Assembly: GCA_963575745.1 (NCBI GenBank)
Contig: CAUYUJ010009557.1
Coordinates: 170,001-234,000, forward strand
From: Prorocentrum cordatum
Taxonomy: Eukaryota; Sar; Dinophyceae; Prorocentrales; Prorocentraceae
DNA length: 64,000 bases
Direction: 5' to 3'
Below, piece by piece: positions 1 through 64,000 of the stretch. The notes beneath the pieces are model-generated. The model was not told the origin of the DNA, did no database searches, and saw only the letters and a list, made by a program, of their open reading frames with translations. The translations under genes and the position numbers were made by a program. Every line of letters begins with the position of its first letter. Positions within the stretch are counted from its first letter, which is position 1.

Positions 1-596
1 GTTGGCGATGGCTCGGGAGCGCGAGGCAATGGCTGATCAGCACCGCCTGCGCTGGCTCCTGGATGCCTGGTGGCGCATGGTCCCTCGTGACGGCTCCTCT
101 CACGGCACGGGCCTTGAAGAGCAGCTGACGCGGATCGACGAGCTCTTATGAGCAGCAGACTGGGCAGCAGGAGTGCCAGCTGCGTGGATGCCCTTATCAA
201 TATTCTTCTGCAGCAAGAGTGCCAGCTGTGTGGATGGCCTCACCGTGGAGCTGAGGCCGTTGCGCCCGTGCTCCTGAGTTTGCAATGCCCCCCTCGGCGC
301 GGATGAGAAGCCGTGGCTGGGGGGCCTGAGGGGCTGCTGTCCCTTGGGGTGCCTGGGCCCGCATTCGCCGTTGGCGGTGGCCTGGGCTCGGCTGAGCTCG
401 CTCGCTTTTCAGCCCCCCTTGGCTCCAGGCTGAGGGGCCTAGGGTGGGGCGCGGCCTCGAGAGGGCCAGCGCGCTCTGCACCCTGGGGAGTCGGCGGGAG
501 CGCTGCCCGCGGCTCGGCTCCCTCGGGGGCTCGGCAGGATACGGTCGGTCGCTCGAGAGCCCAGCGCACGGGCCTGGCGAGGTGTTGACGCCCCAG
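1..596. other. GC-rich spacer, no gene recognised
   Basis: No credible coding region. The only structure seen is a two-copy tandem duplication of 27 bp at a 47-bp period (about 163-189 and 210-236). Long reading frames across 200-1300 come from the neighbouring (CA)n block. Confidence 0.6.
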
Positions 597-618
597 GCTG
601 CCGATGCACCAAAGCACC

Positions 619-701
<83 letters not shown>

Positions 702-1142
702 TTGCACGCACGCACACACACACACACACTCTCTGACACAGACACAGACACAGAGACAGACACAGGCACAGGCACACGCACACACATACGCAAACGCACA
801 CACACGCACACACACACACACACGCGCACACACACACACGCACACACACACACACACGCACACACACACACGCACACACACACACACACACACGCACGCA
901 CACGCACGCACGCACGCACCACACACGCACACACGCACCACACACGCACACACGCACACACACGCACACACGCACACACGCACACACGCACACACGCACG
1001 CACCACACACACCACACACATACACACATACACATATACGCACATGCACTCACACGCACACACACACACACACACGCGCACACACAAACACACACACACA
1101 CACACACACAAACACACACACTTTTATATATATATATATGAA

Positions 1143-1174
<32 letters not shown>

Positions 1175-1205
1175 AGAGAGAGAGAGACACACACACACAC
1201 ACACA
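597..1205. repeat. Compound microsatellite (CA)n / (GCAC)n / (GA)n
   Basis: About 600 bp of nearly pure CA and GCAC dinucleotide or tetranucleotide repeats, interrupted by short CAGACA variants (735-775). They are followed by an alternating TATA stretch (1126-1139), a (GA)n run (1144-1186) and a last CA run. On both strands these give open frames of alternating His/Thr or Cys/Val residues, which are artefacts. Confidence 0.97.
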
Positions 1206-1310
1206 TCCCGTATGTTCTGGGTTCTCGTCTTCCCCCCCCGCTTCCCCTAGTTTCCCACATCTTCCTGGGGACCTGTGTGTTTGCCCCCCTCCTGAACAAC
1301 GGTCATTACT
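1206..1310 (+). repeat. Dispersed repeat family R1, partial copy
   Basis: Partial match to a roughly 190-bp dispersed sequence whose fuller copies lie at 13,500-13,690 and 46,165-46,350 (+) and 2,846-3,035 (-). Shared features are a TTTTCGTCTTCCCCCC-like core and a following CCTGGGG...GTGT(T/C)TG segment. No coding potential. SINE or MITE status is unresolved because no clear ends or target duplications are visible. Confidence 0.5.
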
Positions 1311-1412
1311 CGGGGAAAGAGGGGGAGTTCAGGCGGGAGGGTGACGGTAACGGCGGCCGCGGCGTGCACCCGCCAGACGGCGTCCGCGCCGCCGGCGCGT
1401 CAAGCGCTTGTG
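1295..1412 (+). repeat. Dispersed repeat R2, copy 1
   Basis: Resembles 10,868-10,985. Both contain AACGGTC(A/G)TTAC(T/C)CGGG, then GGTAACGG(T)AATGGCGGCCGCGG-like sequence, then a segment rich in GCGCC(A/G)CCGGCGC. It is a GC-rich dispersed repeat with no coding signal. Confidence 0.55.
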
Positions 1413-1866
1413 TGCACCACAGACTGTAGGGGGGGGGGGGATGGATCCAGGCCCCCCCCCAGTGCGATCGGGGCGCACGGGGCTCGAGGTGCCGAGGGGG
1501 GCGTCTCCGAGAAGGCCACGAGGGGCGCCTCCCGGAGGCGCTCGGCGGCTCCCGCGCCCTCCCAGGGGTGCGACGGAGCCGAGGATGCAGCGTGCGCCGC
1601 GGCCGTTCCAGAGCGCCCTGAAGCGCCCCGATAGCCTTCTGGGACGCTCTGCAGCGACTCATCCCGGTCCCGGGCCGCCCCACGAGGACCAGAGAGCCTG
1701 CAAGACAGGGGCCCTCCCTGCCTTCTGAAAGGCCGTCCTCGCGACGCCGCCGGCCCTCCTCGACGAGGACGAGCTCCCCCCCGTCGTCCGAGAGGGACCG
1801 ACCGTGCAGAGTGTGAGGCGGACGACGGACGGCGACGGGCGACGGACTATGGACGACCACGAAGAG
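1413..1866. other. GC-rich spacer
   Basis: GC-rich sequence with a G10 run near 1430-1440. Overlapping open frames on both strands look like GC-rich background. Nothing recognisable. Confidence 0.5.
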
Positions 1867-1870
1867 AACA

Positions 1871-1916
<46 letters not shown>

Positions 1917-1942
1917 CGACGACGACGACGACGACGACGCAC
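1867..1942. repeat. (GAC)n trinucleotide tract
   Basis: About 24 units of GAC with one GCC interruption. It reads as poly-Asp in one + frame and poly-Ser or poly-Val on the - strand. Microsatellite. Confidence 0.97.
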
Positions 1943-2845
1943 GACGGCCCCAAGAGGCCCCCAAAGGTATCTCAAAAAGTAGGAAAACTCCAAACAATGC
2001 ACCACCACCAGCCCTGGCCAAGCCCATCCTGGGCCCTTGACTGGCGCGCAGGCCGTCCTGGCCCAGGCCTGGAGGTCTGTACATGATATACCAGTCCAGG
2101 GATCAGTGTGGGCCTGGCCAGGGCTGGTGGTGGTGTTGCTGGCGCCCCTCCGAAAGGAGGTCCCTGGAGGTCCCCGCAGGCCCTGGCGGCATCTGGAGGC
2201 CCCTAAACCTCGCCATCGCTCGGACGTCCATTTTTTGTGGGTGTTTTTTTTTGTTTCCCGGTTTCGTGCGAGTTTTTTTGTTGCTCTTTGGTCGGGGATG
2301 GTCCTCGATGGTTCTCGCCGAAAAAAATGCACACGTCCAAGCGATGCCAGGCCTAAACGCTTTCCAAGTGCCAGAGATGCTGCAGTAGCCCCTCACAGCT
2401 GCGGGCAGGAGGCGAATGGGGGCGGCGGGGTCGTCGGTTACGCATTCGACGAGGGGCCCCTTGCTACCCACCAGTCCTGGGCGGTCTTCGGCGGTCTTCT
2501 AGCTGTATTCTGGCGGTCTTCGGCGGTTTTCGGACGGCCTTCGACGGTCTCCTGCGCGAGAGCTGGATGGTTGCCGTGAACAAAGGGTCCCTGATCGAAC
2601 ATGCAACGTCAGGAATCTGCGAGGCTCTGAAGAAGTTCGCCGCAGGCGGCGATATTCTACGAATTGCACAAGAAGCCCGTCGCAAGCGTCGAATTTTCGT
2701 CAACGGGTGGGTCGCGAGTGGATCGCGGGCGAGTCGTTGGCGCGTCGCGGGTGGGTCGCAGGCGAGGACGACAACAACACAAACAAACAGCAAACATCAG
2801 TAAGCCTCACCGCGGAAACCCACTTCAGGCACGCACCCAGGGATG
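1943..2845. other. Spacer with a small GGCGGTCTTC minisatellite
   Basis: No gene recognised. Between about 2484 and 2550 a GGCGGTCTTC-type unit recurs four to five times with decay. The rest is low-complexity GC-rich sequence with a T-rich patch (2230-2290). Confidence 0.5.
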
Positions 2846-3035
2846 GTTTAGGAGGAAAACAAGCACAGACACAATTAATCGTCGATCCCCCTGAAAATAT
2901 GGGAAAATATGGAAGTGGGGGGGAAGACGAAAACCCAGAAACTGGGAAACTATAGGGATTCCTGCTATTTGGGTCTGTTTATTTGTGTCCCAGGGCCCCT
3001 GTCAGTGGTGCAACACCGCTCGGCCGCCTCTCACT
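2846..3035 (-). repeat. Dispersed repeat family R1, reverse copy
   Basis: Reverse-orientation copy of R1. On the - strand it carries the blocks GGGCCCTGGGACACAAATAA, then GATTCCC, then a TTTTCGTCTTCCCCCC-like core, then GGGGATCGACGATTAATTGTG. These match 13,500-13,690 and 46,165-46,350 in the same order. Non-coding. Confidence 0.65.
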
Positions 3036-3849
3036 CTGACAGGGGCAATCGAAAAGCAAATGCACGTTTCAGGTGTAAACTCAACAAGGTACCAATACCC
3101 AGGGCTGAACCTAAACAGTGTTGATCGTTTTCTTTTTGTGTTCGTTTTCCCCTCGCTTTTGTCTCGAATCCGCCTTTACAACAAAACGAAGTCGAAATGA
3201 AAACGGCCCACGAAATCGCCAAAACACCGTTTAGGTCCACCCCTGCCAATACCGCTACTCCCGGAGAGAGGCGCATTTCGACCAGAACCTCGAGGCGAGC
3301 TCAGCGGTGGCGACGAGGGCCTCCAAGGAGAAAAAAACAAAAAGGCCAAAACGAGGGATGGCTAGCGGTATGGATATCTTGTCCTCCTCCGATGTCGGTC
3401 GGCAGCGAGGGCGGACGACGGCGCGTTGGGAACGCCAGCAGGCCGCGCTGAAGGAGGGCACACGAGGCAACTGGGGAACAGAGGAGAGCGGCCACGGAGC
3501 AGGAACAAGGGGCTGGCAAAACTGGCAGGGTGGGGGCACGATGATTGCACAACACTTCCACACACAAGCTGATCCAGCACAAGGCCGTGGAGAAGGGGCT
3601 GAACACAAACATGTCATCTCCTGGGGACACGATGCTTGTACACCACCCGGGCAACCAAGCTGGTCCAGCACAAGGTGCGCGGGTAGGGGCGGCGGCCATG
3701 GATCGGCCCCCGAGGCTGGCAAAACTGGTAGGGGCTGAAACGAGTCCGACGCAGTTGATATGAGGGCGCCAGGACTAGAAAAACAAAGGGGGGCCAGCAA
3801 GGACTGGAAAGTGTGGAGAGGATTGGCCCAGTTACAGCTTCCCTGCTAA
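3036..3849. other. Spacer with diverged ~130-bp tandem pair
   Basis: No gene recognised. Around 3,505-3,750 a segment containing GGGCTGGCAAAACTGG and GCTGATCCAGCACAAGG recurs once with changes (GGCTGGCAAAACTGG, GCTGGTCCAGCACAAGG), which indicates an old tandem duplication. Confidence 0.45.
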
Positions 3850-4060
3850 CGAACATCGATCCTCGAACCTCTAAGCTCACTCATCGAAACTAGGTCCCCA
3901 GATCTCGATCAAGACAACTCGATCCTCGAAGCTCAGTCCTCGGAAATCGATCCTCGAAACTCGATCACCGAACCTTGATGCTCGAAACTCGATCCTCGAA
4001 ACAATACCCCCGAACCTCGACCCCCGAACCTCGAATCGGTGTCGAACCCACGAGTCCACG
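3850..4060. repeat. TCGATCCTCGAAAC minisatellite
   Basis: Roughly ten imperfect copies of a 13-15-bp unit (consensus TCGATCCTCGAAAC and variants). The unit is partly self-complementary (TCGAT/ATCGA). Non-coding. Confidence 0.8.
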
Positions 4061-4540
4061 TCAGATCCGTACCGAACCCACGGCGGCTACAAGAAGAGAT
4101 GGCAACTTGCTGGACACGGCAGGCCCTGGGAACATAACACATGTATGCGCATCGGTTAACCGATCCCCGTCCCCAGCGGCGTGGCCTGGGCCCCACTGGC
4201 CGATGTACCCACCTAGGTGGGGATATAGGCCGTCCCCTTCGGGTTTCGAGGGGTGCATCCCCGACTGGGGTGGTAATTTGGTGGGGGTCCCGAAGGGGAT
4301 GCGGATGGGGATGAGGGTCGGCCAAACGATACCGAATGTAACCCATCCTCGACCCTCGGGCGGATGCGGCGTCGCCGAACGGCCGCCCCCCCGCCTGAGA
4401 CCGCCGCCTCCGCGCTCGCGATGACCGCGTCCGGCTCCTGCGGTGGCCTGGCGCGCGCGCGGGAGGGATGGTAGGGGCGGCAGAATGGGCGGATAACGCC
4501 GGGCAGGGGTGAGCATTTCTGCGGCGTCCTCCAAGGTGCA
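4061..4540. other. Spacer upstream of LINE fragment
   Basis: GC-rich sequence with no supported gene. It may contain decayed 5' sequence of the LINE that becomes recognisable from about 4,670, but no endonuclease motif is visible. Confidence 0.4.
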
Positions 4541-5270
4541 GTGGCGAATAGCATCGATGGCCTCCAACCCACGGTGCCGCTCAAGTGCCCCAGGGGGCGG
4601 TCCCACCACGCCGGCAGATTCGCCCCAACGGCACTTGTCAACAGAATGAGGAGCATGAGGAGCAACCATGGTATCGTGAGGGACGGCCTCACGACCGAGA
4701 TCCTGCAGGCTGGAGGAGATACGGCGGCCGTCAATCTAGCGGAGTCAGGCGCGCACGTGGAGCACTGTCGAGCGTGGCCCCGCTCCTGGAAGGGAGGCCG
4801 CATGGTGGACGTTTACAAGCGACAGGGAGACAAAGCTATCTGCAACAATAGTCGTGGCACAATGTTTCCAGCGCGCATCCTCAATGCGGTGTTCGGGCTC
4901 GTGATGTCCGTAGCAAGCACAAGACACACGCATGATATGCCTACGCACCACGCCGTTCGGCGCCGTGCCGCGGTGAGGGTGCGACTTCGCGACCCAGACT
5001 GCCTTGGCAGCAGTAGACATCGATCAATTGCGGGCCCTGTCGATATTCAGACTCCTTGCTGGTTTAACCCAGGCGTCTTACAGAATTGTCAGACATTTTT
5101 CATGCGGGTATAGCGAAAGCGCTGCGAGCGATCCCTTTCAGAATTTCAAGTCGCTGGGGTCATCAGATGAGCAGGCCGAGTGGCTCCACGCATTTCGAAG
5201 CACGCGAGGACCCCTTCTGGAGAGGTGGGGGCTTGACCCTCCTATGATTATAACATTATGCCCATGCTGA
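4541..5270 (+). pseudogene. LINE reverse transcriptase, N-terminal/palm relic
   Basis: Non-LTR retrotransposon RT remnant, pieced together across frames. In one frame (4541-5113) a segment around residues 45-105 reads DGLTTEILQAGGD, then WKGGRMVDVYK, then GDKAICNNSRG. This is the pattern of the RT finger region in dinoflagellate LINEs (leading Leu/Ala-Gly-Gly helix, VYKGKGD, SSRG). A second frame (5004-5270) carries the palm. The motif A position reads LAGLTQASYR where an active enzyme has a D-x-x-K-A-F-D core, so the catalytic Asp is lost. It is followed by a decayed linker containing EQAEWLHAF and ERWGLDPP. Frameshifts and lost catalytic residues mark it as dead. The family call rests on pattern memory, not on a search. 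Confidence 0.7.
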
Positions 5271-5482
5271 GTTATGGCTTTCGTACGGCGCCCTTGAGTC
5301 TGTTGCCATTACCCAGAAAGGGAACGCGTGCGCGTGTGTAAAACTGTAAATTAGTTTGGCCTGATGTTGCTGCACGTTACCTTGAAGTCAGCTGGCGTAA
5401 CAGTCGGAATAAACAAACCCAACTCAATTGTTTGGCTTCCCAGGCCGCCCAGTAATGGCGCAGAAGATCTGACTGATGCCAC

Positions 5483-6070
5483 TTCGTTGATGATGAGCAC
5501 ATCATCATGCCAGCCGCGTCGGGTCTGGAGCTAGTCAAAGCAACTCGTGTTTTGTTAGAGCTGCTCGTGCTGACATGTTGCCTCCTCGACCTCCGCCTCA
5601 CGTTTGAACAAGGAACAACGGAGACGATGATGAAGTTCCGCGGACAGCACGCCGCCCGGTGCTGGAGGAACTTCATGAGCCCCGATGGTGAATTGTTGAC
5701 GAAGAATATTGGCGTCAAGGTCACAGCTGACAGAAACGATTCCCAGGATGCCAGGCACATGGCTTCGACAGCCCTGCCAGCGTTAGTGCCACTCGCGACA
5801 AGGATCTTTTGTCCTCGAGTCTGGTTACATTTGATACTCGCGCTAGGCCTTGCTCTGGTGCCAGGCCGCTTGTTGTATAAAGTTCGCATGTGTGTCCAAA
5901 GCCCCAACACTGGTGAACACTTGGATTGCATGTAGATGAGACTGCACCGGAAGATTCCCAGTGCCTCGAAATTTGGCAAGGAAATCACTATAATGGGAGA
6001 TCCGGCGTACGTGCTCGATCCCGATCCTTGACCGTTTAGTTGCCAGGGGAAGATTGGAATACGTCAAGCG
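5483..6070 (+). pseudogene. LINE reverse transcriptase, motif C and thumb relic
   Basis: Continuation of the same LINE. The frame opens with FVDD at 5,483-5,494, the RT motif C equivalent (F-x-D-D retained). It then runs through a helix-rich segment and LRLTFEQGTTETMMKFRG, the 'K-T-E-A-M-x-x-F-R-G' landmark after motif C in this LINE type. Next come DARHMASTALPALVPLATR and FCPRVWLHL, typical of the thumb/connection. The frame stops at 5,935. Decayed homology continues to RGRLEYVKRY at about 6,050-6,072, where a MITE is inserted. Length, motif order and neighbours fit a single LINE copy spanning 4.5-6.9 kb. Confidence 0.75.
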
Positions 6071-6072
6071 CT

Positions 6073-6251
6073 ACTCCAGATTTCGTAATAAAAGGGAGGG
6101 GGTCTGGACCCTCCAAGACAAGCCATTTCAGACCTCCCCCGTGGGAGAACCCTCCAAAACATCGTCCCCAGACCGCCCCAGGTCCTCCAAGATAGCCTGG
6201 AAGAGACCCCCCCGAAATGAGACCCCCCTCCCTTTATTACGAAATCTGGAG
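6073..6251. mobile_element. 179-bp MITE with TA target duplication (family M2)
   Basis: Terminal inverted repeats of about 28 bp: the left end begins CTCCAGATTTCGTAATAAA and the right end is its reverse complement. Both inner edges run into GGGAGGGGG(G)TCT. TA dinucleotides flank both ends (6,071-6,072 and 6,252-6,253), as expected for Tc1/mariner-type insertion. There is no coding capacity. The interior is rich in CCTCC/GGAGG and may fold as a long hairpin. It interrupts the LINE relic, so it is younger than that LINE. Confidence 0.85.
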
Positions 6252-6327
6252 TACTTGCTCATGGGCCCCTTGTCCTATTAGCACTGCTCGCGCAGAAAGT
6301 GCGAAAATACAATGCGTACTCTGGACT

Positions 6328-6855
6328 CTGTAAATGCTGCGTGACATGCGCCTGCTAATAGAGCGCGTGCTGTATGATACGAATGACCCTGTCAAGGACT
6401 GGCAGAGTTGGTACAGGGTGATTGCCTCCCCAGGGTGGTCGGTGCTTGATTATGCTGCGTACTGCGAGCCCGCGGTCCAGTTGTATAAGTTCTCGCAATG
6501 TGAAGCGACGTTCAGCAGCGAAGCATGAAAAGACAAACATGAACGCGTCAAACATCAAATCCAGAGCCCAATGCGTTCATACGCGATCGGCGATGGGCGG
6601 TGCAGCGCGTGCAACACTCGGCTACCATCATGCCGATGGATGCCTCTGCACCACTTGTGCGACGAGCGGAGGACCAGGTGTCGTGACGCACTGCTGGCAT
6701 CGACGGTCGAACCGTTGAGCGCCGCGGAGGTGGTCGCACTTGACGAGGCCGACAACGCCGAGTGCACCAGAGCCAGGCGTGCTTGCCACACTCAGACGCT
6801 CTCCGAGGCTCCTGCCGTTCGAGACGGCATGATGGTGGGGAGTTTCAGCAGCTAG
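6328..6855 (+). pseudogene. LINE C-terminal region with CxxC finger, relic
   Basis: LINE tail after the MITE. One frame carries 6,334-6,528 (ending at a stop) and then, in the same frame, 6,571-6,855. The second part reads MRSYAIGDGRCSACNTRL, then PLHHLCDERRTRCRDALL, then PLSAAEVVALDEADN. This matches the C-terminal Cys/His finger (C-x2-C ... H-L-x-D-x-R-x-x-C) and Asp/Glu-rich end seen in dinoflagellate LINE proteins. The in-frame stop at 6,526-6,528 and the frame changes upstream make it a relic. Beyond 6,855 no further homology is visible. Confidence 0.65.
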
Positions 6856-7176
6856 ACGCAGCACTGTACAAAAGATGTGGCTGTGCCTCCTCAGTCGTTC
6901 CACGCCACCGCGAGGGCGCTGAATATTGCAACACTTTTTGGGGGGAATTTGCCCGACCGCATCTCTTGAGACGTCCTGTGGCTACATCCTTGGAAGCAGG
7001 TGGGGGTGCGCATTGCACGTGTCCCTCTGGGAGTCCCATCGAGTACGCGAACGTCATGCCACCCAGGGGCCACACGCCCAGTGTGTAGCCGCCGAGAGCT
7101 CAGGGGTGGGCCCAGGAAGAGAGCAATCCTGTTGTCGAGGGTCGAGGCTCTAACTCCGCTTGTCGGCCCTGGCCTT
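6856..7176. other. Spacer downstream of LINE
   Basis: No gene or repeat recognised. It may contain the LINE 3' untranslated region. No poly-A tail or short tandem 3' tail was identified with confidence. Confidence 0.4.
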
Positions 7177-7312
7177 TTGGGGGGGAGAGGAGGAGGAGGG
7201 AAGAGGGAGGAGGAGGGAGGAGGGAGGAGGAGGAGGAGGGAGGAGGAAGAAGGAGGAGGAGGGAGGAGGAGGAGGAGGAGGAGGAGGAGGGGGGAGAGGA
7301 AGCGGGCAATCC
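7177..7312. repeat. (GGA)n / GGAGG purine tract
   Basis: About 135 bp of almost pure purine (GGA, GGGA, GAAGGA units) on the + strand. It creates long Gly/Glu/Arg-rich frames that are artefacts. Confidence 0.95.
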
Positions 7313-7329
7313 TGCGGTCGAAGGCGGAA

Positions 7330-7740
7330 CTGCTTCTGCCAGTCTTGGCTTCTGGCTGGTGGGGGCGCAGAGGGAGCCGGGCGTGCGCCGCCGCCGCGGA
7401 GGGGGGGAAGCGTGCACCCGGCATGCACCCTCCGGGGCCCGCGGCGGCAGCCCATAGGGCCATCCAGGGCACCTCTGGGGCCGCTCTCCTGCGATCCTCG
7501 ACCCCCCACCCCCACGCGTGCTGCTTTTGTCATTCCTGGCTTCCACAGGCTGGGGAGCGAGGAGGAAAGCGAGACGCTGGGCGTGCGCCGTCCGTCACGG
7601 AGGCGGGCTCCTCCGCGCGCGGCGTGCTCGATTCTTGGCTTCCGGAAGCTGCGGAGCGAGGAGGGCAGCGAGACGCTGGGCGTGCGCCGTCCGTCACGGA
7701 GGCGGGCTCTCCTCCGCGCGCGGCGTCCACCGCGCGCTCC
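7330..7740. repeat. ~105-bp GC-rich tandem repeat, 2-3 copies
   Basis: Two close copies (about 7,530-7,625 and 7,630-7,727) share GCGAGACGCTGGGCGTGCG and CGTCCGTCACGGAGGCGGGC. An older third copy lies at about 7,335-7,420. Non-coding. Confidence 0.75.
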
Positions 7741-8081
7741 GCCAGACGGCCACTGCGCGACAAGGCCTCCTTGCCCCGTGCGAGTCCTCGGCGTACCGCC
7801 GCAGGCGGCCTTGGGCGGCAACGGGCACTGGCTTGGCTCATGTTGCTCCCATCGTTCTTGAGGACCACGTCCGAGAAAATAAGTTCGAGCATCCCGAAAA
7901 GTGTCGAAAGAGTGTCGAAGTAGTGTCGGGCGAGGGTCTCCCAGGGCCCGACACGTGAACCCCCTCGCGTCTCGGTACGTTTTCGGTGCTCGCAACTCTT
8001 TCTTGTTCTTTCTTGTGATCCAGGCTCAAGTTCGTTGGAGCATCATGAGACTTGGCGTGGCAACGATACCGCAACGTGGCG
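7741..8081. other. Spacer
   Basis: No gene recognised. Contains a short GTGTCGAAGTAGTGTCGGG-type duplication around 7,905-7,930 and nothing else of note. Confidence 0.4.
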
Positions 8082-8222
8082 AACCCTCGGCATCACCCCC
8101 CCGGGCGGCAACGGGGCGAGCCCGTGGCACGCCCACACATAGGCGGCAACGGGCGGCCGCGGGGCGGCTCCCCGGCGTACCCCCACGGGCGGCAACGGGC
8201 GGCCACGTGGCGAATCCTCGGC
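8082..8222. repeat. GGGCGGCAACGGGC minisatellite
   Basis: Three diverged units of about 47 bp, each containing GGCGGCAACGGG(C) followed by a GTGGC(G/A) segment. Non-coding. Confidence 0.7.
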
Positions 8223-8225
8223 ATA

Positions 8226-8397
8226 CAGTCAGCCAGTATAGTGAGGATGCGCGATGAGGATGCAGGGGCCTTGGACGCTCATGTCGCAGCTTCTCGGAAG
8301 GACGCGACCGACGAGAGCGGCGAAGGATGGAGCGAGGAGGCATGGATGCAAGGGTACCCTTGGGGAGGTTGCCCATCCTTACTGTGCGGGCTGACTG
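8226..8397. mobile_element. 172-bp Tc1/mariner-like MITE (family M1, copy 1)
   Basis: Terminal inverted repeats of about 24-26 bp. The left end with its TA reads TACAGTCAGCCAGTATAGTG and the right end is the complement of TACAGTCAGCCCGCACAGTA. TA flanks both ends (8,224-8,225 and 8,398-8,399), and the element proper starts CAGT, as many Tc1/mariner transposons do. There is no transposase. The same termini occur at 9,546-9,756. Confidence 0.8.
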
Positions 8398-8399
8398 TA

Positions 8400-9089
8400 C
8401 CCATCCAACTCCTGAGTGAGATCAGTGAGAACCCCTAAGTGCCAACACTGCTCGACGACGATCTAGTTGGGCCCCAGGGGCCCCGAACATATCCGTATCA
8501 ACAGCCTCCCGAGGTCTGGGAAGATCGATTCCCCGGGAGGTTGAGATCGATGAAAACCAGCCTCGCAATCCTGTCTTCGAGGGTCGAGGCTTGAATTGCG
8601 TTTGCCACTCGTGGCCTCCGACGGAGGGCGCCTTCGGGCTCCAGGGCCATCCGAAACTGCCCTGGACGAAACACCAGGACCCGAGGAGAAGGGATCGAAC
8701 CCCCCAGGGACACCAGGACTACTGCTGGCCTGCAAGCAGGAAGACCCCGGAGACCTGAGGGCCAAAGCGGGGGGGGGGGTACACCGAGCAGGAGCCGGCG
8801 AAGTGGATCGGGAAGATGAGGACCCGACGTGCAGCCAGTGCTGGTGAGGGGGGCAGACAACTCCGTGGACGGTGCGAGGAGACATCAGGTTGGCGGAGTG
8901 GCGGTGAAGTGGCGTGGGAGGTCGGGGGGGGAGGCGATGAACTACAGGCCGAAACGAGATAGGAGGTGGGACATGGACTCCCGGTGGCATTAACGGCGCG
9001 AGTGTGGCATCTAAGGAGGACCGACGGAGGAAGCGAGACAGGAGGCGGGACAGGCCCTCCTGGTGACGTGAGTGGCCCGAGCATGGCCT
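8400..9089. other. Spacer
   Basis: No supported gene. Contains a G10 run (8,767-8,780 region) and low-complexity GC-rich sequence. Confidence 0.4.
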
Positions 9090-9500
9090 CTCCCCCCTCG
9101 CGGAGGGGAGACAGCGGCTCTTCCTCATCCTCCCTCCTCCCGTCCACCATCCTCTGCCTCCGCCCATCCCATCCACCTTCCTCCTCCTTCTCCTTCGCCT
9201 CCTTCTTCTCCCACCCGTCCTCCCCGATCCCCGTTCGTCCTTCTACTCCTCTTCCTCATCCCCCCCCTACGACTCCTCCTCTCTTATCTCGGTCCTCCTC
9301 CTCCTCCACCTCCTCCTCCTCCTCCTCCTCCTCCTCCTCCTACATCGCCCCCTCATGTCCCTCACCCCTCCCCAGTCCCATTCTTCCTCGCATCCACTTC
9401 CTTCCTTCCTTCCCTCCTCCTCCCTCCCGCCCTTTCCTTCCTCCTGACATGCTTCTCGTCCAACCCGCTTCGTCCCGAACTCCTCCAAACCCCCTCCCCC
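9090..9500. repeat. Pyrimidine-rich region with (TCC)n core
   Basis: About 400 bp in which the + strand is overwhelmingly C/T, with a (TCC)n core at about 9,292-9,340. It is the mirror of the purine tracts at 7.2, 14.1 and 21.7 kb. The open frames are Pro/Ser/Leu-rich artefacts. Confidence 0.9.
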
Positions 9501-9545
9501 TGCAACTCGGCGGCGCCGCCCGCGAAGAACCGCGAGGACGGTGTA

Positions 9546-9756
9546 CAGTGAAAACGTATAGTAAGGACGCGTGGTAAGGACGCAAGACCCTTGGAGGCCG
9601 AAGTTGAAGTATTCTGGGCGGCAGCTGCCAAACCCCCAGGGAACCTGAGAAACTGGCCTGCGAAAATTGCTAGGGACGGGCCGCAGAGGCTGAGGCAGGC
9701 AACGACCCAAGGGTGCCCTTGAAAAAGTCGTTAGTCCTTACTATGCGCGTTGACTG
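9546..9756. mobile_element. 211-bp Tc1/mariner-like MITE (family M1, copy 2)
   Basis: Left end with TA reads TACAGTGAAAACGTATAGTA. The right end complements to TACAGTCAACGCGCATAGTA, followed by AGGAC on both sides. TA dinucleotides flank the element (9,544-9,545 and 9,757-9,758). The termini match copy 1, but the interiors share only short blocks (GACCCTTGGAGG/GGGCCTTGGACG; CAAGGGT.CCCTT). Non-autonomous, no coding region. Confidence 0.8.
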
Positions 9757-9758
9757 TA

Positions 9759-10372
9759 CGGCAAGAAAGGCGCGCCCGCGCGTTTTGTTTTCTGGCCGCG
9801 CTCGCCGGCGAGAGCAACCTCACGGCCCCGCGGAGAAGAGCATCATGACGAGCTCGCTCGGCTCGTCCAGCCACACCCGGTGGTACGTGCCGGGGTTCAC
9901 CAGGGCGACAGAGCCTCGGGACCAGGCACGAAGACCACGGGAAAACTAAGTTGGCGGCGGGGTTACCCTCTCGGCCTGGGCAGGGGGAACGAACGAAGGA
10001 ATGAACGCTAAATCGTGAGCCGCCCGTACCCATCAGGGCATGGCGGAATCTTTCCGAGAGTTTCCACCAGGGCAGTAAGGGAGAGGAGGCTGGAGGGAAG
10101 AGGGGCACGAGGAAGGAGGACGAGGAGCACGAGGAAGGAGGAACAGGAAGAAGGAAGTGGGGCAATGGGAGGAAGGGAAGGAAGACAACGATGAGGACGA
10201 GGTGTCGCAGCAAAAACAGATGAGGAGGAGGAGGAGGAGGAACTATGAGCAGCATGATGAACCCCCGAAGCCGCCTACATAGCCCCTGATCACTCACGAA
10301 GAGCATTCAAACCATCGATTCGCCCCTCCTACCTACTCCTCGTCTCTCCCTCTCCTGCTACTTTTCCGTTCG
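9759..10372. other. Spacer with purine-rich patch
   Basis: No gene recognised. 10,080-10,240 is purine-rich on the + strand (GGAGGAAGAGG-type units). Confidence 0.4.
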
Positions 10373-10505
10373 GCACCCCCATGTGATGACGACGAAATGC
10401 CACGCCTGCCACGCTTTGCGAGGACAAGATGGTGAGGCGGACCACCCCCAGCACAACCCCATGTGGTGTCGAGGAAGTGTCACGCCTGTCACGCTTTGCG
10501 AACCC
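10373..10505 (+). repeat. Outlying two-unit copy of the 90-bp minisatellite family
   Basis: Two units (period about 77 bp) contain CACGCCTG(C/T)CACGCTTTGCGA and ATGTGGTGTCGAGGAAGTG. They resemble the 90-bp unit at 32.0-33.2 kb (GTGGTGTCGAGAAAGTGCCA, GCCACGATCTGCGAGCG). This is a dispersed relative more than 21 kb from the main array. Confidence 0.7.
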
Positions 10506-10574
10506 GAAACGGTTAGTGACCAGTTTTCCCCAAAAAGGCATACCTAAAACATCTTACTTGGTTGAAAATAAATG

Positions 10575-10812
10575 ACTCGGAAAGCTACTTTGCCTGTTCC
10601 TCAGAGGTTACCCGGGTTCTACGGGTTCCCCAAATTACTCGGGTTCCCCGCCCCCGGTGCCTCGGGTGGATACTTTGCCCGTTGCTCGGAAGTTCCTCGG
10701 GTTATCGGATTCCTCGTTGCTCAGAGGCTCCTCGGGTTCCAATGCCAAGCAATGCCAAGCAATGCCAAGCAATGCCAAACAATGCCAAGCAATGCCAAGC
10801 AATGCCAAACAT
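10575..10812. repeat. CTCGGGTTCC minisatellite followed by AATGCCAAGC decamer array
   Basis: 10,575-10,740 holds several imperfect CTCGGGTTCC units. 10,740-10,812 is seven head-to-tail copies of AATGCCAA(G/A)C. Neither codes for a credible protein. Confidence 0.9.
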
Positions 10813-10867
10813 GCACTTTGAAACTTTCTCCAAATTGGGGTCGCGCCAGTTTCAATTTTTCGTTCCC

Positions 10868-10985
10868 AGGTAACGGTCGTTACCCGGGAGTGGGTGGGGT
10901 CGGGCGCCAAGGTAACGGTAATGGCGGCCGCGGCGTGCACTCGCAAAGGTGCATCCGCGCCACCGGCGCATCAATCGCCTGTGCG
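10868..10985 (+). repeat. Dispersed repeat R2, copy 2
   Basis: Second copy of the GC-rich repeat at 1,295-1,412. It begins with the near-palindrome GGTAACGGTCGTTACC and continues with GGTAACGGTAATGGCGGCC and a GCGCCACCGGCGCATCAA segment. Confidence 0.6.
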
Positions 10986-11039
10986 GGTAGGTGTGAGCTA
11001 GACGGCCTGCTATCTAGGAGGGCGCCTTGACCCCTCCCC

Positions 11040-11229
11040 CTGCCCCCTCCCCTGGACCTGGATGGGGGTTTCGCAAGTCGTTGGGGCGTCCAAGGTGGCC
11101 CAAGATGGCGCCAGGAGGGCCTCAGAGAGCCCAAGATGACCTACAAGATGGCCCAAGATAGCACAAGGTGGCTCCAGGCGGCGCCCAAGTTGCTCCAAGA
11201 CGGCTCCGAATGGCATCGGAGCCTCCCCA
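11040..11229. repeat. CCAAGATGGC-type degenerate minisatellite
   Basis: Short units based on (C)CAAGATGGC(T/G)CCAAG repeat irregularly. The same sequence style continues at 11,320-11,370 and 11,640-11,870. Confidence 0.55.
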
Positions 11230-11372
11230 GGAGGCCGCCAAGAGGCCAGAATCCTTCAAACCTATGGGAAATCAGTGAATGTTGCCTTCTCGCCTTTTTG
11301 CTTCCGATGGCCTTCCGAGGCCTCAAGATGGCTCCAAGAGGGCGCCCAAGAGCGCTCCAAGATCGATCGCCC
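11230..11372 (+). repeat. Left arm of a ~140-bp inverted repeat
   Basis: Reverse complement of 11,866-12,015 with moderate divergence. Landmarks are GAATCCTTCAAACC, TTGCCTTCTC, TTTTGCTTCCGATGGCCTTC and GGCCTCAAGATGGCTCCAAG. Spacer between arms is about 490 bp. Confidence 0.85.
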
Positions 11373-11865
11373 CAGGAGGGGCACAAGACGCATTTTTTTG
11401 GGGCTCCCGAGGGGGGGCCGTCGTTGGAACTCCCATCTTTTTTGATCGATCTCCCCCACAGTGGTCCCAAGAGCGCTCCCAAGGCTCCGCGTAGCATGCA
11501 CAGCAACAAGATGCCGAAATCTTGGCAACTAAAGAAAAAACAAGAAACAAAAAAACGCGCCGCCGAAAAGTCGACAACGCTGGCACAGGTGGAAAAGCGT
11601 CAGCCGGCAGTGGCCGACGCCCAGACGAATTCAAGTACTAAGTAAGTCGGAGGGCTGCCAAGGCTCCCAAGAGCGCCTCAAGGGTCCACAGAGGCGCACG
11701 GGCGCGCCGCAAGAGGGCCCCGAGAGGCGCGCAGGAGGCCTCCAAGAGGCGCCCAAGAGGCCTCCAAGAGGCTCCCAAGAGACCCCCAAGAGGCCCCAAG
11801 AGGCTCCCCGAGGCACCCAAGCCGCTCCATGGAGCGCTCTTGGAGCGCTCCATGGAGCGCTCTTG
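11373..11865. repeat. Spacer of the inverted repeat, with CCAAGAGGC minisatellite
   Basis: 11,640-11,830 is a degenerate array of (C)CCAAGAGGCCTCCAAGAGGC units. 11,824-11,868 is a tandem palindrome (CTCCATGGAGCGCTCTTGGAG, then repeated). No gene. Confidence 0.7.
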
Positions 11866-12015
11866 AGGCGATCTTGGAGCGCTCTTGGGCGCCCTCTTGG
11901 AGCCATCTTGAGGCCTCGGAAGGCCATCAGAAGCAAAAATTTGAGAAGGCAACATTCATTGAGTTTCCAAAAGTTTTTGAAGGATTTGGCCCCCAGGTCG
12001 TCAAGAGGCCCCCGA
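11866..12015 (-). repeat. Right arm of the ~140-bp inverted repeat
   Basis: Contains CTTGGAGCCATCTTGAGGCC, GAAGGCCATCAGAAGCAAAA, GAGAAGGCAACATTCA and TTTTTGAAGGATTTGGCC, complementary to the left arm in the same order. It could be a foldback element or two oppositely inserted copies of one repeat. Confidence 0.85.
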
Positions 12016-12218
12016 GACGCTCCGAGAGGCCTCCACTGGGGGGCCCTTCCTCTGTGTGCTGCCCACTTCCTGATCGAGGCAACTTCTCTGGGCATCGTTT
12101 CTGGAAGGGCTGGTGGGCGTACGCGAACTGTCTAGAATTCAGAGGAACAAACACTGCCATATGCGCGAATGTTCGAAGGTCCGCGCATATTTCTTGGATC
12201 GGAGCTGGACCTCCCTGC

Positions 12219-12310
12219 CTGGCGCGCGGAGCGCGCCAGGGGCGGCGCCGGAGGCCCCGCCAGGGGACTCCAGCGCGGACCCGAGGAAGCCGCGCGGACC
12301 TCCGAAAGTT
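12219..12310 (+). repeat. Dispersed GC-rich repeat R3, copy 1
   Basis: Shares GCGCGGAGCGCGCCAGGGGC, GGCGGCGCCG and GCGCGGACC(T/C)(C)CGA with 15,560-15,660, 17,295-17,405 and 23,655-23,735. Non-coding, possibly a short interspersed element. No pol III A/B boxes confirmed. Confidence 0.55.
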
Positions 12311-12383
12311 TCTGCTAGTGCAGCCTTTTCTTACTTTCGAATCTCCTCCCTCCTCCTCGACGTCCTGCCTCGTCTCAGGGAAC

Positions 12384-12695
12384 CCACAAAGAAGACATAC
12401 GCGCCCAACCACGTACACGGTGACGGCCCCCCAGTCCGCGAGACCAGCCTCGCAGTACAAACTTTCGTGCAATGCGTACGTCCGAGACCAACGTGGATTC
12501 ATGGACGTGTACGCCTAGGCCGCCTAGAGACCTCCTAGACGGGATCCGAACAGATGGGGCCGCAGGATTGTTCCGCATCGCCATTGCATCGGCGATGCAT
12601 CGGAGGTGTATCGCGGACGTCGGCGACGCATCGGCGCTGCCGGCGTGGAGAAAATCGGGTTCGGCATCGAGCCGCACCGCCGATGCATCGGCCAT
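12384..12695 (+). repeat. Segmental duplication, copy 1 (~300 bp)
   Basis: Matches 12,945-13,218 in order: TACGCGCC(C/T)AACCACGTA, CGAGACCAGCCTCG, CGAGACCAACGTGGATTCAT, GGACGTGTACG, GACGTCGGCGACGCATCGGC, AGAAAATCGGG and CCGCACCGCCGATGCATCGG. It ends at the palindrome CCGATGCATCGG. Not coding in any consistent frame. Confidence 0.9.
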
Positions 12696-12944
12696 GCCGC
12701 TTGATCCTCCGACCCCATCTACTCCGACCCTATTTGGGAGGCCTAGAACGTCGCTCTTCCGCTTGACTCATGTACGTGTACGTCCCTCTTGGTCATCGCT
12801 CAATGGGGGCGATAACTGGGAGGGGGGAAAAATCACTTCTCGGGGCATGGAGGCCCGCTTTAAAGGCCCTAGGGACTTACAGGGCTTCTTTTCTGCAACC
12901 CCTCGCTGCCCCACCAGTACTAGGGAGCCCAAACAGGACGTACG

Positions 12945-13218
12945 CGCCTAACCACGTATACGAATACGCCCCTGCAGTCTACGAGACCAGCCTCGTGATA
13001 CGAACGCTCGCGCCATGCGTACGCTCGAGACCAACGTGGATTCATGGACGTGTACGTCTAAAGGCCTCCGAGATAAGGTCCGGGTAGATGGGACCTGCGG
13101 ATTGCTCTGCATCGCCAATGCATCGGAGATGTATCGCCGACGTCGGCGACGCATCGGCGCTGCCAGCGTAGAGAAAATCGGGCTCCACATCGAGCCGCAC
13201 CGCCGATGCATCGGCGAA
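12945..13218 (+). repeat. Segmental duplication, copy 2
   Basis: Second copy, offset by about 555 bp from copy 1 and shorter by small deletions. Both copies end at the same GATGCATCGG(C) boundary. Confidence 0.9.
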
Positions 13219-13499
13219 AGCCTTCAAAGGCCCAAAAGGCCTCCTTCAGGGCCCTCAAATACCGCCAGAGGCCCAGAAGCCGTTCAAGGCCTTAAAAGCC
13301 TCAAAAAACTTGAAGTGGTTGTATCAAGGCCCCCCCCAAAAAACCGGGTTGAAAGGCCCCCAATGAGGGCCTTCAGAGGCCCTCGAGGCCCTCTGGCGCC
13401 GCCATGCACAACTGGGGCCCTCAAGGCCCCCTTTAGGGCCCCCTTTAGGGCCCCTTTGGGAGCCCTGCAGGGCCCCTTCTCTGCAGCCCTCGCTGCCGC
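13219..13499. repeat. AGGGCCC / AGGCC-rich degenerate repeat
   Basis: Irregular units of GGCCC(T/A)(T/C)A and TTTAGGGCCCC (three exact head-to-tail copies near 13,430-13,460). No gene. Confidence 0.6.
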
Positions 13500-13690
13500 C
13501 CCATGTAGCACCCCCCATTGCCGAAGGGGCCCAGGGACCGACAAATAAATACACACAAATCCTAGGATTCCCCATATTTCTCAATATTTCCTGGATTTTC
13601 GTCTTCCCCCCCACTTCCCAGATTTTCGCATACTTTCCGGGGAATCGACGATGAATTGTGTCTGTGCTTTTTTCCCTCCTGGAATTACGT
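13500..13690 (+). repeat. Dispersed repeat family R1, fullest copy
   Basis: Reads GGGGCCCAGGGACCGACAAA, AATACACACAAATCC, GATTCCCCATATTT, TTTTCGTCTTCCCCCCCAC, then GGGGAATCGACGATGAATTG and TGTCTGTGCTTTTTTCCCTC. The same blocks occur in the same order at 46,165-46,350 and, reversed, at 2,846-3,035. Confidence 0.7.
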
Positions 13691-14079
13691 GACGCCCAAT
13701 TCGAGAGTCTCTGGGGGCCGCTCGGGCCGATCTGGGCCACCCCCGGAATGCTCTCCCAGCGAAGCACGGTTTGAGGCAAACCTCCAGAAGCACGTAATTA
13801 CGAGATCGTCCGGACGCCTCGAGCCTCGAAGCCTCCCCTCCACGATCTCCCCCCTCCATCCTGCTCCTCCCCCTCCTCCGCCTCGATCCACCTCTGCTGG
13901 ATCGTCGATCCTCCTCCCTCTGCTCTCGCTCCTGCAGCCTTCCCGGCTCCCGGAGTTGACGGCCCCCGAAAGGGCCCGGGGACATCTCCAGGTCGTGCTC
14001 GACCGCCGCCGGCTCCTCCGCTCCCGCGGCTCGGGCCTGCCGGCGGGGCTCCAGCCCGCGCCCCCATCGGCATCCACCC
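13691..14079. other. Spacer
   Basis: No gene recognised. A 460-codon open frame on the - strand (13,685-15,067) crosses the GGA tract and is rejected as repeat-driven. Confidence 0.4.
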
Positions 14080-14235
14080 AAGGAGGAGGAGGAGGAGGAG
14101 GAGGAGGAGGAGGAGGAGGAGGAGGAGGAGGAGGAGGAGGAGGGAGGAGGAGGAGGAGGAGGAGGAGGAGGAGGAGGAGGAGGAGGAGGAGGAGGAGGAG
14201 GAGGATGAGGATGAGGAGGAGGAGGAGGAGGGAAT
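14080..14235. repeat. (GGA)n tract
   Basis: About 150 bp of GGA repeats with rare GAT interruptions. Perfect polypurine over most of its length. Confidence 0.97.
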
Positions 14236-14254
14236 ATGGGGAGGGAAACTTCAC

Positions 14255-14975
14255 GGGCGGAGGCCGACAGGTGCGGGTGGGGGGGGACAAAAATGGACGC
14301 TGGATGCTGGCTGCCGGGGGTCGGGCCGCTGAGCTGGTGGAGCTCGGGGTGCTGAGCTGAGCCCGCGCCTCTCGGGCTGGGCGAAAGGGGGGATAGCAAA
14401 GGGGGGGGTTGAGAGTCAGCTCACGTAGCTGATTTTCCCGGCGCCTCCCGGCGCCAGAAGGCGGCCACGTATCGAGGACTGGGCCCGGCGGAGGGGCCGA
14501 AACCAGCTGCACGCAGCAAATTTCGTCCCCCCCCCTTTCCCGATCCCCCCCCTTATGTCCGGCCCGAGCCTCGGCCTCCACCCAGGAGGGGGGAAGGAAC
14601 GACGAGGAACGCCACTTTTTGCGCCGTGGCGCGGCACGAGGCAATCCGCACGCGCGCTCATGGTAGCCCAGCGGGTGGCGTGCTGACTGTCTGACGGCAC
14701 GATGGGGAGAGGGAGGAGAGCGGCCGCAGAAAGCGGGCGGGGGAGGAGGACACTCACCGCACGAAGAACTTCGGCAGGAGCGGCCGAAGCGGCAGGAGGG
14801 GAACGTCACGGGTAGAGGTCTATAGGTGCAGGTGGAGGTCGAAAGTTGGACGTTGGATGCTGGATGCTGGAGTCCCTGGAGGTCGGGGTCCTGAGCTGGA
14901 GGAGGTGTTGGAGGTCGATAGGTGGAGGTGGAAGTGGAACATCGGATGCTGGAGGCTAAAGGTCGGCATGCCGGA
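14255..14975 (+). repeat. Dispersed repeat R4 (three partial units)
   Basis: Units built on AGGT(C)GATAGGTGGAGGT, GTTGGACGTTGGATGCTGG and GGTCGGGGTCCTGAGCTGGA occur at about 14,255-14,355, 14,805-14,890 and 14,895-14,975. A reverse copy lies at 23,560-23,655. The sequence between (14,356-14,804) shows no gene. Confidence 0.6.
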
Positions 14976-15559
14976 TTGAAGAACGCTGGAGAAAATGGAG
15001 GAGAGCGCAGTAAGGGGGTACTTCGACCCCTGTTACCGACTTCGCGGCGTCTTCGAATTGGCCACAATTTTGGGGCAACAGCTCAGGGACCTACGATGAC
15101 ATGGAGGCGTCCACCCTCGGTAGTGTTGCGTCCGAGTGGCCCCCTTGGGCCCTTGGGGTGCATCACGGAATTCCCCTCCTTTGCGGATCGGCTTGATCTG
15201 CTGTGGCAAAGCCGCGGTATGGTGTCGAGACGTCGCCTGCGAGGCTGGGGGGGGGAGGCGGGGAGAAGGACAGAGGCGGGAAGGGGAGGCGATGGGGAGA
15301 AGGGGAGGCGATGGGGAGGCGATGGGGAGGCGATGGCGATCGGGGAACGAAGAATGGCATAAACGGAAACTGTCGGAAATCCGCGCAGATTCCTCCGATC
15401 GGAAATCCGCTGACCCGTGTCAGTGCAAACCTGGGCCAATCGGGCTGCACAAGATCCTGCAAAATCCTGCCGGATCCTGCACGCAAGCCAAGGGTCAGTG
15501 CACCCCTTGCTCCGCAGGATCTGCAAAAATACCACACTCTGACTGACACCCGCTTTGAC
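14976..15559. other. Spacer with GGGGAGGCGAT minisatellite
   Basis: 15,285-15,340 contains four or five copies of GGGGAGGCGATGG. 15,440-15,490 has a short ATCCTGC(A/C) repeat. No gene. Confidence 0.5.
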
Positions 15560-15660
15560 CCCCGCCTCTCGAGGCCCGATAGGATCGGCGCTGGGGCCCC
15601 CAGGCGGTGCCTCCGGCGCCGCGAGCCCATCCAAGAAATCAGCGCGGACCTCCGAAGTTC
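15560..15660 (+). repeat. Dispersed GC-rich repeat R3, copy 2
   Basis: Carries CCGGCGCCGCGAGCCCATCC and GCGCGGACCTCCGAAG, matching the 3' half of R3 at 12,219-12,310. Confidence 0.5.
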
Positions 15661-15679
15661 ATGTGTATGTGGCTAGTCT

Positions 15680-15842
15680 GGGCCTGTGTTTCACCACCAC
15701 CACCATAAGTTGGAGGGGGGAAGGAGGTGGAGGACGAGGAGGAGGACGAGGAGGAGAGGAGCAGGAGGAGGAGGAGGTGGAGGAGGAGGAGGAGAAGGAC
15801 CCCACCCTCCAACTTATGGTGGTGGTGGTGGAAAATAGGCCC
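15680..15842. repeat. 163-bp element with ~38-bp terminal inverted repeats
   Basis: Left arm 15,680-15,717 and right arm 15,804-15,842 are complementary (GGGCCT(G/A)T, then CACCACCACCACCATAAG, then TTGGAGGG). The interior is a GGA-rich purine tract. It would form a long hairpin. MITE-like, but no convincing target duplication flanks it. Confidence 0.8.
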
Positions 15843-16251
15843 ATTACTTTTGTTTCCCGAGAGAACGACAAAAGCAGGAAGGGGAGGCGAGGGAAGCAGT
15901 CATGAAGCGTCTCCTGGGAAATCTTCGTGGGAACGACGAAGGGATAGAAAACCAAAGTACGGAACCATCGAACCGGAGAAAACCTGAACAAACACAGAGC
16001 CAAGCCAAGCCGTGGAAACCAGGGTGGGATCTCGCCCTCGCTCGGGGCTGCCAACTGCGCAACTGTGAACATGTTCGTGGGCTCCTGGGAGAACCAACGG
16101 AGTGGCTTGTGAGGCGTATCCGGAGCAAGGTCTCGCCCTCCCTGGGGGGGAGGCTCCCGCCCGTGTAGCTGTCGCCAGTTTCAAGGAGCGGTCAGGGGAC
16201 GTGTTGAAAGAACAGAAGGGGTATATGATACCTGGGTGCATGACATCTGCG
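15843..16251. other. Spacer
   Basis: No gene or repeat recognised. Confidence 0.35.
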
Positions 16252-16279
16252 AAATATTGTGGCCACGACCACAATATTC
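16252..16279. other. Perfect short inverted repeat
   Basis: AATATTGTGG and CCACAATATT separated by six bases. It is a stable potential hairpin, function unknown. Confidence 0.8.
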
Positions 16280-17294
16280 ACACACGCACTCTGGTCCGTA
16301 CACCCTTCTTGGACGTCGGTAGCTCCACGACGTGCGACTGGAGACCCCTAGGCAAGCCGAGAACCTCTCATAAGACGTCGCCGAGAAAGCACACGCCCAT
16401 GGAGGGAAAAAACAGCAAAGAAGACAACGGACAAGAATTGACATGAAAAAACGGGTCCTGTGTAAAACGGGTCCTCTCCAGGACAAGTTTCCTTCATCCC
16501 GGGTCGTTCGTCGACGGTCCTGGGGCCCTAGGAGGGCCCCGGGAGCCAAAAAACGCAAGACAAGCGCCAGGACCGGTTTCCCTCAGAACCCGCACGTATC
16601 CTTATTACAGACGAGGCGGGCAAGATGCAAAAGAGAAACGAAACAGGAGGGCGACGACAACGACGATGCAAGGTTGCCGCCTCGCTCTGGCATTCGGCGG
16701 CGCCTGCGGAGGCAGCGGCGTCGCCGCCTCGGAGAGGCTGGAGGAGGCCGGGGGCCGAGGAGGGTATCTCTTGCCGAGGCGTCAGGCGCGGCGCGGCTCC
16801 CTTCTAAAGTCGCACAGTTCTACTGGTCCACCTCCCCCCCTCGCTCCCCCCTTCTCCTAAGATAGGGCGCGCTCTTCCTGGGAGTGGGGAGGGGAAGCAA
16901 CAAGGTGGATACATGTATAGCTGCCCTCCTCAGGCCCTTGCCTCGGGGAAGCGTTCTGTCTTCAGCTGATGTGTTGTATGTGTTCATACATACGCATGCA
17001 TACACGTAATACATACACATACACACGTGCATACATATGTTCATTTTCATGTGTCTATAAGCAGGTATATACTCAGGAATAAATACGTATGCATCTATGT
17101 ATGTGTATCTGTATGCCCATTATGCAACCAGCGCGCTCACCATACGATTAACCTGTTCGCGCCGCTTACCCGAGTCAAGATCCGCCCAGGGGATCTTGAA
17201 AGTAATGAAACACAAAGCCTTCCCCCCCTTGCTGCTGGCCTGAACCAGTGATGCCCCACGTCGGACTCCGAGCCGACCCCGAACCCTCCCCCGC
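16280..17294. other. Spacer with CA/TA-rich patch
   Basis: No gene. 16,970-17,115 is rich in ACATAC/GTATGT (degenerate dinucleotide-like sequence). Confidence 0.4.
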
Positions 17295-17405
17295 CCTCCC
17301 TGGCGCGCGGGGCGGGCCAGGGGCGGCGCCGAAGACGCCGCCAGGGAGGCCCAACCCCGATCCAAGAACCCCGATCCCAGAAACCCGCTTTCCGCCGACC
17401 TTTCG
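17295..17405 (+). repeat. Dispersed GC-rich repeat R3, copy 3
   Basis: CTGGCGCGCGGGGCGGGCCA, GGGGCGGCGCCG, CGCCAGGGAGGCCCAACC, then GATCCAAGAA and CGACCTTTCG. Closest to the 23,655-23,735 copy (GCCCAACGCGGATCCAAGAA). Confidence 0.6.
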
Positions 17406-18599
17406 TCAACTTCGCTGCCCCGATGCGCAACACGCAACACGTAACGTGTCGACACGGAGCTCAACACGTAGACTGACAAAAGACGTAAGTTTGGCGCGAC
17501 ACGCTCGCCAAAACGTGGGCCAACACGCTGAGCCAACAAGCAACTTGTCAGCACGTACGTTTTGAACACGGCACGCGTTGCTTGCCGAAACGGAAGTGCC
17601 AGGGCAGCTACATCAGGAGCTCGACCACAAGGAACCTTCCACAAAAAAACGAAACCTGATACCCCAGGAAGTCCGTTGACTGTCGATGTGGGACCGTCAC
17701 AGTTCGAACCCCAAGGAGCCCAGGGCACCTTGGAGGCAAGCAGGGTGTTTCTTGGCATGTGTCTCCACTGTATGGTTGCGTATGCACCTTCTTGCTCCTC
17801 GACCCCGGGGCCTCCGCCTCCAGCGGCCGGCGGCGCCTCGCAGCACAGGTGGTGCCGCCCAAGGAGGCCGATGTTAGGACGAAGCCAGGACGAGGACAAA
17901 ATCGGGTGAGAATAATCGAGAATCTCTGAGATCTGGCGAGGCTGAGGGATGCATCGAGCGCCGCGGCCTTCTCAGATCGCTCGGGCTTTCTCAAAGCGTC
18001 CCAAAACGATCTGAGGGCGTTCTGGAACGCTCCCTGAGATCCGACGAGTCGACAGGGTTGAGACATCGCGAAAAATCGCGACTGGAGCCCTAAAACACAT
18101 CTGTCTGCGCCATTCCTCGAGCCGGATCGACCTGTGAGGGTCCTGGGGCCCGAATCTGGGCGAAAACGCCCGGTTCGAAAAAGTTGGGGCGCCAAGATCT
18201 CAGGGCTTTGGCACGGACTTGCCGTCGTCCTGGCCCCGCCCGAAATGTACAGCTCCGAGGCGTCGGGGTGCAGGTGGCGCTCGACCTCGGCGGGCCCCGG
18301 CGGGCACGGCGGCGGCCGGGGCCTGGGGCCGATGACGGCTGCGGCACCCCCGGCGACACCCAGCGGCGCCGACGAGCGTGCGGCGGACGGCGTCCGGGAG
18401 CAAGGCAGCAATGCCGATGCGCTGGGGGGAAAACGGAAGTAGGAGGAGGGGCGAAGGAAATTCTTCAGAAAGTGGCGTGGGAGGGCTCCGCGGGGCCGTC
18501 AGGGGGCCGCGAAAGAGGACGCGCGGCGGGCTTCCCAAGCACCTCGTTCCTTTTCGTGATCCGCACAATTTTTCTCAACGGTCTCGTCATTCCCTCCTT
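17406..18599. other. Spacer
   Basis: No supported gene. 17,420-17,560 has loosely repeated ACACG(C/T)- and AACACG-type words. Confidence 0.4.
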
Positions 18600-18790
18600 G
18601 TTATCATCACCATCACCATCACCATTACCTCCGTCACCACCACGATCGTCATCACAAGCATCATCTTCACTACCAGCATAACAGCCATCATCACCATCAC
18701 CACCCGCGTCATCACCACCATCATCATCACCAGCATCAGAATCAGCATCATCATCATTCTCGTTACCAGTATCGTCATACGAACTCCTGC
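18600..18790. repeat. Degenerate (ATC)n / (CAT)n tract
   Basis: About 190 bp of ATC/ACC/GTC trinucleotides. Open frames such as poly Ile/Thr and poly Asp/Gly are artefacts. Confidence 0.9.
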
Positions 18791-19590
18791 GCATCTTCCT
18801 CGCTTTCCCTCTTCCACCTCACCATTATCCTTTCGGTCGTCCTCCTCCTCCTGAATCCCATGGCCCTTGTCCTTCTCATCCTCCTCTCGTTCTCTCTCTC
18901 ACACAGCCTGGCGCAGCTATCCCTCTCGGCGCCGCCCCACGCGCAATCGGGGGGCCAACACCGCGGCGGGACCGCAGCACGCCGGCGACGGTAGGTTCCG
19001 AAGCGGGGAGGAGCAAGGGGAGGACGGCGCAGTGCTACAATACTCTGAACAACAGCGGAAAAAAGGGGTAGTGATGGATGGGGCAGTGGACAGGCTTTTC
19101 AGTAGAGCAGCGGGGTGAATTTTAAATTTAACACTGTACAAAGGATGCTCTTGTTGTATGTAGCGCTGTATACGGAATAGACATGCTCCTTCTCCTGACT
19201 CGGTATCCGTAGTCTGCGGCTTCAGGTAGGCCGGTCTCACAATTACTATTGCGCCATCCGACCGTGATCTGTATCGAGCATGGCATCGCCATGGAATCGA
19301 GGAGACATTTGGCAACCTCTGGCTGGCCGTCGGGCGCTGCGAGGTCGCATGAGCGCTAAAGCACGTAGCGATTCCCCCTCATGTCGTGACACTTGTGAGC
19401 TCGAACTATCTTTCGGTATAGATGGCGAGCCGCTTCTCGGGCACTTGACGATGGGCTCGGCGATCGCATTGACGCTCATAGCCACCGATCCCGATCGGTC
19501 TAGAGCTCCCTCGTGGCATACCACGCGCCCAAAGTATCTTCGAGGTCATTGTGGCGCCTCGGGTCTTTAAGCCCGACAATTCGGGGACAC
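18791..19590. other. Spacer, moderately complex
   Basis: No gene recognised. A 96-codon + frame at 19,280-19,570 has no family features I recognise. Confidence 0.35.
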
Positions 19591-20040
19591 CCCTTGTCGT
19601 AGTCCTGCATCTTCAAGTGTTCCTGCTTGCTATGGTGGCTCCACTAGTTCTGCATGTGGCTCTCCTAGCTTGGCTTGTTGCTCTCGTCGCTCCGCTGGTG
19701 GTCCTCGTAGCTTTGCTCGTGGCTCTCGTAGCTCAGCTCGGGGCACTCAAAACTCTTCTCGCGACCCTCGTAGCTAAACTCGTTGACGTCGAAGCTCTGC
19801 TCGTGGCCTTTGCAAATCACCTCGTCGCCCTGGTAGCTCTTCACGAGGCTCTCGTAGCTCCGCTATTGTCCCGCAGAGATCAGCTAGTTACTCTCGTAGC
19901 TCGGCTGCTGGCCCTAGTAGCTCGGCTGGTGGTCCTCGAAGCCCTGATTGTAGCGCTAGTAAATCAGCGCGAAGTCCAACTGGCAGTTTTCGAGGCTCCA
20001 TTTTTTCAATCGAAGCTTTGTTGGAGGCCCTCGAGACAGA
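19591..20040. repeat. CTCGTAGCTC-type degenerate minisatellite
   Basis: Roughly fifteen imperfect units of about 30 bp (core GGCTCTCGTAGCTC(G/A)GCT). One + frame stays open for 165 codons and yields a very hydrophobic Leu/Val/Ala chain because the unit length is near a multiple of three. Not accepted as a gene. Confidence 0.75.
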
Positions 20041-20599
20041 GCCAATGACGCTTGAGGCGTGAGGAAACCGCATGCGGCGTAGTCGTCGTAGCCGTTGCGC
20101 TCGTCGTAACCATTGTAGACGACGTGATCGTCTTCGTCATGGGCGGCACATTCGTGGTCCACCCGTGTCTCCACGACGCTGTACTTGGTTACCCCCTCGC
20201 TCTGCTCAGCCATTTCGTGCCTTGTCGCTCAGCCTCGCTCTGCTCTGCGCCGTCGTTGACGCATTCATCTCAGGCTGGCTGTTACGCAGCTCCTTGTAGC
20301 TTGCAGCCTCGTGGCGCCCTCGTGACGCTCCGTCGTAATGGTTGGCGCGCCTCACCACCAAGGCGACGTCCTCTTGAGTAATGTAGCCGCCTATCCGCGC
20401 GTCGTACCCCAGCCCGCGCGCCACAGCGTGCGCTGCCATCGGCCTCCAGCGGCCAGATATGGTCGCGTAGCCCTTCCCGTAGTGGAATGCTGGCGCCCGC
20501 GACCTCCGCTCCGCCATCACGCGGCGACGGGCCGTGTGGGCCGAGGCCAACCTCGCTGCCCCGAGGCCCCGAGTGCGGGAGTTGGATCCCGCATATGGC
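20041..20599. other. Spacer
   Basis: No gene recognised. Contains further decayed CGTAG/GTCGT words from the neighbouring minisatellite. Confidence 0.35.
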
Positions 20600-20875
20600 C
20601 TTCAACCTGCTCCTTCTCCTCCTTCTCCTCCTCCTCCTCCTACTCATCCTCCTCCTCCTGCTCATGCATCATCATTTCATCTTCATCCTCATCGTAAACG
20701 TATTCCTCGTCCGCCTCCTGCTTCTCATTGTCATCGCCGTCCTGCATGTAGACTTCGTCTCCCACATCGTTTTGGTGAGCAGTCCTCCTTCCCCTCCTCT
20801 TTCTCCTCCTCCTCCTCCTCCTCCTCCTCCTCCTCCACACTCCTCCCAATCCTCCCGTTCCCTGTCCCTCGCCCT
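20600..20875. repeat. Pyrimidine-rich region with (TCC)n cores
   Basis: Two (TCC/TTC)n patches (20,607-20,665 and 20,800-20,840) separated by mixed sequence. Confidence 0.9.
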
Positions 20876-21354
20876 CCTCCTCAACGTCGGTTTCGCCACC
20901 TTCGCCTTTCACCTTGGCAGCCTCCCGCTCCCACTCCATCAACCCGCCTGCGCTTATCTTGGGCGTTGGCAGAACTGGGTTGAGTGGAACCTGGATTAGT
21001 GATCTGTGCCAGGGGCGCCCCCCGTCCCATTTCCACTGAGCGGAACTGCCGTCACCCGAAAAGACACCAACGATGGCAAACCTGGTTTAGTGATCCTGGC
21101 CAATTTGGGGGCTCCAGGGCCCTACCACGTACCGGGTCCCCTTGCCCAGGGTCCTGGCCATACGTACCCGATTATCTCCACCACGCAGGAAGCCCCGAGA
21201 AGACGTGCCCGTCGCGCCGCGCACGCCCAACTCCCCCCTCCAGTTCTCGAGGCCGCCCCTCGTGCCCCTGGACGCTGGCGCAAATATGCGTTCGCTCGAG
21301 GCCCGTATGGGTTCACGTGCGCATGCTTTTCAGTCGGGCCTGTCCCTCTACAGC
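20876..21354. other. Spacer
   Basis: No gene recognised. A short direct duplication (CTGG(G/A)T...TTAGTGATC near 20,975-21,005 and 21,080-21,095) is visible. Confidence 0.4.
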
Positions 21355-21480
21355 AAGAAGACTCAAAAATAGTCAAAAAATAGTCCGGGGACAATTTGTT
21401 TTAACTATTGTTGACCCTTTTGGTGTTGACTATTTTTCATTTTACGTCCAAGATTCCCCTGTAGGGGGACAAGCCCGACC
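21355..21480 (+). repeat. Dispersed repeat R5, copy 1 (GACTATT-rich)
   Basis: Contains AAAATAGTC twice, AACTATTGTTGAC, GTTGACTATTTTTC and then CCTGTAGGGGGACAAGCCCG. It resembles 27,215-27,300 (AAATAGTCCCC, GACTATTGTTTGACTATTC, CCTGTTTAGGGACAGGCCC). Confidence 0.55.
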
Positions 21481-21674
21481 GAAGCGTACGTCCGTGCTTC
21501 GCTCCTGACTGACCGCGGAGCGGGGGATGGGAGCCCGAGAATTTGGCGGCGCGCGCGCGAGAAGGCGACGCGAGGGGGGTGGCCTTCTGAGGAAGCGGGG
21601 GTCTTCTGACGGAGCGCGTCTGCCTGAGACCCCCCCCCAGGTTTTCAGGGAACCCTCTTGGAATTCCAGAGCCC
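21481..21674. other. Spacer
   Basis: Nothing recognised. Confidence 0.3.
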
Positions 21675-21862
21675 CTCCTGGGAGGAGGAGGAGGAGGAGG
21701 AGGAGGAGGAGGAGGAGGAGGAGGAGGAGAACGAGGAGAACGAGGAGGAGGAGGAGGAGGAGAACGAGGAGGAGAAGAAAGAGGATGAGGAGGAAGGGTA
21801 GGAGGAGGAGGAGGAGGAGGAGGAGGAGGAGGAATAGGATGAGGTGGATGAGGAGGACGATT
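21675..21862. repeat. (GGA)n / (GAA)n tract
   Basis: Polypurine tract with GGA, GAACGA and GGATGA units. Confidence 0.95.
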
Positions 21863-22251
21863 TATGAGAGGCCCCACGCACTCTCAGAAGGCCGCCCCCG
21901 TCGCGACACCACCTCGTGCGCGCCGGCAGCCTGTTGGCTGTCGGGCCATACATCGGGCCTCCGGCGGCCGTTCCGGACGATCTGGGCACCCGCGGAACGC
22001 CCTCGGCAACGCGCGGCTGCCGGAAAGCACCCCGGCGCCAGAAAACCCTTCTGGGGAACGACGAAAACGTTAGAACATCCTCGCCTGGACGATCCTCCTC
22101 GCGTGCGCGTCGCCGGAAAAAAAGAGGAGTCTCGGGTGGGGGCGCGACTCTTGTACACCACGCCGGAGCGACTGGGGACACGGCTTTTGTGCACCACCCA
22201 CCCCCCCTGGCAGGAAGCGGGGAAGCCATCCGAGGAGTGTGGGAGGGAGGA
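21863..22251. other. Spacer
   Basis: No supported gene. Contains a short duplication CTTTTGTGCACCACCC / CTCTTGTACACCACGC. Confidence 0.35.
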
Positions 22252-22313
22252 GTAGGAGAAGGAGGAGGAGGAGGAGGAGGAGGAGCAGGAGGAGGAGGAG
22301 GAGGAGCGGCGCG
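22252..22313. repeat. (GGA)n tract
   Basis: Short polypurine tract of GGA units with two GCA interruptions. Confidence 0.95.
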
Positions 22314-22815
22314 GCTTGTGCCCAAAAACATGCTGGCCCGGCAAGCGGTACGCGGACGGGACAGCGGTGGCGATCCATCGGCCCCCGATCGGGACGCCTC
22401 TCCCGCACGGCGAGCCGGGGACCATGCCTGGGCGCCCGGCCGGCTGTCCCGGTCCCAGCTGGGCGGTGCTGAGCTGGAAGACGCGGGGCAGCTGGCCGTA
22501 CTGCGCGGCCGCTGGCAAGGGCTCGCGCGGGCCCGCTCGAGCGACAGAGACGAAGAGGCGTCATTGGAGGACGACGCCTCTCGGCACCCTTGGGGGCCAA
22601 CAGGCGGCGTGGGCTAGGCTGGGCCGATCCGTGCGCCAGCTCAACGTCGCAGGTGATTTAGAATACGATTTCCCTTAGGTTCTAGCTGCGCTGCTGTAAG
22701 GACTGGCGTGCGCGTATCGGGGGGACCAAACGGGCCCTTCAGCCGAGACACCATTGCCTCAGGGTGCCGCGGGACGCACAAAAGACACCAAGCCCGCGCT
22801 GCCGAGGCCTCACAC
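22314..22815. other. GC-rich spacer
   Basis: No gene recognised. Confidence 0.35.
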
Positions 22816-23110
22816 CCTGGTAAATCATGACGGGCTCGCGTTCTTCAAGCCACATTTCGTGGTCTTGCACAACAGTTGCGCTCCCCCAAGCAGGCATGCC
22901 CGCGCTCCCGAAGCAGCGCGGCCGAGTAAATGACGCCATGCTCGCGCTCCCGAAGCCACAACCCCTCGAGGCCACAATCCTTCCTGTAGATTACTACACC
23001 TTGGTGCCCCCCGACACCGCGCAATCCCGAGCAGGTTACGGAGCGCTCGCGCCCCCGAGAGCACAACGCTCGCGAGTAAAAACGACTCTGCGTCTTCGGG
23101 GCCCCAGAAC
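22816..23110. repeat. GCTCGCGCTCCCGAAG-type degenerate repeat
   Basis: Four to five decayed units around GCTCGCGCTCCCGAAGC(A)CACAA, spaced 60-90 bp apart. Confidence 0.5.
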
Positions 23111-23559
23111 ACAAATCCACCCCGCGGAAACCGCCCAAGAACGCCCTTCCCTCCGAATCAGAAGTGTTCGTCTCTCCTGGCACTGCTCGGCAGCCCCGTC
23201 GTTTCGGCGGTGAAAAACCTCCCTGTAGTAGACCTCCCCTTACTGAAAACGGCCTGGGACCGAAACCGACGGACCTGGACCAACAAAAATGACGGCCGCG
23301 ACGCCCTCTCGCGAACCGAAAACGGCCAATTCCTTAATCGACGTGTCAGGGTAGGAGGTCTGTCCACCTCCGATCGTTTCCTGAGAATTCGGCTCGAAGG
23401 GCCGCCGATCCGCCCGCATATTCTGGGGCGCGCGCCCCAGGAGCCTCGAACCCATGGCAGCGCGCCCCCGAGGCCCCCGCCCCGCGTCCAGCATCGCAGG
23501 TGCGCGTAAAACCAGCCAGCCAGCAGCCACGCGAGGCCACGCCAGCAGTGCGAAGAGAG
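23111..23559. other. GC-rich spacer
   Basis: No gene recognised. Confidence 0.3.
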
Positions 23560-23735
23560 GCTGGCGTCCCGACCTCCACCTCAGCCTCCCGACTTCCAGC
23601 TCAACGCCCCGACCTCTAGCATCCAGCATCCAACGGCCAACTTTCCGACCAGAAAGCGCGGAGCGCGCCAAGGGGCGGCGCCGACCCAGGGGGGCCCAAC
23701 GCGGATCCAAGAAAACCCGCGGGGACCTTCGACAC
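23560..23735. repeat. Reverse R4 copy followed by R3 copy 4
   Basis: 23,560-23,655 is R4 on the - strand (AGCATCCAGCATCCAACG, CTCCACCTCAGCCTCCCGAC). 23,655-23,735 is R3 on the + strand (GCGCGGAGCGCGCCAAGGGG, CGGATCCAAGAAAACCCGCG). Confidence 0.6.
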
Positions 23736-23877
23736 TTAGTTCTGTTTACGCGACTTTGTTTTTCCTTTTCTTTTTTTTTTTTACGACGTGCGCGGAATGG
23801 CCAGGACGCGTTAGCGCCGAATCGGGAAACCGGACACCATGGGAGCGAACCCCGGATCGTGTTCCATCGGCGATTCA
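23736..23877. other. Spacer with T-rich run
   Basis: A T10 run at about 23,772-23,782. Nothing else. Confidence 0.4.
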
Positions 23878-24350
23878 CAACGCTGCGGGCGCTGCGGGCG
23901 CCGCGCTCTTCGGCGCCCCCCGCGCGGTCGCAGCACCCTCTCCTTCGAAATGGGCGCGGCGGCGAGTCGAGCGGATCAACCGCCCGCCGAGGGGTTGGGA
24001 AAGCGGTGCCGGCGCGCCCCTCGACGGCTGGCCGGCGCGGCGGCTGGAGAAGCGCGCTCCCTCTCCGCCGTTGCCTGCGGCTGCTCGAGCAACTCTGACA
24101 GCGCGCCGCCCTCCCCCGCAGTCGCGTTTCGCGGCTTGTTGCCGCATCGGCGACGCGCCGCGCTCTGGCGCCGTTGCTCGATCCACGGCGCGCGGGTGCA
24201 CGTGCTGGCGGCCTCGGCAGTTGAGCCCGCGAGCATCCTGCGCGGCTTGGATTTTCGACCGCCGCACCGCTGCGGGCGCTGCGCTCTTCGGCGCCCGTCG
24301 CGCGGTCGCAGCAACATTCTCCTGAGAAATGGGCGCGGCGGCGCGGCCGT
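23878..24350 (+). repeat. Pair of ~85-bp direct repeats 380 bp apart
   Basis: 23,878-23,970 and 24,260-24,350 share GCTGCGGGCGCTGCG, GCTCTTCGGCGCCC, CGCGCGGTCGCAGCA and AAATGGGCGCGGCGGCG. GC-rich. Overlapping open frames on both strands (for example 23,839-24,702 +) are judged GC-driven. Confidence 0.8.
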
Positions 24351-24799
24351 CCGCTGGGCCAACGGGGGGGGGCCCGGCGGCGCGCGCCTCGACGACGTCG
24401 CCAGGCAGCAACAACCCCAATGCCACAGCAGGCACGACGTCAGTCGTCGGGCGCGCGCCGCGACGGAGCGCGCGGCTACGATTGAGAGACAGCGCTTGCG
24501 GGCGCATGGCCCGCAGCCTCATGGCCAGCGCCGGCGGGGCGGGCCATGCCCTCGCCACTCGTCGCCTCTTCCGATGCAGGCTGGTTTGGGCGCGCGCGGA
24601 ATGCGCCGCACTTCCAATTGCCTGCCTTCACTATGGTGGTCAGATTCCCGCCTCCTCGACGCAATGTTTCTGCCCGACCGCGTCGCGGGCATTCTGCGGT
24701 GAGGCGGCCGGCGTACGGGAAAGCCGCCGCCTGCTCTGATCTGCGCAGCGCGCTGGTAGTCCCCCGTGCCGGCTGAGCGCGCCCGCTGAAGCGCGCGTC
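24351..24799. other. GC-rich spacer
   Basis: No gene recognised. Confidence 0.3.
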
Positions 24800-26486
24800 C
24801 TGCATGAATCGCGTGGATTCTCGAGCGATGGCGCGATATCAAAATAAATCGTGGGGGAATCCACAGCGGGAGCGTGATTCCTGAGTGTCGAGCAGGTGCA
24901 CGGCGTCTGAACAATTGTGAGGAAGTCCCACGCGAAAGCGCGATACTTGCGTAGATTGCACAAGAGTCCAGCGCGAGAGCGTGATGCTTCCATACGTTGT
25001 GAAGACTTACGATGCGGGTTGTTGTTGTGGTGGTGGTGGTGGGTGCTCGGGGCCCAACAATGCTGTTTGGTGACACCACGCTTTTCCTTACCAGCAAACT
25101 GGGTGCTAGCCCTGGGAGAAACACTTGACAAATACAATGGTTAGCGGGCAGGGGGATCCACAGCAATTGTTATCTAGACTGAAAATTCAGCAGCAACAAC
25201 AGCAACAGCAGCAGCACCACCAATTACAACAACAGCAACAACAATCATTATAAGACTGTTCGCTCTTACTTGCCCGCGTGTCATTCAAAACGAGTTCCCC
25301 ACACCCTCGATACCCGCCCTTTTCTGTCTTCGATCAGACCCCTTTGGGAGGATTATTTCTCTTTGCAGGGGGCGGCGGGCTTAGACAGGCGGGCAAATCT
25401 GAACGGGCGGACAATCCTTCGTGGGCGTACATGTGCCCGCCATTGGCATGTCTCTGGTCCTGCAAAAAGAGGAGGGGGATAACCAGGGAGATTAGGAGGA
25501 AGGGAGGGGGGACGAAGGAAGAGGGACAACCCAAGGAGAGAAGAAGCGAAGAGGGGGGCGGTTGAGTAGAGGCAGAGAAAAAGAGAGAGAGAAGACAGAT
25601 AAGAGAGGTAGAGAGAGAGAGAGGGGAGCGAGAGAGAGAGAGAGAGAAACCAAAACAAAGCAAGAACGAAAGAAAGAGGGAGGAGGCAGGAGAGGGGAGG
25701 GAGAAGGGAGGAGGGACAGGAGACAGAGGGGATAGGGCAGAGAGGCATGATGATGAGGGAAGAGACGAAATAGAGAGAAGGGAGGAGAGGAGGGAGGAGG
25801 GAGAGGGATGAGGAGCAGGAAGGTAAGAGCGTGAACTTTCGAGGAAGTCCTAGGCGAAAGCGCCGTTCCTGAAGGCGGAAGCCCACGATGGGCGGGCGAT
25901 CCCCTGACTGGCGGGTCGGGCGGGTGGGACATTCAAGCAGATGCCTGAGTATGGCGAGAGCGCGATTACTAAGTACATTGTAGCGGCGTCCTTGGCGCAT
26001 CGTGTTTCCTGAGCGTCGAAAGCGCGATTTCTGAATACATTGCATGGAAGTCACAGGCGAGAGCGCAATGCCTGAATAAAATGAAGGCTTCTCTGGCGGG
26101 AGCGGGGGTCTTGATTAAATTGCGAGGAAATCTTGATTCTATTGCGAGGATGTCTCAAGCGGGAGCGCCTTTGCTCAATAAATCGAAAGAACGTCTCAAA
26201 TGGGAGCGGGAGTCCGGACTAAATTACGAGGAAGTCACAGGCGGGAACACCGATCCTGAGTAAATTGTGAGCAGGTCTCAGGAGCGGGGTCCTGGGTAAA
26301 TTTGGAGGGAGTCTCAGGCGGGAGCCGTTGTTGTTGTTGTAATCCGGGGGGCTAGGGGCACAGTTCGAGCACCGAGATTTTCCCTGACAAAAAAAAGGGT
26401 GCGATCGTCGAGGGGCACACTTTGATATGGAGAAAAAGCGCATGCACCGGTGAGGGGGATCAACAATAATTACTCTGCAGAAGTGA
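24800..26486 (-). repeat. HR repeat array, reverse-orientation block
   Basis: Diverged copies of the roughly 0.7-kb HR unit on the - strand. The conserved block (GATCGAAGACAGAAAAGGGC, GGGTATCGAGGGTGTGGGG, ACACGCGGGCAAGTAAGAGC on the - strand) lies at 25,250-25,345. The GCGAGAGCGC...AGGAAGTC segments at 24,830-25,000 and 25,830-26,330 are complements of the GACTTCCT...GCGCTCTCGC segments in the forward block. 25,490-25,820 is a purine-rich GGAGAGA insert. Non-coding. Confidence 0.8.
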
Positions 26487-26492
26487 GAATTC

Positions 26493-26568
<76 letters not shown>

Positions 26569-26605
26569 CCAGCACCAACATCAATAACAACACCAATAAC
26601 AACGG
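26487..26605. repeat. (AAC)n tract at the inversion point of the HR array
   Basis: About 110 bp of AAC with CAG and CAT variants. HR sequence to its left is on the - strand and to its right on the + strand. Confidence 0.9.
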
Positions 26606-29600
26606 TTCCCGCCTGACACCGTCCGTCCCCGCAATTTGTTGGGCCCCCCCGCTCCCGCATGGGACGTCCTCGCAATTTACTCGAGAATCGCGCTCCCGCC
26701 TGAAACGGCTTTGCTATGTACTAAGGCGCCAGGCTCTCGCCATTCAAGAATTGCGCTCTCGGATTTACTTGGCAATCGCGCTCTCGCCCGAAACTTCCCG
26801 GCAATTGTGCAAGACTCACGCATTCGCGACACGCCCGCTCGACCCGCCCGCCTGACCTGCCCGGTAAGGCCCGCAATCGCCCCTCGCTGCTTTTCGCCCG
26901 TTCCGATGCCCCTCGCTGCCCTTCGCGAAATCGCAGTCGGATTTGAAGGCCCCGCCGCTGCCTTCGTGGCCTCCTCGATGCTCTTCGTGGCGCCCCTATT
27001 TGGCCGATTCCCGAAACCCTGAACCCAAAAATAATGTCACCTCTTGTGAGGTTTAACTCTACTTCTCCCACATTCCGCCGGCCTTCCGTTACTTCCGCCG
27101 ACCTTCCGCCGAGAAGGAAATGACAACTCCTTCTATCCTTAGGTCGGGCCTCTGTGTCCCCCATACAGGTGGATTTGGGGCAAAACAGAACCAAAAAATG
27201 CCCCAACATGATACAAAGATGCCCCCCAAATAGTCCCCAGACTATTGTTTGACTATTCTTGAATATGCCTCCTGTTTAGGGACAGGCCCAACTTAATTCT
27301 ATGCAAGGCCCTTTTCGGAACGCCCCATTGCGGCCCCATCGATGCCGTTCGTGGCCACGCGGTCGCCTTTCGTGGCCCCTTCGCTGACCGTCGTGGCACC
27401 GATGCAGCTCTTCGTGGCCCTCTGGCTGCTCCTCTTGGCCCCTCTGCAGCCCGCATGGGCCCCCTCCCGTTGAAGGGGTTTCCTGCTTAGGGGCGTCGAC
27501 CTCCCTCTTATCCCTCCCTCTCAGTTTCCCCCTTCCCTCCTACCTCCCTTCCTGTACTCCTCTCCTCCTCGCTCCCCAATTTGTTCCACTACTTCTGTGC
27601 TATCTTGTAAAAAACGGTTTCGCCAATTACACGTGGCAGGGACAGAAATTCCCCGTACAAAGGGAGAACGATCGAAGACGAAGAGTGCGGGTATCCAGGG
27701 CTCGGGAAACACATGTTGATTGACACACACCCGTGAACAAACGAACAATATCAATATCACAATTGAATTCTCAATTCCGAAAAATACTTATTGTTGACCC
27801 AGTCCTCCGGTAAGCAATTGTTTTCTACTTGAAGTGCCCCTCCCGGGGCTCGCACCTTGGTTTTTTATAAAAGAAACTGTGGCGTCACGAAACTGCGGTG
27901 GGCCACGAACTACAACGACAACGGCTCCCGCCTGATACTTCCTCACAAGTTATTGAAAATCGCGCTCTCGCGCGTAGCCAAGACTCGCGCTCTCGAATCG
28001 GACTTCCTTGCAATGTATGCAGGCGCCGTGCCTCGACACTCAGGAATCACGCTCTCGGTGTGTCCCCCCACGATTTACTTGGGAATCGCCCTTTCGCTTG
28101 GGACTCTCTGGCGACTCACGCAGTTCTCACGTTTCAGCAACGCGCCCCCTCAACCTCCCTGTCTGGGTCGCCCGCCCGACCCGCCCGCTGGGGCCTGCAG
28201 TCGCCCCCTCGTTGCTTTTCGCCCGCCCTCGATGCCCCTCGCTGCCCTTCGCGGCCCCGCTGTCGCGCTTGGTGGCCCCTTCGTGGCCACGTTGCTGCCC
28301 TCAGTGGCCCCGTCGCTGTCTTTGTTGTGGCCCCATATACGTGCGCACTTCGTGGCCCCCGCTTGTCCGCGCCCTTCGTGGCCCCATTGCTGCCCTTCGT
28401 GGCCCCACCGTGGACCTTTGAAGCCCCGCTGCTGCCCTTCGTGGCCCCGTTGCTGCCCTCAGTGGCCCCATCGCTGCCCTCTGTGGCCCCGTATACGTAT
28501 GCCCTTCGAGGCCCCCGCTCGCCCGCGCTCTTCATGGCCCCGCTCACCGTCGCGCTTCGCTCCGTCCCACTCCACTCCACATCTCCGCGCACATCCCCGC
28601 ACACTTGCAGTTCTCATTCTCCACCGCTCCACTGTCCGCGCATTTCCCTGCTTCTCCTCAGGGTTCCACCAATTTTGTTTCTAACGCCAGTTCGCTGCTG
28701 TACGACCCCCTGCGGAGGTATCCACGAAATCATGTTATGTATCAAAAGGTTGGTACATGGCGTTGTTTATGGCGCGACCCATGGCGACACCAAGTGTTGA
28801 CCTGCGTTGGATTGGTTGGCAAAAGCCATGGCGCAAGGCGAATCGCAAGTCGCGGCGCAAATCATCGCCGTCCCTCCCTCTTGCCCCTCTCCTCCCTCCC
28901 TTCCTCCGATCCCCTCGTCCTTTCTCTTTCTCCTTTCCCCTTCGTTTTCCTGTTTAGGGGCTTCTCCAATTACACGTGGCAGGGAATGAATATGACCCCC
29001 CCCACGGGGTACCATCGAAGACGAAGAGGGAAGGTATCCAGGGTTTGGGACATGCGTATCAAATGACACGCGAGCAGATAGGAACGAACAACACTACTGT
29101 AAAATGCTGTTGCTTTTTTTTTTTGAAAATTATCATCAAATTAATAAATACTAATTATTGATCTCCGGGAACGGCTCCGCGCGCTCTCGCCTCGACGCCG
29201 GCTGCAATTCCTGTGAAAACGAGGATTCCGCTCGAACGCGGGCTTGATTGTAAATGTGCGCCATTGGAGGCCCAGCTGCGACGACAACGGCTCTCGCTCG
29301 ACACTTTCTCACGATCTACTCCGCGAGGTCCCCAAACTCAGGAACGCCGGTCTCGCTGGAGACTTCATCAAATTCAATCAAGGTGATGGAGACCCAGCTA
29401 TGACGTCAAAAGCTTCCGCTCGATGCTCCCTCACGATTTACTCCGAAAGGCCCTGGCCAGAGAGGCCCCCGAATTTATGAACAACGCTGTCACTGGAGAA
29501 TTCCTCGTTGTTCGACCGAATGGTGGAGGCCCAACCACGATGACATGGGCTCTCGCTCTAAATTTCCCGACGAATTCTTCCGAGAAGCTCTGGCTAGAAA

Positions 29601-31607
29601 GACCCCCGAGCTCAGAAACGACGCTCTCGCTCGCGATTTCCTCGCACTTACGTCAGTGGCCGACAAGGAAGAGTTTCCCCAAAAATGGTGTCCGATCGAA
29701 GACGAAATGCGCGGGTATCCAGGGTTGGGGTATACAAGCTGAAAGACACGCGGGCAAGTAAGGGCGAGCAGTCTGAACATGATGGACGAATACTCATCGC
29801 TAAAAATACTGATTGTTGATCCTCCCCTCTGGGCGTCACCAAACTGAGCCCCTGGCCTTCCATTTACAGTAACAGAGGTTCCCGCCTGATACTTCCTCAC
29901 ACTGTATTCCCAAATCGCGTTCTCGCGCGGGACCTCCTCACTAATGATACAGGCAGCGCGCCCTCGCGTGGTACATCCTCACAGTTTACTCTAACGCCGC
30001 GCCCTCCACACTAAGGAATCACGCTCTCGCTGTGGAGTTCCCGACGATTTCTTTGGAAATCGCGCTATCGCTCGAGATGTCCTGGCGATTCGTCAGTACT
30101 CACGTTCCAGGCACCAACCTGCCCCTTGTCCCTTCGTTCCATCCGTCCTGTCCTCCTCTGCCTCAGGGGTTGCACGAAATACACGTTGCAAGAAGAAACA
30201 CACTTGTACGATCAAAAACAAAAAAATGGTATCGAGGGTTTGTTGTAATCGTGCCGAATGGCACGCAAGCAAGTAAAAATGAACAATATTAACATTACTG
30301 GTGCTGTTGATGTTGCTGAACTCTCACGAATGGACAATAAATGATTGTTGATCCCCCCTCCTGGGCACATTGTGTTTTCCAATTGAAAGACCCTTCCCAG
30401 GACTCGCACCTTGTTTTATTTCCGGGGAAATCTTGGCTCTCAACATTGTATGCTTGGCTCCCGTCTTGCAAGAAACTGCAGCTCCCGCCTGATATTTCCT
30501 CACAATGCATTTGCGAATCGTGTTCTCGCGCGGGACTTCCTCACAATGTATGCAGAATTCGCCCTCTCGCGTGTGACTTCCTCGCAATGTATTCAGACGC
30601 CGCGCCCACGACACATATGAGTTGCGCTCTCGCTCAGGCCTCTCTCACGATTTATTTGAAAATCGAGGTATCGCTCGAGCTCTCCTCACGATTCATGCAA
30701 TATTCGAACTTCATCAGCACTCTCGACCTGGCCTCTTGGGTCCGCCCCCCCGACCCGCCCATCAAGGTCCACCCGCCCGATCAACCCGTCTGGTTCTGCC
30801 ACGTGTTTTCTGTTCCTAACCCTCTCCTGCGAATCCCGTGCTCCATCCTTCTCCCTCCCCCTTCCATCCGTCCTCTGCTCCTTGTGTCAGGGGCTGCGCC
30901 AATTACGCGTGGCAGGTAAAGACGGTATACCCCCAAGGGGGTCACGATCGACGGCGAAGAAGGCGGGTACTGACGGTTTGGGATGTATGTTTCGACTGAC
31001 GCGCGAGCAGGTCAGAGCGAGCAATATCAACATGATTGTTGAACTCTCACTGCGGAAAAATAATGAGCGTTGATCCTCCCCCCTCTGGGGCACAGTGATT
31101 TTCAATTGAAATGCCCTTCCCACCGCTCGCACCCTTGTTTTATCAAAGGAAATCCTGGGTCTCAGACTTGTGCATTCGCCCCCCCAGTTTACAACAACAG
31201 CGGCTCCCGCCTGATACTTCCCAGTAGTGTGTACCCAAATCGCGCTCTGGCTTGGGACTTCCTCGCAATGTATCTAGACGCCGCGCCCACGACATTCAGG
31301 AATCACGCCGCGCCATCGACAATCAGGAATAACGCTTTCGCTTTGGCCCATCTCGGGATTTACTTGGGAATCGCGCTATCGCTAAATATTACCTCGCGAT
31401 TCATGCAACCTGGCCGCCTGGGCACGTGCCCGCCCGATCTGCCCTTTTTGCCATGTGTTTTCTGCTCCTAGCCCTCCTCATGCTGGTGTTTCTCGCGTGT
31501 TCCATCCGCCTACCTCCCCGTTGTCCCTTTCTTCCATCCATTTGCCAGTCCCCTGCCGTGGGGGCTGCGTGCAATACACGTTGCCGGTAAACACACACAC
31601 ACACACA

Positions 31608-31653
<46 letters not shown>

Positions 31654-31799
31654 CACCCAATAAGTGTCCGATCGAAAGCGAAGACGGCGGGTATCGAGGG
31701 TTTGGAGTGCATGTATTGAGTGTCGCGCGATCAGATAAGAACGGACAATGATAAAGTGATTATTGTCGCTGCATTTGTTGAATCGTCATTTCTAGAACA
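26606..31799 (+). repeat. HR repeat array, forward block, left part
   Basis: Diverged tandem or nearby copies of a ~0.7-kb unit. The conserved block (CGATCGAAGACGAAGAG, GCGGGTATCGAGGGTTTGGG, CACGCGAGCAGGTAAGAGCG) is found near 27,665-27,755, 29,005-29,090, 29,690-29,785, 30,205-30,290, 30,945-31,025 and 31,670-31,750. Each is followed by TTGTTGATCCCCCCTC, GGGGCTCGCACC, GGCTCCCGCCTGATACTTCC and AATCGCGCTCTCGCGCGGGA segments. (TTCGTGGCCCC)-type 21-24-bp minisatellites expand inside some copies (26,900-27,010, 27,300-27,460, 28,200-28,560). An R5 copy lies at 27,215-27,300. A (CA)(CT)(TA) microsatellite lies at 31,590-31,653. No protein is supported. Confidence 0.85.
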
Positions 31800-32035
31800 T
31801 GCGGTGCGGGCCCGGCCGCAACAAACCCTCGCACAAAAATTACGCTACCGAGGAACCCCACATACTTAATTTAAATATTATGTGCTTGCTTAAATTTATA
31901 ATATATGCGCAATTCTGCGTTCTCAGCCCTCGTCGCGAATGTTCCCCTCTGTGTCCTCCAACGCCATATTGCTTGAACCTCCTCCCTCTTCCTAGCCTTC
32001 TGTCCTCCATCGAGGACAGATTCGAGCCAGCCAGC
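31800..32035. other. Unique AT-richer spacer before the 90-bp array
   Basis: Contains TTTAAATATTATG-type AT-rich sequence. No gene recognised. Confidence 0.4.
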
Positions 32036-33235
32036 GGCCGCGGTGAGGGACCACCCCCTGTGCACCCTCTATGGTGTCGAGAAAGTGCCACGCCTGCTAT
32101 GCCCTGGACGACCGTCGTGCATGGCGGCCGCGGTGAGGGACCACCCCCTGCGCCGCCTCTGTGGTGTCGAGAAAATGCCGCGCCTGCTATGCCCTGGACG
32201 ACCGTCGTGCATAGCGGCCGCGGTGAGGGACCACCCCCTGCGCACCCCCTATGACGTCGAGAAAGTGCCACGCCTGCTATGCCATGGACGACCGTCGTGC
32301 ATAGCGGCCGCGCTGAGGGACCACCCTCTGCGCACCCCCTGTGGTGCCGAGAAAGTGCCACTCCCGCCACGATCTGCGAGCGTGTCACGGATAGAGGCCG
32401 CGCTGAGGGACCACCCTCTGCGCACCCCCTGTGGTGTCGAGAAAGTGCCACTCCTGCCACGATCTGCGAGTCACGGATAGAGGCCGCTGAGGGTCTGCGC
32501 ACCCCCTGTGGCGTCGTGATGCCACGACTGCGAGCCGCGCTGAGGGACCACCCTCTGCGCACCCCCTGCGGCGTCGAGAAAGTGCCACTCCTGCCACGAT
32601 CTGCGAGCGTGTCACGGATAGAGGCCGCGCTGAGGGACCACCCTCTGCGCACCCCCTGTGGTGTCGAGAAAGTGCCACTCCTGCCACGATCTGCGAGCGT
32701 GTCACGGATAGAGGCCGCGCTGAGGGACCACCCTGTGCGCACCCCCTGTGGTGCCGAGAAAGTGCCACTCCTGCCACGATCTGCGAGGGTGTCACGGATA
32801 GAGGCCGCGCTGAGGGACCACCCTCTGCGCACCCCCTGTGGTGTCGAGAAAGTGTCACTCCTGCCACGATTGCGAGCGCGTCACGGATAGAGGCCGCGCT
32901 GAGGGACCACCCTCTGCGCCCCCCCTGTGGTGTCGAGAAAGTGCCACTCCTGCCACGATCTGCGAGCGTGTCACGGATAGAGGCCGCGCTGAGGGACCAC
33001 CCTCTGCGCACCCCCTGTGGCGTCGAGAAAGTGCCACTCCTGCCACGATCTGCGAGCGTGTCACGGATAGGCCGCGCTGAGGGACCACCCTCTGCGCACC
33101 CCCTGTGGTGTCGAGAAAGTGCCACCCCTTCCACGCTCTCCGACCCTGGCGCGCATAGAAACCGCGCTGAGGGACCACCCCCTGCGCACCCTCTCTGTTG
33201 TCGGGAAAATGCCACCCCTGCCACGCTCTCCGACC
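32036..33235 (+). repeat. 90-bp minisatellite, about 13 units
   Basis: Unit landmarks GCGCTGAGGGACCACCCTCT, GCGCACCCCCTGTGGTGTCG, AGAAAGTGCCACTCCTGCC and ACGATCTGCGAGCG recur at 32,041, 32,131, 32,221, 32,311, 32,401, then (after one rearranged unit) 32,538, 32,628, 32,718, 32,808, 32,897, 32,987 and 33,068. The exact 90-bp period is a multiple of three, so both strands stay open as 30-residue repeats. I treat these as non-coding because no start context, family or unique flanks support a protein. The leftmost units carry a distinct CTATGCCCTGGACGACCGTC variant. Confidence 0.95.
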
Positions 33236-33365
33236 CGCTGTGCTGTGCTCTGCCGTGCTGTGCTGTGCTGTGCTGCGGTGAGCTGTGCTGTGCCGTGCTG
33301 AGCTGTGCTGTGCTGAACTGAGCTGTGCTGAGCTGTGCTGTGCTGTGTGTGTGGGGGGAGGGGAG
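33236..33365. repeat. (GCTGT)n pentanucleotide tract
   Basis: About 110 bp of GCTGT, GCCGT and GAGCT variants, then GTGTGTGGGGGG. Confidence 0.9.
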
Positions 33366-34261
33366 GTGTGTGTGAGGAGACGCGGGCGCGACGCGGCACA
33401 GAAGAAAACCAGAAGGGGAAAAAGCGGAGAACCCGCGCGCGAAGTGCACCGGAGGGGAAACCCTGAGCACCATGAGCGCAGCAACTCCTTCAAGGGCCGC
33501 GGGAAGACGCAGCGCAACGCGAGGAGCAAAGCAACCCATGATACCCAGACGGAAAAATATGGTTTCTTGATGCGCGCCCCCACTGTAATTGTAGTTGATA
33601 CCCCTGCCCAGTAAGCACTGTACTTCGTTTAGTTATCAATTACACCAGCTGCGTCGGGGCCCGCACCTTTTCACTCAAGGCAAAAAATGACGTCGCCAAA
33701 GTAGAACAACGTCTCCCGCCTGATACTTCCTGAAATATTTTCCCAAAATCAAGCGCGGGATGTCCTCACAGTGTATACAGGAATCGCTCTCTCGCGTGGG
33801 GCTGACCCGCCATGTACTCGGACGGCGCAACCTCTATACTCAAGAAACAAACTTTCGTTGTGGCCTATCTCACGATTCACTCGGGAATCGTGGTATCGCT
33901 CGAATTTCCCCGCGATTCGTGCTGGACGCACGCTTCAGTAATCCGATTGCTCGACCTGGCCGCCTGGGCCCACCTTTTTCCGACCTGCCTGTATAAGTCT
34001 GCCCGCCCGATCTGCCCGTCTGGTTCTGCCACGTGCTTTATGTTCCCAGCCCTCCTCCAAATATTCCTTTTCGTGTTCCATCCTCCTCCTCCCTCCGTTC
34101 CTTCCATCAATCTTCGCCTCCCCATTCTAAAAGGCTGCAAGAAATACGCGTTGCAGGTAAGGAAGATAAATCCTTGAAAGGGGGTGCGATCGACGACGAG
34201 CAGCGCGGGCATCGAGGGTTTGGGACGAATGTGTTGGATGGCGCGCGGGCAACGAACACAT
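33366..34261 (+). repeat. HR array, forward units flanking the 90-bp array
   Basis: HR sequence resumes at about 33,600 (TGTAATTGTAGTTGATACCCC, CTCCCGCCTGATACTTCC) and continues through GCGCGGGATGTCCTCACAGT, the cassette GGCTGCAAGAAATACGCGTT (34,131-34,150) and the conserved block at 34,185-34,255. 33,366-33,590 shows nothing recognisable. Confidence 0.7.
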
Positions 34262-35117
34262 GAAAAGCGCCCCCCCCGCCCCCCACATGATAAACTTTAT
34301 ACGACCAATGGGGCCGTCAAGCGACGCGCGAACTGAGAGCGGAAACTGCTCGACGGTCAGCCAACGACAACGCCGCGACATTCAATGCGAACGGCGCGCT
34401 GCTGGCATGCCCATTGGCATTCGAACTTGGCGTTCCCTTGTGCTGGCGCGCGGCCGATGCCTAAAACCGTTGTATTCTGGACATTCGAGTGCTCGTGCCT
34501 GGGCAAAACCCGATGGGCTTGTCGGCCCTCGGCGGCGCTGGCAAGAGCCCTGCGCGGCGCCCATGGCCTGGCCTACACGGGCGCGCATCGAAAAAATTAG
34601 ATCCACCCAAACACAAAGTTTAGGCACCAGACGACACAACAATTATATAAATTCCATACGAGATCCATCTAAACTTCTCCAGGGCAAAATGTCTCGCGCG
34701 GGAGCGCCCCGAGAAGCTTATATAAACAGAACATGTTTATATAAACGCCCAAACAAATGATATTGGCCCGGTTGCCTTGAGAGGAACGCTCCCGATCTAA
34801 ACTTTTCCGCCGGCGGGGTCAGGGGGGGCGACGGAGGCGGGCGCAGGGGCCCTCGGCTGGGCCAGCGGCGCTGCCGCGCGAGGGACAGCGCCGCCGTCGC
34901 CTCAAACTGCGAGCCGCGGCCGTAAAACGCGCCGCCCTGGGAACGCCGGCGCGGGCGCGGCCGCGTCGAGCGGGCCCGGGCCGTCGCCGCGCGCGCGGGG
35001 CCCCCCTGCAGCAGCTGGCAATGGTCTCGCCGACAGGGCGCCTACACTTACTCTCATTCGCCGTCAATCCAAAACGCTGACGTGTACAATCTATAGCTGT
35101 GGGGTCTGGGGTCGGTA
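34262..35117. other. Non-repeat segment interrupting an HR unit
   Basis: The HR block breaks after GCGCGGGCAA and its expected continuation (AAGAGCGAGCAGTATTA) appears only at 35,123. The roughly 860 bp between is unlike HR and has no recognised gene. It contains the inverted repeat TTATATAAACA...TGTTTATATAA (34,716-34,742). Its ends lack obvious terminal repeats, so it could be an insertion or a recombination join. Confidence 0.45.
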
Positions 35118-35216
35118 TCCCACTGTTCCAGCAAACAAGAGCGAGCAGTATTACAATCTCTGTTGTTGCTGAACCTCCACTTCTGACGAATAGTGATAGT
35201 TGATCCCCCTGTGGAT

Positions 35217-35258
<42 letters not shown>

Positions 35259-37704
35259 TGTTCACATGATGTGCCCCTCCTGGGACTCGCACCCTGCTTT
35301 CTATAAAGGGAAACGTTCCTGCTCAAACTGCGCCTTTGGCCTCCGAGCTACAAGAACAACAACGGCTCCCGCCTGATACTTCCTCGCTGTGAAATGAAGA
35401 ATCGCGCTCTCGCGAAGGACATCCTTACAACTTCTGTCGAAATCGCACTCCGGCTTTGGACTGGCTCACCATTTACGTGGGAATCGCGCTATCGCTCGAG
35501 ACTTCCTCGCGATTCTTGCGGGACCCACGCTTCAGCAACCCGACTGTTCGACCTGGTCGCCTGGGCCCGCCTTCGCGACCTGCCCGCTATGTATCTGCCC
35601 ACCTGATCGCTCGCCTGGCTGTACTACTTGTTTTCTGCTCTCTGCTCCCCTCCTGCTAACCTCTCTCAGGCTCCATCCGTTTCCCGTTTTCCACCCGTCC
35701 TCTCTGCCCGTGTTTGAGAGGCTGCACGACATGCACGTGGCAGGGAAGGAGGATATGCCCCCAAGGGGGTACGATCGAGGGCGGGTACCGAGGGCTTGGG
35801 ATATATGTAATACTTGATCCGCTCGGGAGCAGACAGGAGCGAACAGTCTTAAAATGATCGTTGTTGAAAATAATAATTGTTGATCCCCCCTCCAGGGTAC
35901 ACTGTTTTTTCCATTAAGGTGCTTCTCTCGGGGCTCGCACCCTTTATCACGGACAAGAAAGATTCACTCAACTAGGGTGTTGCCCCCAGGTTTACAACAA
36001 CAACAACAACAGTTCCCCCCGATACTTCCTCACAGTGTGTTCCCAAATTGCGTTTTCCAGCGGGACCGCGTGGGACTTCCTCGCCATTTATTCAAACGCC
36101 GCGCCCTCGACAGTCGGGAAAGACGCTCTCGCTGTGGATCTCCGGACATTTTACTTGGGAATCGCGCTATCGCGAAATATTATCTCGATTCATGCATGAC
36201 GCACGCTCCAGCAAACCGCTGACTCGACCCAGCCAACGGGGCCCGCCGACCCGACCCGCCCGTTAGGGTGGGCCTACCCGCCCGATCAGCCTGTCTGGTT
36301 CTGCCAAGTGTTTTCTGCTCCTATCCACCTTCCTGCTACTCCCTTCCATGATCCATACTCTTCCCTCCCCGTTGCTCCTTCCTTCCATCCGTCCTCTCTT
36401 CCCTGGCTTTAGGGGCTGCACGCAGTACACCTTGCAGGTCAGAGCAAAAAATACATCATACCCCAGAGGGTGTCCGATCGAAGACGCAGAAGGCAAGCAT
36501 AGGGGGTTCGAGATATACGTGTTCAGTGGCCCGCGAGCAAGTCTGAGCGAACAGTATTGAAATGTGTGGTGCTGGTGTTGTTGTTGAAAGGCTGGTGTTG
36601 TTGTCAAGATTGAAGACAAATTCTTGTTTACCCCCACCCTCCGGTGACCATTGTTTGTTTCAATCGAAGTGTTCCCCCCAGGGCTGGCACCCTGTATTAA
36701 CAAGGGAAGTCACGGGCTCAAACTGGGATGTTGGCCCCCGGATTGCAACAACAACGACTCCCGCCTGAAACTTGCACACAATTTAGCCGGACCCCCCGGT
36801 CCTACATGAGACTTCTTTGCGCTTTAGTCAGGAATCGCGATCTCGCTAGGGACTGGCCTACACTTTATTAAAGGATCGCTTTCTCGGCGGTCTGGAATCG
36901 CGCTTCTGCTGGAGACTTTCCTGCAATTTACTGAAGAATCGCGCTCTTGCGTCGGAGCTCCCGGCAATCTATTCAAGCGCCGCGATCCCGACACTCAAGC
37001 ACCCAGGAGTCGAGCTTACGCTGACGCTTACGCTCAGGACTCCTTCACAACTGACTTAGGAATCGGGATATCGCTCCCCTTCGCGTCCCCGTTGCAGCTC
37101 TTCGTGGCCCCGTCGCTGCCTGTCGTGGCCCCGTTGCAGCCCTTCGTGGCCTCCTCGCTGCCTTCCGTGGCCCCATTGCAGCCCTTCGCGGCTCCCTCGC
37201 CGCCCTGCGCGGCCCCGTTGCGGCCCTTCGCGGCCCCCTCGCCGCCTTGCGCGGCCCCGTCGCAGCCCTTCGTGGCCCCCTCGCTGCCTTTCGTGGCCCC
37301 GTTGCAGCACTTCGTGGTCCCCTCGCTGCCCCTTCGCGGCCACGTTGCAGCCCTTCGTGGCCCACTCGCTGCCCCTCGCGGCCCCGTTGCAGCCTTTCGT
37401 GGTCCCCTCGCTGCCGTGCGTGGCCCCGTATATGCATGCCCTTCGTGGCCCCCGCCCGTTCGCGCCCGTCGTGGCCCCACGCGCTAGGCCTCCGCGGCCC
37501 CGCCGTCGCCCTTCGTGGCCCCCTTCGTTGCCATACGCGGCCCCGTTGCCACCCTCAACGGCCCCGTCGTTGCCCTCTGCGGACCCCGTATTATCAGCCC
37601 TTCGTTGCCGCCGCTCGTTCGCGCACTTCGTGGCCCTATACGCGTGCCCTCCGTGGTCCCGCTGTCGCGTTCGTTCTCGTTTTCGCTCTCGCTCTCGCCT
37701 TCGC

Positions 37705-37745
<41 letters not shown>

Positions 37746-38780
37746 TCTGTCGCCGTCGCCGCCGCCGTCGTCGTCGTCGTCGTCGTGGTCGTGGTCGTCG
37801 TCGTCGTGGTCGGACCCCTGTCCGTCCCTTTCGGGTTGCCGCCGATCAGCGCTGCCGCTGGCCAGGCCGATGGTCCGCGGCCGCCCCGCCGCTTGCAGGG
37901 GCCCGGCCTGCAGGGAAGAAGGATCTAACCCCCAAAGGGGGTACGATCGAAACGAAGAGGGCGGGTATCGAGGGTTTGGGAAATGCACGTTGACGGACAC
38001 TCGAGCAGATAAGAGCGAACAGTATTGAAACGATTACTGTTGCTGTGTTTGTTGTTGTTGGTGTGGCTGTTGTTGTTAATTTCCAATGGATGGCACATAC
38101 ATGTTGTTGGTCCCCCGTTTCACGGTAACCATGTATACGTTTCCATTGAAGTGCCCACCTTGGGGCTCGCACCCTGGTTTGACTCACAGGTAGCATGGTG
38201 TCATCAAACTGGGCCCCTGGCCCCCGAATTACATCAACAACGGCTCAAGCCCGATAGTTCTTCAAAGTGTACTCCCAAATCGCGCTCTCGCGCGGGACGC
38301 CCTGACAATGTATGCAGACATTGCGCTCTCGCGTGGGACTTCCTCGTAGTGTATACAGACGCCGCACTCCCGGCACCAAAGAGTCACGCTCTCGCCCAGA
38401 CCGCTCTCGCAAATTACTCGGGATTCGCGCCATCGTTCGAGCTTTGCTCGCGATTCGTGCAGTATTCGCGTTGCAACAGCACGCCTTTTCGACTTGGTCA
38501 CTTGGGCGCGCCTTCCCGACCCACCCATCAAGGCTTACCCGTCCGGTCAGCCCGTCTGGTTCGGCCACGTGTTTTCTGCTCCCAGCCCCCCTCCTGCTAA
38601 TCCCACGCTCCATCCTGTTCAATCCCCCTTCCATCCGTCCTCTCCTCCCCTGTTTCCAGGGCGGCACCAAATACACGCGGCACTGAGGGAACATATGCCA
38701 CAAAAGGGAGTTACGATCGAAGACGAAGAGGGCGGGTACCGGGTCTTTGGCGTGTATATATATGTATATATGTGTATAGA
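35118..38780 (+). repeat. HR repeat array, forward block, right part
   Basis: HR conserved blocks at about 35,760-35,855, 36,470-36,560, 37,935-38,025 and 38,705-38,780. The last is cut by the retrotransposon and resumes at 44,173. (TA)n at 35,219-35,256. A large GTGGCCCC(G/C)TTGCAGCCCTTC minisatellite fills 37,080-37,680, followed by (GTC)n at 37,705-37,810. Confidence 0.85.
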
Positions 38781-38900
38781 GATTTAGACCGCAGACTCCC
38801 AAGATCGCCAGAACACTGTTTTATCGTGTCTGGAGCCAAGGCGATAACCTTCGATCGGTAGGGCGAAGGCGTAGGCCACCAGACGCGCTCGGAGATTCCC
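38781..38900 (-). repeat. Split direct repeat B2 (element 3' terminus)
   Basis: 120 bp identical to B1. On the - strand it starts GGGAATCTCCGAGCG and ends GGTCTAAATC at the element boundary. Confidence 0.95.
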
Positions 38901-39021
38901 GAAGTAGAAGCTCGTGAATGCATATTCACAGAGGACACGACAGCATACAAGTGGCTGTCGAGCGAGGGAATCCTCACGGAAAGACAGAAAAGCGAAAGAG
39001 GGCAGAAAAAGGGAGGGAGGG

Positions 39022-39106
39022 AGACTTGAGCAAGTACGTCGACGGGACGTCGATGCGGCGATCATGCATCTGCTAACACATCACTTCTGCTTGTTAAAAG
39101 CGGCCA
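39022..39106 (-). repeat. Split direct repeat A2
   Basis: 85 bp, one mismatch to A1 (T in A1 is C here). On the - strand it begins TGGCCGCTTTTAACAAGC. It contains the self-complementary ACGTCGACGGGACGTCG region. Confidence 0.95.
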
Positions 39107-39108
39107 GC

Positions 39109-39228
39109 GATTTAGACCGCAGACTCCCAAGATCGCCAGAACACTGTTTTATCGTGTCTGGAGCCAAGGCGATAACCTTCGATCGGTAGGGCGAAGGCGT
39201 AGGCCACCAGACGCGCTCGGAGATTCCC
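39109..39228 (-). repeat. Split direct repeat B1
   Basis: Identical to B2 over 120 bp. It sits directly downstream of the last ORF, abutting A2. The B1-A2 junction should equal the B2-A1 junction of a circular intermediate. Confidence 0.95.
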
Positions 39229-39291
39229 AAACCCGAATGGTAAACCTGGCCGGCAGGCCGAAAACAAACACAAGCAATGAAACAAGGAAAC

Positions 39292-40170
39292 TCAAGGATT
39301 AAACCTGCTCCACAACAGACAAGTTCGTAAACATTCGGCAACGTCAATCATGGTGCGAGCAATTGCACGGCAGAGAGGCTTCGGATATGCGGCGGCGATT
39401 GAAGTCCAGTGTCTACCACCAGGTGCACGCCCTGCCAACTCCTGATGCGGCACTCCTGATTTACTGCAGATTCGGCCACTGGCTTTACAACGATGACAGA
39501 GACGAGACAGGCGGCCGCTCCCCCACGCAACAATTCGCGTGGCCTTCTTCCACGGGGCCTTAAACTGGCATTGACCAAGACGGGCTTCGACACAGTCGCG
39601 AGAGCGTCTCAGCGCAATCATGCGGGGGGCTTCCCACATAAGCGACCTGTCGGGACTTTCAACGAAAACAAGCACCCCAACCCTGCGACAGGCGTCAACA
39701 AGACGGCAGGTGTCATGAAAGGTTCTGTTACCTACGTCAAGACGCGCCCGCTGAGACTGAGAAATATCAGCACGGCCCATGGGATTAGACGAAGAGCGGA
39801 GCGGTTGCCTTAAAGCCTGCGACCAGGTAGTGCAGGGAGTGGCAAGCCACACTCCCAGCACAGCCCCCGACGCGATCCAGCCCATTAGCATTTTCTCGAC
39901 GGTGCGAACCAGAAGATTGCCATGCACACCCATCTGGATGTGGAGCGAACCAGCAGCGTATCCAGCCTGTCTCAGCTGGTGGCCAACTCCTTGCGAGCCG
40001 GCAAACAGGTCTAAGAAAACGCAGTGCTTGCGCTGGCGGGCAACTTGCAGCGCGTGCCTGAACTCAGGGCGCAGCCGCCGCGCTATGCCAGCAGAAGGGG
40101 CGGCAGAGCGGCGGCGGCCCACCTGCTTGCGGCTGATCGCCACGCCAGTGGGCCGCTTGCGAACCACCCC
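39292..40170 (-). CDS. Cytosine-5-methyltransferase-like protein of the retroelement
   Basis: Open for about 292 codons after an in-frame TGA (40,171-40,173) that separates it from the recombinase frame. Counting from the GTG at 40,167: SAM-binding motif I LDLFAGSQGVG at residues 52-62, catalytic-loop TPCTTWS (Pro-Cys at 111-112), an ENP-like VESPDRSLMW at 169-178 (ESP instead of ENP), then CQFKAPWKK and a Cys/His-rich tail (residues 221-270) ending WTSIAAAYPKPLCRAIA. The order matches C5-methyltransferases, shortened, with no clear target-recognition domain. Retrotransposon capture of such domains in dinoflagellates is established. There is no convincing ATG near the start, so it is likely made as a fusion to the upstream recombinase by readthrough, or is inactive. 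Whether it methylates DNA is unknown. Confidence 0.8.
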   Translation of the reverse strand, partial: GVVRKRPTGVAISRKQVGRRRSAAPSAGIARRLRPEFRHALQVARQRKHCVFLDLFAGSQGVGHQLRQAGYAAGSLHIQMGVHGNLLVRTVEKMLMGWIASGAVLGVWLATPCTTWSQALRQPLRSSSNPMGRADISQSQRARLDVGNRTFHDTCRLVDACRRVGVLVFVESPDRSLMWEAPRMIALRRSRDCVEARLGQCQFKAPWKKATRIVAWGSGRLSRLCHRCKASGRICSKSGVPHQELAGRAPGGRHWTSIAAAYPKPLCRAIARTMIDVAECLRTCLLWSRFNP

Positions 40171-40985
40171 TCAGCTCAGGGTGTCGAAGCTCGGCAGCCC
40201 AGCGGAACCGCCCTCGGCCAGCCTCATGACGAGCAGCCCGAGCAGGTCGGGCCCGCTGTCGATCACGCCCGAGCGCAGGAAGCCACTCTCCACCAGACGC
40301 TGGAAGTTCTGCCCCACGATCTCCCCGAACTCGAAGCTGGCCAGCGGGGCGAGGCTGATCTGTCGCAAGAGCTTCGACTCCCTGGCGTATTTGGCCATAG
40401 ATATCGCAATCCAGAGCGCCACCCGCCTGCGCCCCAGAGCGAGAGCGATCCCCGCGATGGCGAAGGCAGCAGACCTCGGCAACGGGCAGCGCGTGAAACT
40501 GGGCACGCGGCGCCTCCAAGCCGTGGTAGCCCTCCAGCTCCGAGCCAAGCCCGCCTTGCCAGCGCGCCCCCCCTCGGGCATGAAGTGCGACAGCGCGGCC
40601 AGCAGCTGGCCCCCCTCCGCGGCGGTGGCGCCCGCCAGAAACTGGTCGTCGAGGTGCCTCAGCCCGGCGAGGTCCAGCTCCAGGATCGGGGGCCACGAGA
40701 CCTGGTGGGAACGGCAGTAGTCAGTGAACCTGTTGCACAGGCCGCGGTACAGGGCCTCGGTCGACTCCTTGACTGCAAGTCGCCCCAGGGCCGTCAGTCC
40801 CGCTATCGGCAAGCGGCTCGCCAGGAGGTCCCGCGCAGGGCTGGCTCGCGCGCCCGCTTGCGGCCCCCCCTCGGGACTGCGGCCAGCACGGCGCGGCATC
40901 CACTGCAGCAGCGCCCGTCTCGGCCGCGACGTGAAGCGCGCGATCCCTCGGCAAACGGCCGCCAGAAAACCATCCTCGGAGCCCG
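40171..40985 (-). pseudogene. Tyrosine recombinase/integrase, catalytic core incomplete
   Basis: The frame runs from about 40,985 to TGA at 40,171-40,173. It shows the N-terminal SAM-like core-binding fold seen in dinoflagellate DIRS-type recombinases: TEALYRGLCNRFTDYC, then HLDDQFLAGATAAEGGQLLA, LSHFMPEGG, RATTAWRRRVP, then the start of the catalytic domain at MAKYARESKLLRQISL and SGVIDSG. The expected HxxR box and nucleophilic Tyr are not visible before the stop or in the following frame, where the methyltransferase domain begins within about 50 codons. So the catalytic half is truncated or strongly diverged. It lies in the same frame as the downstream methyltransferase, separated only by the TGA. 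Confidence 0.65.
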
Positions 40986-41482
40986 CGAGAGCACGGATCG
41001 GACGGGTTGAGCTCTGACGGAATCCACCTCGCATATACTCGAGAGCCCGAGGCCAAACTGGGAGCTGCAAGCTTACGAAGAGGACGTCTAAGGTGCGCAG
41101 AACGGGCACGTCCCTTCGTGGCCGCTAGGGCCAAAGGCAGGTTGTCTACCAGAGCCAACAGACGCTTCCCAAAGGCCTCCGAGCTGCGCAGAAGATGCCG
41201 AATCCCAAGTGCGAGAGCTTCACCTTCGAGGCCCAGGATATTCATGTCCTCTGAGATCTTCACGGCCGCAACTCCTGCCCAAGACGACTCCTCCAAGACA
41301 TCCCTGGGGGCCTCATCGAAGCTGGACTCGGGCGCGTCGAGGATCTCCAGAGGCTGCAGAGCGGACTCGGGCACGTTGAGGAACTCCAGAGGCTGTAGCG
41401 CGGACGGAAGAGACGATGATGAGAAGATGACGGGGCCAAACGCTCTCTCACGCGCTCGAGCTCCACCTTCCACACGGCGCCG
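40974..41482 (-). pseudogene. RNase H domain remainder of the element's pol
   Basis: Same frame as the RT ORF, after TAG at 41,483-41,485. Contains NILGLEGEALALGIRHLL, ALVDNLPLALAATKGRARS (RNase H Asp and following helix) and SRVYARWIPSELNPSD (the W-[IV]-P-S-E-x-N-x-[AS]-D end typical of DIRS-type RNase H). The region just after the stop is Glu/Pro/Leu-rich with a small internal duplication (ALQPLEFLNVPES / ALQPLEILDAPES). At about 40,985 the recombinase homology moves to another frame, either overlapping ORFs or a frameshift. Confidence 0.75.
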
Positions 41483-43531
41483 CTATATTTCGGACTGGCG
41501 CCCGATCTGTGCAACAACAGCTGGCGCCACTCTGCGCCGCGCAAGCCCCAGGCCAAACTCCGAGGCGTCAGAAGCGACGACCTGTGAGTGCCAGGGCGAC
41601 GTGAGGTCCGTCTGCAGCAGCGGAAGGAGGCAGCGGACCTGCCAGAGCTCGCGCCTCACGCTCTGCCACAGCATGATGGGCTCGCCCCCCGCCTTGGCCG
41701 CGAATGCGTAGGCGGCCCGCACCAGACACAATGACTCACGTCTCAAAAGCGCGGCCCAGGTGACGTGGCCGAGGGGCACCTTCATGAGACTCCCACTGCA
41801 CCTCCCAATGCGAAGCAGCTTCTCGATGGCGAGCCGCAGCCGCCACAGGCACTTGGGGCGAGTAGCCAGGAAGCGGCCCTCGGACAAGCTCAGCCCCAGA
41901 AACTCCGCGTCGCGGGAGGCGGTCTCCTGGTCGTGGACCACCAGGCCGAGCTGCACCAGCTGCCCTTTGACCGCCTGTGCCCTGCGGTTGGCCACCTCCG
42001 CGCACGTGTCAATCGCGAAGTAGTTGTCGACATAGCCCGCCGCTGCCGATGGGCCGCCGCGCTTCACCTGTCGGCCAGGCTGGCCGTCCTCCACGAGGCA
42101 GCTGGGCTCGAAACCACCCAGGCCTAGGCCACGCCGAAGAACGCCCTGGCAGGGGTGAAGCGCCCACGAGAAGCCCATGGGCAGCACGCGGAGGCACGGA
42201 GTAATGGGTTCCCCCGGCCCCACTGGCAGGTCGGTCACCCCGCAGCTCAGCAAGAACCCCGCGTCCAGGCTGGGCAGAGAGAAGTGCTGCACCATGTCGG
42301 GCGGCGCCAGCATATGGTAGAAGGCGGCCTCCAGGTCACCAGAGGAAACGTAGACCTGCTGGTCGGCCTCCAGCGCTCCGAACGCCGAAGGAGTCGGAAG
42401 ACGAGTGGATGGAGCGGGCAAGAAGTCGCAGTTGATGACCCGTGTGTCGAAGATGATCCTGAGGCGCTCGTCCTTGCGTCGCACGAAAAACACTCCGAGG
42501 TCGCCGCCATGCCCATGCTTCCAAGTGAGCACTCCCCGACGCCAAGCCTCTCTGAGAAAGGTGGCGTAGTCACGAACATTGTGCTTCAATAGCGGGTCGA
42601 CGTATGCGCCCCGCGGACACGCCTCAGCGCGGAGGCTCCGAGCGGCCTGGGAGGGTCGTAGCATGTGCTCCTTCCAATCCCTGAGCCACGAGGCGTCCGA
42701 GTCCCCGAGCAGGTCAGTCAAGTACACCGGCTTGCTGGAGAGGGACGGCCAGGCGATCTTGTCGCCGTCAAAGGGAGCGACGGGCCCGCCACCACTAGCG
42801 GGCGCCATCGGGGGAGCAGGGATCCCAGCCACTCCAGGGACCGCCGCCGGCGCGGCCACAGCCGCGGCAGCCCCCGCAGCAGCCGCTCCATCTCCAGGAG
42901 CGAAGGGTGGCGCAGGGGCCGCCGGCAGTGGCACTGCGAGCGCTCCTGGAACGGGAGGTGCCACTGCAGGACCAGCTCCAGCGGCTGCAGCTCCCCCAGC
43001 CGCCGCGGGCGCCGCCCCAGCCCCAGGCGGGCCTCCAAGGGCAGCGACCAGCGCGTCCACGCCCCCCGCAAGCCCAGCTGCGGGACCCACGCCACCAGCG
43101 CCGCCGGCGCCTCCCGCTGCCACGCCTGCGGCGAGGGGGCCTCCAGCGGCACCAGGATCAGGAAGCCCGTGCACTCCAGCAGGAACGACCAACACGTTCC
43201 CATCGGCCAGCTCTAGATTCAGCACCGCGGTCGGGGGTCTAAGGAACCCCGCTGCCACAGCTCGATCAATTGCACTCCATACGTCTGCCGCCGATGGGAG
43301 CTGCCGAAATCTGTGAACATGTCCGCCCGCGGAGCCAGCAGGTGTCCCGCCCTGGCCTGTCAATCTAATCACCTCGGCAACGTCGGGCCCTGGGGCGTTC
43401 GCCTCCACGTAGTCGTCCCCGTCGGGGGTCACGATGTACGACAAAGCGCCCCTCTCACCAAGCGTCAAGCGCTCGTGCCACAGCAGGGGCCCTGGGACGG
43501 GATACCTTACTAAATAGAACGAACCCGCCAT
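41483..43531 (-). CDS. Retroelement reverse transcriptase with Ala/Gly/Pro-rich N-terminal linker
   Basis: 682 codons from the ATG at 43,531, which overlaps the ORF1 stop (TGATG). Residues 1-120 are an unassigned N-terminal domain. Residues 120-265 are an Ala/Gly/Pro-rich low-complexity linker. RT follows: FFVRRKDERLRIIFDTRVIN (fingers), VYVSSGDLEAAFYHM (motif A Asp, near 400), CLRVLPMGFSWALHPCQ (motif B), GYVDNYFAID (motif C, YVDN not YxDD, near 500). RNase H opens at VASDASEFGLGLA (near 653). The frame ends at TAG where the alignment logic predicts Trp (QIGRQSEI-stop-RRRVEGG). The DIRS/Ngaro assignment rests on RT type, YVDN and the split repeats. YVDN appears to be common in this dinoflagellate lineage from memory. 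Confidence 0.85.
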   Translation of the reverse strand: MAGSFYLVRYPVPGPLLWHERLTLGERGALSYIVTPDGDDYVEANAPGPDVAEVIRLTGQGGTPAGSAGGHVHRFRQLPSAADVWSAIDRAVAAGFLRPPTAVLNLELADGNVLVVPAGVHGLPDPGAAGGPLAAGVAAGGAGGAGGVGPAAGLAGGVDALVAALGGPPGAGAAPAAAGGAAAAGAGPAVAPPVPGALAVPLPAAPAPPFAPGDGAAAAGAAAAVAAPAAVPGVAGIPAPPMAPASGGGPVAPFDGDKIAWPSLSSKPVYLTDLLGDSDASWLRDWKEHMLRPSQAARSLRAEACPRGAYVDPLLKHNVRDYATFLREAWRRGVLTWKHGHGGDLGVFFVRRKDERLRIIFDTRVINCDFLPAPSTRLPTPSAFGALEADQQVYVSSGDLEAAFYHMLAPPDMVQHFSLPSLDAGFLLSCGVTDLPVGPGEPITPCLRVLPMGFSWALHPCQGVLRRGLGLGGFEPSCLVEDGQPGRQVKRGGPSAAAGYVDNYFAIDTCAEVANRRAQAVKGQLVQLGLVVHDQETASRDAEFLGLSLSEGRFLATRPKCLWRLRLAIEKLLRIGRCSGSLMKVPLGHVTWAALLRRESLCLVRAAYAFAAKAGGEPIMLWQSVRRELWQVRCLLPLLQTDLTSPWHSQVVASDASEFGLGLARRRVAPAVVAQIGRQSEI

Positions 43532-44061
43532 CAATGAACCTGTTGATGCCGAAGCTTGCTAGCTCGAGCCTGAGCTGCCGCGAGCTCGTCAAAGTCGACC
43601 TCGATGACAGAGGCAGCCGAGACCGCCTGAGCCCCGCTGTCCAGCCTCAGCCGTTCCCGTGCGATGCAAGCGCCGGCGCCTCGTTGCAATCCTCGAGCCA
43701 GCTGCACGACACCTCGGATCACCAGCTTGCCTGCTTCCACCAGCAGCAGCCCCAACAACCCAATGCCGAGCTGTAACGTCCAGGAGGGCGACGACTCGCC
43801 TGCCGACGGGCAGGCCGGGCAAGGGGTACAGGGCGAGGGGCAGCTATGTCTCTCGCAGGCCTCCACCGCAGCCGAGATGCACTCCGCCAGCGGCACTAGG
43901 CGTCCAGAAGGCTCGCTGACCTCTAGGTGCGCGGAGCCTCCAGCAGCCGAAGGCGGCACCAGCGGCACAGCGGCAGGCCCCACAGGCGTGAGCCACAAGC
44001 GCGCGAGGCCGATGGCACCGAAGTGTGCGAGGATCGAGAGCCCAAGCCCACGGGCGAGCAT
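43531..44061 (-). CDS. ORF1: Cys-cluster, membrane-type small protein (Gag position)
   Basis: 176 codons from ATG at 44,061 to TGA at 43,531-43,533. Its last base is the A of the RT start codon (TGATG overlap), so RT could be made by termination-reinitiation. Features are a hydrophobic N-terminal stretch (residues about 5-40), a Cys-rich cluster CERHSCPSPCTPCPAC at about 88-103, a second hydrophobic segment WTLQLGIGLLGLLLVEAG at about 112-130, then a basic/Arg-rich region and an acidic EVDFDELAAAQ end. It occupies the gag position of the element but I see no CCHC knuckle or capsid signature. Function unknown. Confidence 0.65.
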   Translation of the reverse strand: MLARGLGLSILAHFGAIGLARLWLTPVGPAAVPLVPPSAAGGSAHLEVSEPSGRLVPLAECISAAVEACERHSCPSPCTPCPACPSAGESSPSWTLQLGIGLLGLLLVEAGKLVIRGVVQLARGLQRGAGACIARERLRLDSGAQAVSAASVIEVDFDELAAAQARASKLRHQQVH

Positions 44062-44087
44062 GGGCTGGGGGCAGCTGTGCCCCCTCC

Positions 44088-44172
44088 AGACTTGAGCAAG
44101 TACGTCGACGGGACGTCGATGCGGCGATCATGCATCTGCTAACACATTACTTCTGCTTGTTAAAAGCGGCCA
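44088..44172 (-). repeat. Split direct repeat A1 (element 5' terminus)
   Basis: 84/85 identical to A2. The element begins TGGCCGCTTTTAACAAGC on the - strand. Flanking host sequence resumes at 44,173. Confidence 0.95.
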
Positions 44173-44270
44173 TATGTACATATGTAGATTGAATGGCATG
44201 CGAGCAGGTAAGAGCGAACACTTATAAACTTAGTGTTGTTGCTGTGGCTATCGTTGTCTGATGTCGTCGT
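44173..44270 (+). repeat. Right half of the HR unit interrupted by the retrotransposon
   Basis: Carries GCATGCGAGCAGGTAAGAGC and GAACACTTATAAAC, the continuation of the conserved HR block left at 38,780. Together they reconstitute an HR-like order with a (TA)-rich stretch at the insertion site. Confidence 0.8.
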
Positions 44271-45626
44271 CCCACCCGCGACCCGCCCCGCAACACACCC
44301 ACGACCCGCCCCGCGACCCACCACGCGACCCACCCGCGGCCCACCCCGCGACCACCCCGCGCCCGCCGCCTCACTCTGATCCGCAACTGTGGGGTGCTAC
44401 ATATTTGGCCCCGCAGGGCCCGAACCACGCACGCCACGGCGGAGAGGCGGGCCATCCCTTCACGCACTCTTGACGCGCATCATGCCTGCACGGCTGCGAT
44501 GCTTAGAGAGAGCGAACGCGCCGCGGCCGCGACCGCCGCAGCCACCGCCGCCGTCGACGTCGTCGCGCTCGCCGACGAAGTCGTCGTCGTGGCCGTCGTC
44601 GTGGCCGCCGTTGCCGTCGTGTCCGTCGTCGTCCGGGCGACGCGGACCTCCAGTCGAAGGAAGGCTAGTCGAGACAACGGCGGCTCTCCCGCCAAGCCCT
44701 GTCGTTCAGAGTCAATCCTCGGCTCCCTCCCCTGGGTTTCATCCTGGCCCGTTCTTCGAGGCGGGCACAGCCGCGGCGACGAGCAGCCCACCATAGGCAA
44801 GAAAAGGTTGACAAACGGAAGGGGGAGGCCGCCTTCGACTTTGACGTCTCGAAACAGCAGGGAGGGGCCGCTCAAAACGAAAAGGTTGGAAACCGTTCCG
44901 ACTGGCTCTCCTCTAAGTCGTGGCCGCCACCGTCGCCGTCGCCTCGTCATCGTGGCTACCGTCGTCAGGGCGACGGAATCATTCAGGTCGCCCTCGTGGT
45001 GAGGCTTACGGGTCCATCACTCGGGCCTCAGGCCGACCATCGGGATGATCCGGGCCCCCAGGGCACGCTCTCGGCAAGGCGCAGGTTGGTCTTGAAGATC
45101 ATCTCGAGGCCACAGGACCGCCGAAAACATAATTACGAAAGCTGCCACAGGCCTCGAGCCTCGGCCGGGGTCGCCGTCGGCGCCAGTGTGCAGTCGTCGT
45201 CGGCGTCGTCGGTGTGACGGAGGTCCTTGAGGTGCACCCTCTTCGAGGACGCGCCGCTGCCAGCGGCCGCCGCCGCGGCGCTGTGCGCGGTGGGCTGCGG
45301 CGCGAGCATGGCGTCGTCCGCGGCGAGGGCCCGCGGCGGCGCCAACGGCGGGGAGGTGCCGGGCGCGGCCTCGGCGGAAGCCGTCCCCGGAGTCGGAACG
45401 CGTAGAACGTCCCGCCGCGGGCGGGTGGGATTCCGACGATGAATACGACGACGACGAGGACGACGGCGAGGACGAGGACGAGGACGAGGACGAAGACGAG
45501 GACGACACGGCGACGGAACGCTGGCGCCAGCGGCGGGGCAGCCTGGGGCGGCTTCGGCGGAAGGATTGCGGAGTCGGAGCGCGACAGCACAGGTGTTCAC
45601 ACGGCGGGCAGGTGGAGTTCCTGGGT
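44271..45626. other. GC-rich spacer with small trinucleotide patches
   Basis: CCCGCGACCCACC minisatellite at 44,271-44,365, GTCGTC-rich patch at 44,540-44,645 and GACGAG-rich patch at 45,440-45,505. No gene recognised. Confidence 0.5.
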
Positions 45627-45798
45627 GTCCTCCTCCTCCTCCTCCTCCTCCTCCTCCTCCCTCCTCCTCCTCCTCCTCCTCCCTCCTCCCTCCTCCTCCT
45701 CCCTCCTCCTCCTCCTCCTCCTCCTCCTCCTCCTCCTCCCTCCTCCTCCTCCTCCTCCTCCTCCTCCTCCTCCCTCCTCCCTCCTCCTCCTCCTCCTC

Positions 45799-45834
<36 letters not shown>

Positions 45835-45858
45835 CTCCTCCTCCTCCTCCTCTTCCTC

Positions 45859-45902
<44 letters not shown>

Positions 45903-45905
45903 GCT
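45627..45905. repeat. Long (TCC)n / (CTCGTC)n pyrimidine tract
   Basis: About 280 bp, first (TCC)n with CTCCC interruptions, then (TCG/TCC)n. Long Ser/Pro/Leu or Glu/Asp/Arg frames are artefacts. Confidence 0.97.
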
Positions 45906-46164
45906 CCTCAACCCCTTCGTCCTCCTCTGCAACCTCCTCGGGCCGTCTGGTCCCACAGGTCTGTCGCTTCTCGGCGGTGTCCCAATCCCGGGGGGTTCTC
46001 CAGCAGCTGCGACTCACCCAGGGCGTTCCGGTGGTGCTCGCAATGGCCCGAGCGGCCACCAGCGACCCGAGTTTTTTGCCCGACAGCCACTGTCGTTGCG
46101 TCCGAGTCCCTGACGGGCATTATCTTGAATTTTCTCGCTCCGGGCGGGGGGGGCCTTCCCGACG
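45906..46164. other. Spacer
   Basis: Nothing recognised. Confidence 0.3.
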
Positions 46165-46350
46165 GGGGGGACACAATAAAAATGCTCATGGACACACACA
46201 TAAATACACACGAACAACAGGACTCCCCATATTTTCCCATGTTTGTATATGTTCGTCTGACCCTCCACTCCCCATGTTTTCTCACATGTTCCTGGGAATA
46301 TACGATTCATTGTGTTTGTGTGTTGTTTCCCCTTCTGAATCAAGGAAGGG
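46165..46350 (+). repeat. Dispersed repeat family R1, copy 4
   Basis: GGGGGGGACACAATAAAAATG, ATAAATACACACGAACAACA, GACTCCCCATATTTTCCCAT, ATGTTCGTCTGACCCTCC, CCCATGTTTTCTCACATGTT and TTGTGTTTGTGTGTTGTTTC match R1 order, with extra internal TTCCCAT duplication. Confidence 0.65.
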
Positions 46351-47322
46351 CAGGGGCGGAGGTGAGGTTGGGAGGAAAATCGCTGTGAGCGGCTCATGGA
46401 AGAAGGGCACGTGAGCATCCAGCTGGGTGCGTTCGGTGAGCCCCCTCTACGAGCCCCCAGTCCCGGGCCCCGCGGAACCGTCAGAAATCCGCGCGGTGTG
46501 AAAGCTATCTAACTATACGAAATCTTCGGCGCCGATCCAGCACATATGCTAGATGCCTCAACCAGCGCGCGTCATGCAATCGCGATGCGAACTCGAGAGG
46601 CGCAGGACATAGAGGGACGGCCACGGCGGCTCAGCGGCGGCCCTTCCGACTCAGGTTGAAGCAAGGCGCCGCCTGCTTGCCATTGCTCACGCACTGCTGG
46701 TTGATCTGCAGCTCGATGGGCCGATGATCTGGGAAGGCCAGCTCCTGCCGAAGGCGTGCTTTTGTGTATACAAACAGCTGGTTGAAAGGGGCGTTTCATC
46801 TCTTACTGTCTACTCCTGTTCTGAGAGCTCAACATAACAAAGGTACATTGACGGACGGGGTAGTGGCGGAGTAGTGGACAATGTACTGGTCGAGATCCTG
46901 CATCAGGTTCTGCGAGTGCCCCACTGTCACCCGCGCGGACAGCTGGCGCGCGGACTAGCAAAAATCCACGAGGACGGCAGTCGCTTGAACGCCGCGAAGA
47001 GGGCGGACCGCGAGCCATTCCAGCTCGTCGCCAGCGGGTTTGCACCGCATGATCTGCCCTGCGGAAACGCTTGCTTTACTGTCGCGCCGATTTGGCCGAA
47101 CTCTCCTGGTTCCAGGAAGCGCGAACGCGCCCCCTCGGTCCACCCGCGGGGGCACGAACGCAAGTCCTTTTTTAAAACCTAGACCGAGCAGCGGCAAGAA
47201 TCGATACAATGGCGTATATATAACGTATCCCAAACAACCGTTGTAGCGCTGAAAGCTCCACTTCTCCCAGGCGCGCTGGAGGTTGCACGAGATCCAGATC
47301 TTGTCCTCTAGGTAAACACGCC
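46351..47322. other. Spacer
   Basis: No supported gene. Sequence is more balanced in base composition than the left half of the window. Confidence 0.35.
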
Positions 47323-47342
47323 GGGGGGGGGGGGGGGGGGGG
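47323..47342 (+). repeat. G20 homopolymer
   Basis: Uninterrupted run of 20 G residues flanked by ACACGCC and CTGCTAAAACG. It can form quadruplex structures and is a likely length-variable site. Confidence 0.98.
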
Positions 47343-47924
47343 CTGCTAAAACGTATAAATAATATCAGAAGATATTTTAGAACGGGATGTATTCCATATT
47401 CAACACTCCCCGACTCCCCGCCTTTGGCCATGCGACCTCGCAGGCGCGGCCCGAGTTTGTTCCAAGCGATGGAAGGAAGCAGGTTCGGCGCAGGCCTCGT
47501 TGCGGCCCCGCCTTCGAAGTGAGTAAATTCGCGCGCCATGGCGCACGACAACATTACAACTGGACTTTCGAATCCTGGACCTATCCGCGGCAGCTACATT
47601 TGCAATAGCAGCACAACAAAATAACGTACTAGCGTGAACGCGAATAAGTGCATAACGTGGTATCTAGTGCTAGTGAGTTTGCCCCTGTATTGGAAACGAT
47701 GGGATTATTGCTGAATGGACAAAATCGGAGCATGACGCATTTGCCAACGCAGCGAAACAATGCGGAGTTCATACGAAACGCAAACATCGAAACTTGTTTT
47801 GTTCCACGGCGCTGTTGCGCCAGATTCCAGCGGGGTATCTGGCGCAGTTGGTTCGTTTTATATGTGAAGTAATGTCGCTGCGAATCGTTATTGCATCAGC
47901 ATCCACAAAACAGCAGCTATTAAT
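47343..47924. other. Spacer
   Basis: No gene recognised. Confidence 0.35.
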
Positions 47925-48500
47925 ACTACTGCAATTATGATGACTATTGCGACTTGCGCGTTTGCTGTGTGTTTCTGCCGGCGTGCCGAGGTTATTCGGG
48001 TGGCCCCAGGGCGCGCAAAATCCATCCGCAAGCGGTTTCAAATTGGCCTCGTTGCCCCTTGCATTTGCTCTAATTTTCACCGTCAGAGGCCGGGCTTTAT
48101 TTCTGTCCCGGGGCGAAAAATAAGCGCTAGTGGCCCTTTAGTCGAGATAGTGATTTGCCAGCGAAGCAACCATAATTATTACAAGTGGTCTGACTATTAC
48201 AACGTGCATCGCTACCTGGATGTTTCACCTGGGGGCCGCAGGTTTTCCAATGCCCAAGGGAGTTTAAAAAACCACCCGGAGGTAACTCCGAATTGGTTTT
48301 GTCTTTCCAGTGCGTTCGCTGCAACTTCCACAATTGATTTTTGCTCGGAGGTACCTCCGGCGGCCGAAGGTTTTTGGGTTTCGGTGGGAAAAAAATACGC
48401 TAGCGGCCCTTCATTCGGTATCATGATTTGCCAACATAAGAACTCCAATTCCTATTGTCATTATTATGATCGTTTTTACTTATACCGCCATTGCTACTTA
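47925..48500. repeat. Diverged ~290-bp tandem duplication
   Basis: Unit 1 (about 47,925-48,205) and unit 2 (about 48,210-48,500) share AATTGG(C/T), TTTGCTC, AAAAATA(A/C)GC(G)CTAG(T/C)GGCCCTT, TGATTTGCCA and a terminal TTATTA patch. On the - strand both units give similar short peptides (for example ANAL/ANAR, PW, ETSR/ETHSK). This could reflect common ancestry of repeats or an old coding unit. No family recognised. Confidence 0.55.
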
Positions 48501-49860
48501 CTTCTCGCTTCGGGCTCCCAGAACAGAGAAAAACCTTACTTGATTCCTTTCTAGACTCTAGAGATCATGCTTCATTGCCGCTAAATGCACCGCGAGCGCT
48601 GGACGCTGCAGGGGGGCATTCCCAATGCCTAAAGAGACCCGCGGAGACCGCCGTGGAGGAGCTTCAGAGAACTTGCGGGGGTCTCGGGAACTGCCGGGAG
48701 GGAGTGCGGACAGCCTTTAGCGATTTCTTGATTACAATTTCAATCCTGTTTGTTTTCGCTTGGGTCAACGTCAACTACGATGCAAGCGCCCTCGACGGCG
48801 CGCGGTGCTTCGCCGAAAATCATTTGGTCTCTGTCCACAAGCATATCGCATCCGAACTCTCTTTGTTCGTTCATTCTGATTTCGCGCAAATCGGATGGAC
48901 CCAAGCTGCCGCGAGAGTCATCTGGTCTTCAAGATGCAGTGCGCACGTCGCTCACACCTTTTGAAGCTTTGCATCGCAGAACAGTTCCATTGAAATTGAA
49001 AAGACTACGGATGTGTTCCGTGAACGAGTTGGGTAAGTCTGCGAACGCCTCCGTCTCTCCAACGCGAACCAGCGCAATCGCCTTGGGCCTGGCCCGAGTT
49101 CCCCCACGAAAACAAACTTCTCTCTGAATGCGATTGACTTCATCACTGGACAACAGGTCCTAGCTTGCATGCTTGATCGTATGGTCAAATCCGTCGAGCC
49201 ATATACCTTTCGATCGGAAACTCTGGGAGCCTGAAATGAGATTGCACATGTGCGCGTCAAATAAACATGTAGATAAACATACACACTCAGGCCGTGCCAA
49301 GAAATGAAAAGCCTTCTGAACTAGCTCACCCAAGATGGCCGGCTCCCGTCTGCCACCTGTCCAAACATTCCCGCGGTCGGCCCGTCTCCCGCATGGACTG
49401 AATACTGGAACATGTAAAGTGCAAGTGGCTGCGCTGAGAAGAAGAATGATGCGCTGTTCATGTCTAGCTCGAATAGTGCATCCGACAGGAACGGTGCTTT
49501 CATGTGCCCAGATGCTGCGAGAGTTCTCACTCATTGCTGTTCGAAGCGCGTAAACTGGGATAAGTACCGCATGCAGGCGCGCGCGCCGCGACTCGACTCG
49601 TCGAGCTTCGCCGCAATGGCGCTCTGAATCAGATCGGAGAAGCGCGGTAAAATGATCGGTGTCACGCGACAGAGACATTCGCATGCGAATCGCTTTGTTT
49701 ATTCTCAACTCAAACATGTCTCTGCAAAAGCTCACTCGGCTTGTCAACTTTAGATACAACAGCGCGCGCGCTTCCGTTCCATCATGCGCAACCATCTCTT
49801 GAAACCTTAAACCGCCAGGATGAAATTGTGAAGCGTGCAAGTAATTACTACTTCTAGTAT
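48501..49860. other. Spacer, no recognised gene
   Basis: A 267-codon - frame (49,160-49,963) has no recognisable family features and overlaps the tail of the ubiquitin relic. I do not accept it as a gene. Confidence 0.35.
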
Positions 49861-50097
49861 CTAGTAGCTTCTGTACGTAGGTCTTGCTCCTCTTCCTGAT
49901 GCAAACTCGCTGCCTTTGTACTTCGGCCCATAGTGTGAAACGCAATGCGATCTCGGCGCACAAGTGCTCCGCAACCCTGCCATCGTTTGCAATATGTTCT
50001 CGGTGTTTTTTCCTCTTTGTCCATTTTGCTCAATCCAACAAATTTGTTCGACTGCATCAGACGCTGCCACGCGCTTGCTCGTGCGTTTAGATGACGC

Positions 50098-50322
50098 ACC
50101 GCCTCGCAAACGAAGAATTAGTAGCATTCTGAATTATTTCAGGATGTTGTAAATCGACAGCGGTGGCCCGCTCTCCAGCTGCGTTCCTGCGAGACTCAGT
50201 CGCTGTTGCTCAACGGGCACACGGCCCGCATCTTGGACTCTGAATTTGACGTGGTCGACAGCGCAACAATCATTCAAGGTCCGTGCGATCCTTTTCCCCC
50301 CGAGGGTCTCCGCGAAAGTCCG
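50098..50322 (-). pseudogene. Ubiquitin-coding relic with in-frame stop
   Basis: 75 codons align without gaps to ubiquitin residues 2-76. Landmarks retained: TFAETLGGKRI (res. 3-13), VPVEQQRLSLAGTQLES (36-52), LSIYNILK (56-63) and LRLRGG (71-76) at 50,115-50,098. TAA replaces the codon for residue 64 (Glu in ubiquitin; one base from GAA). The residue-1 position is Ala instead of Met, Ile44 is Ser, Lys48 is Thr and Lys6 is Glu, while Lys11, Lys27 and Lys63 persist. The downstream frame continues 79 codons (to 49,861) with a basic start (ASSKRTSKRV), so the source may have been a ubiquitin-ribosomal protein fusion. A CKRWQGCG motif in another frame (50,099-49,854) weakly recalls the eS31/RPS27a zinc ribbon, but this is tentative. 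A C18 run (50,354-50,371) lies just upstream. Confidence 0.8.
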
Positions 50323-51569
50323 CGCGTCAGTTGGGTCGACTTTCATCGCGACACCCCCCCCCCCCCCCCCCGCGTCGCCCCCAGGCGAGGAGAGAGGCGA
50401 ACGCAAGAGGGCACGGGGGAGGAAAGGTGAAGAGGAGGAAGGAATGACAGATCAGAAAAAGAGACAGGAAACCCAAACAGAAGGGAGGATAGGAAGGTGG
50501 GTGCGTGTCTCTCGCCGCGTGAACCAGCGCGCGTCCTCGAATGGATCGTCGGTCTCGCCCTCGTCCAGACGAAGCAGCGCTTGCAGACGAATCGCCCATC
50601 CAAGTCTGGAGCGATTCTTGCCCCTGGAATATCGAAATCGCCGCCCGTTAACAATGCTCGCTCGCATTGCCGACTTTCCGAGGGCAAAACGTACCATCAC
50701 AAGCAGGATGGCGGGGGGAATGCCAAAGCAATGCGTAGAACACATCGCGTAAAGCATCGTGAGATACAGGAAACACCGAGATGAGGTGAACGACGGGCCC
50801 TGCGCGGAGGCGGCCGGTGGGCGCGGCGGAATCGTCGACGCGGACATTGCTTCCACAGGAAAGCGGATTCCCAGAGCAGCCGTTCCTTTCAGGGCGTTGT
50901 GGGAGAATCCAACTTGACGGTGACTCTCGAGCCTGGTCATATAACAACGATGATAATGCCGAGCTGGATATCCAGGAATAGTATGCTGACGCGCTATATG
51001 CTTTTGCTCATCCTCCCATATGCTCCCGTCAGATAGTTTTTGATCTTCGTACTGCGCCCATTTTTTATGTATGTATAAATTTCAAATATGATATATATAT
51101 ACCATTGTTGGGCTTCTTGGGCTCTCTTGGGAGGTCTCTCCGGGATGTTTTGAGGCATCTTGCGAACGTCTTGGGCCGTCTTGGTGATATCCCGGAGGTT
51201 TAGATCCATTGCCCTCAAATATGAAGGCCTGGGTGGTGCTCGAAACCCGCTATCCCCGCGTCTGGTGGGGGGCGAACAGGCGTTCGCTCCCGCCGACCCC
51301 GCCGTGGGTGGGTCACAAGCGTGGGCCTCTTCTCCTCCTCCTCCTCCTCTTGCATCCTTCCTGTATTATTCGCTCTCATCGTCATCGCAATGTTTACCCT
51401 TGCATCAAGGTCAAGGTCAAGGTCCCGTGCGAGCACGAAGCCCGGTCCGATACCGGACGCGGAGTGACACAATTACAACTCTCTGCTGCTGATGCATTCA
51501 TGATTGGGCATGGAAAATAAGGAGGGGACAAGGGAGGGAGGAAAGAACGGAAGGAGGGAGGGGGGGGAG
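50323..51569. other. Spacer with C18 run and low-complexity patches
   Basis: C18 at 50,354-50,371. (TA)-rich patch at 51,090-51,105. CTTGGG/CTTGG-type words at 51,105-51,190. No gene recognised. The left-flank LINE's 3' untranslated region may lie at about 51,400-51,569. Confidence 0.45.
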
Positions 51570-53077
51570 TCAAACTGCAAATCTGTCCCACGTCGTTCGT
51601 GGCCTGCCTCTGTAGCGCTTCGGCTGGGCAGGCAGCTTTGCGTCGATAGTGCCGCCTGGCTTCCAGGCCGCGACTAGACTCAGCAACGTGTTTGGGCTCA
51701 GATGATAAAGCTTTTCCTGCAACCGGGCCTTGCTTTTGGTGAGCTCCGCGGTCCATTGCCGGATGGGTTGCGAGCTTGTGCTGCTTCGAGTCTTACCTTC
51801 AGCCGTCTGTACATGTCTGGCCAATCATCTGTGTCGAGTTTGACAGATCCCACCATGCAGCGTAACATTTGCCGCTGTGTACTTGCAAGCTTTTCAACGT
51901 CGTTCACTGTCATCGGCGCTGTCGACAAGCCGTACAAGGCCGTCGGCGCGACGGTGCTGTCGAACAGCCGGGCACGGAGGTCGAAGTTGACGTGCTTGTT
52001 CGTTAGGGCCGCCCTGAATGTGTTGAACGTGGCCCATGCACAACGAAGACGATTTGCAAGCACAGCCCTGCCTCGTTGCTTGAGGTCGCCCGGGAACCGA
52101 TTTCCCAAGTATGTGTGGTAATCAGAAGACCGCACCACGTTGATGAAATCTCCAGCAGTGTCAACTAAGACCTCGGACGCGTTATCGTACAAATGCTGAT
52201 CCAGGGTGAAAATCCGGCTCTTCTTGGCGTTCACCTCTAGGCCGACTCGCTGTAGCTCCTGGTTCAGCATGTCGAGTATCTCCGTGAGCTCTTCCAGACT
52301 ATTTGCGTAAACAATCAGGTCGTCTGCGAATCGCACGTGGGACAGGCGTCTGCTGCGGCATCTGGGTTCGAGCTTCAGGCCGCGGTCGCGCAAGCGGGTT
52401 TGCCAGCGCCGCATGACCATCTCCAGCGCAGCATTAAACAGCAGCGGACTCAGAACGTCACCTTGACGAACACCTCTTTTGATATGGAATGTACTGTCAG
52501 CTCCGAGTCGCCCAGTCTGCTTGCTGTATATCGCTGACAATATCTTCAAGTAGGGGCGAGGAACTCCTTGAAATTCCAGAGCCTCAAACAACTGGGGCCG
52601 CAAAATACGATCAAATGCCTTCTTCAAGTCTAAGCTCGCAAAGAGGGGGGGCACGTGATAGTCGATCGCCTTGCTGACTACTGTCTCCAAAACAAGCAGG
52701 GCGTCTTCGGTGCCGCGGGCCGGCATGAAGCCCATCTGCTCGTCGGACTGTTCTTGGTAGAGCCGGTGTTTGAGGCGGCCGTGGAGAAAACGAGCGAAGA
52801 TTGTGTATGTCACCCTCAAAATTTCTATCGGGCGCAAGTTGGAAGGATTAGACAGGTCTCCAAACTTTGGGAGCATGGTGAAATCCGTCTCATGCCATCC
52901 TTCGTCAACTCGTCCTTGCCGTATTAGATCATTCAAAGCTGAAGCGAAGAATTGTATAATCTCCGTGCCTCCCTTCGCAATCATCTCTAAAGCAACTCCG
53001 GATTGGTCCCGGCACCTGCCTCTTGCCATCTGCTTGACGGCGCGGCTCAGCTCTCCCAACTTACATAAATAAAACAT
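51570..53077 (-). pseudogene. LINE reverse transcriptase, 5'-truncated, near-intact RT core
   Basis: 459-codon frame from 53,077 to 51,698. It opens within the RT domain (ELSRAVKQMARGR, then GVALEMIAKGG), so endonuclease and N-terminus are missing. RT motifs in order: FTMLPKFGDLSNPSNLRPIE, DEQMGFMPARGTEDALL, LFASLDLKKAFDRI (motif A Asp), RGVRQGDVLSPLLFN (motif B), HVRFADDLIVYA (motif C, Asp-Asp at about 52,320), GLEVNAKKSRIF (motif D/E). The C-terminal tail continues in another frame (51,824-51,570: TAELTKSKARLQEKLYHL, then YRGRPRTTWDRF, the common LINE C-terminal GRPRTxW end), so one frameshift lies near 51,790. The catalytic residues are intact. Homology begins abruptly near 53,070, typical of 5' truncation during target-primed reverse transcription. 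Confidence 0.88.
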
Positions 53078-53989
53078 AAATTCATTTTTCCCTCAACCTG
53101 TTTCCCGCGCTGTTGAGCCACGGCGGCAATGCCCCGTGAGGGGTTTGTATTTTACATCACCCTGAGCCCTCCTAGGAGTTTTCGGGATCTTTCGGGATCT
53201 CCTGAGACCCCCTGGCCCTCCCCCACCCCCACTCCCCCCCGGAAGCTCCCGAGGCCGCCCTGGGGCCTCCTGGGGCGGGTGGATTGTCCCCGAAAGGGCT
53301 TCCAAGGAGCGGGGCAAGGCCAAGAGTCTCGGGGCCGTCTTGGTCTTTGAGGAGAGGAGGATGGGGAGAATATGGAGGAGGATAGTGAGGAAGAGGGGAA
53401 AGAGGCAGAGGAAGAGGAGGAGAGAGACACAGATGAGGATGATGAGGAGGAGGCAGAGGGGAAATAGGAGGAGGAAGTCAAAGATAATGTGGAGGATAAT
53501 GAAGAAGGGAAGGGTGAAGAGATTGGCGGAAGAGCAAGAGACGTGAGACCATTAAAGATGGAAGGAAAAAAGAGAAGGATCGTATGTGACCTTTTTCGTC
53601 CTCCCACATATACGTATATACGCACTAGAAACATCGCGCGCGCTTCGCGGGCGCTTCGCGCACGCTCAAGTTCTAGCTAGGCTTGATCGGCTAACGCATG
53701 TAGTCTCATTTTGGTCGCTTCTTGCGTCCAGGGACTCCCTTGGAGGCCCTGCGCAAGCCTCGGAATCGTATAGAAGGGAAAGTGCGGAAACGCAGAAATC
53801 ATCCATTTCCTTTCGGGATTCAACGATTTGGGGCCCTCAAAAGCTTCCTGGGTTCTTTTTTGGTAGGCGAGGGGGGTCTGAATTGTGGTCTTTCGTGCAA
53901 GAGTAGACCAGGAGCCAAACTTAGCAAAACAAATGTTGGACTTCCAATTTTTTCAGTTCCTCGGCGCTGTTCGGCGCTGTGTTTTGTTT
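53078..53989. other. Spacer with purine-rich patch
   Basis: 53,345-53,560 is GGAGGA/GAAGAG-rich on the + strand. No gene recognised. A GCGCGCTTCGCGGGCGCTTC palindrome-like patch lies at 53,637-53,660. Confidence 0.4.
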
Positions 53990-55045
53990 GTGCCTCGCGG
54001 GTTTTGTTAGCCGGGCCCCTCAGAGGTGTGGGATCTTCCGGACCCCCTGGGGGTTCTGGAGGCCTCCTGGAGGCCTGGAGAACTTTCGGAAGGGTGCCTA
54101 GGGCTGCGCGGGAGCGTGTTGGGCCGTTATTTACGTTCTCGGGGCTCCTGTTCTTGGGCGTCTTGGGGCCCCCCAGGAAGCCGGGAGGCGCGGTACCGGC
54201 CAGATGTGAGGGGATGTGTGGGATCTCCGAGTAGGAGTCCACTTTGAAAAAAAAGGAATTCTTGGATTTCCCTTTTATTTGTTTCAAAATCCTCGATCTT
54301 CGAGGTTGGAAGCAGGAAAACGTGAGAAGGCGAAAAACACTAGAAACACCATTGGAAATCAACGAGTTTACCCTCTTTGGGCTCTCTCAGGACGGCTCTC
54401 TCGCAGCTCTTTTGGGCTGTTCTTGGAGCCTCGTCGGGGTCTTTTTGGGGCCTCTCAGGGATTGGGGGTGCGTTGGGGGCCTCTGGGGGGTCCCGGAGGC
54501 CTCTCGGAGGTCTCTGGAAGACTCCTGCTCCCGTTCTTGGGCCCATCTTGGGCCTGCTCTGGGGTGGTCTGGGGCTGTCCTGGGGGCCTCTTCGGCTGTC
54601 GTGGAGCCTTCTTGGCCCGTCTCGGGGCCGTCCTGAGGGTCTCTTGGGTGGTCCTGGGGCGGTCTTGGGCGGCCTCTTCGGCGTTCTTGGAGCGTTGGAA
54701 GCTCGAAAACGCGAGAAGCCAAAAACATGGAAAACAAAAACAATGAAAATCTACGACTTGGACCTCTTTGGGCCGTCCCGGGACGCCTCTCGGACCTCTC
54801 TTGGGGTCTCTTGGAGGCAAGCTGTGAGCCTCGAGAGCCGTCCGAGGGCTGACTTGGGCTGCTTGGGAGCGTCTTGGGCCATCCTTTCGCATTCTGGGGA
54901 TTCCTGGGCAGCGTCTTGGGCCCTCCTGGAGCGCTGCGGAGGCTCCCCGGAAAGGCCGGGGGAGCGCCACCGGGAGCGTTCACGAGATGTTTCGGGGAGG
55001 TGTGGGACCTGGGGCTGGGAGGGGGGGGGCGTCATTTATTTTTGG
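53990..55045 (+). repeat. TCTTGGGGCC-type degenerate repeat with ~390-bp tandem duplication
   Basis: Short CTTGG(G)GCC(T/C) words recur throughout. A larger unit is duplicated at about 54,300-54,420 and 54,690-54,805, sharing GTTGGAAGC, GAAAACG(T/C)GAGAAG, AACAC/ACATGGAAA, CGA(G/C)TT, then ACCTCTTTGGGCC/ACCCTCTTTGGGC. Sequence style resembles 11.1-11.9 kb on the opposite strand. No gene. Confidence 0.6.
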
Positions 55046-55310
55046 GGGGACGCTATTCATTATTATTGTTAGTCATGTTATGTTTATAATTATCAACATT
55101 GATATTGTCATTATTACTTTTATTATTCGTAGTAATGTTCGTATGCTTGATATGATTGGTAATACCATTACGGGTATTATCACTTGGTTGATTATTATTG
55201 TTTTTTTTTGTGTTGATAACATATACGTATTATTAATGTTAGTATTATTGTTGTTGTTCTTACTATCAGTGTTATTATGGCCATTGTTATTATTATGGCC
55301 ATGTGTGTGT
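55046..55310. repeat. AT-rich island of degenerate (ATT)n
   Basis: About 260 bp dominated by ATT/TTA/GTT trinucleotides, ending in GTGTGTGTGTG. It contrasts sharply with its GC-rich surroundings. Confidence 0.85.
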
Positions 55311-55844
55311 GTGTGCCCGGGCGCCCGATCTAGGCGCCGCGCGCATGGGGCGCAGCTGGCGTCGTTCTCGGACGCCTCGGGTGGGCACAGCCAGACCTCT
55401 GGGGAAGTATTCGCCGTCGCCGCCGCTGCCGTCGCCGTGATCGTGGCCTTCGTGGCCGTGGTCGTCGTCGTGGGCGCCCTCGTCGCCGAGGTCAGCGTGG
55501 TCATCGTCGTCTCCGCGTTGCTGTTGCCCTCGTCGCGATTGTCGGCGACGTCACTTTCGTCGACGACGTGGCCGTGGTCGTCGTGGTCGTCGTCGCGGTC
55601 GTCGTCTTCATCGCCGCCGCCCCCGTCGTCGTCTTTGCGGCGGCCGTCGTGGTCGGAGGGAAATGATGTTGGATGAGAGGGAGGGACGAGGAGGTTTGGA
55701 GGTGTTCGGATGAGGATGGAGCATAGAGGTCCCCCTCCTCCTCCTCCTCCTCCTCCGATCTATAACACGGGCATCTTCGCAGCCACATCCTTTGGACATG
55801 AAGTGACAGGCCTCAATCCTCCCAGCTCGCGATAGCCCAACAAC
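55311..55844. repeat. GTCGTC/GCCGTC-rich patch and (TCC)n
   Basis: 55,415-55,645 is rich in CGTCGTC(G/T) words and 55,733-55,755 is (TCC)n. No gene. Confidence 0.65.
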
Positions 55845-56414
55845 AGTATCTTAAGTTAGCTGGACCTAAATGCGCCACCAGAAGCAGGACCCTCAGCTTG
55901 CTCCTCGTGGGAGACCCAAGCTGGAAGCTAGCTCTGGGGCCTGCTCGAGCATGGCATTTAATTGTATGGACAGCCGCCACCAATCCAGTCCAAAGCCTTG
56001 CTTCCTTGTCTACCCTCCGTTCCCGCGGAACGGCCCTCATGGGCCAAGCCCCCACTCGTTGGGGCATCGTCCGCGGGCCCTTCGGAGCCATGATGCTGTC
56101 CTTGCATCGCATCGGCTGGACTCTAGTTTCGCCTATAGTTTTCCGGTCCCAGGAAGGCGCACAGTACCCTTTATCTTGTTTGTCGCCCGCGTTTGTCCAG
56201 AACACCATACACAAAGCTTGGATTCGCCAACTGTGCCAGCAAGCAGCCGACAAACTGGGCCACCCAGACGCCACACTAGATTTCAGTATAGCGACCAGCG
56301 TTTCAAAGAGCCCAACCCTCAGCAAACAAGAGCGAGGGAGCCTTAACCTTTTTAACTCAAGGGTGCTGAACCAAGGCCAGAGCCACAGACGCTGGCTACA
56401 CCATAGATTGCGCA

Positions 56415-56460
<46 letters not shown>

Positions 56461-57250
56461 GAACCTCGTCGGACTGCCTCCGCCATCGTTTATTCGAATG
56501 TCAGTTGTCCCAACCCGAAAAAATCGTTCTTTCTCGACCGATGAGCTCGAGCTCATCTTGAATCATGACAGGGACCCGCTAATCAAAGTCGTATACCAGC
56601 AGGAGCCTGACTTCTGCATCGGAGCCCCTCCAGGAACTGTATTGGACTACTGCCAGTTTTGGTGTCAGGACGACAATGTCTTTCTGGAAGAGGCCTTTGC
56701 GTGGAATGTATGTCGACGGCAGTTGTGGAACTTCCCTGCACCCTGCCCATCAGACGCCGGGCTGGTCAACAGTTTCTATGAAGAGAAGTGAACCCTTCGC
56801 GATTTGATCGTGCCAAGTTGGTTCGGATTTCCCGCAAGTGTCTGGGATGCAGAAATGCTTGCCACCATTGCTGCCTGTTCCATTTCTCCGCTCATCGAAC
56901 AAGTCCATACGGACTACGCGGGAATATTAATTTCAAAGTCCAGATGGGTCGTGCCGCCGTGTCGTCCGAGAGTTGTTTCGTCATAGTCAAAGCCCATCAG
57001 GACCTCTCGCATTACTTTAACGATAATGATGCTTACAACCACGCCAAAGGTACTGACGCTGCGGACAAAGCAGCCACGCGAGCCGCCACCACTAATTCTA
57101 ACATGCCTTCGGATGCCGAACAAAAAGAGCATGGCAGATCCGATCGGAATTTGTTGCGCCGTTTCCTGTCTTACGTGGCCCAGGCCCTCCCCAAATGTCT
57201 CCTTCTTGCCCCGCGCCCTGGGAAGAAAACCTTACCCAGGCCCGTCTCCC
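55845..57250 (+). pseudogene. LINE 3' half with RNase H, decayed, containing an in-frame (GT)n
   Basis: Frame 55,898-56,791 resembles the post-RT region of dinoflagellate LINE polyproteins (LLVGDPSWKLALGPARAW, TRWGIVRGPFGAMMLSLHRI, CLSPAFVQNTIHKAWIRQL, QQAADKLGHPDA). A (GT)n run (56,420-56,456) stays in frame as alternating Cys-Val. After a stop, RNase H segments lie in two frames: SVWDAEMLATIAACSISPLI and QVHTDYAGI (Glu and Asp motifs, 56,835-56,930), then VIVKAHQDLSHYFNDNDAYN and GTDAADKAATRAA (56,980-57,090; the K-x-H-Q-D and D-x-A-D-x-A-A motifs). Frame changes and the stop mark it as non-functional. The start near 55,845 has no upstream RT, so it is truncated. Confidence 0.7.
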
Positions 57251-57422
57251 GCAACCCACCGATGGGAGCAGCCTCCGCTGCCTACGCCTGGGATCCTGGG
57301 GCCGCCCCTCCCCCTCCGAGGCCTCCCCCCTCCCCCGCCTCCCTTCGCCATTTTGGCGAAGCCCGTCGGTGGGAGTATCTTTACGGTAAGCACGTGGTCG
57401 CCCCATGCCGCACCAGCGCCAA

Positions 57423-57423
<1 letters not shown>
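57251..57423. other. LINE 3' region or spacer
   Basis: Open C-rich sequence with no recognised domain. The palindrome TTCGCCATTTTGGCGAA is at 57,346-57,362. Confidence 0.4.
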
Positions 57424-57471
<48 letters not shown>

Positions 57472-57504
57472 ATAAGGATATATATATATATATATATATA
57501 CACA
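57424..57504. repeat. (TA)n tract
   Basis: Two runs of TA separated by AAGGATA, about 80 bp in total. Confidence 0.97.
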
Positions 57505-58016
57505 CCAATACAACCGCAGGATCAGTGAGAGATGCCCAGGTTACTGCGCTGGCCTGGCCTCGCTAGCACAAAACCCTCGTGGGCACCGATTTTTCTCTTT
57601 TGAATACGTGCTCCATGAGAGCACGATCATCTTGTATTTTGCGTGTGGGTCGAATTTGGAAAAGGGAACCAGGGGCCGTCTGTTCAGCCCATGCCCCTGT
57701 ACACCAGAGTCCAGCAATGCGTATGATCAGCTTTCGAGAGCGAAGGACCTCGCCCACCCAAAGCGAGGCTCCCGCGCAGACGAGGTTCTCACCCCCCCAA
57801 TGCCCCTCGAGCTTTTCTATCGACAGGCCCTGGCGTAAGCTCAGCAGGACGTTTCGACTCCAGCTGATGGAAGTGCTAACCAGGCATTGTCATTTCCAGC
57901 TCAAGACTCCAGATAGGCCCACACCAGGGACGCGGCCTGCAGCCGTCTTGGCATTATGTACACCAGGGGTGAGCAGTGCCGCGCCGTCCTGCCGTCGCCT
58001 CGGGCATAGCATGCAT
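57505..58016. other. Spacer
   Basis: No gene recognised. Confidence 0.35.
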
Positions 58017-58105
58017 GTGTTTGTGTTTGTGTTTGTGTTTGTGTTTGTGTTTGTGTTTGTGTTTGTGTTTGTGTGTGTATGTGTGTGTGTGTGTGTGTGC
58101 GCGCA
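58017..58105. repeat. (TTTGTG)n and (GT)n tract
   Basis: About nine TTTGTG hexamers followed by (TG)n. Confidence 0.97.
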
Positions 58106-58559
58106 CCCCGCCTCAGGGGGAAGGCGCGCTTGAGTACCCACCTTCTGCGGCATAGCTGCACAGAAGGCCTTCCGAAGTGTGCTGGGCACGGGGGCGAACC
58201 TGGCTCAGCCAATCCGCCCAGACCGTCGCTAGCCCACCCCTCCTTTTCCGCGGTAGCCTAAGCCCGCTGCAAGTTCGATAGGGGGTCTTTGTATTGTCGT
58301 GGCTGGCGGTGCTGGTGTCTCGCAGCCAGCCCTGGAACTCGGGCCGTGGGGCTCCGTCAGTCAGACGATGTTGGCCGTCCTTTTCAATGCGGCGTGCTGT
58401 TTGGCGATCCCCTGTTGCACGGCCGCGGGGCGCTGCCCAGCTCCCCCACGGCGACAGTTGCACAGGGGGCCGCCCTCCGTGGGGTCTGGGCGCGGGGGTG
58501 GACTTGGTCGGCCAGTCCACCCCGACCGCTGCTCTACAACTACTCAATATGAATACTAA
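58106..58559. other. Spacer left of the copia element
   Basis: No gene recognised. The left boundary of the copia element is not defined. Confidence 0.35.
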
Positions 58560-58932
58560 GTCGAAAGTGAGCCTGGTAACTCAAATAGCATCCGATTCCA
58601 TGATAGACATCGGATGGCAAATAACGTCCATCGCTTTGCTGTGATAGTACAGTATGAGGGGTGGACGGATGAGATAGGATAAGATCGATGTAATGATCTT
58701 TCCAGCACATAGCGAACACTCGCGGTGTCCGGGCAAATAGGGCGCGCGTGCCTTGGGCCAAAGGCAGCGGCGCGCGAGCTATGCTCCCGATGCTGTAACA
58801 TCTCCCAAAGAGCTACCCTTAAAGTCGGGAGGGGAGGAGACGGAGAGCATAGTCGCACGCAAAGATCGCGCGCACGACTGTTTGCAAAAAAGAAAACAGT
58901 GCGTACAGTCTGGCCTAACACCAGACTGTAAG

Positions 58933-58946
58933 GCGAGTTTCCTCGC
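58933..58946 (-). other. Mini-hairpin 1 (GAAA loop)
   Basis: Element strand GCGAG-GAAA-CTCGC, followed by CTT. Non-coding 3' region. Confidence 0.85.
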
Positions 58947-59108
58947 AAAGTATTTCACGCAAATACAAGACAGCCCCTTCAAGCAATGAAGGGCTATCGG
59001 CTCAGTTAGAGGTAAGCCAAACAGGCCATACCTCACCAAGCAAATGTGTATCAAGGCAAAGAGCCTGAGTTGTACGAAGCCGGCTCGTTGCCAGGCGTGA
59101 AATATAAG

Positions 59109-59122
59109 GCTCGTTTCCGAGC
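59109..59122 (-). other. Mini-hairpin 2 (GAAA loop)
   Basis: Element strand GCTCG-GAAA-CGAGC, followed by CTT. Stem differs from hairpin 1 by paired changes. Confidence 0.85.
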
Positions 59123-59131
59123 AACTAGAAG

Positions 59132-59146
59132 GGCGCCTTTATAGTA
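59132..59146 (-). promoter_or_regulatory. Possible TATA box in the copia 3' LTR
   Basis: CTATAAAGGCGCC on the - strand, inside the loop and stem of a GGGCGCC/GGCGCCC hairpin. Position just downstream of pol fits U3 of an LTR, but this is inference only. Confidence 0.25.
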
Positions 59147-59191
59147 GGCGCCCGTGCTGGCAAATTGGACCGCGAGGGCAACAAGGACATA

Positions 59192-61567
59192 CTAAAATTG
59201 ATTAGACTTAGGTTTGTCTCTGTCCTCGGGACCCCGAAAGGGAACACATTGCTTCACGTCATACTTAAATGACTGAGTGCCTGACATCACTTCCAGAAGC
59301 AGCTCCCGATCGATGCTTCCCTTTGTATGCCCATCTGCGGTCATACCCCTAGTATCACACCATTGCACATTATGTACTATACCTGTATCCATGAGCTCAC
59401 GTATCCAGCTGATATGTCCAAGCAGAGTCCGTTCTGTAGGTATCTTGAGATCCCTGCTTGATAAAGATTTGTAGACGGACTCGGCGTCTACGGTAAGAGA
59501 GACTTTGACAGCTAGGCCTCCAACTTCACGCATGTCTCGTAATTGTCGCGGAATCAAAGCTCCTGCCTTAAGCTCGTGGAGAGTAATGAGCGTAGGGTGA
59601 CACTCATCAAGGTTATGTGCGGCTGCAAGTGCCTCCGCAGCATAACTGGACCTCACCTGTAATCGGTGTGGTTTGCATAGTCCGTCACAGAGGTGAACGA
59701 CGGACTTGCCTTGAGGCGAGTTTCCTCGCCGTAGTACATTGGCCCCGCGTATGCCGTAGCCCTTGGTCTCGTCATCCTCCTCCCCGGTAAGCTTCCGATA
59801 CCCCGAATCGCTATGGATGTCAACTTCATTCGTCGGCTTCATCCGAGGGAAGGTGATGCGTTTCGCGCTGCTGATCAGCTTTCGCGCCACAGCATTCAAA
59901 CGTCTGACTTGCAGATTGGTGGGCTCTTGAATTTTCTGAAGAGAGACCACGTATACCATGAGCCAGATTTGGGTAAGAAGGGCATAGGCAAGGGCTCCTC
60001 GCAGGCTGACGAACATGTCGGCAATGGGTTTCGTGGCTTTGGCATCGGCCGCCGCTCCTGTAAGTTCTGGGTGCGTGATAGGACGTAGTTGTTTGATATA
60101 CTCGTCCTGGCCCATGATCACATCTCCTTGATCATTCTTAGTGTAGCGAACGGCGCAGTTCGTATATGTATGCTTGTTGAGCTTGCATTTGCCAAACACC
60201 TTTTCGACGCGCTGTACATAGTCGTCTATATTTTTCTCTAGACCTGCCATGTTAATATCATCGACATGTTTTGCCGTCAGCAGGTCTTGGCTGAGTTCAA
60301 ATTCAGGATCGTAGCTGGTCGGTGTAAGGCCTATAGCTCGTGTGGTCGTACGAAGTTTGAGAGAGAACGCTCTTGGAGCGTCCTTTGTACCCGTTCCTGG
60401 TTTGAGGCATCTAAGACAGTGTCGGCTTTCGTCGTAGGGTGAGAAGCCGGGTAATGTACGAAGTACCTGAGCACTTCCTGGTGGAAGAGTAAAGCAAACC
60501 ATGCGAGTTTCCTCGCCGGTGGCATGGGCAAGTTCCTCATAGGTCAAACCCTTGAGGAACGCCTTATCGATATCCATGGATGCTAAGATCCATTCTGGAT
60601 GGCATGCCGCTTCACTTGCCAGGAGTCGTTGCGACTGCCTTCGGGCGGTTCCCGAGAATGTTTCCACATCAAAAGCCTCAGTATCCATAAATCCACGAAG
60701 GACAAGTCTGAGACGAATGGTTTTAACGTTCTCGGCACCCACCTTTACGAACTTCCACTTGTATACATACCTGGATGTCATGATGTTGGAAGCTTTGGAT
60801 AAATCATACATCTCAAAGCATCGGTTGTCAATCCAGATTTTGAGCTCAGTATACAAAGCTTCACTAACCTCCTTTGGATGTGCTGCTGTGTCGGCTTTGG
60901 TCAGTAGATCATCTTCTTTGACAACCACAGCGCGTTTAGCAGCAGAGGATGCATATACTCTCATCGTTGCGACCATATCGGTATCGAGCTGTGCAAGTTG
61001 AGTCTGATCCAACACTATTTTTGACATTTCTGATGTAAAGCAAAATTCAACGTAAGGACCAGATTCATCACTGTCAAGAGAGTAGCTCTCGTCGGTTGTG
61101 GTTGAACAAAGAGAGACTAGACAGGATTCACGTGATTTCGGCTCGTCTCCGAGCATATCTGATGATATAATATCATCCTCGTCCACAAATGCTGAAACCA
61201 AAACACATTGGTCGGGCAGCATAGTTGTTGGGACGCAATAAAGATAATCATCGGTAATCGTCGTAGGATGAAGGTCCATACGTAGCTCGTCGTACCACTC
61301 TTCCAGCATCATAGCTTCGATATTGTGTTCCTCATTGTCCTCATAGATTGTCGACAGACGGCCTTCACTCGGCGGTGAAGCATCTGGTGTGTCTGGAGAA
61401 GGCCTGTTTCCAGGCGACTCGCGTTCTCCAGACGTGTTGCTTGAATGCTGATATTTAATCAGATCGTCATGAAATCCTAAGGAAGGACCACGTGAAGTCA
61501 AGCATTGAATAAGTCTGGAATGAGTGCTACCAGTGATCTGAGAAATGTTAAGCCGGTGCCCACACAT
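59192..61567 (-). CDS. Ty1/copia reverse transcriptase-RNase H
   Basis: 791 codons. It overlaps the integrase ORF by 70 nt in the -1 frame relative to it. Residues 1-210 are an acidic Ser/Asp/Glu-rich connecting region. RT (RVT_2 type) spans about 235-480: SRYVYKWKFVKVG, SMDIDKAFLKGLTY (motif A Asp, near 329), SAQVLRTLPGF, KDAPRAFSLKL (motif B), TAKHVDDINMAG (motif C; HVDD where copia elements usually have YVDD, near 431). RNase H spans about 575-760: VDIHSDSGYRKL (Asp), SYAAEALAAAH (Glu), LTVDAESVYKSL (Asp) and TADGHTKG (the A-D-x-x-T-K end typical of Ty1/copia). All catalytic acids are present, so the enzyme looks intact. The first ATG is probably not the true start; expression as part of Gag-Pol by frameshifting is likely. 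Confidence 0.93.
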   Translation of the reverse strand: MCGHRLNISQITGSTHSRLIQCLTSRGPSLGFHDDLIKYQHSSNTSGERESPGNRPSPDTPDASPPSEGRLSTIYEDNEEHNIEAMMLEEWYDELRMDLHPTTITDDYLYCVPTTMLPDQCVLVSAFVDEDDIISSDMLGDEPKSRESCLVSLCSTTTDESYSLDSDESGPYVEFCFTSEMSKIVLDQTQLAQLDTDMVATMRVYASSAAKRAVVVKEDDLLTKADTAAHPKEVSEALYTELKIWIDNRCFEMYDLSKASNIMTSRYVYKWKFVKVGAENVKTIRLRLVLRGFMDTEAFDVETFSGTARRQSQRLLASEAACHPEWILASMDIDKAFLKGLTYEELAHATGEETRMVCFTLPPGSAQVLRTLPGFSPYDESRHCLRCLKPGTGTKDAPRAFSLKLRTTTRAIGLTPTSYDPEFELSQDLLTAKHVDDINMAGLEKNIDDYVQRVEKVFGKCKLNKHTYTNCAVRYTKNDQGDVIMGQDEYIKQLRPITHPELTGAAADAKATKPIADMFVSLRGALAYALLTQIWLMVYVVSLQKIQEPTNLQVRRLNAVARKLISSAKRITFPRMKPTNEVDIHSDSGYRKLTGEEDDETKGYGIRGANVLRRGNSPQGKSVVHLCDGLCKPHRLQVRSSYAAEALAAAHNLDECHPTLITLHELKAGALIPRQLRDMREVGGLAVKVSLTVDAESVYKSLSSRDLKIPTERTLLGHISWIRELMDTGIVHNVQWCDTRGMTADGHTKGSIDRELLLEVMSGTQSFKYDVKQCVPFRGPEDRDKPKSNQF
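59715..59730 (-). other. Mini-hairpin 3 (GAAA loop)
   Basis: Element strand GGCGAG-GAAA-CTCGCC, 6-bp stem, followed by TCAAGG. Within the RNase H coding region. Confidence 0.85.
60503..60516 (-). other. Mini-hairpin 4 (GAAA loop)
   Basis: Element strand GCGAG-GAAA-CTCGC within RT coding sequence (EETR codons, a different codon phase from hairpin 3). Confidence 0.85.
61141..61154 (-). other. Mini-hairpin 5 (GAGA loop)
   Basis: Element strand GCTCG-GAGA-CGAGC. Loop still fits GNRA. In the acidic connecting region. Confidence 0.8.
61402..61415 (-). other. Mini-hairpin 6 (GAAA loop)
   Basis: Element strand GCCTG-GAAA-CAGGC, followed by CTT. Confidence 0.85.
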
Positions 61568-63798
61568 TCGTAATAGTGGAAAGCCGGGCTGATGTCGTTG
61601 TCATAGTGGATCAGCGTAGACCCGGTGGCGTACTTTACTGCAGGTAGGCTTGACACACTCTTAGCCAATCGAACTGCTACTACATGTTCTACTCGGAAGT
61701 AATTTCGTACGAGATACTGTAGTGCTAAGTGTACGCGCGGGTGAAACTTGCTGTCGTCTGAAAGATTAAGGTTTCCCTTGTAGTCGGGGATATAGCCGAA
61801 AACTTTGGCAGGTTTCCCTGCGCCGAGGTGTGCCACATGAGCAAGGACGGTTTGCATGGCCAGATTATCCATGCCAAGTTCCCGTGTGAGGAGACATTCG
61901 ATGTATAGTGTGTGACGAGCATCAGGATACATTACAATTACCTCACGAGATCCTGCCTTGACAACAATATGTCCTCTTTCAGGCACATTACGGATCACCG
62001 GGAATGGGCCATTCCAGCCTCCATGGTCGTCCTTGGTGGCAGTAGGTCGGTGGTAATCGACCAAATCCCCTGATGAGTAGAGGCGAGCACCATCAGGAGT
62101 CGTCTTAGCCCTAAGAGCCCGATTTGTCTTGGCCACAGCAGTAGCCTGAGTTATAGCTTCTAGGCTGACTTCCCTTACACGACGTTCTCGTTCGTGTCCT
62201 GAAGTCTCGGGTCCCTTGGGAAAGTCAAGGGTATCGAGATCAGGGAGGAAGGAGGGCTGACGTCCTGTGTGTGCCTGATATGGCGATACTCCGTTATAAA
62301 ACGTAAACGCATTAGTAACGAAGATGCCTTCCGCCAATACTCTGGTGAATACAACAGGGATGTTGTGTCTATTCAATTCTTCCTCAATCATGTGGAGGAC
62401 GCCTCTGAGAATGCCGTTTCGTGACTCAATTGAAGTCGCGTGTTGGCCAGGTGCTCGGATACGAAGTTCCGTGCCCTTATTGGCCATCATGGTTTTAGCG
62501 GCATCGTTATTCAGGGCGCCTTCTCCGTCTGAGTATAAAACTTTGAAGGGTCCATGATAGGCAATCCAGCAGTAGTGGTAGGCGTCAATGATAGTGTCAC
62601 GTTCTCTGTCGGAAATTTCTAGGCCTGCTGCCAGGCGAATACAACGATCCATAATATGGAATATGGTCCGTTTCTTGTAGAACATGAGGTCCATTTCCCC
62701 TTCATCGAGCCAGTTACCAGGAAGGCTCACCGATGGTAGTGTTGAGTTTCCTGGACGTTCCCATGCTCTGCATTCCCGACAGGTATCGCAAACTTCCTTG
62801 ATCATGTTCAGTCGAACGTTATCAAGCCCCACCTTTTCGAGGATTAGCCTCACCTTTGGCTCCTTCGCATGATGCCATCGCAGATGCAGTTTTCGGAGTT
62901 CCTTTTTCACGACATGGGGTTCGTGACTACGGAGACTCTGTAGACTGTGTTGGATGTCGAATCTCGTCCAGTCGGGTAGTCGGGGAGCCCCAGGGCCGGT
63001 GGGGGCAAGAGGGTTCCTTGTAGCTCTCCGTAGTTGGTCCCCTGTGTTGACTGCGTCTGGAGGTGGTGGTGCGCCTTGTAGACGGCCGCGGCGGGCCGCT
63101 ACCTGTGGCGCTTCGCTAGAAGACGCAGAAGGCGTGTTTCCACGCTCGGGGGCGTCTCGTAGCATGTCGTAGCTGCTGGCACCAGATGTCGGATCGACGT
63201 TACCGAAGGATCGTGGTCGTGGTGGCCTGGCGTGTGCGCCTTGGCGGCCACCTGAAGCTGAAGCTTGGCCCTCACCAGGCTTAGGTAAGGGTTTCCACCA
63301 AGCTGGCACGGTTTTGCCTTCGGGGTCGTGGTCGTCTGGGAGTTTGAATGGTTCAGCAAAACGACATTTGCCAGGTTCGGTATCGAGGTGGTTCTTAACA
63401 CCCTTGCTTCTCGTAAGATCCCTCTGACATGCTGGACATGGCCAATATACAGAGATGGAATCATGACGTTTACACTGCGTAGGGTCTCTGTTATGGCTAG
63501 GACTGTCCTTTCGGACGTTGTCGATGCATGCCGGGCAAGTAGCCACCTTTGGGATGATACGATCACCGATGCGTCTCATACCTTCGCCTGGTTCAGCTTG
63601 ATCGGGAAGGTCTGTAGGATAAGCATGTGCGGTACTTATAGGCGCGTTTCCGCGCGTGGTGTCAATGGCTTTCGCCAGATATACGGCTTCCACGAAGGCA
63701 GACTGCAGTCGCCGGGTGTATTTTTGTGCCAGTGTAAGCTCTGTATTGCACGGTTGTGCGTGCACATGCTGACCGTTGCACTTGAGTCGCTCAAAGGG
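61498..63798 (-). CDS. Ty1/copia integrase with N-terminal zinc-ribbon region
   Basis: Open from just after TAA (63,799-63,801) to TGA (61,498-61,500). Numbering from the GTG at 63,765: residues 1-36 end a methyltransferase-like tail (HAQP...TRRLQSAFVEAVYLAKAI). Residues 77-134 have two CPAC pairs plus Cys/His (zinc-ribbon type). A basic/Pro-rich linker follows. Integrase HHCC is LHLRWHH (H293, H298/299) with CDTCREC (C326, C329). DDE residues are D359 (MDLMF), D413 (YSDGEG) and E447 (SIESRN); the D413-to-E447 spacing fits D(35)E integrases. SPYQAHTGRQP at about 498 is the typical copia/retroviral integrase 'P-x-x-x-x-x-G-R' motif. A C-terminal GPFPVI...GSREVIVMYPDA segment follows. The domain order is complete. 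Upstream it is interrupted by a stop codon. Confidence 0.92.
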   Translation of the reverse strand, partial: PFERLKCNGQHVHAQPCNTELTLAQKYTRRLQSAFVEAVYLAKAIDTTRGNAPISTAHAYPTDLPDQAEPGEGMRRIGDRIIPKVATCPACIDNVRKDSPSHNRDPTQCKRHDSISVYWPCPACQRDLTRSKGVKNHLDTEPGKCRFAEPFKLPDDHDPEGKTVPAWWKPLPKPGEGQASASGGRQGAHARPPRPRSFGNVDPTSGASSYDMLRDAPERGNTPSASSSEAPQVAARRGRLQGAPPPPDAVNTGDQLRRATRNPLAPTGPGAPRLPDWTRFDIQHSLQSLRSHEPHVVKKELRKLHLRWHHAKEPKVRLILEKVGLDNVRLNMIKEVCDTCRECRAWERPGNSTLPSVSLPGNWLDEGEMDLMFYKKRTIFHIMDRCIRLAAGLEISDRERDTIIDAYHYCWIAYHGPFKVLYSDGEGALNNDAAKTMMANKGTELRIRAPGQHATSIESRNGILRGVLHMIEEELNRHNIPVVFTRVLAEGIFVTNAFTFYNGVSPYQAHTGRQPSFLPDLDTLDFPKGPETSGHERERRVREVSLEAITQATAVAKTNRALRAKTTPDGARLYSSGDLVDYHRPTATKDDHGGWNGPFPVIRNVPERGHIVVKAGSREVIVMYPDARHTLYIECLLTRELGMDNLAMQTVLAHVAHLGAGKPAKVFGYIPDYKGNLNLSDDSKFHPRVHLALQYLVRNYFRVEHVVAVRLAKSVSSLPAVKYATGSTLIHYDNDISPAFHYYECVGTGLTFLRSLVALIPDLFNA
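61808..61821 (-). other. Mini-hairpin 7 (GAAA loop)
   Basis: Element strand GCAGG-GAAA-CCTGC in the integrase ORF (AGKPA codons). Confidence 0.85.
62623..62636 (-). other. Mini-hairpin 8 (GCAG loop variant)
   Basis: Element strand GCCTG-GCAG-CAGGC, followed by CTA. Loop departs from GNRA. Within integrase codons. Confidence 0.6.
63132..63145 (-). other. Mini-hairpin 9 (GAAA loop)
   Basis: Element strand GCGTG-GAAA-CACGC, followed by CTT. In the linker before the integrase. Confidence 0.85.
63642..63655 (-). other. Mini-hairpin 10 (GAAA loop)
   Basis: Element strand GCGCG-GAAA-CGCGC, followed by CTA. In the codons before the zinc-ribbon region. Confidence 0.85.
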
Positions 63799-63801
63799 TT
63801 A

Positions 63802-63999
63802 AAGAATTGTCTCGTCGTTGCTGGCGGTATTTGTCGGCTTCTTAATATAGTCACCAGTCGTATCTTTAAGTCCCGTAGCGCATTGGTCAATGCGTACGGT
63901 TGTAATGTGTGGTCGGTTGGCAAGCTTCGTCCATGGAGAAATATCATCCACCCATGTTCCTGTAGGTTGTTCGCGTATAAACCACCTCCGAGCGTCATC
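63802..63999 (-). pseudogene. Methyltransferase-like C-terminal segment of copia pol (partial, stop-interrupted)
   Basis: Same frame as the integrase ORF, runs off the window edge and ends at TAA (63,799-63,801). Reads WVDDISPWTKL, then VRIDQCATGLKDTTGDYIKK, PTNTAS, stop, PFERLKCNGQHVH. This is the C-terminal pattern (D-Q-C-x-x-G-L ... K-K-P-T ... C-x-G-x-H-x-H) of the C5-methyltransferase-like domains in dinoflagellate retroelements, also seen in weaker form in the 39.3-40.2 kb ORF (GQCQFKAPWKK ... SGVPHQELAG). The catalytic part lies outside the window. The TAA is either a nonsense mutation or a recoded stop. Confidence 0.6.
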
Positions 64000-64000
64000 T

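Follow-up and report, generated by a model that had tools for sequence, protein, structure and literature searches.

A Ty1/copia-like element at the end of the window

The window analysed here, a 64-kb stretch of Prorocentrum cordatum DNA, covers the 3'-terminal third of a Ty1/copia-like LTR element of 15.9 kb on its minus strand (Table 1); the 5' LTR of this copy lies outside, near C9557:244195-244466. The two LTRs are direct repeats (272-bp matching stretch, 97.4% identity), and the 5-bp target duplications read TAGTA for the window copy and GAATG for copy C2. Common to this element and Ty1/copia elements are the LTRs, the 5-bp target duplication, an RVT_2 reverse transcriptase (RT; PF07727, 35.6 bits against a cut-off of 31.6) and an integrase encoded before RT. 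This order follows from the ORF at 61498-63765, which has no Pfam match itself but aligns to the full-length pol protein P0095 upstream of the RT part of P0095; a distant relative, P0106, matches rve (989-1077) and RVT_2 (1602-1855), both under the curated cut-off. Unlike Ty1/copia elements, the element carries a hairpin array, is 15.9 kb long, has Tpt1/KptA and RING domains and ends its LTRs not with TG...CA but with ACTTTAAGGG...TTTCGACT. As TG...CA ends are common but not universal in Ty1/copia elements, we still call it Ty1/copia-like. Its Gag-like ORF shows a weak CCHC match (PF00098, E 0.0034, under the curated cut-off) and an arginine/lysine-rich stretch, and neither Pfam nor a PDB sequence search recognised a capsid domain. 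The family is multi-copy in the genome, with 57 RT matches scored among 13,966 loose first-look candidates.

Table 1. Features of the element within the window (positions count from the first base of the 64-kb stretch)
Feature	Position	Strand	Remarks
Target site duplication TAGTA	58554..58558	-	found beside 5' LTR too
3' LTR, ~267 bp	58559..58825	-	starts ACTTTAAGGG, ends TTTCGACT
Hairpin GCGAG-GAAA-CTCGC	58933..58946	-	3' non-coding; unchanged in C2, C14766, C20766, C26; disrupted in C15
Imperfect motif GCCTG-GCAA-CGAGC (GCCTGGCAACGAGC)	59083..59096	-	one C-A mismatch and one G-U in window copy
Hairpin GCTCG-GAAA-CGAGC	59109..59122	-	3' non-coding; identical in 6/6 aligned copies
ORF, RT (RVT_2, E 9.9e-09) and RNase H part of pol	59192..61567	-	
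Hairpin GCGAG-GAAA-CTCGC	59716..59729	-	RNase H part, peptide RGNSP; GT/AC stem in subfamilies B and C
Hairpin GCGAG-GAAA-CTCGC	60503..60516	-	RT part, peptide GEETR
Hairpin GCTCG-GAGA-CGAGC	61141..61154	-	peptide LGDEP; identical in 6/6 aligned copies
Hairpin GCCTG-GAAA-CAGGC	61402..61415	-	peptide PGNRP; C15 broken, C26 loop GAGA
ORF, linker and integrase part of pol	61498..63765	-	other frame in window copy; aligned to full-length pol P0095
Hairpin GCAGG-GAAA-CCTGC	61808..61821	-	peptide AGKPA; subfamily B stem GG/CC
Hairpin GCCTG-GCAG-CAGGC	62623..62636	-	integrase part, peptide RLAAG; loop not GNRA
Hairpin GCGTG-GAAA-CACGC	63132..63145	-	peptide RGNTP, HGDVP in P0095; identical in 6/6 aligned copies
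Hairpin GCGCG-GAAA-CGCGC	63642..63655	-	peptide RGNAP, RGDTP in P0095; C15 and C26 loop GAGA

GNRA hairpins on the element strand

The first-pass annotation of this DNA had described ten GNRA-type mini-hairpins within the element and proposed selection or propagation at the RNA or single-strand level. All ten 14-mers are present on the minus strand with the loops reported (eight GAAA, one GAGA and one GCAG) and with six stem combinations, all complementary; inspection of the flanks finds CT(T/A/C) after seven of them, and codon phase varies as claimed, the eight coding sites covering all three phases and the other two being non-coding. An imperfect eleventh motif at 59083 had been overlooked, which in copies C15 and C26 reads GCTTG/CGAGC and pairs with one G-U. 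Only nine of the ten sites, however, have a GNRA loop on a paired stem, and the hairpin at 62623 (loop GCAG) is at background level, since non-GNRA tetraloop hairpins are not enriched; it may have arisen by chance.

Enrichment over shuffled sequence is strong and specific to one loop class. The pattern GCNNGGAAACNNGC occurs 8 times in the window compared to a shuffle mean of 0.26 (maximum 2; 0/100 shuffles reach 8), and the element strand at 58840-64000 carries 9 GNRA hairpins with stems of at least 5 bp compared to a mean of 0.13 (maximum 2 in 300 shuffles). Other tetraloop hairpins of the same strand and interval show no enrichment (6 against 4.86 in shuffles), and among other loop sizes (3, 5 to 10) size 6 alone is slightly high (8 against 3.6, reached by 4% of shuffles). 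Template switching, which would perfect palindromes whatever the tetraloop, was rejected on these counts. A double-stranded DNA dyad site was likewise rejected, because the variable inner pairs keep their complementarity and one strand carries an asymmetric loop. Beyond the element, both strands of ~58.9 kb hold 9 GNRA hairpins of at least 5 bp with stems of other types, and the example that had been cited from there, CCCTGGAAACAGGG, lies at 38648. In folding calculations, the ten window hairpins have stem pair probabilities of at least 0.86 within 60 nt of flank. Their spacing is clearly even only if the non-GNRA site is counted (P 0.005 for ten sites, P 0.10 for nine). Rfam gave four matches up to E 5 in 58000-64000, none close to the gathering score.

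Conservation of the hairpins across element copies

Six copies of the element each have 35 to 40 sense-strand motifs of the form GC-NN-G-GNRA-C-NN-GC, 31 to 35 of them perfectly complementary (35 with 32 complementary, 36 with 33, 37 with 32, 36 with 31 and 40 with 35, and 37 with 33 in the window copy), and no antisense GNRA motif was found inside the element in any of the six. In copy C14766, the 36 motifs comprise 33 Watson-Crick stems, 2 with G-U and 1 with a mismatch; their loops are 26 GAAA, 6 GCAA, 3 GAGA and 1 GTAA. They cover the whole inter-LTR region including its non-coding parts (5/36 sites) and are spaced more evenly than random (CV 0.69, P 0.012). The coding sites show a strong phase bias, with 25/31 in one phase and 3 in each other phase, for which RNA binding alone is no explanation.

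In a comparison between subfamilies, of copy C2 with C15 and C26, hairpin bases differ at 27/952 positions (2.8%) and flanks at 1743/7896 (22.1%). Among the 340 stem pairs of these comparisons, 331 are unchanged, 2 have a one-sided change to a Watson-Crick pair, 4 are double changes that keep pairing (2 sites, each in 2 relatives) and 3 are broken. Differences between A-type copies at the sites are mostly substitutions with few gaps, and in the closest copies (C2, C14766 and C20766) the hairpins of the 5' part are about as divergent as the remaining sequence. The first 100 genome places listed for the pattern include 49 within such elements, 47 of them complementary, and 42 elsewhere, of which 5 are. 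A scan of viral_contigs for a relative's longer hairpin gave 31 loci with one match each, and a protein-based search of viral_contigs and genome_contigs for related DNA confirmed nothing.

What is selected is the structure of the hairpins: GC ends, a G-C closing pair, a GNRA loop and usually a following C are fixed, while the inner pairs are free but complementary. The first proposal, that selection acts on RNA or single strands, is borne out by the shuffles, by copies in which hairpins are kept and changes are compensatory, and by the mostly non-complementary pattern at the listed places elsewhere in the genome; that RNA structure is under selection is close to certain.

Distant subfamilies and protein relatives

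Subfamily B resides in the same genome as the GNRA-type subfamily and has about the same number of motifs as A-type copies, with mostly GNCA loops (mainly GCCA, GTCA and GACA) and a favoured GG/CC stem. Its GNNA motifs are complementary in 34/36 and 30/32 cases. Of the ten A-type pol sites, eight are not hairpins in this subfamily. Compensated stem swaps in more distant subfamilies are seen at pol nt 3873 and 5966. At the RT site at 60503, relatives that lack the hairpin read xER in nearly all cases.

We also examined codon-level covariation in proteins, for which pairing was inferred from the possible codons of residues at G[ND] sites. In a first run on all 80 proteins, 70/252 sites were inner-compatible against 43.6 expected. 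Codon complementarity was 27/85 against 12.4 in the first set of close relatives and 20/71 against 10.1 in a replication set of new proteins, which is the cleaner test because close and distant relatives were split only after the first run. In the replication set, G-D sites carried the signal (17/41 against 5.5) and G-N sites alone were not significant (9/42 against 6.2, p 0.15). The control motifs were mostly null. In the first close set G[ST] was significant (18/66 against 9.3, p 0.001), which the second did not repeat (10/57 against 8.5); G[AV] reached nominal significance in distant relatives (34/162 against 22.8, p 0.008), and G[KR] came to 12/51 against 7.8 (p 0.07) in the second close set. 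No hairpin signal emerged from phases 0 and 1 of the protein relatives. Single compatible peptides are weak evidence, since distant relatives show several apiece by chance.

Possible readers of the array

Protein binding fits best among the three possibilities first raised for these hairpins (protein-binding sites for packaging, RNA tertiary contacts or a tiny inserting hairpin). On balance, we favour the explanation that the dispersed array serves as binding sites for the Gag of the element, akin to the packaging signals of RNA viruses, though with little more than even confidence. The sense RNA would carry ~35 short hairpins, about ten of them in the window, which the element's own RNA-binding protein, with the basic and CCHC part of Gag as the likeliest candidate, would use to gather its own RNA and pack it into particles. 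Most sites lie where the protein seems tolerant of a short G-N-x-P type peptide, namely in linkers and loops, while others are found in the 3' non-coding region. On this view, subfamilies would differ in loop class and stem because reader and target change together. Several results weigh against the Gag explanation: the lack of a capsid match, the window spacing that is clear only with the non-GNRA site, the phase bias, the null result for phases 0 and 1 and for G-N sites of the replication set, the ordinary divergence of 5' hairpins between the closest copies and the absence of hairpins at most A-type pol sites in subfamily B. A more specific version, more doubtful in our view, is a self-recognition code in which the ~30-36 hairpins of a subfamily with their common loop class and favoured stem would be read by its own Gag, which would then package RNA of its own kind while leaving that of rivals out; the number of sites would stay the same as individual sites turn over.

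It is rather unlikely that a host RNA-binding protein acting in export, translation, stability or escape from silencing binds the hairpins without involvement of Gag. The RNA-level evidence, including GNRA enrichment and hairpin conservation, would fit such a protein equally well, as would sites spanning the whole inter-LTR region with its non-coding parts. However, at the places listed the motif is rarely complementary outside the elements, and loop class differs between two subfamilies of one genome, so that a host reader would have to be tolerant or there would have to be two.

Somewhat less probable still is a role of RNA structure alone, either by docking of GNRA loops or by compaction or local ordering of the long RNA for reverse transcription. 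GNRA loops are classic docking motifs, and the local pair probabilities are high. Yet docking of GAAA loops to the classic 11-nt receptors has little support and was rejected, as the two stretches searched in C14766 gave a single receptor-like pair against a shuffle mean of 0.225 for the 5' stretch (plain base shuffling). Subfamily B moreover uses mostly GNCA loops, for which we know of no docking of the GNRA kind, and compaction would not preserve the GC ends, the closing pair and the following C (33/36).

That a tiny hairpin has spread through the element by moving or duplicating itself, any function being secondary, appears improbable, although parts of this proposal of the first-pass annotation agree with the data. 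The phase bias, repeated peptides inside one relative (e.g., DPGNRI), local duplication in subfamily B with hairpins 24 and 30 nt apart, and gaps in subfamily B at 6/6 mapped gag-side sites, in weak alignments of 28-32% identity, are all in line with it. Against it, divergence eightfold lower than in the flanks and compensated swaps are not expected from neutral spread. Of the ten A-type pol sites, eight are ungapped in subfamily B, two of which retain a covarying hairpin, and a KER-type codon run takes the place of EETR in RT. The repetitive or double hairpin elements of mitochondrial genomes reportedly comprise many small, similar hairpins scattered about, and the title of PMC2800124 speaks of invasions; in contrast, many positions are conserved and stems compensate in the array described here.

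We find it very improbable that a hairpin of the single-stranded cDNA, and not of the RNA, is the functional form. LTR elements pass through a single-stranded DNA stage, and identical stems are possible in either strand, but RNA is the likelier form because the sense-strand loops follow GNRA (all four loop types of C14766 do) and some stems contain G-U, an RNA pair. Hardly credible is the view that the xGNxP peptides are protein signals such as protease sites with palindromes as a by-product, which would suit the phase bias and the many linker sites but not the non-coding and out-of-phase sites of C14766, the codon-complementary covariation of flanking residues that no protease preference predicts, or the sites within RT and RNase H.

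Relation to known systems

The motif of dispersed packaging signals in viruses is usually loose and inferred from binding selections and models. The array described here is plainly written by comparison, each copy bearing ~35 uniform hairpins that covary, in a multi-copy family whose natural subfamilies differ in their loops, and the idea of packaging by Gag can therefore be tested by subfamily comparison and simple binding assays. If true, it would extend dispersed packaging signals from viruses to LTR retrotransposons. We found no description of such hairpins in a retrotransposon in the open-access papers searched.

According to the review PMC6281560, dispersed packaging signals are known in MS2, picornaviruses and the hepatitis B pregenome, and similar assembly by Gag-like proteins is only suggested. 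As portrayed there, these signals resemble the array in that one RNA bears many hairpins with a common loop recognition feature (here, the 36 motifs of C14766, 33 of them Watson-Crick); structure is also conserved above sequence, as seen in the protein covariation and the copy comparisons. The array differs from that portrayal in being more uniform, with ~35 copies, fixed GC ends, covarying inner pairs and an LTR retrotransposon as host. For dinoflagellates, the main text of PMC5890265, in the parts considered, contains neither "hairpin" nor "RNA structure" and describes retrotransposons with captured DNA methyltransferases, those of Symbiodinium being of LINE and DIRS types, which like the element described here bear extra enzymatic domains.

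Hairpin array of the Ty1/copia-like element

The 15.9-kb Ty1/copia-like LTR retrotransposon of Prorocentrum cordatum, of which the window covers only the 3' third of one copy (the window copy), carries an array of hairpins of the form GC-NN-G-GNRA-C-NN-GC on its sense strand that is a real and strong feature and, within the limits of the literature searched, apparently new. All ten minus-strand hairpins listed by the first-pass annotation between 58933 and 63655 were found again at their positions with the same loops and stems. Eight of them fit GCNNGGAAACNNGC, compared to a mean of 0.26 and a maximum of 2 in 100 dinucleotide shuffles of the window, and perfect stems of at least 5 bp closed by a GNRA loop occur nine times on the element strand (0.13 in shuffles). 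Non-GNRA tetraloop hairpins are not enriched on this strand (6 vs. 4.86), and among other loop sizes only six-base loops are slightly frequent (8 vs. 3.6). Because site 62623 belongs to the non-GNRA class (loop GCAG) and lies within integrase residues, we treat it as unproven. The looser pattern GCNNGGNRACNNGC matches ten times in the whole window, each time at a sense-strand site of the element, and the inner bases are complementary at all of these sites except 59083 (9/10). An imperfect 23-nt inverted repeat in the 3' non-coding region (58891-58943) overlaps the mini-hairpin at 58933.

Six A-type copies each carry a similar number of sense GCNNGGNRACNNGC motifs (complementary ones in brackets), with 35 (32) on contig C2, 36 (33) on C14766, 37 (32) on C20766, 36 (31) on C15, 40 (35) on C26, and 37 (33) in the window copy. 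No antisense motif was found inside these six elements; the stretches retrieved hold two antisense matches, both beyond the LTRs. In the C14766 copy, 33 of 36 stems are fully Watson-Crick paired, two include G-U, and one has a mismatch; the loops are GAAA (26), GCAA (6), GAGA (3), or GTAA (1), ten distinct inner dinucleotides occur, and the base 3' of the hairpin is C in 33/36 complementary GNNA motifs. One codon phase holds 25 of these 36 motifs, the other two 3 each, and 5 are non-coding, a bias to which local duplication in frame may have contributed.

Selection on the stem-loop

We compared 35 sites, chosen in C2 by sequence pattern alone, with the C15 and C26 copies, which allowed 68 site comparisons and left 2 gapped. 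Hairpin bases differ at 27/952 positions and flanks within 60 bases at 1743/7896. Among the 340 stem pairs compared, 331 show no change, 3 are broken, 2 carry one-sided changes that yield a Watson-Crick pair, and 4 have changed on both sides with pairing kept (two sites, each in two relatives; probably two events). For chance pairs in other parts of these alignments, one-sided changes amount to 29%. Alignment column 7102 marks a third site with compensation, where the loops are GNNA. More distant subfamilies also keep hairpins with swapped stems, from AG/CT to GG/CC at pol nt 3873 in subfamily B and from GA/TC to GT/AC at pol nt 5966 in subfamilies B and C. The first-pass proposal of selection at the RNA or single-strand DNA level is upheld by low hairpin divergence and paired double changes, and selection on stem-loop structure is close to certain. 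These data show that the selected unit is the sense-strand stem-loop, with fixed loop and ends and a middle that is free but paired. When the window copy is compared with other members of the main subfamily, hairpins show less divergence than the remaining sequence (e.g., 0/112 vs. 180/4539 against C20766 in the 3' part). Among the three closest copies, 5' hairpins diverge about as often as the rest (4/294 vs. 128/6817 between C2 and C14766), which is what post-insertion changes should produce. At 8/10 A-type pol sites subfamily B has no hairpin of the A-type form, so the sites turn over.

Subfamily B was examined in two copies, one on C2 and one on C1. Their LTRs measure 287 and 289 bp, and they contain 36 and 32 sense GNNA motifs, of which 34 and 30 are complementary; the same procedure yields 33-36 complementary motifs in each of the six A-type copies. 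In the two B copies, loops are mostly GCCA, GTCA, GACA, or GGCA (26/34 and 24/30 of complementary motifs), and GG/CC stems predominate. Near-identical hairpins stand in rows with steps of whole codons at C2:1702410-1702470 (30 nt) and C2:1707753-1707825 (24 nt), a spacing that suggests array growth via local duplication.

Genome-wide, GCNNGGAAACNNGC occurs 38,124 times in the 4.13-Gb assembly, compared to 7,419 for the reversed pattern. The association of paired stems with the element held in a sample consisting of the first 100 places listed, where stems are complementary at 47/49 places within A-type elements, 8/9 within B, C, and D stretches, and 5/42 elsewhere. An identical 7-bp hairpin, GCGCCTG-GAAA-CAGGCGC, is found near C2:376117 and C4:493039; neither location shows pol similarity with four relatives as queries, and it is perhaps part of another repeat.

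Candidate function

A protein presumably reads the stem-loop. Adherence of the loops to GNRA and the occurrence of G-U pairs favor RNA rather than cDNA as the acting form. The motif count, the distribution along the entire RNA, and a loop class that differs by lineage all point to a single reader with many binding sites, for which the element-encoded Gag would be the simplest candidate. The array may then work as dispersed packaging signals do in RNA viruses (PMC6281560); it is not classed as a member of that group here. A Gag-read packaging array is a reasoned guess that could fall either way.

Coding content and protein relatives

Features of the element in the window copy and the C14766 copy
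Feature	Location	Strand	Evidence
RT ORF	window 59192-61567		RVT_2 match
Integrase-part ORF	window 61498-63765		alignment to integrase part of full-length pol protein
Window copy, whole element	C9557:228554-244466		LTRs of ~270 bp and 5-bp target duplications at both ends
Tpt1/KptA RNA 2'-phosphotransferase domain	within Gag-like ORF, L045:1456-8211 (fetched stretch, C14766 copy)	-	PF01885, E 4.3e-21; PDB sequence match 7yw3
RING domain	next ORF piece, L045:2-1600 (C14766 copy)

In the C14766 copy, the Gag-like ORF matches CCHC weakly, and pol forms a frame of 2167 aa. The LTR at window 58559-58825 has the termini ACTTT...CGACT, not TG...CA, with clean 5-bp target duplications. The window occupies C9557:170001-234000 of the 4.13-Gb assembly, across which a loose first look gave 13,966 candidates for RT; 57 matches were scored.

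We collected 140 relatives by protein search, most of them ENA and JGI entries. In the first of these searches, three homologues carry an organism name, either Polarella or Symbiodinium. From protein sequences we asked whether residues flanking G-N/G-D can have complementary codons, as an in-phase GNRA hairpin requires. Inner and outer pairs both fit at 27/85 distinct sites in the 33 closest proteins of the first set (12.4 expected) and at 20/71 in a later set of 44 close proteins (10.1 expected; p 0.0008 with 5,000 and 0.0013 with 20,000 shuffles), in a test where some control motifs are also nominally significant. In the later set the signal is carried by G-D sites (17/41 vs. 5.5; G-N sites 9/42 vs. 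6.2), and distant relatives show no excess (13/118 vs. 13.9 in the first set, 6/38 vs. 4.7 in the later). The closest full-length relative, P0095, has hairpin-compatible peptides at 8/8 coding window sites, with swaps like RGNTP to HGDVP, a count that includes the unproven 62623 and also 59716, where RGSSP implies a non-GNRA loop. The RT site reads EETR in the window, EATR in P0095, and xER in nearly all others listed. One linker region has compatible G-N/D/S peptides with several stem types in 16 of 20 hand-picked aligned proteins, to which chance matches contribute.

Three relatives each repeat their own hairpin-compatible peptide at several sites (P0092, DPGNRI; P0086, HGNVH/HGDVH; P0093, HGNVA), as if stems within one element changed together. 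Several EukProt transcripts, including P0123, are assigned to the green alga Pyramimonas sp. yet resemble the element (one with 88% identity across a third of the RT ORF), reflecting either contamination or horizontal transfer. The N-terminal half of pol in relative P0065 contains a glycine-rich motif, VDLVELCGGAGRIS, at ~350-400 that we take to be methyltransferase-like.
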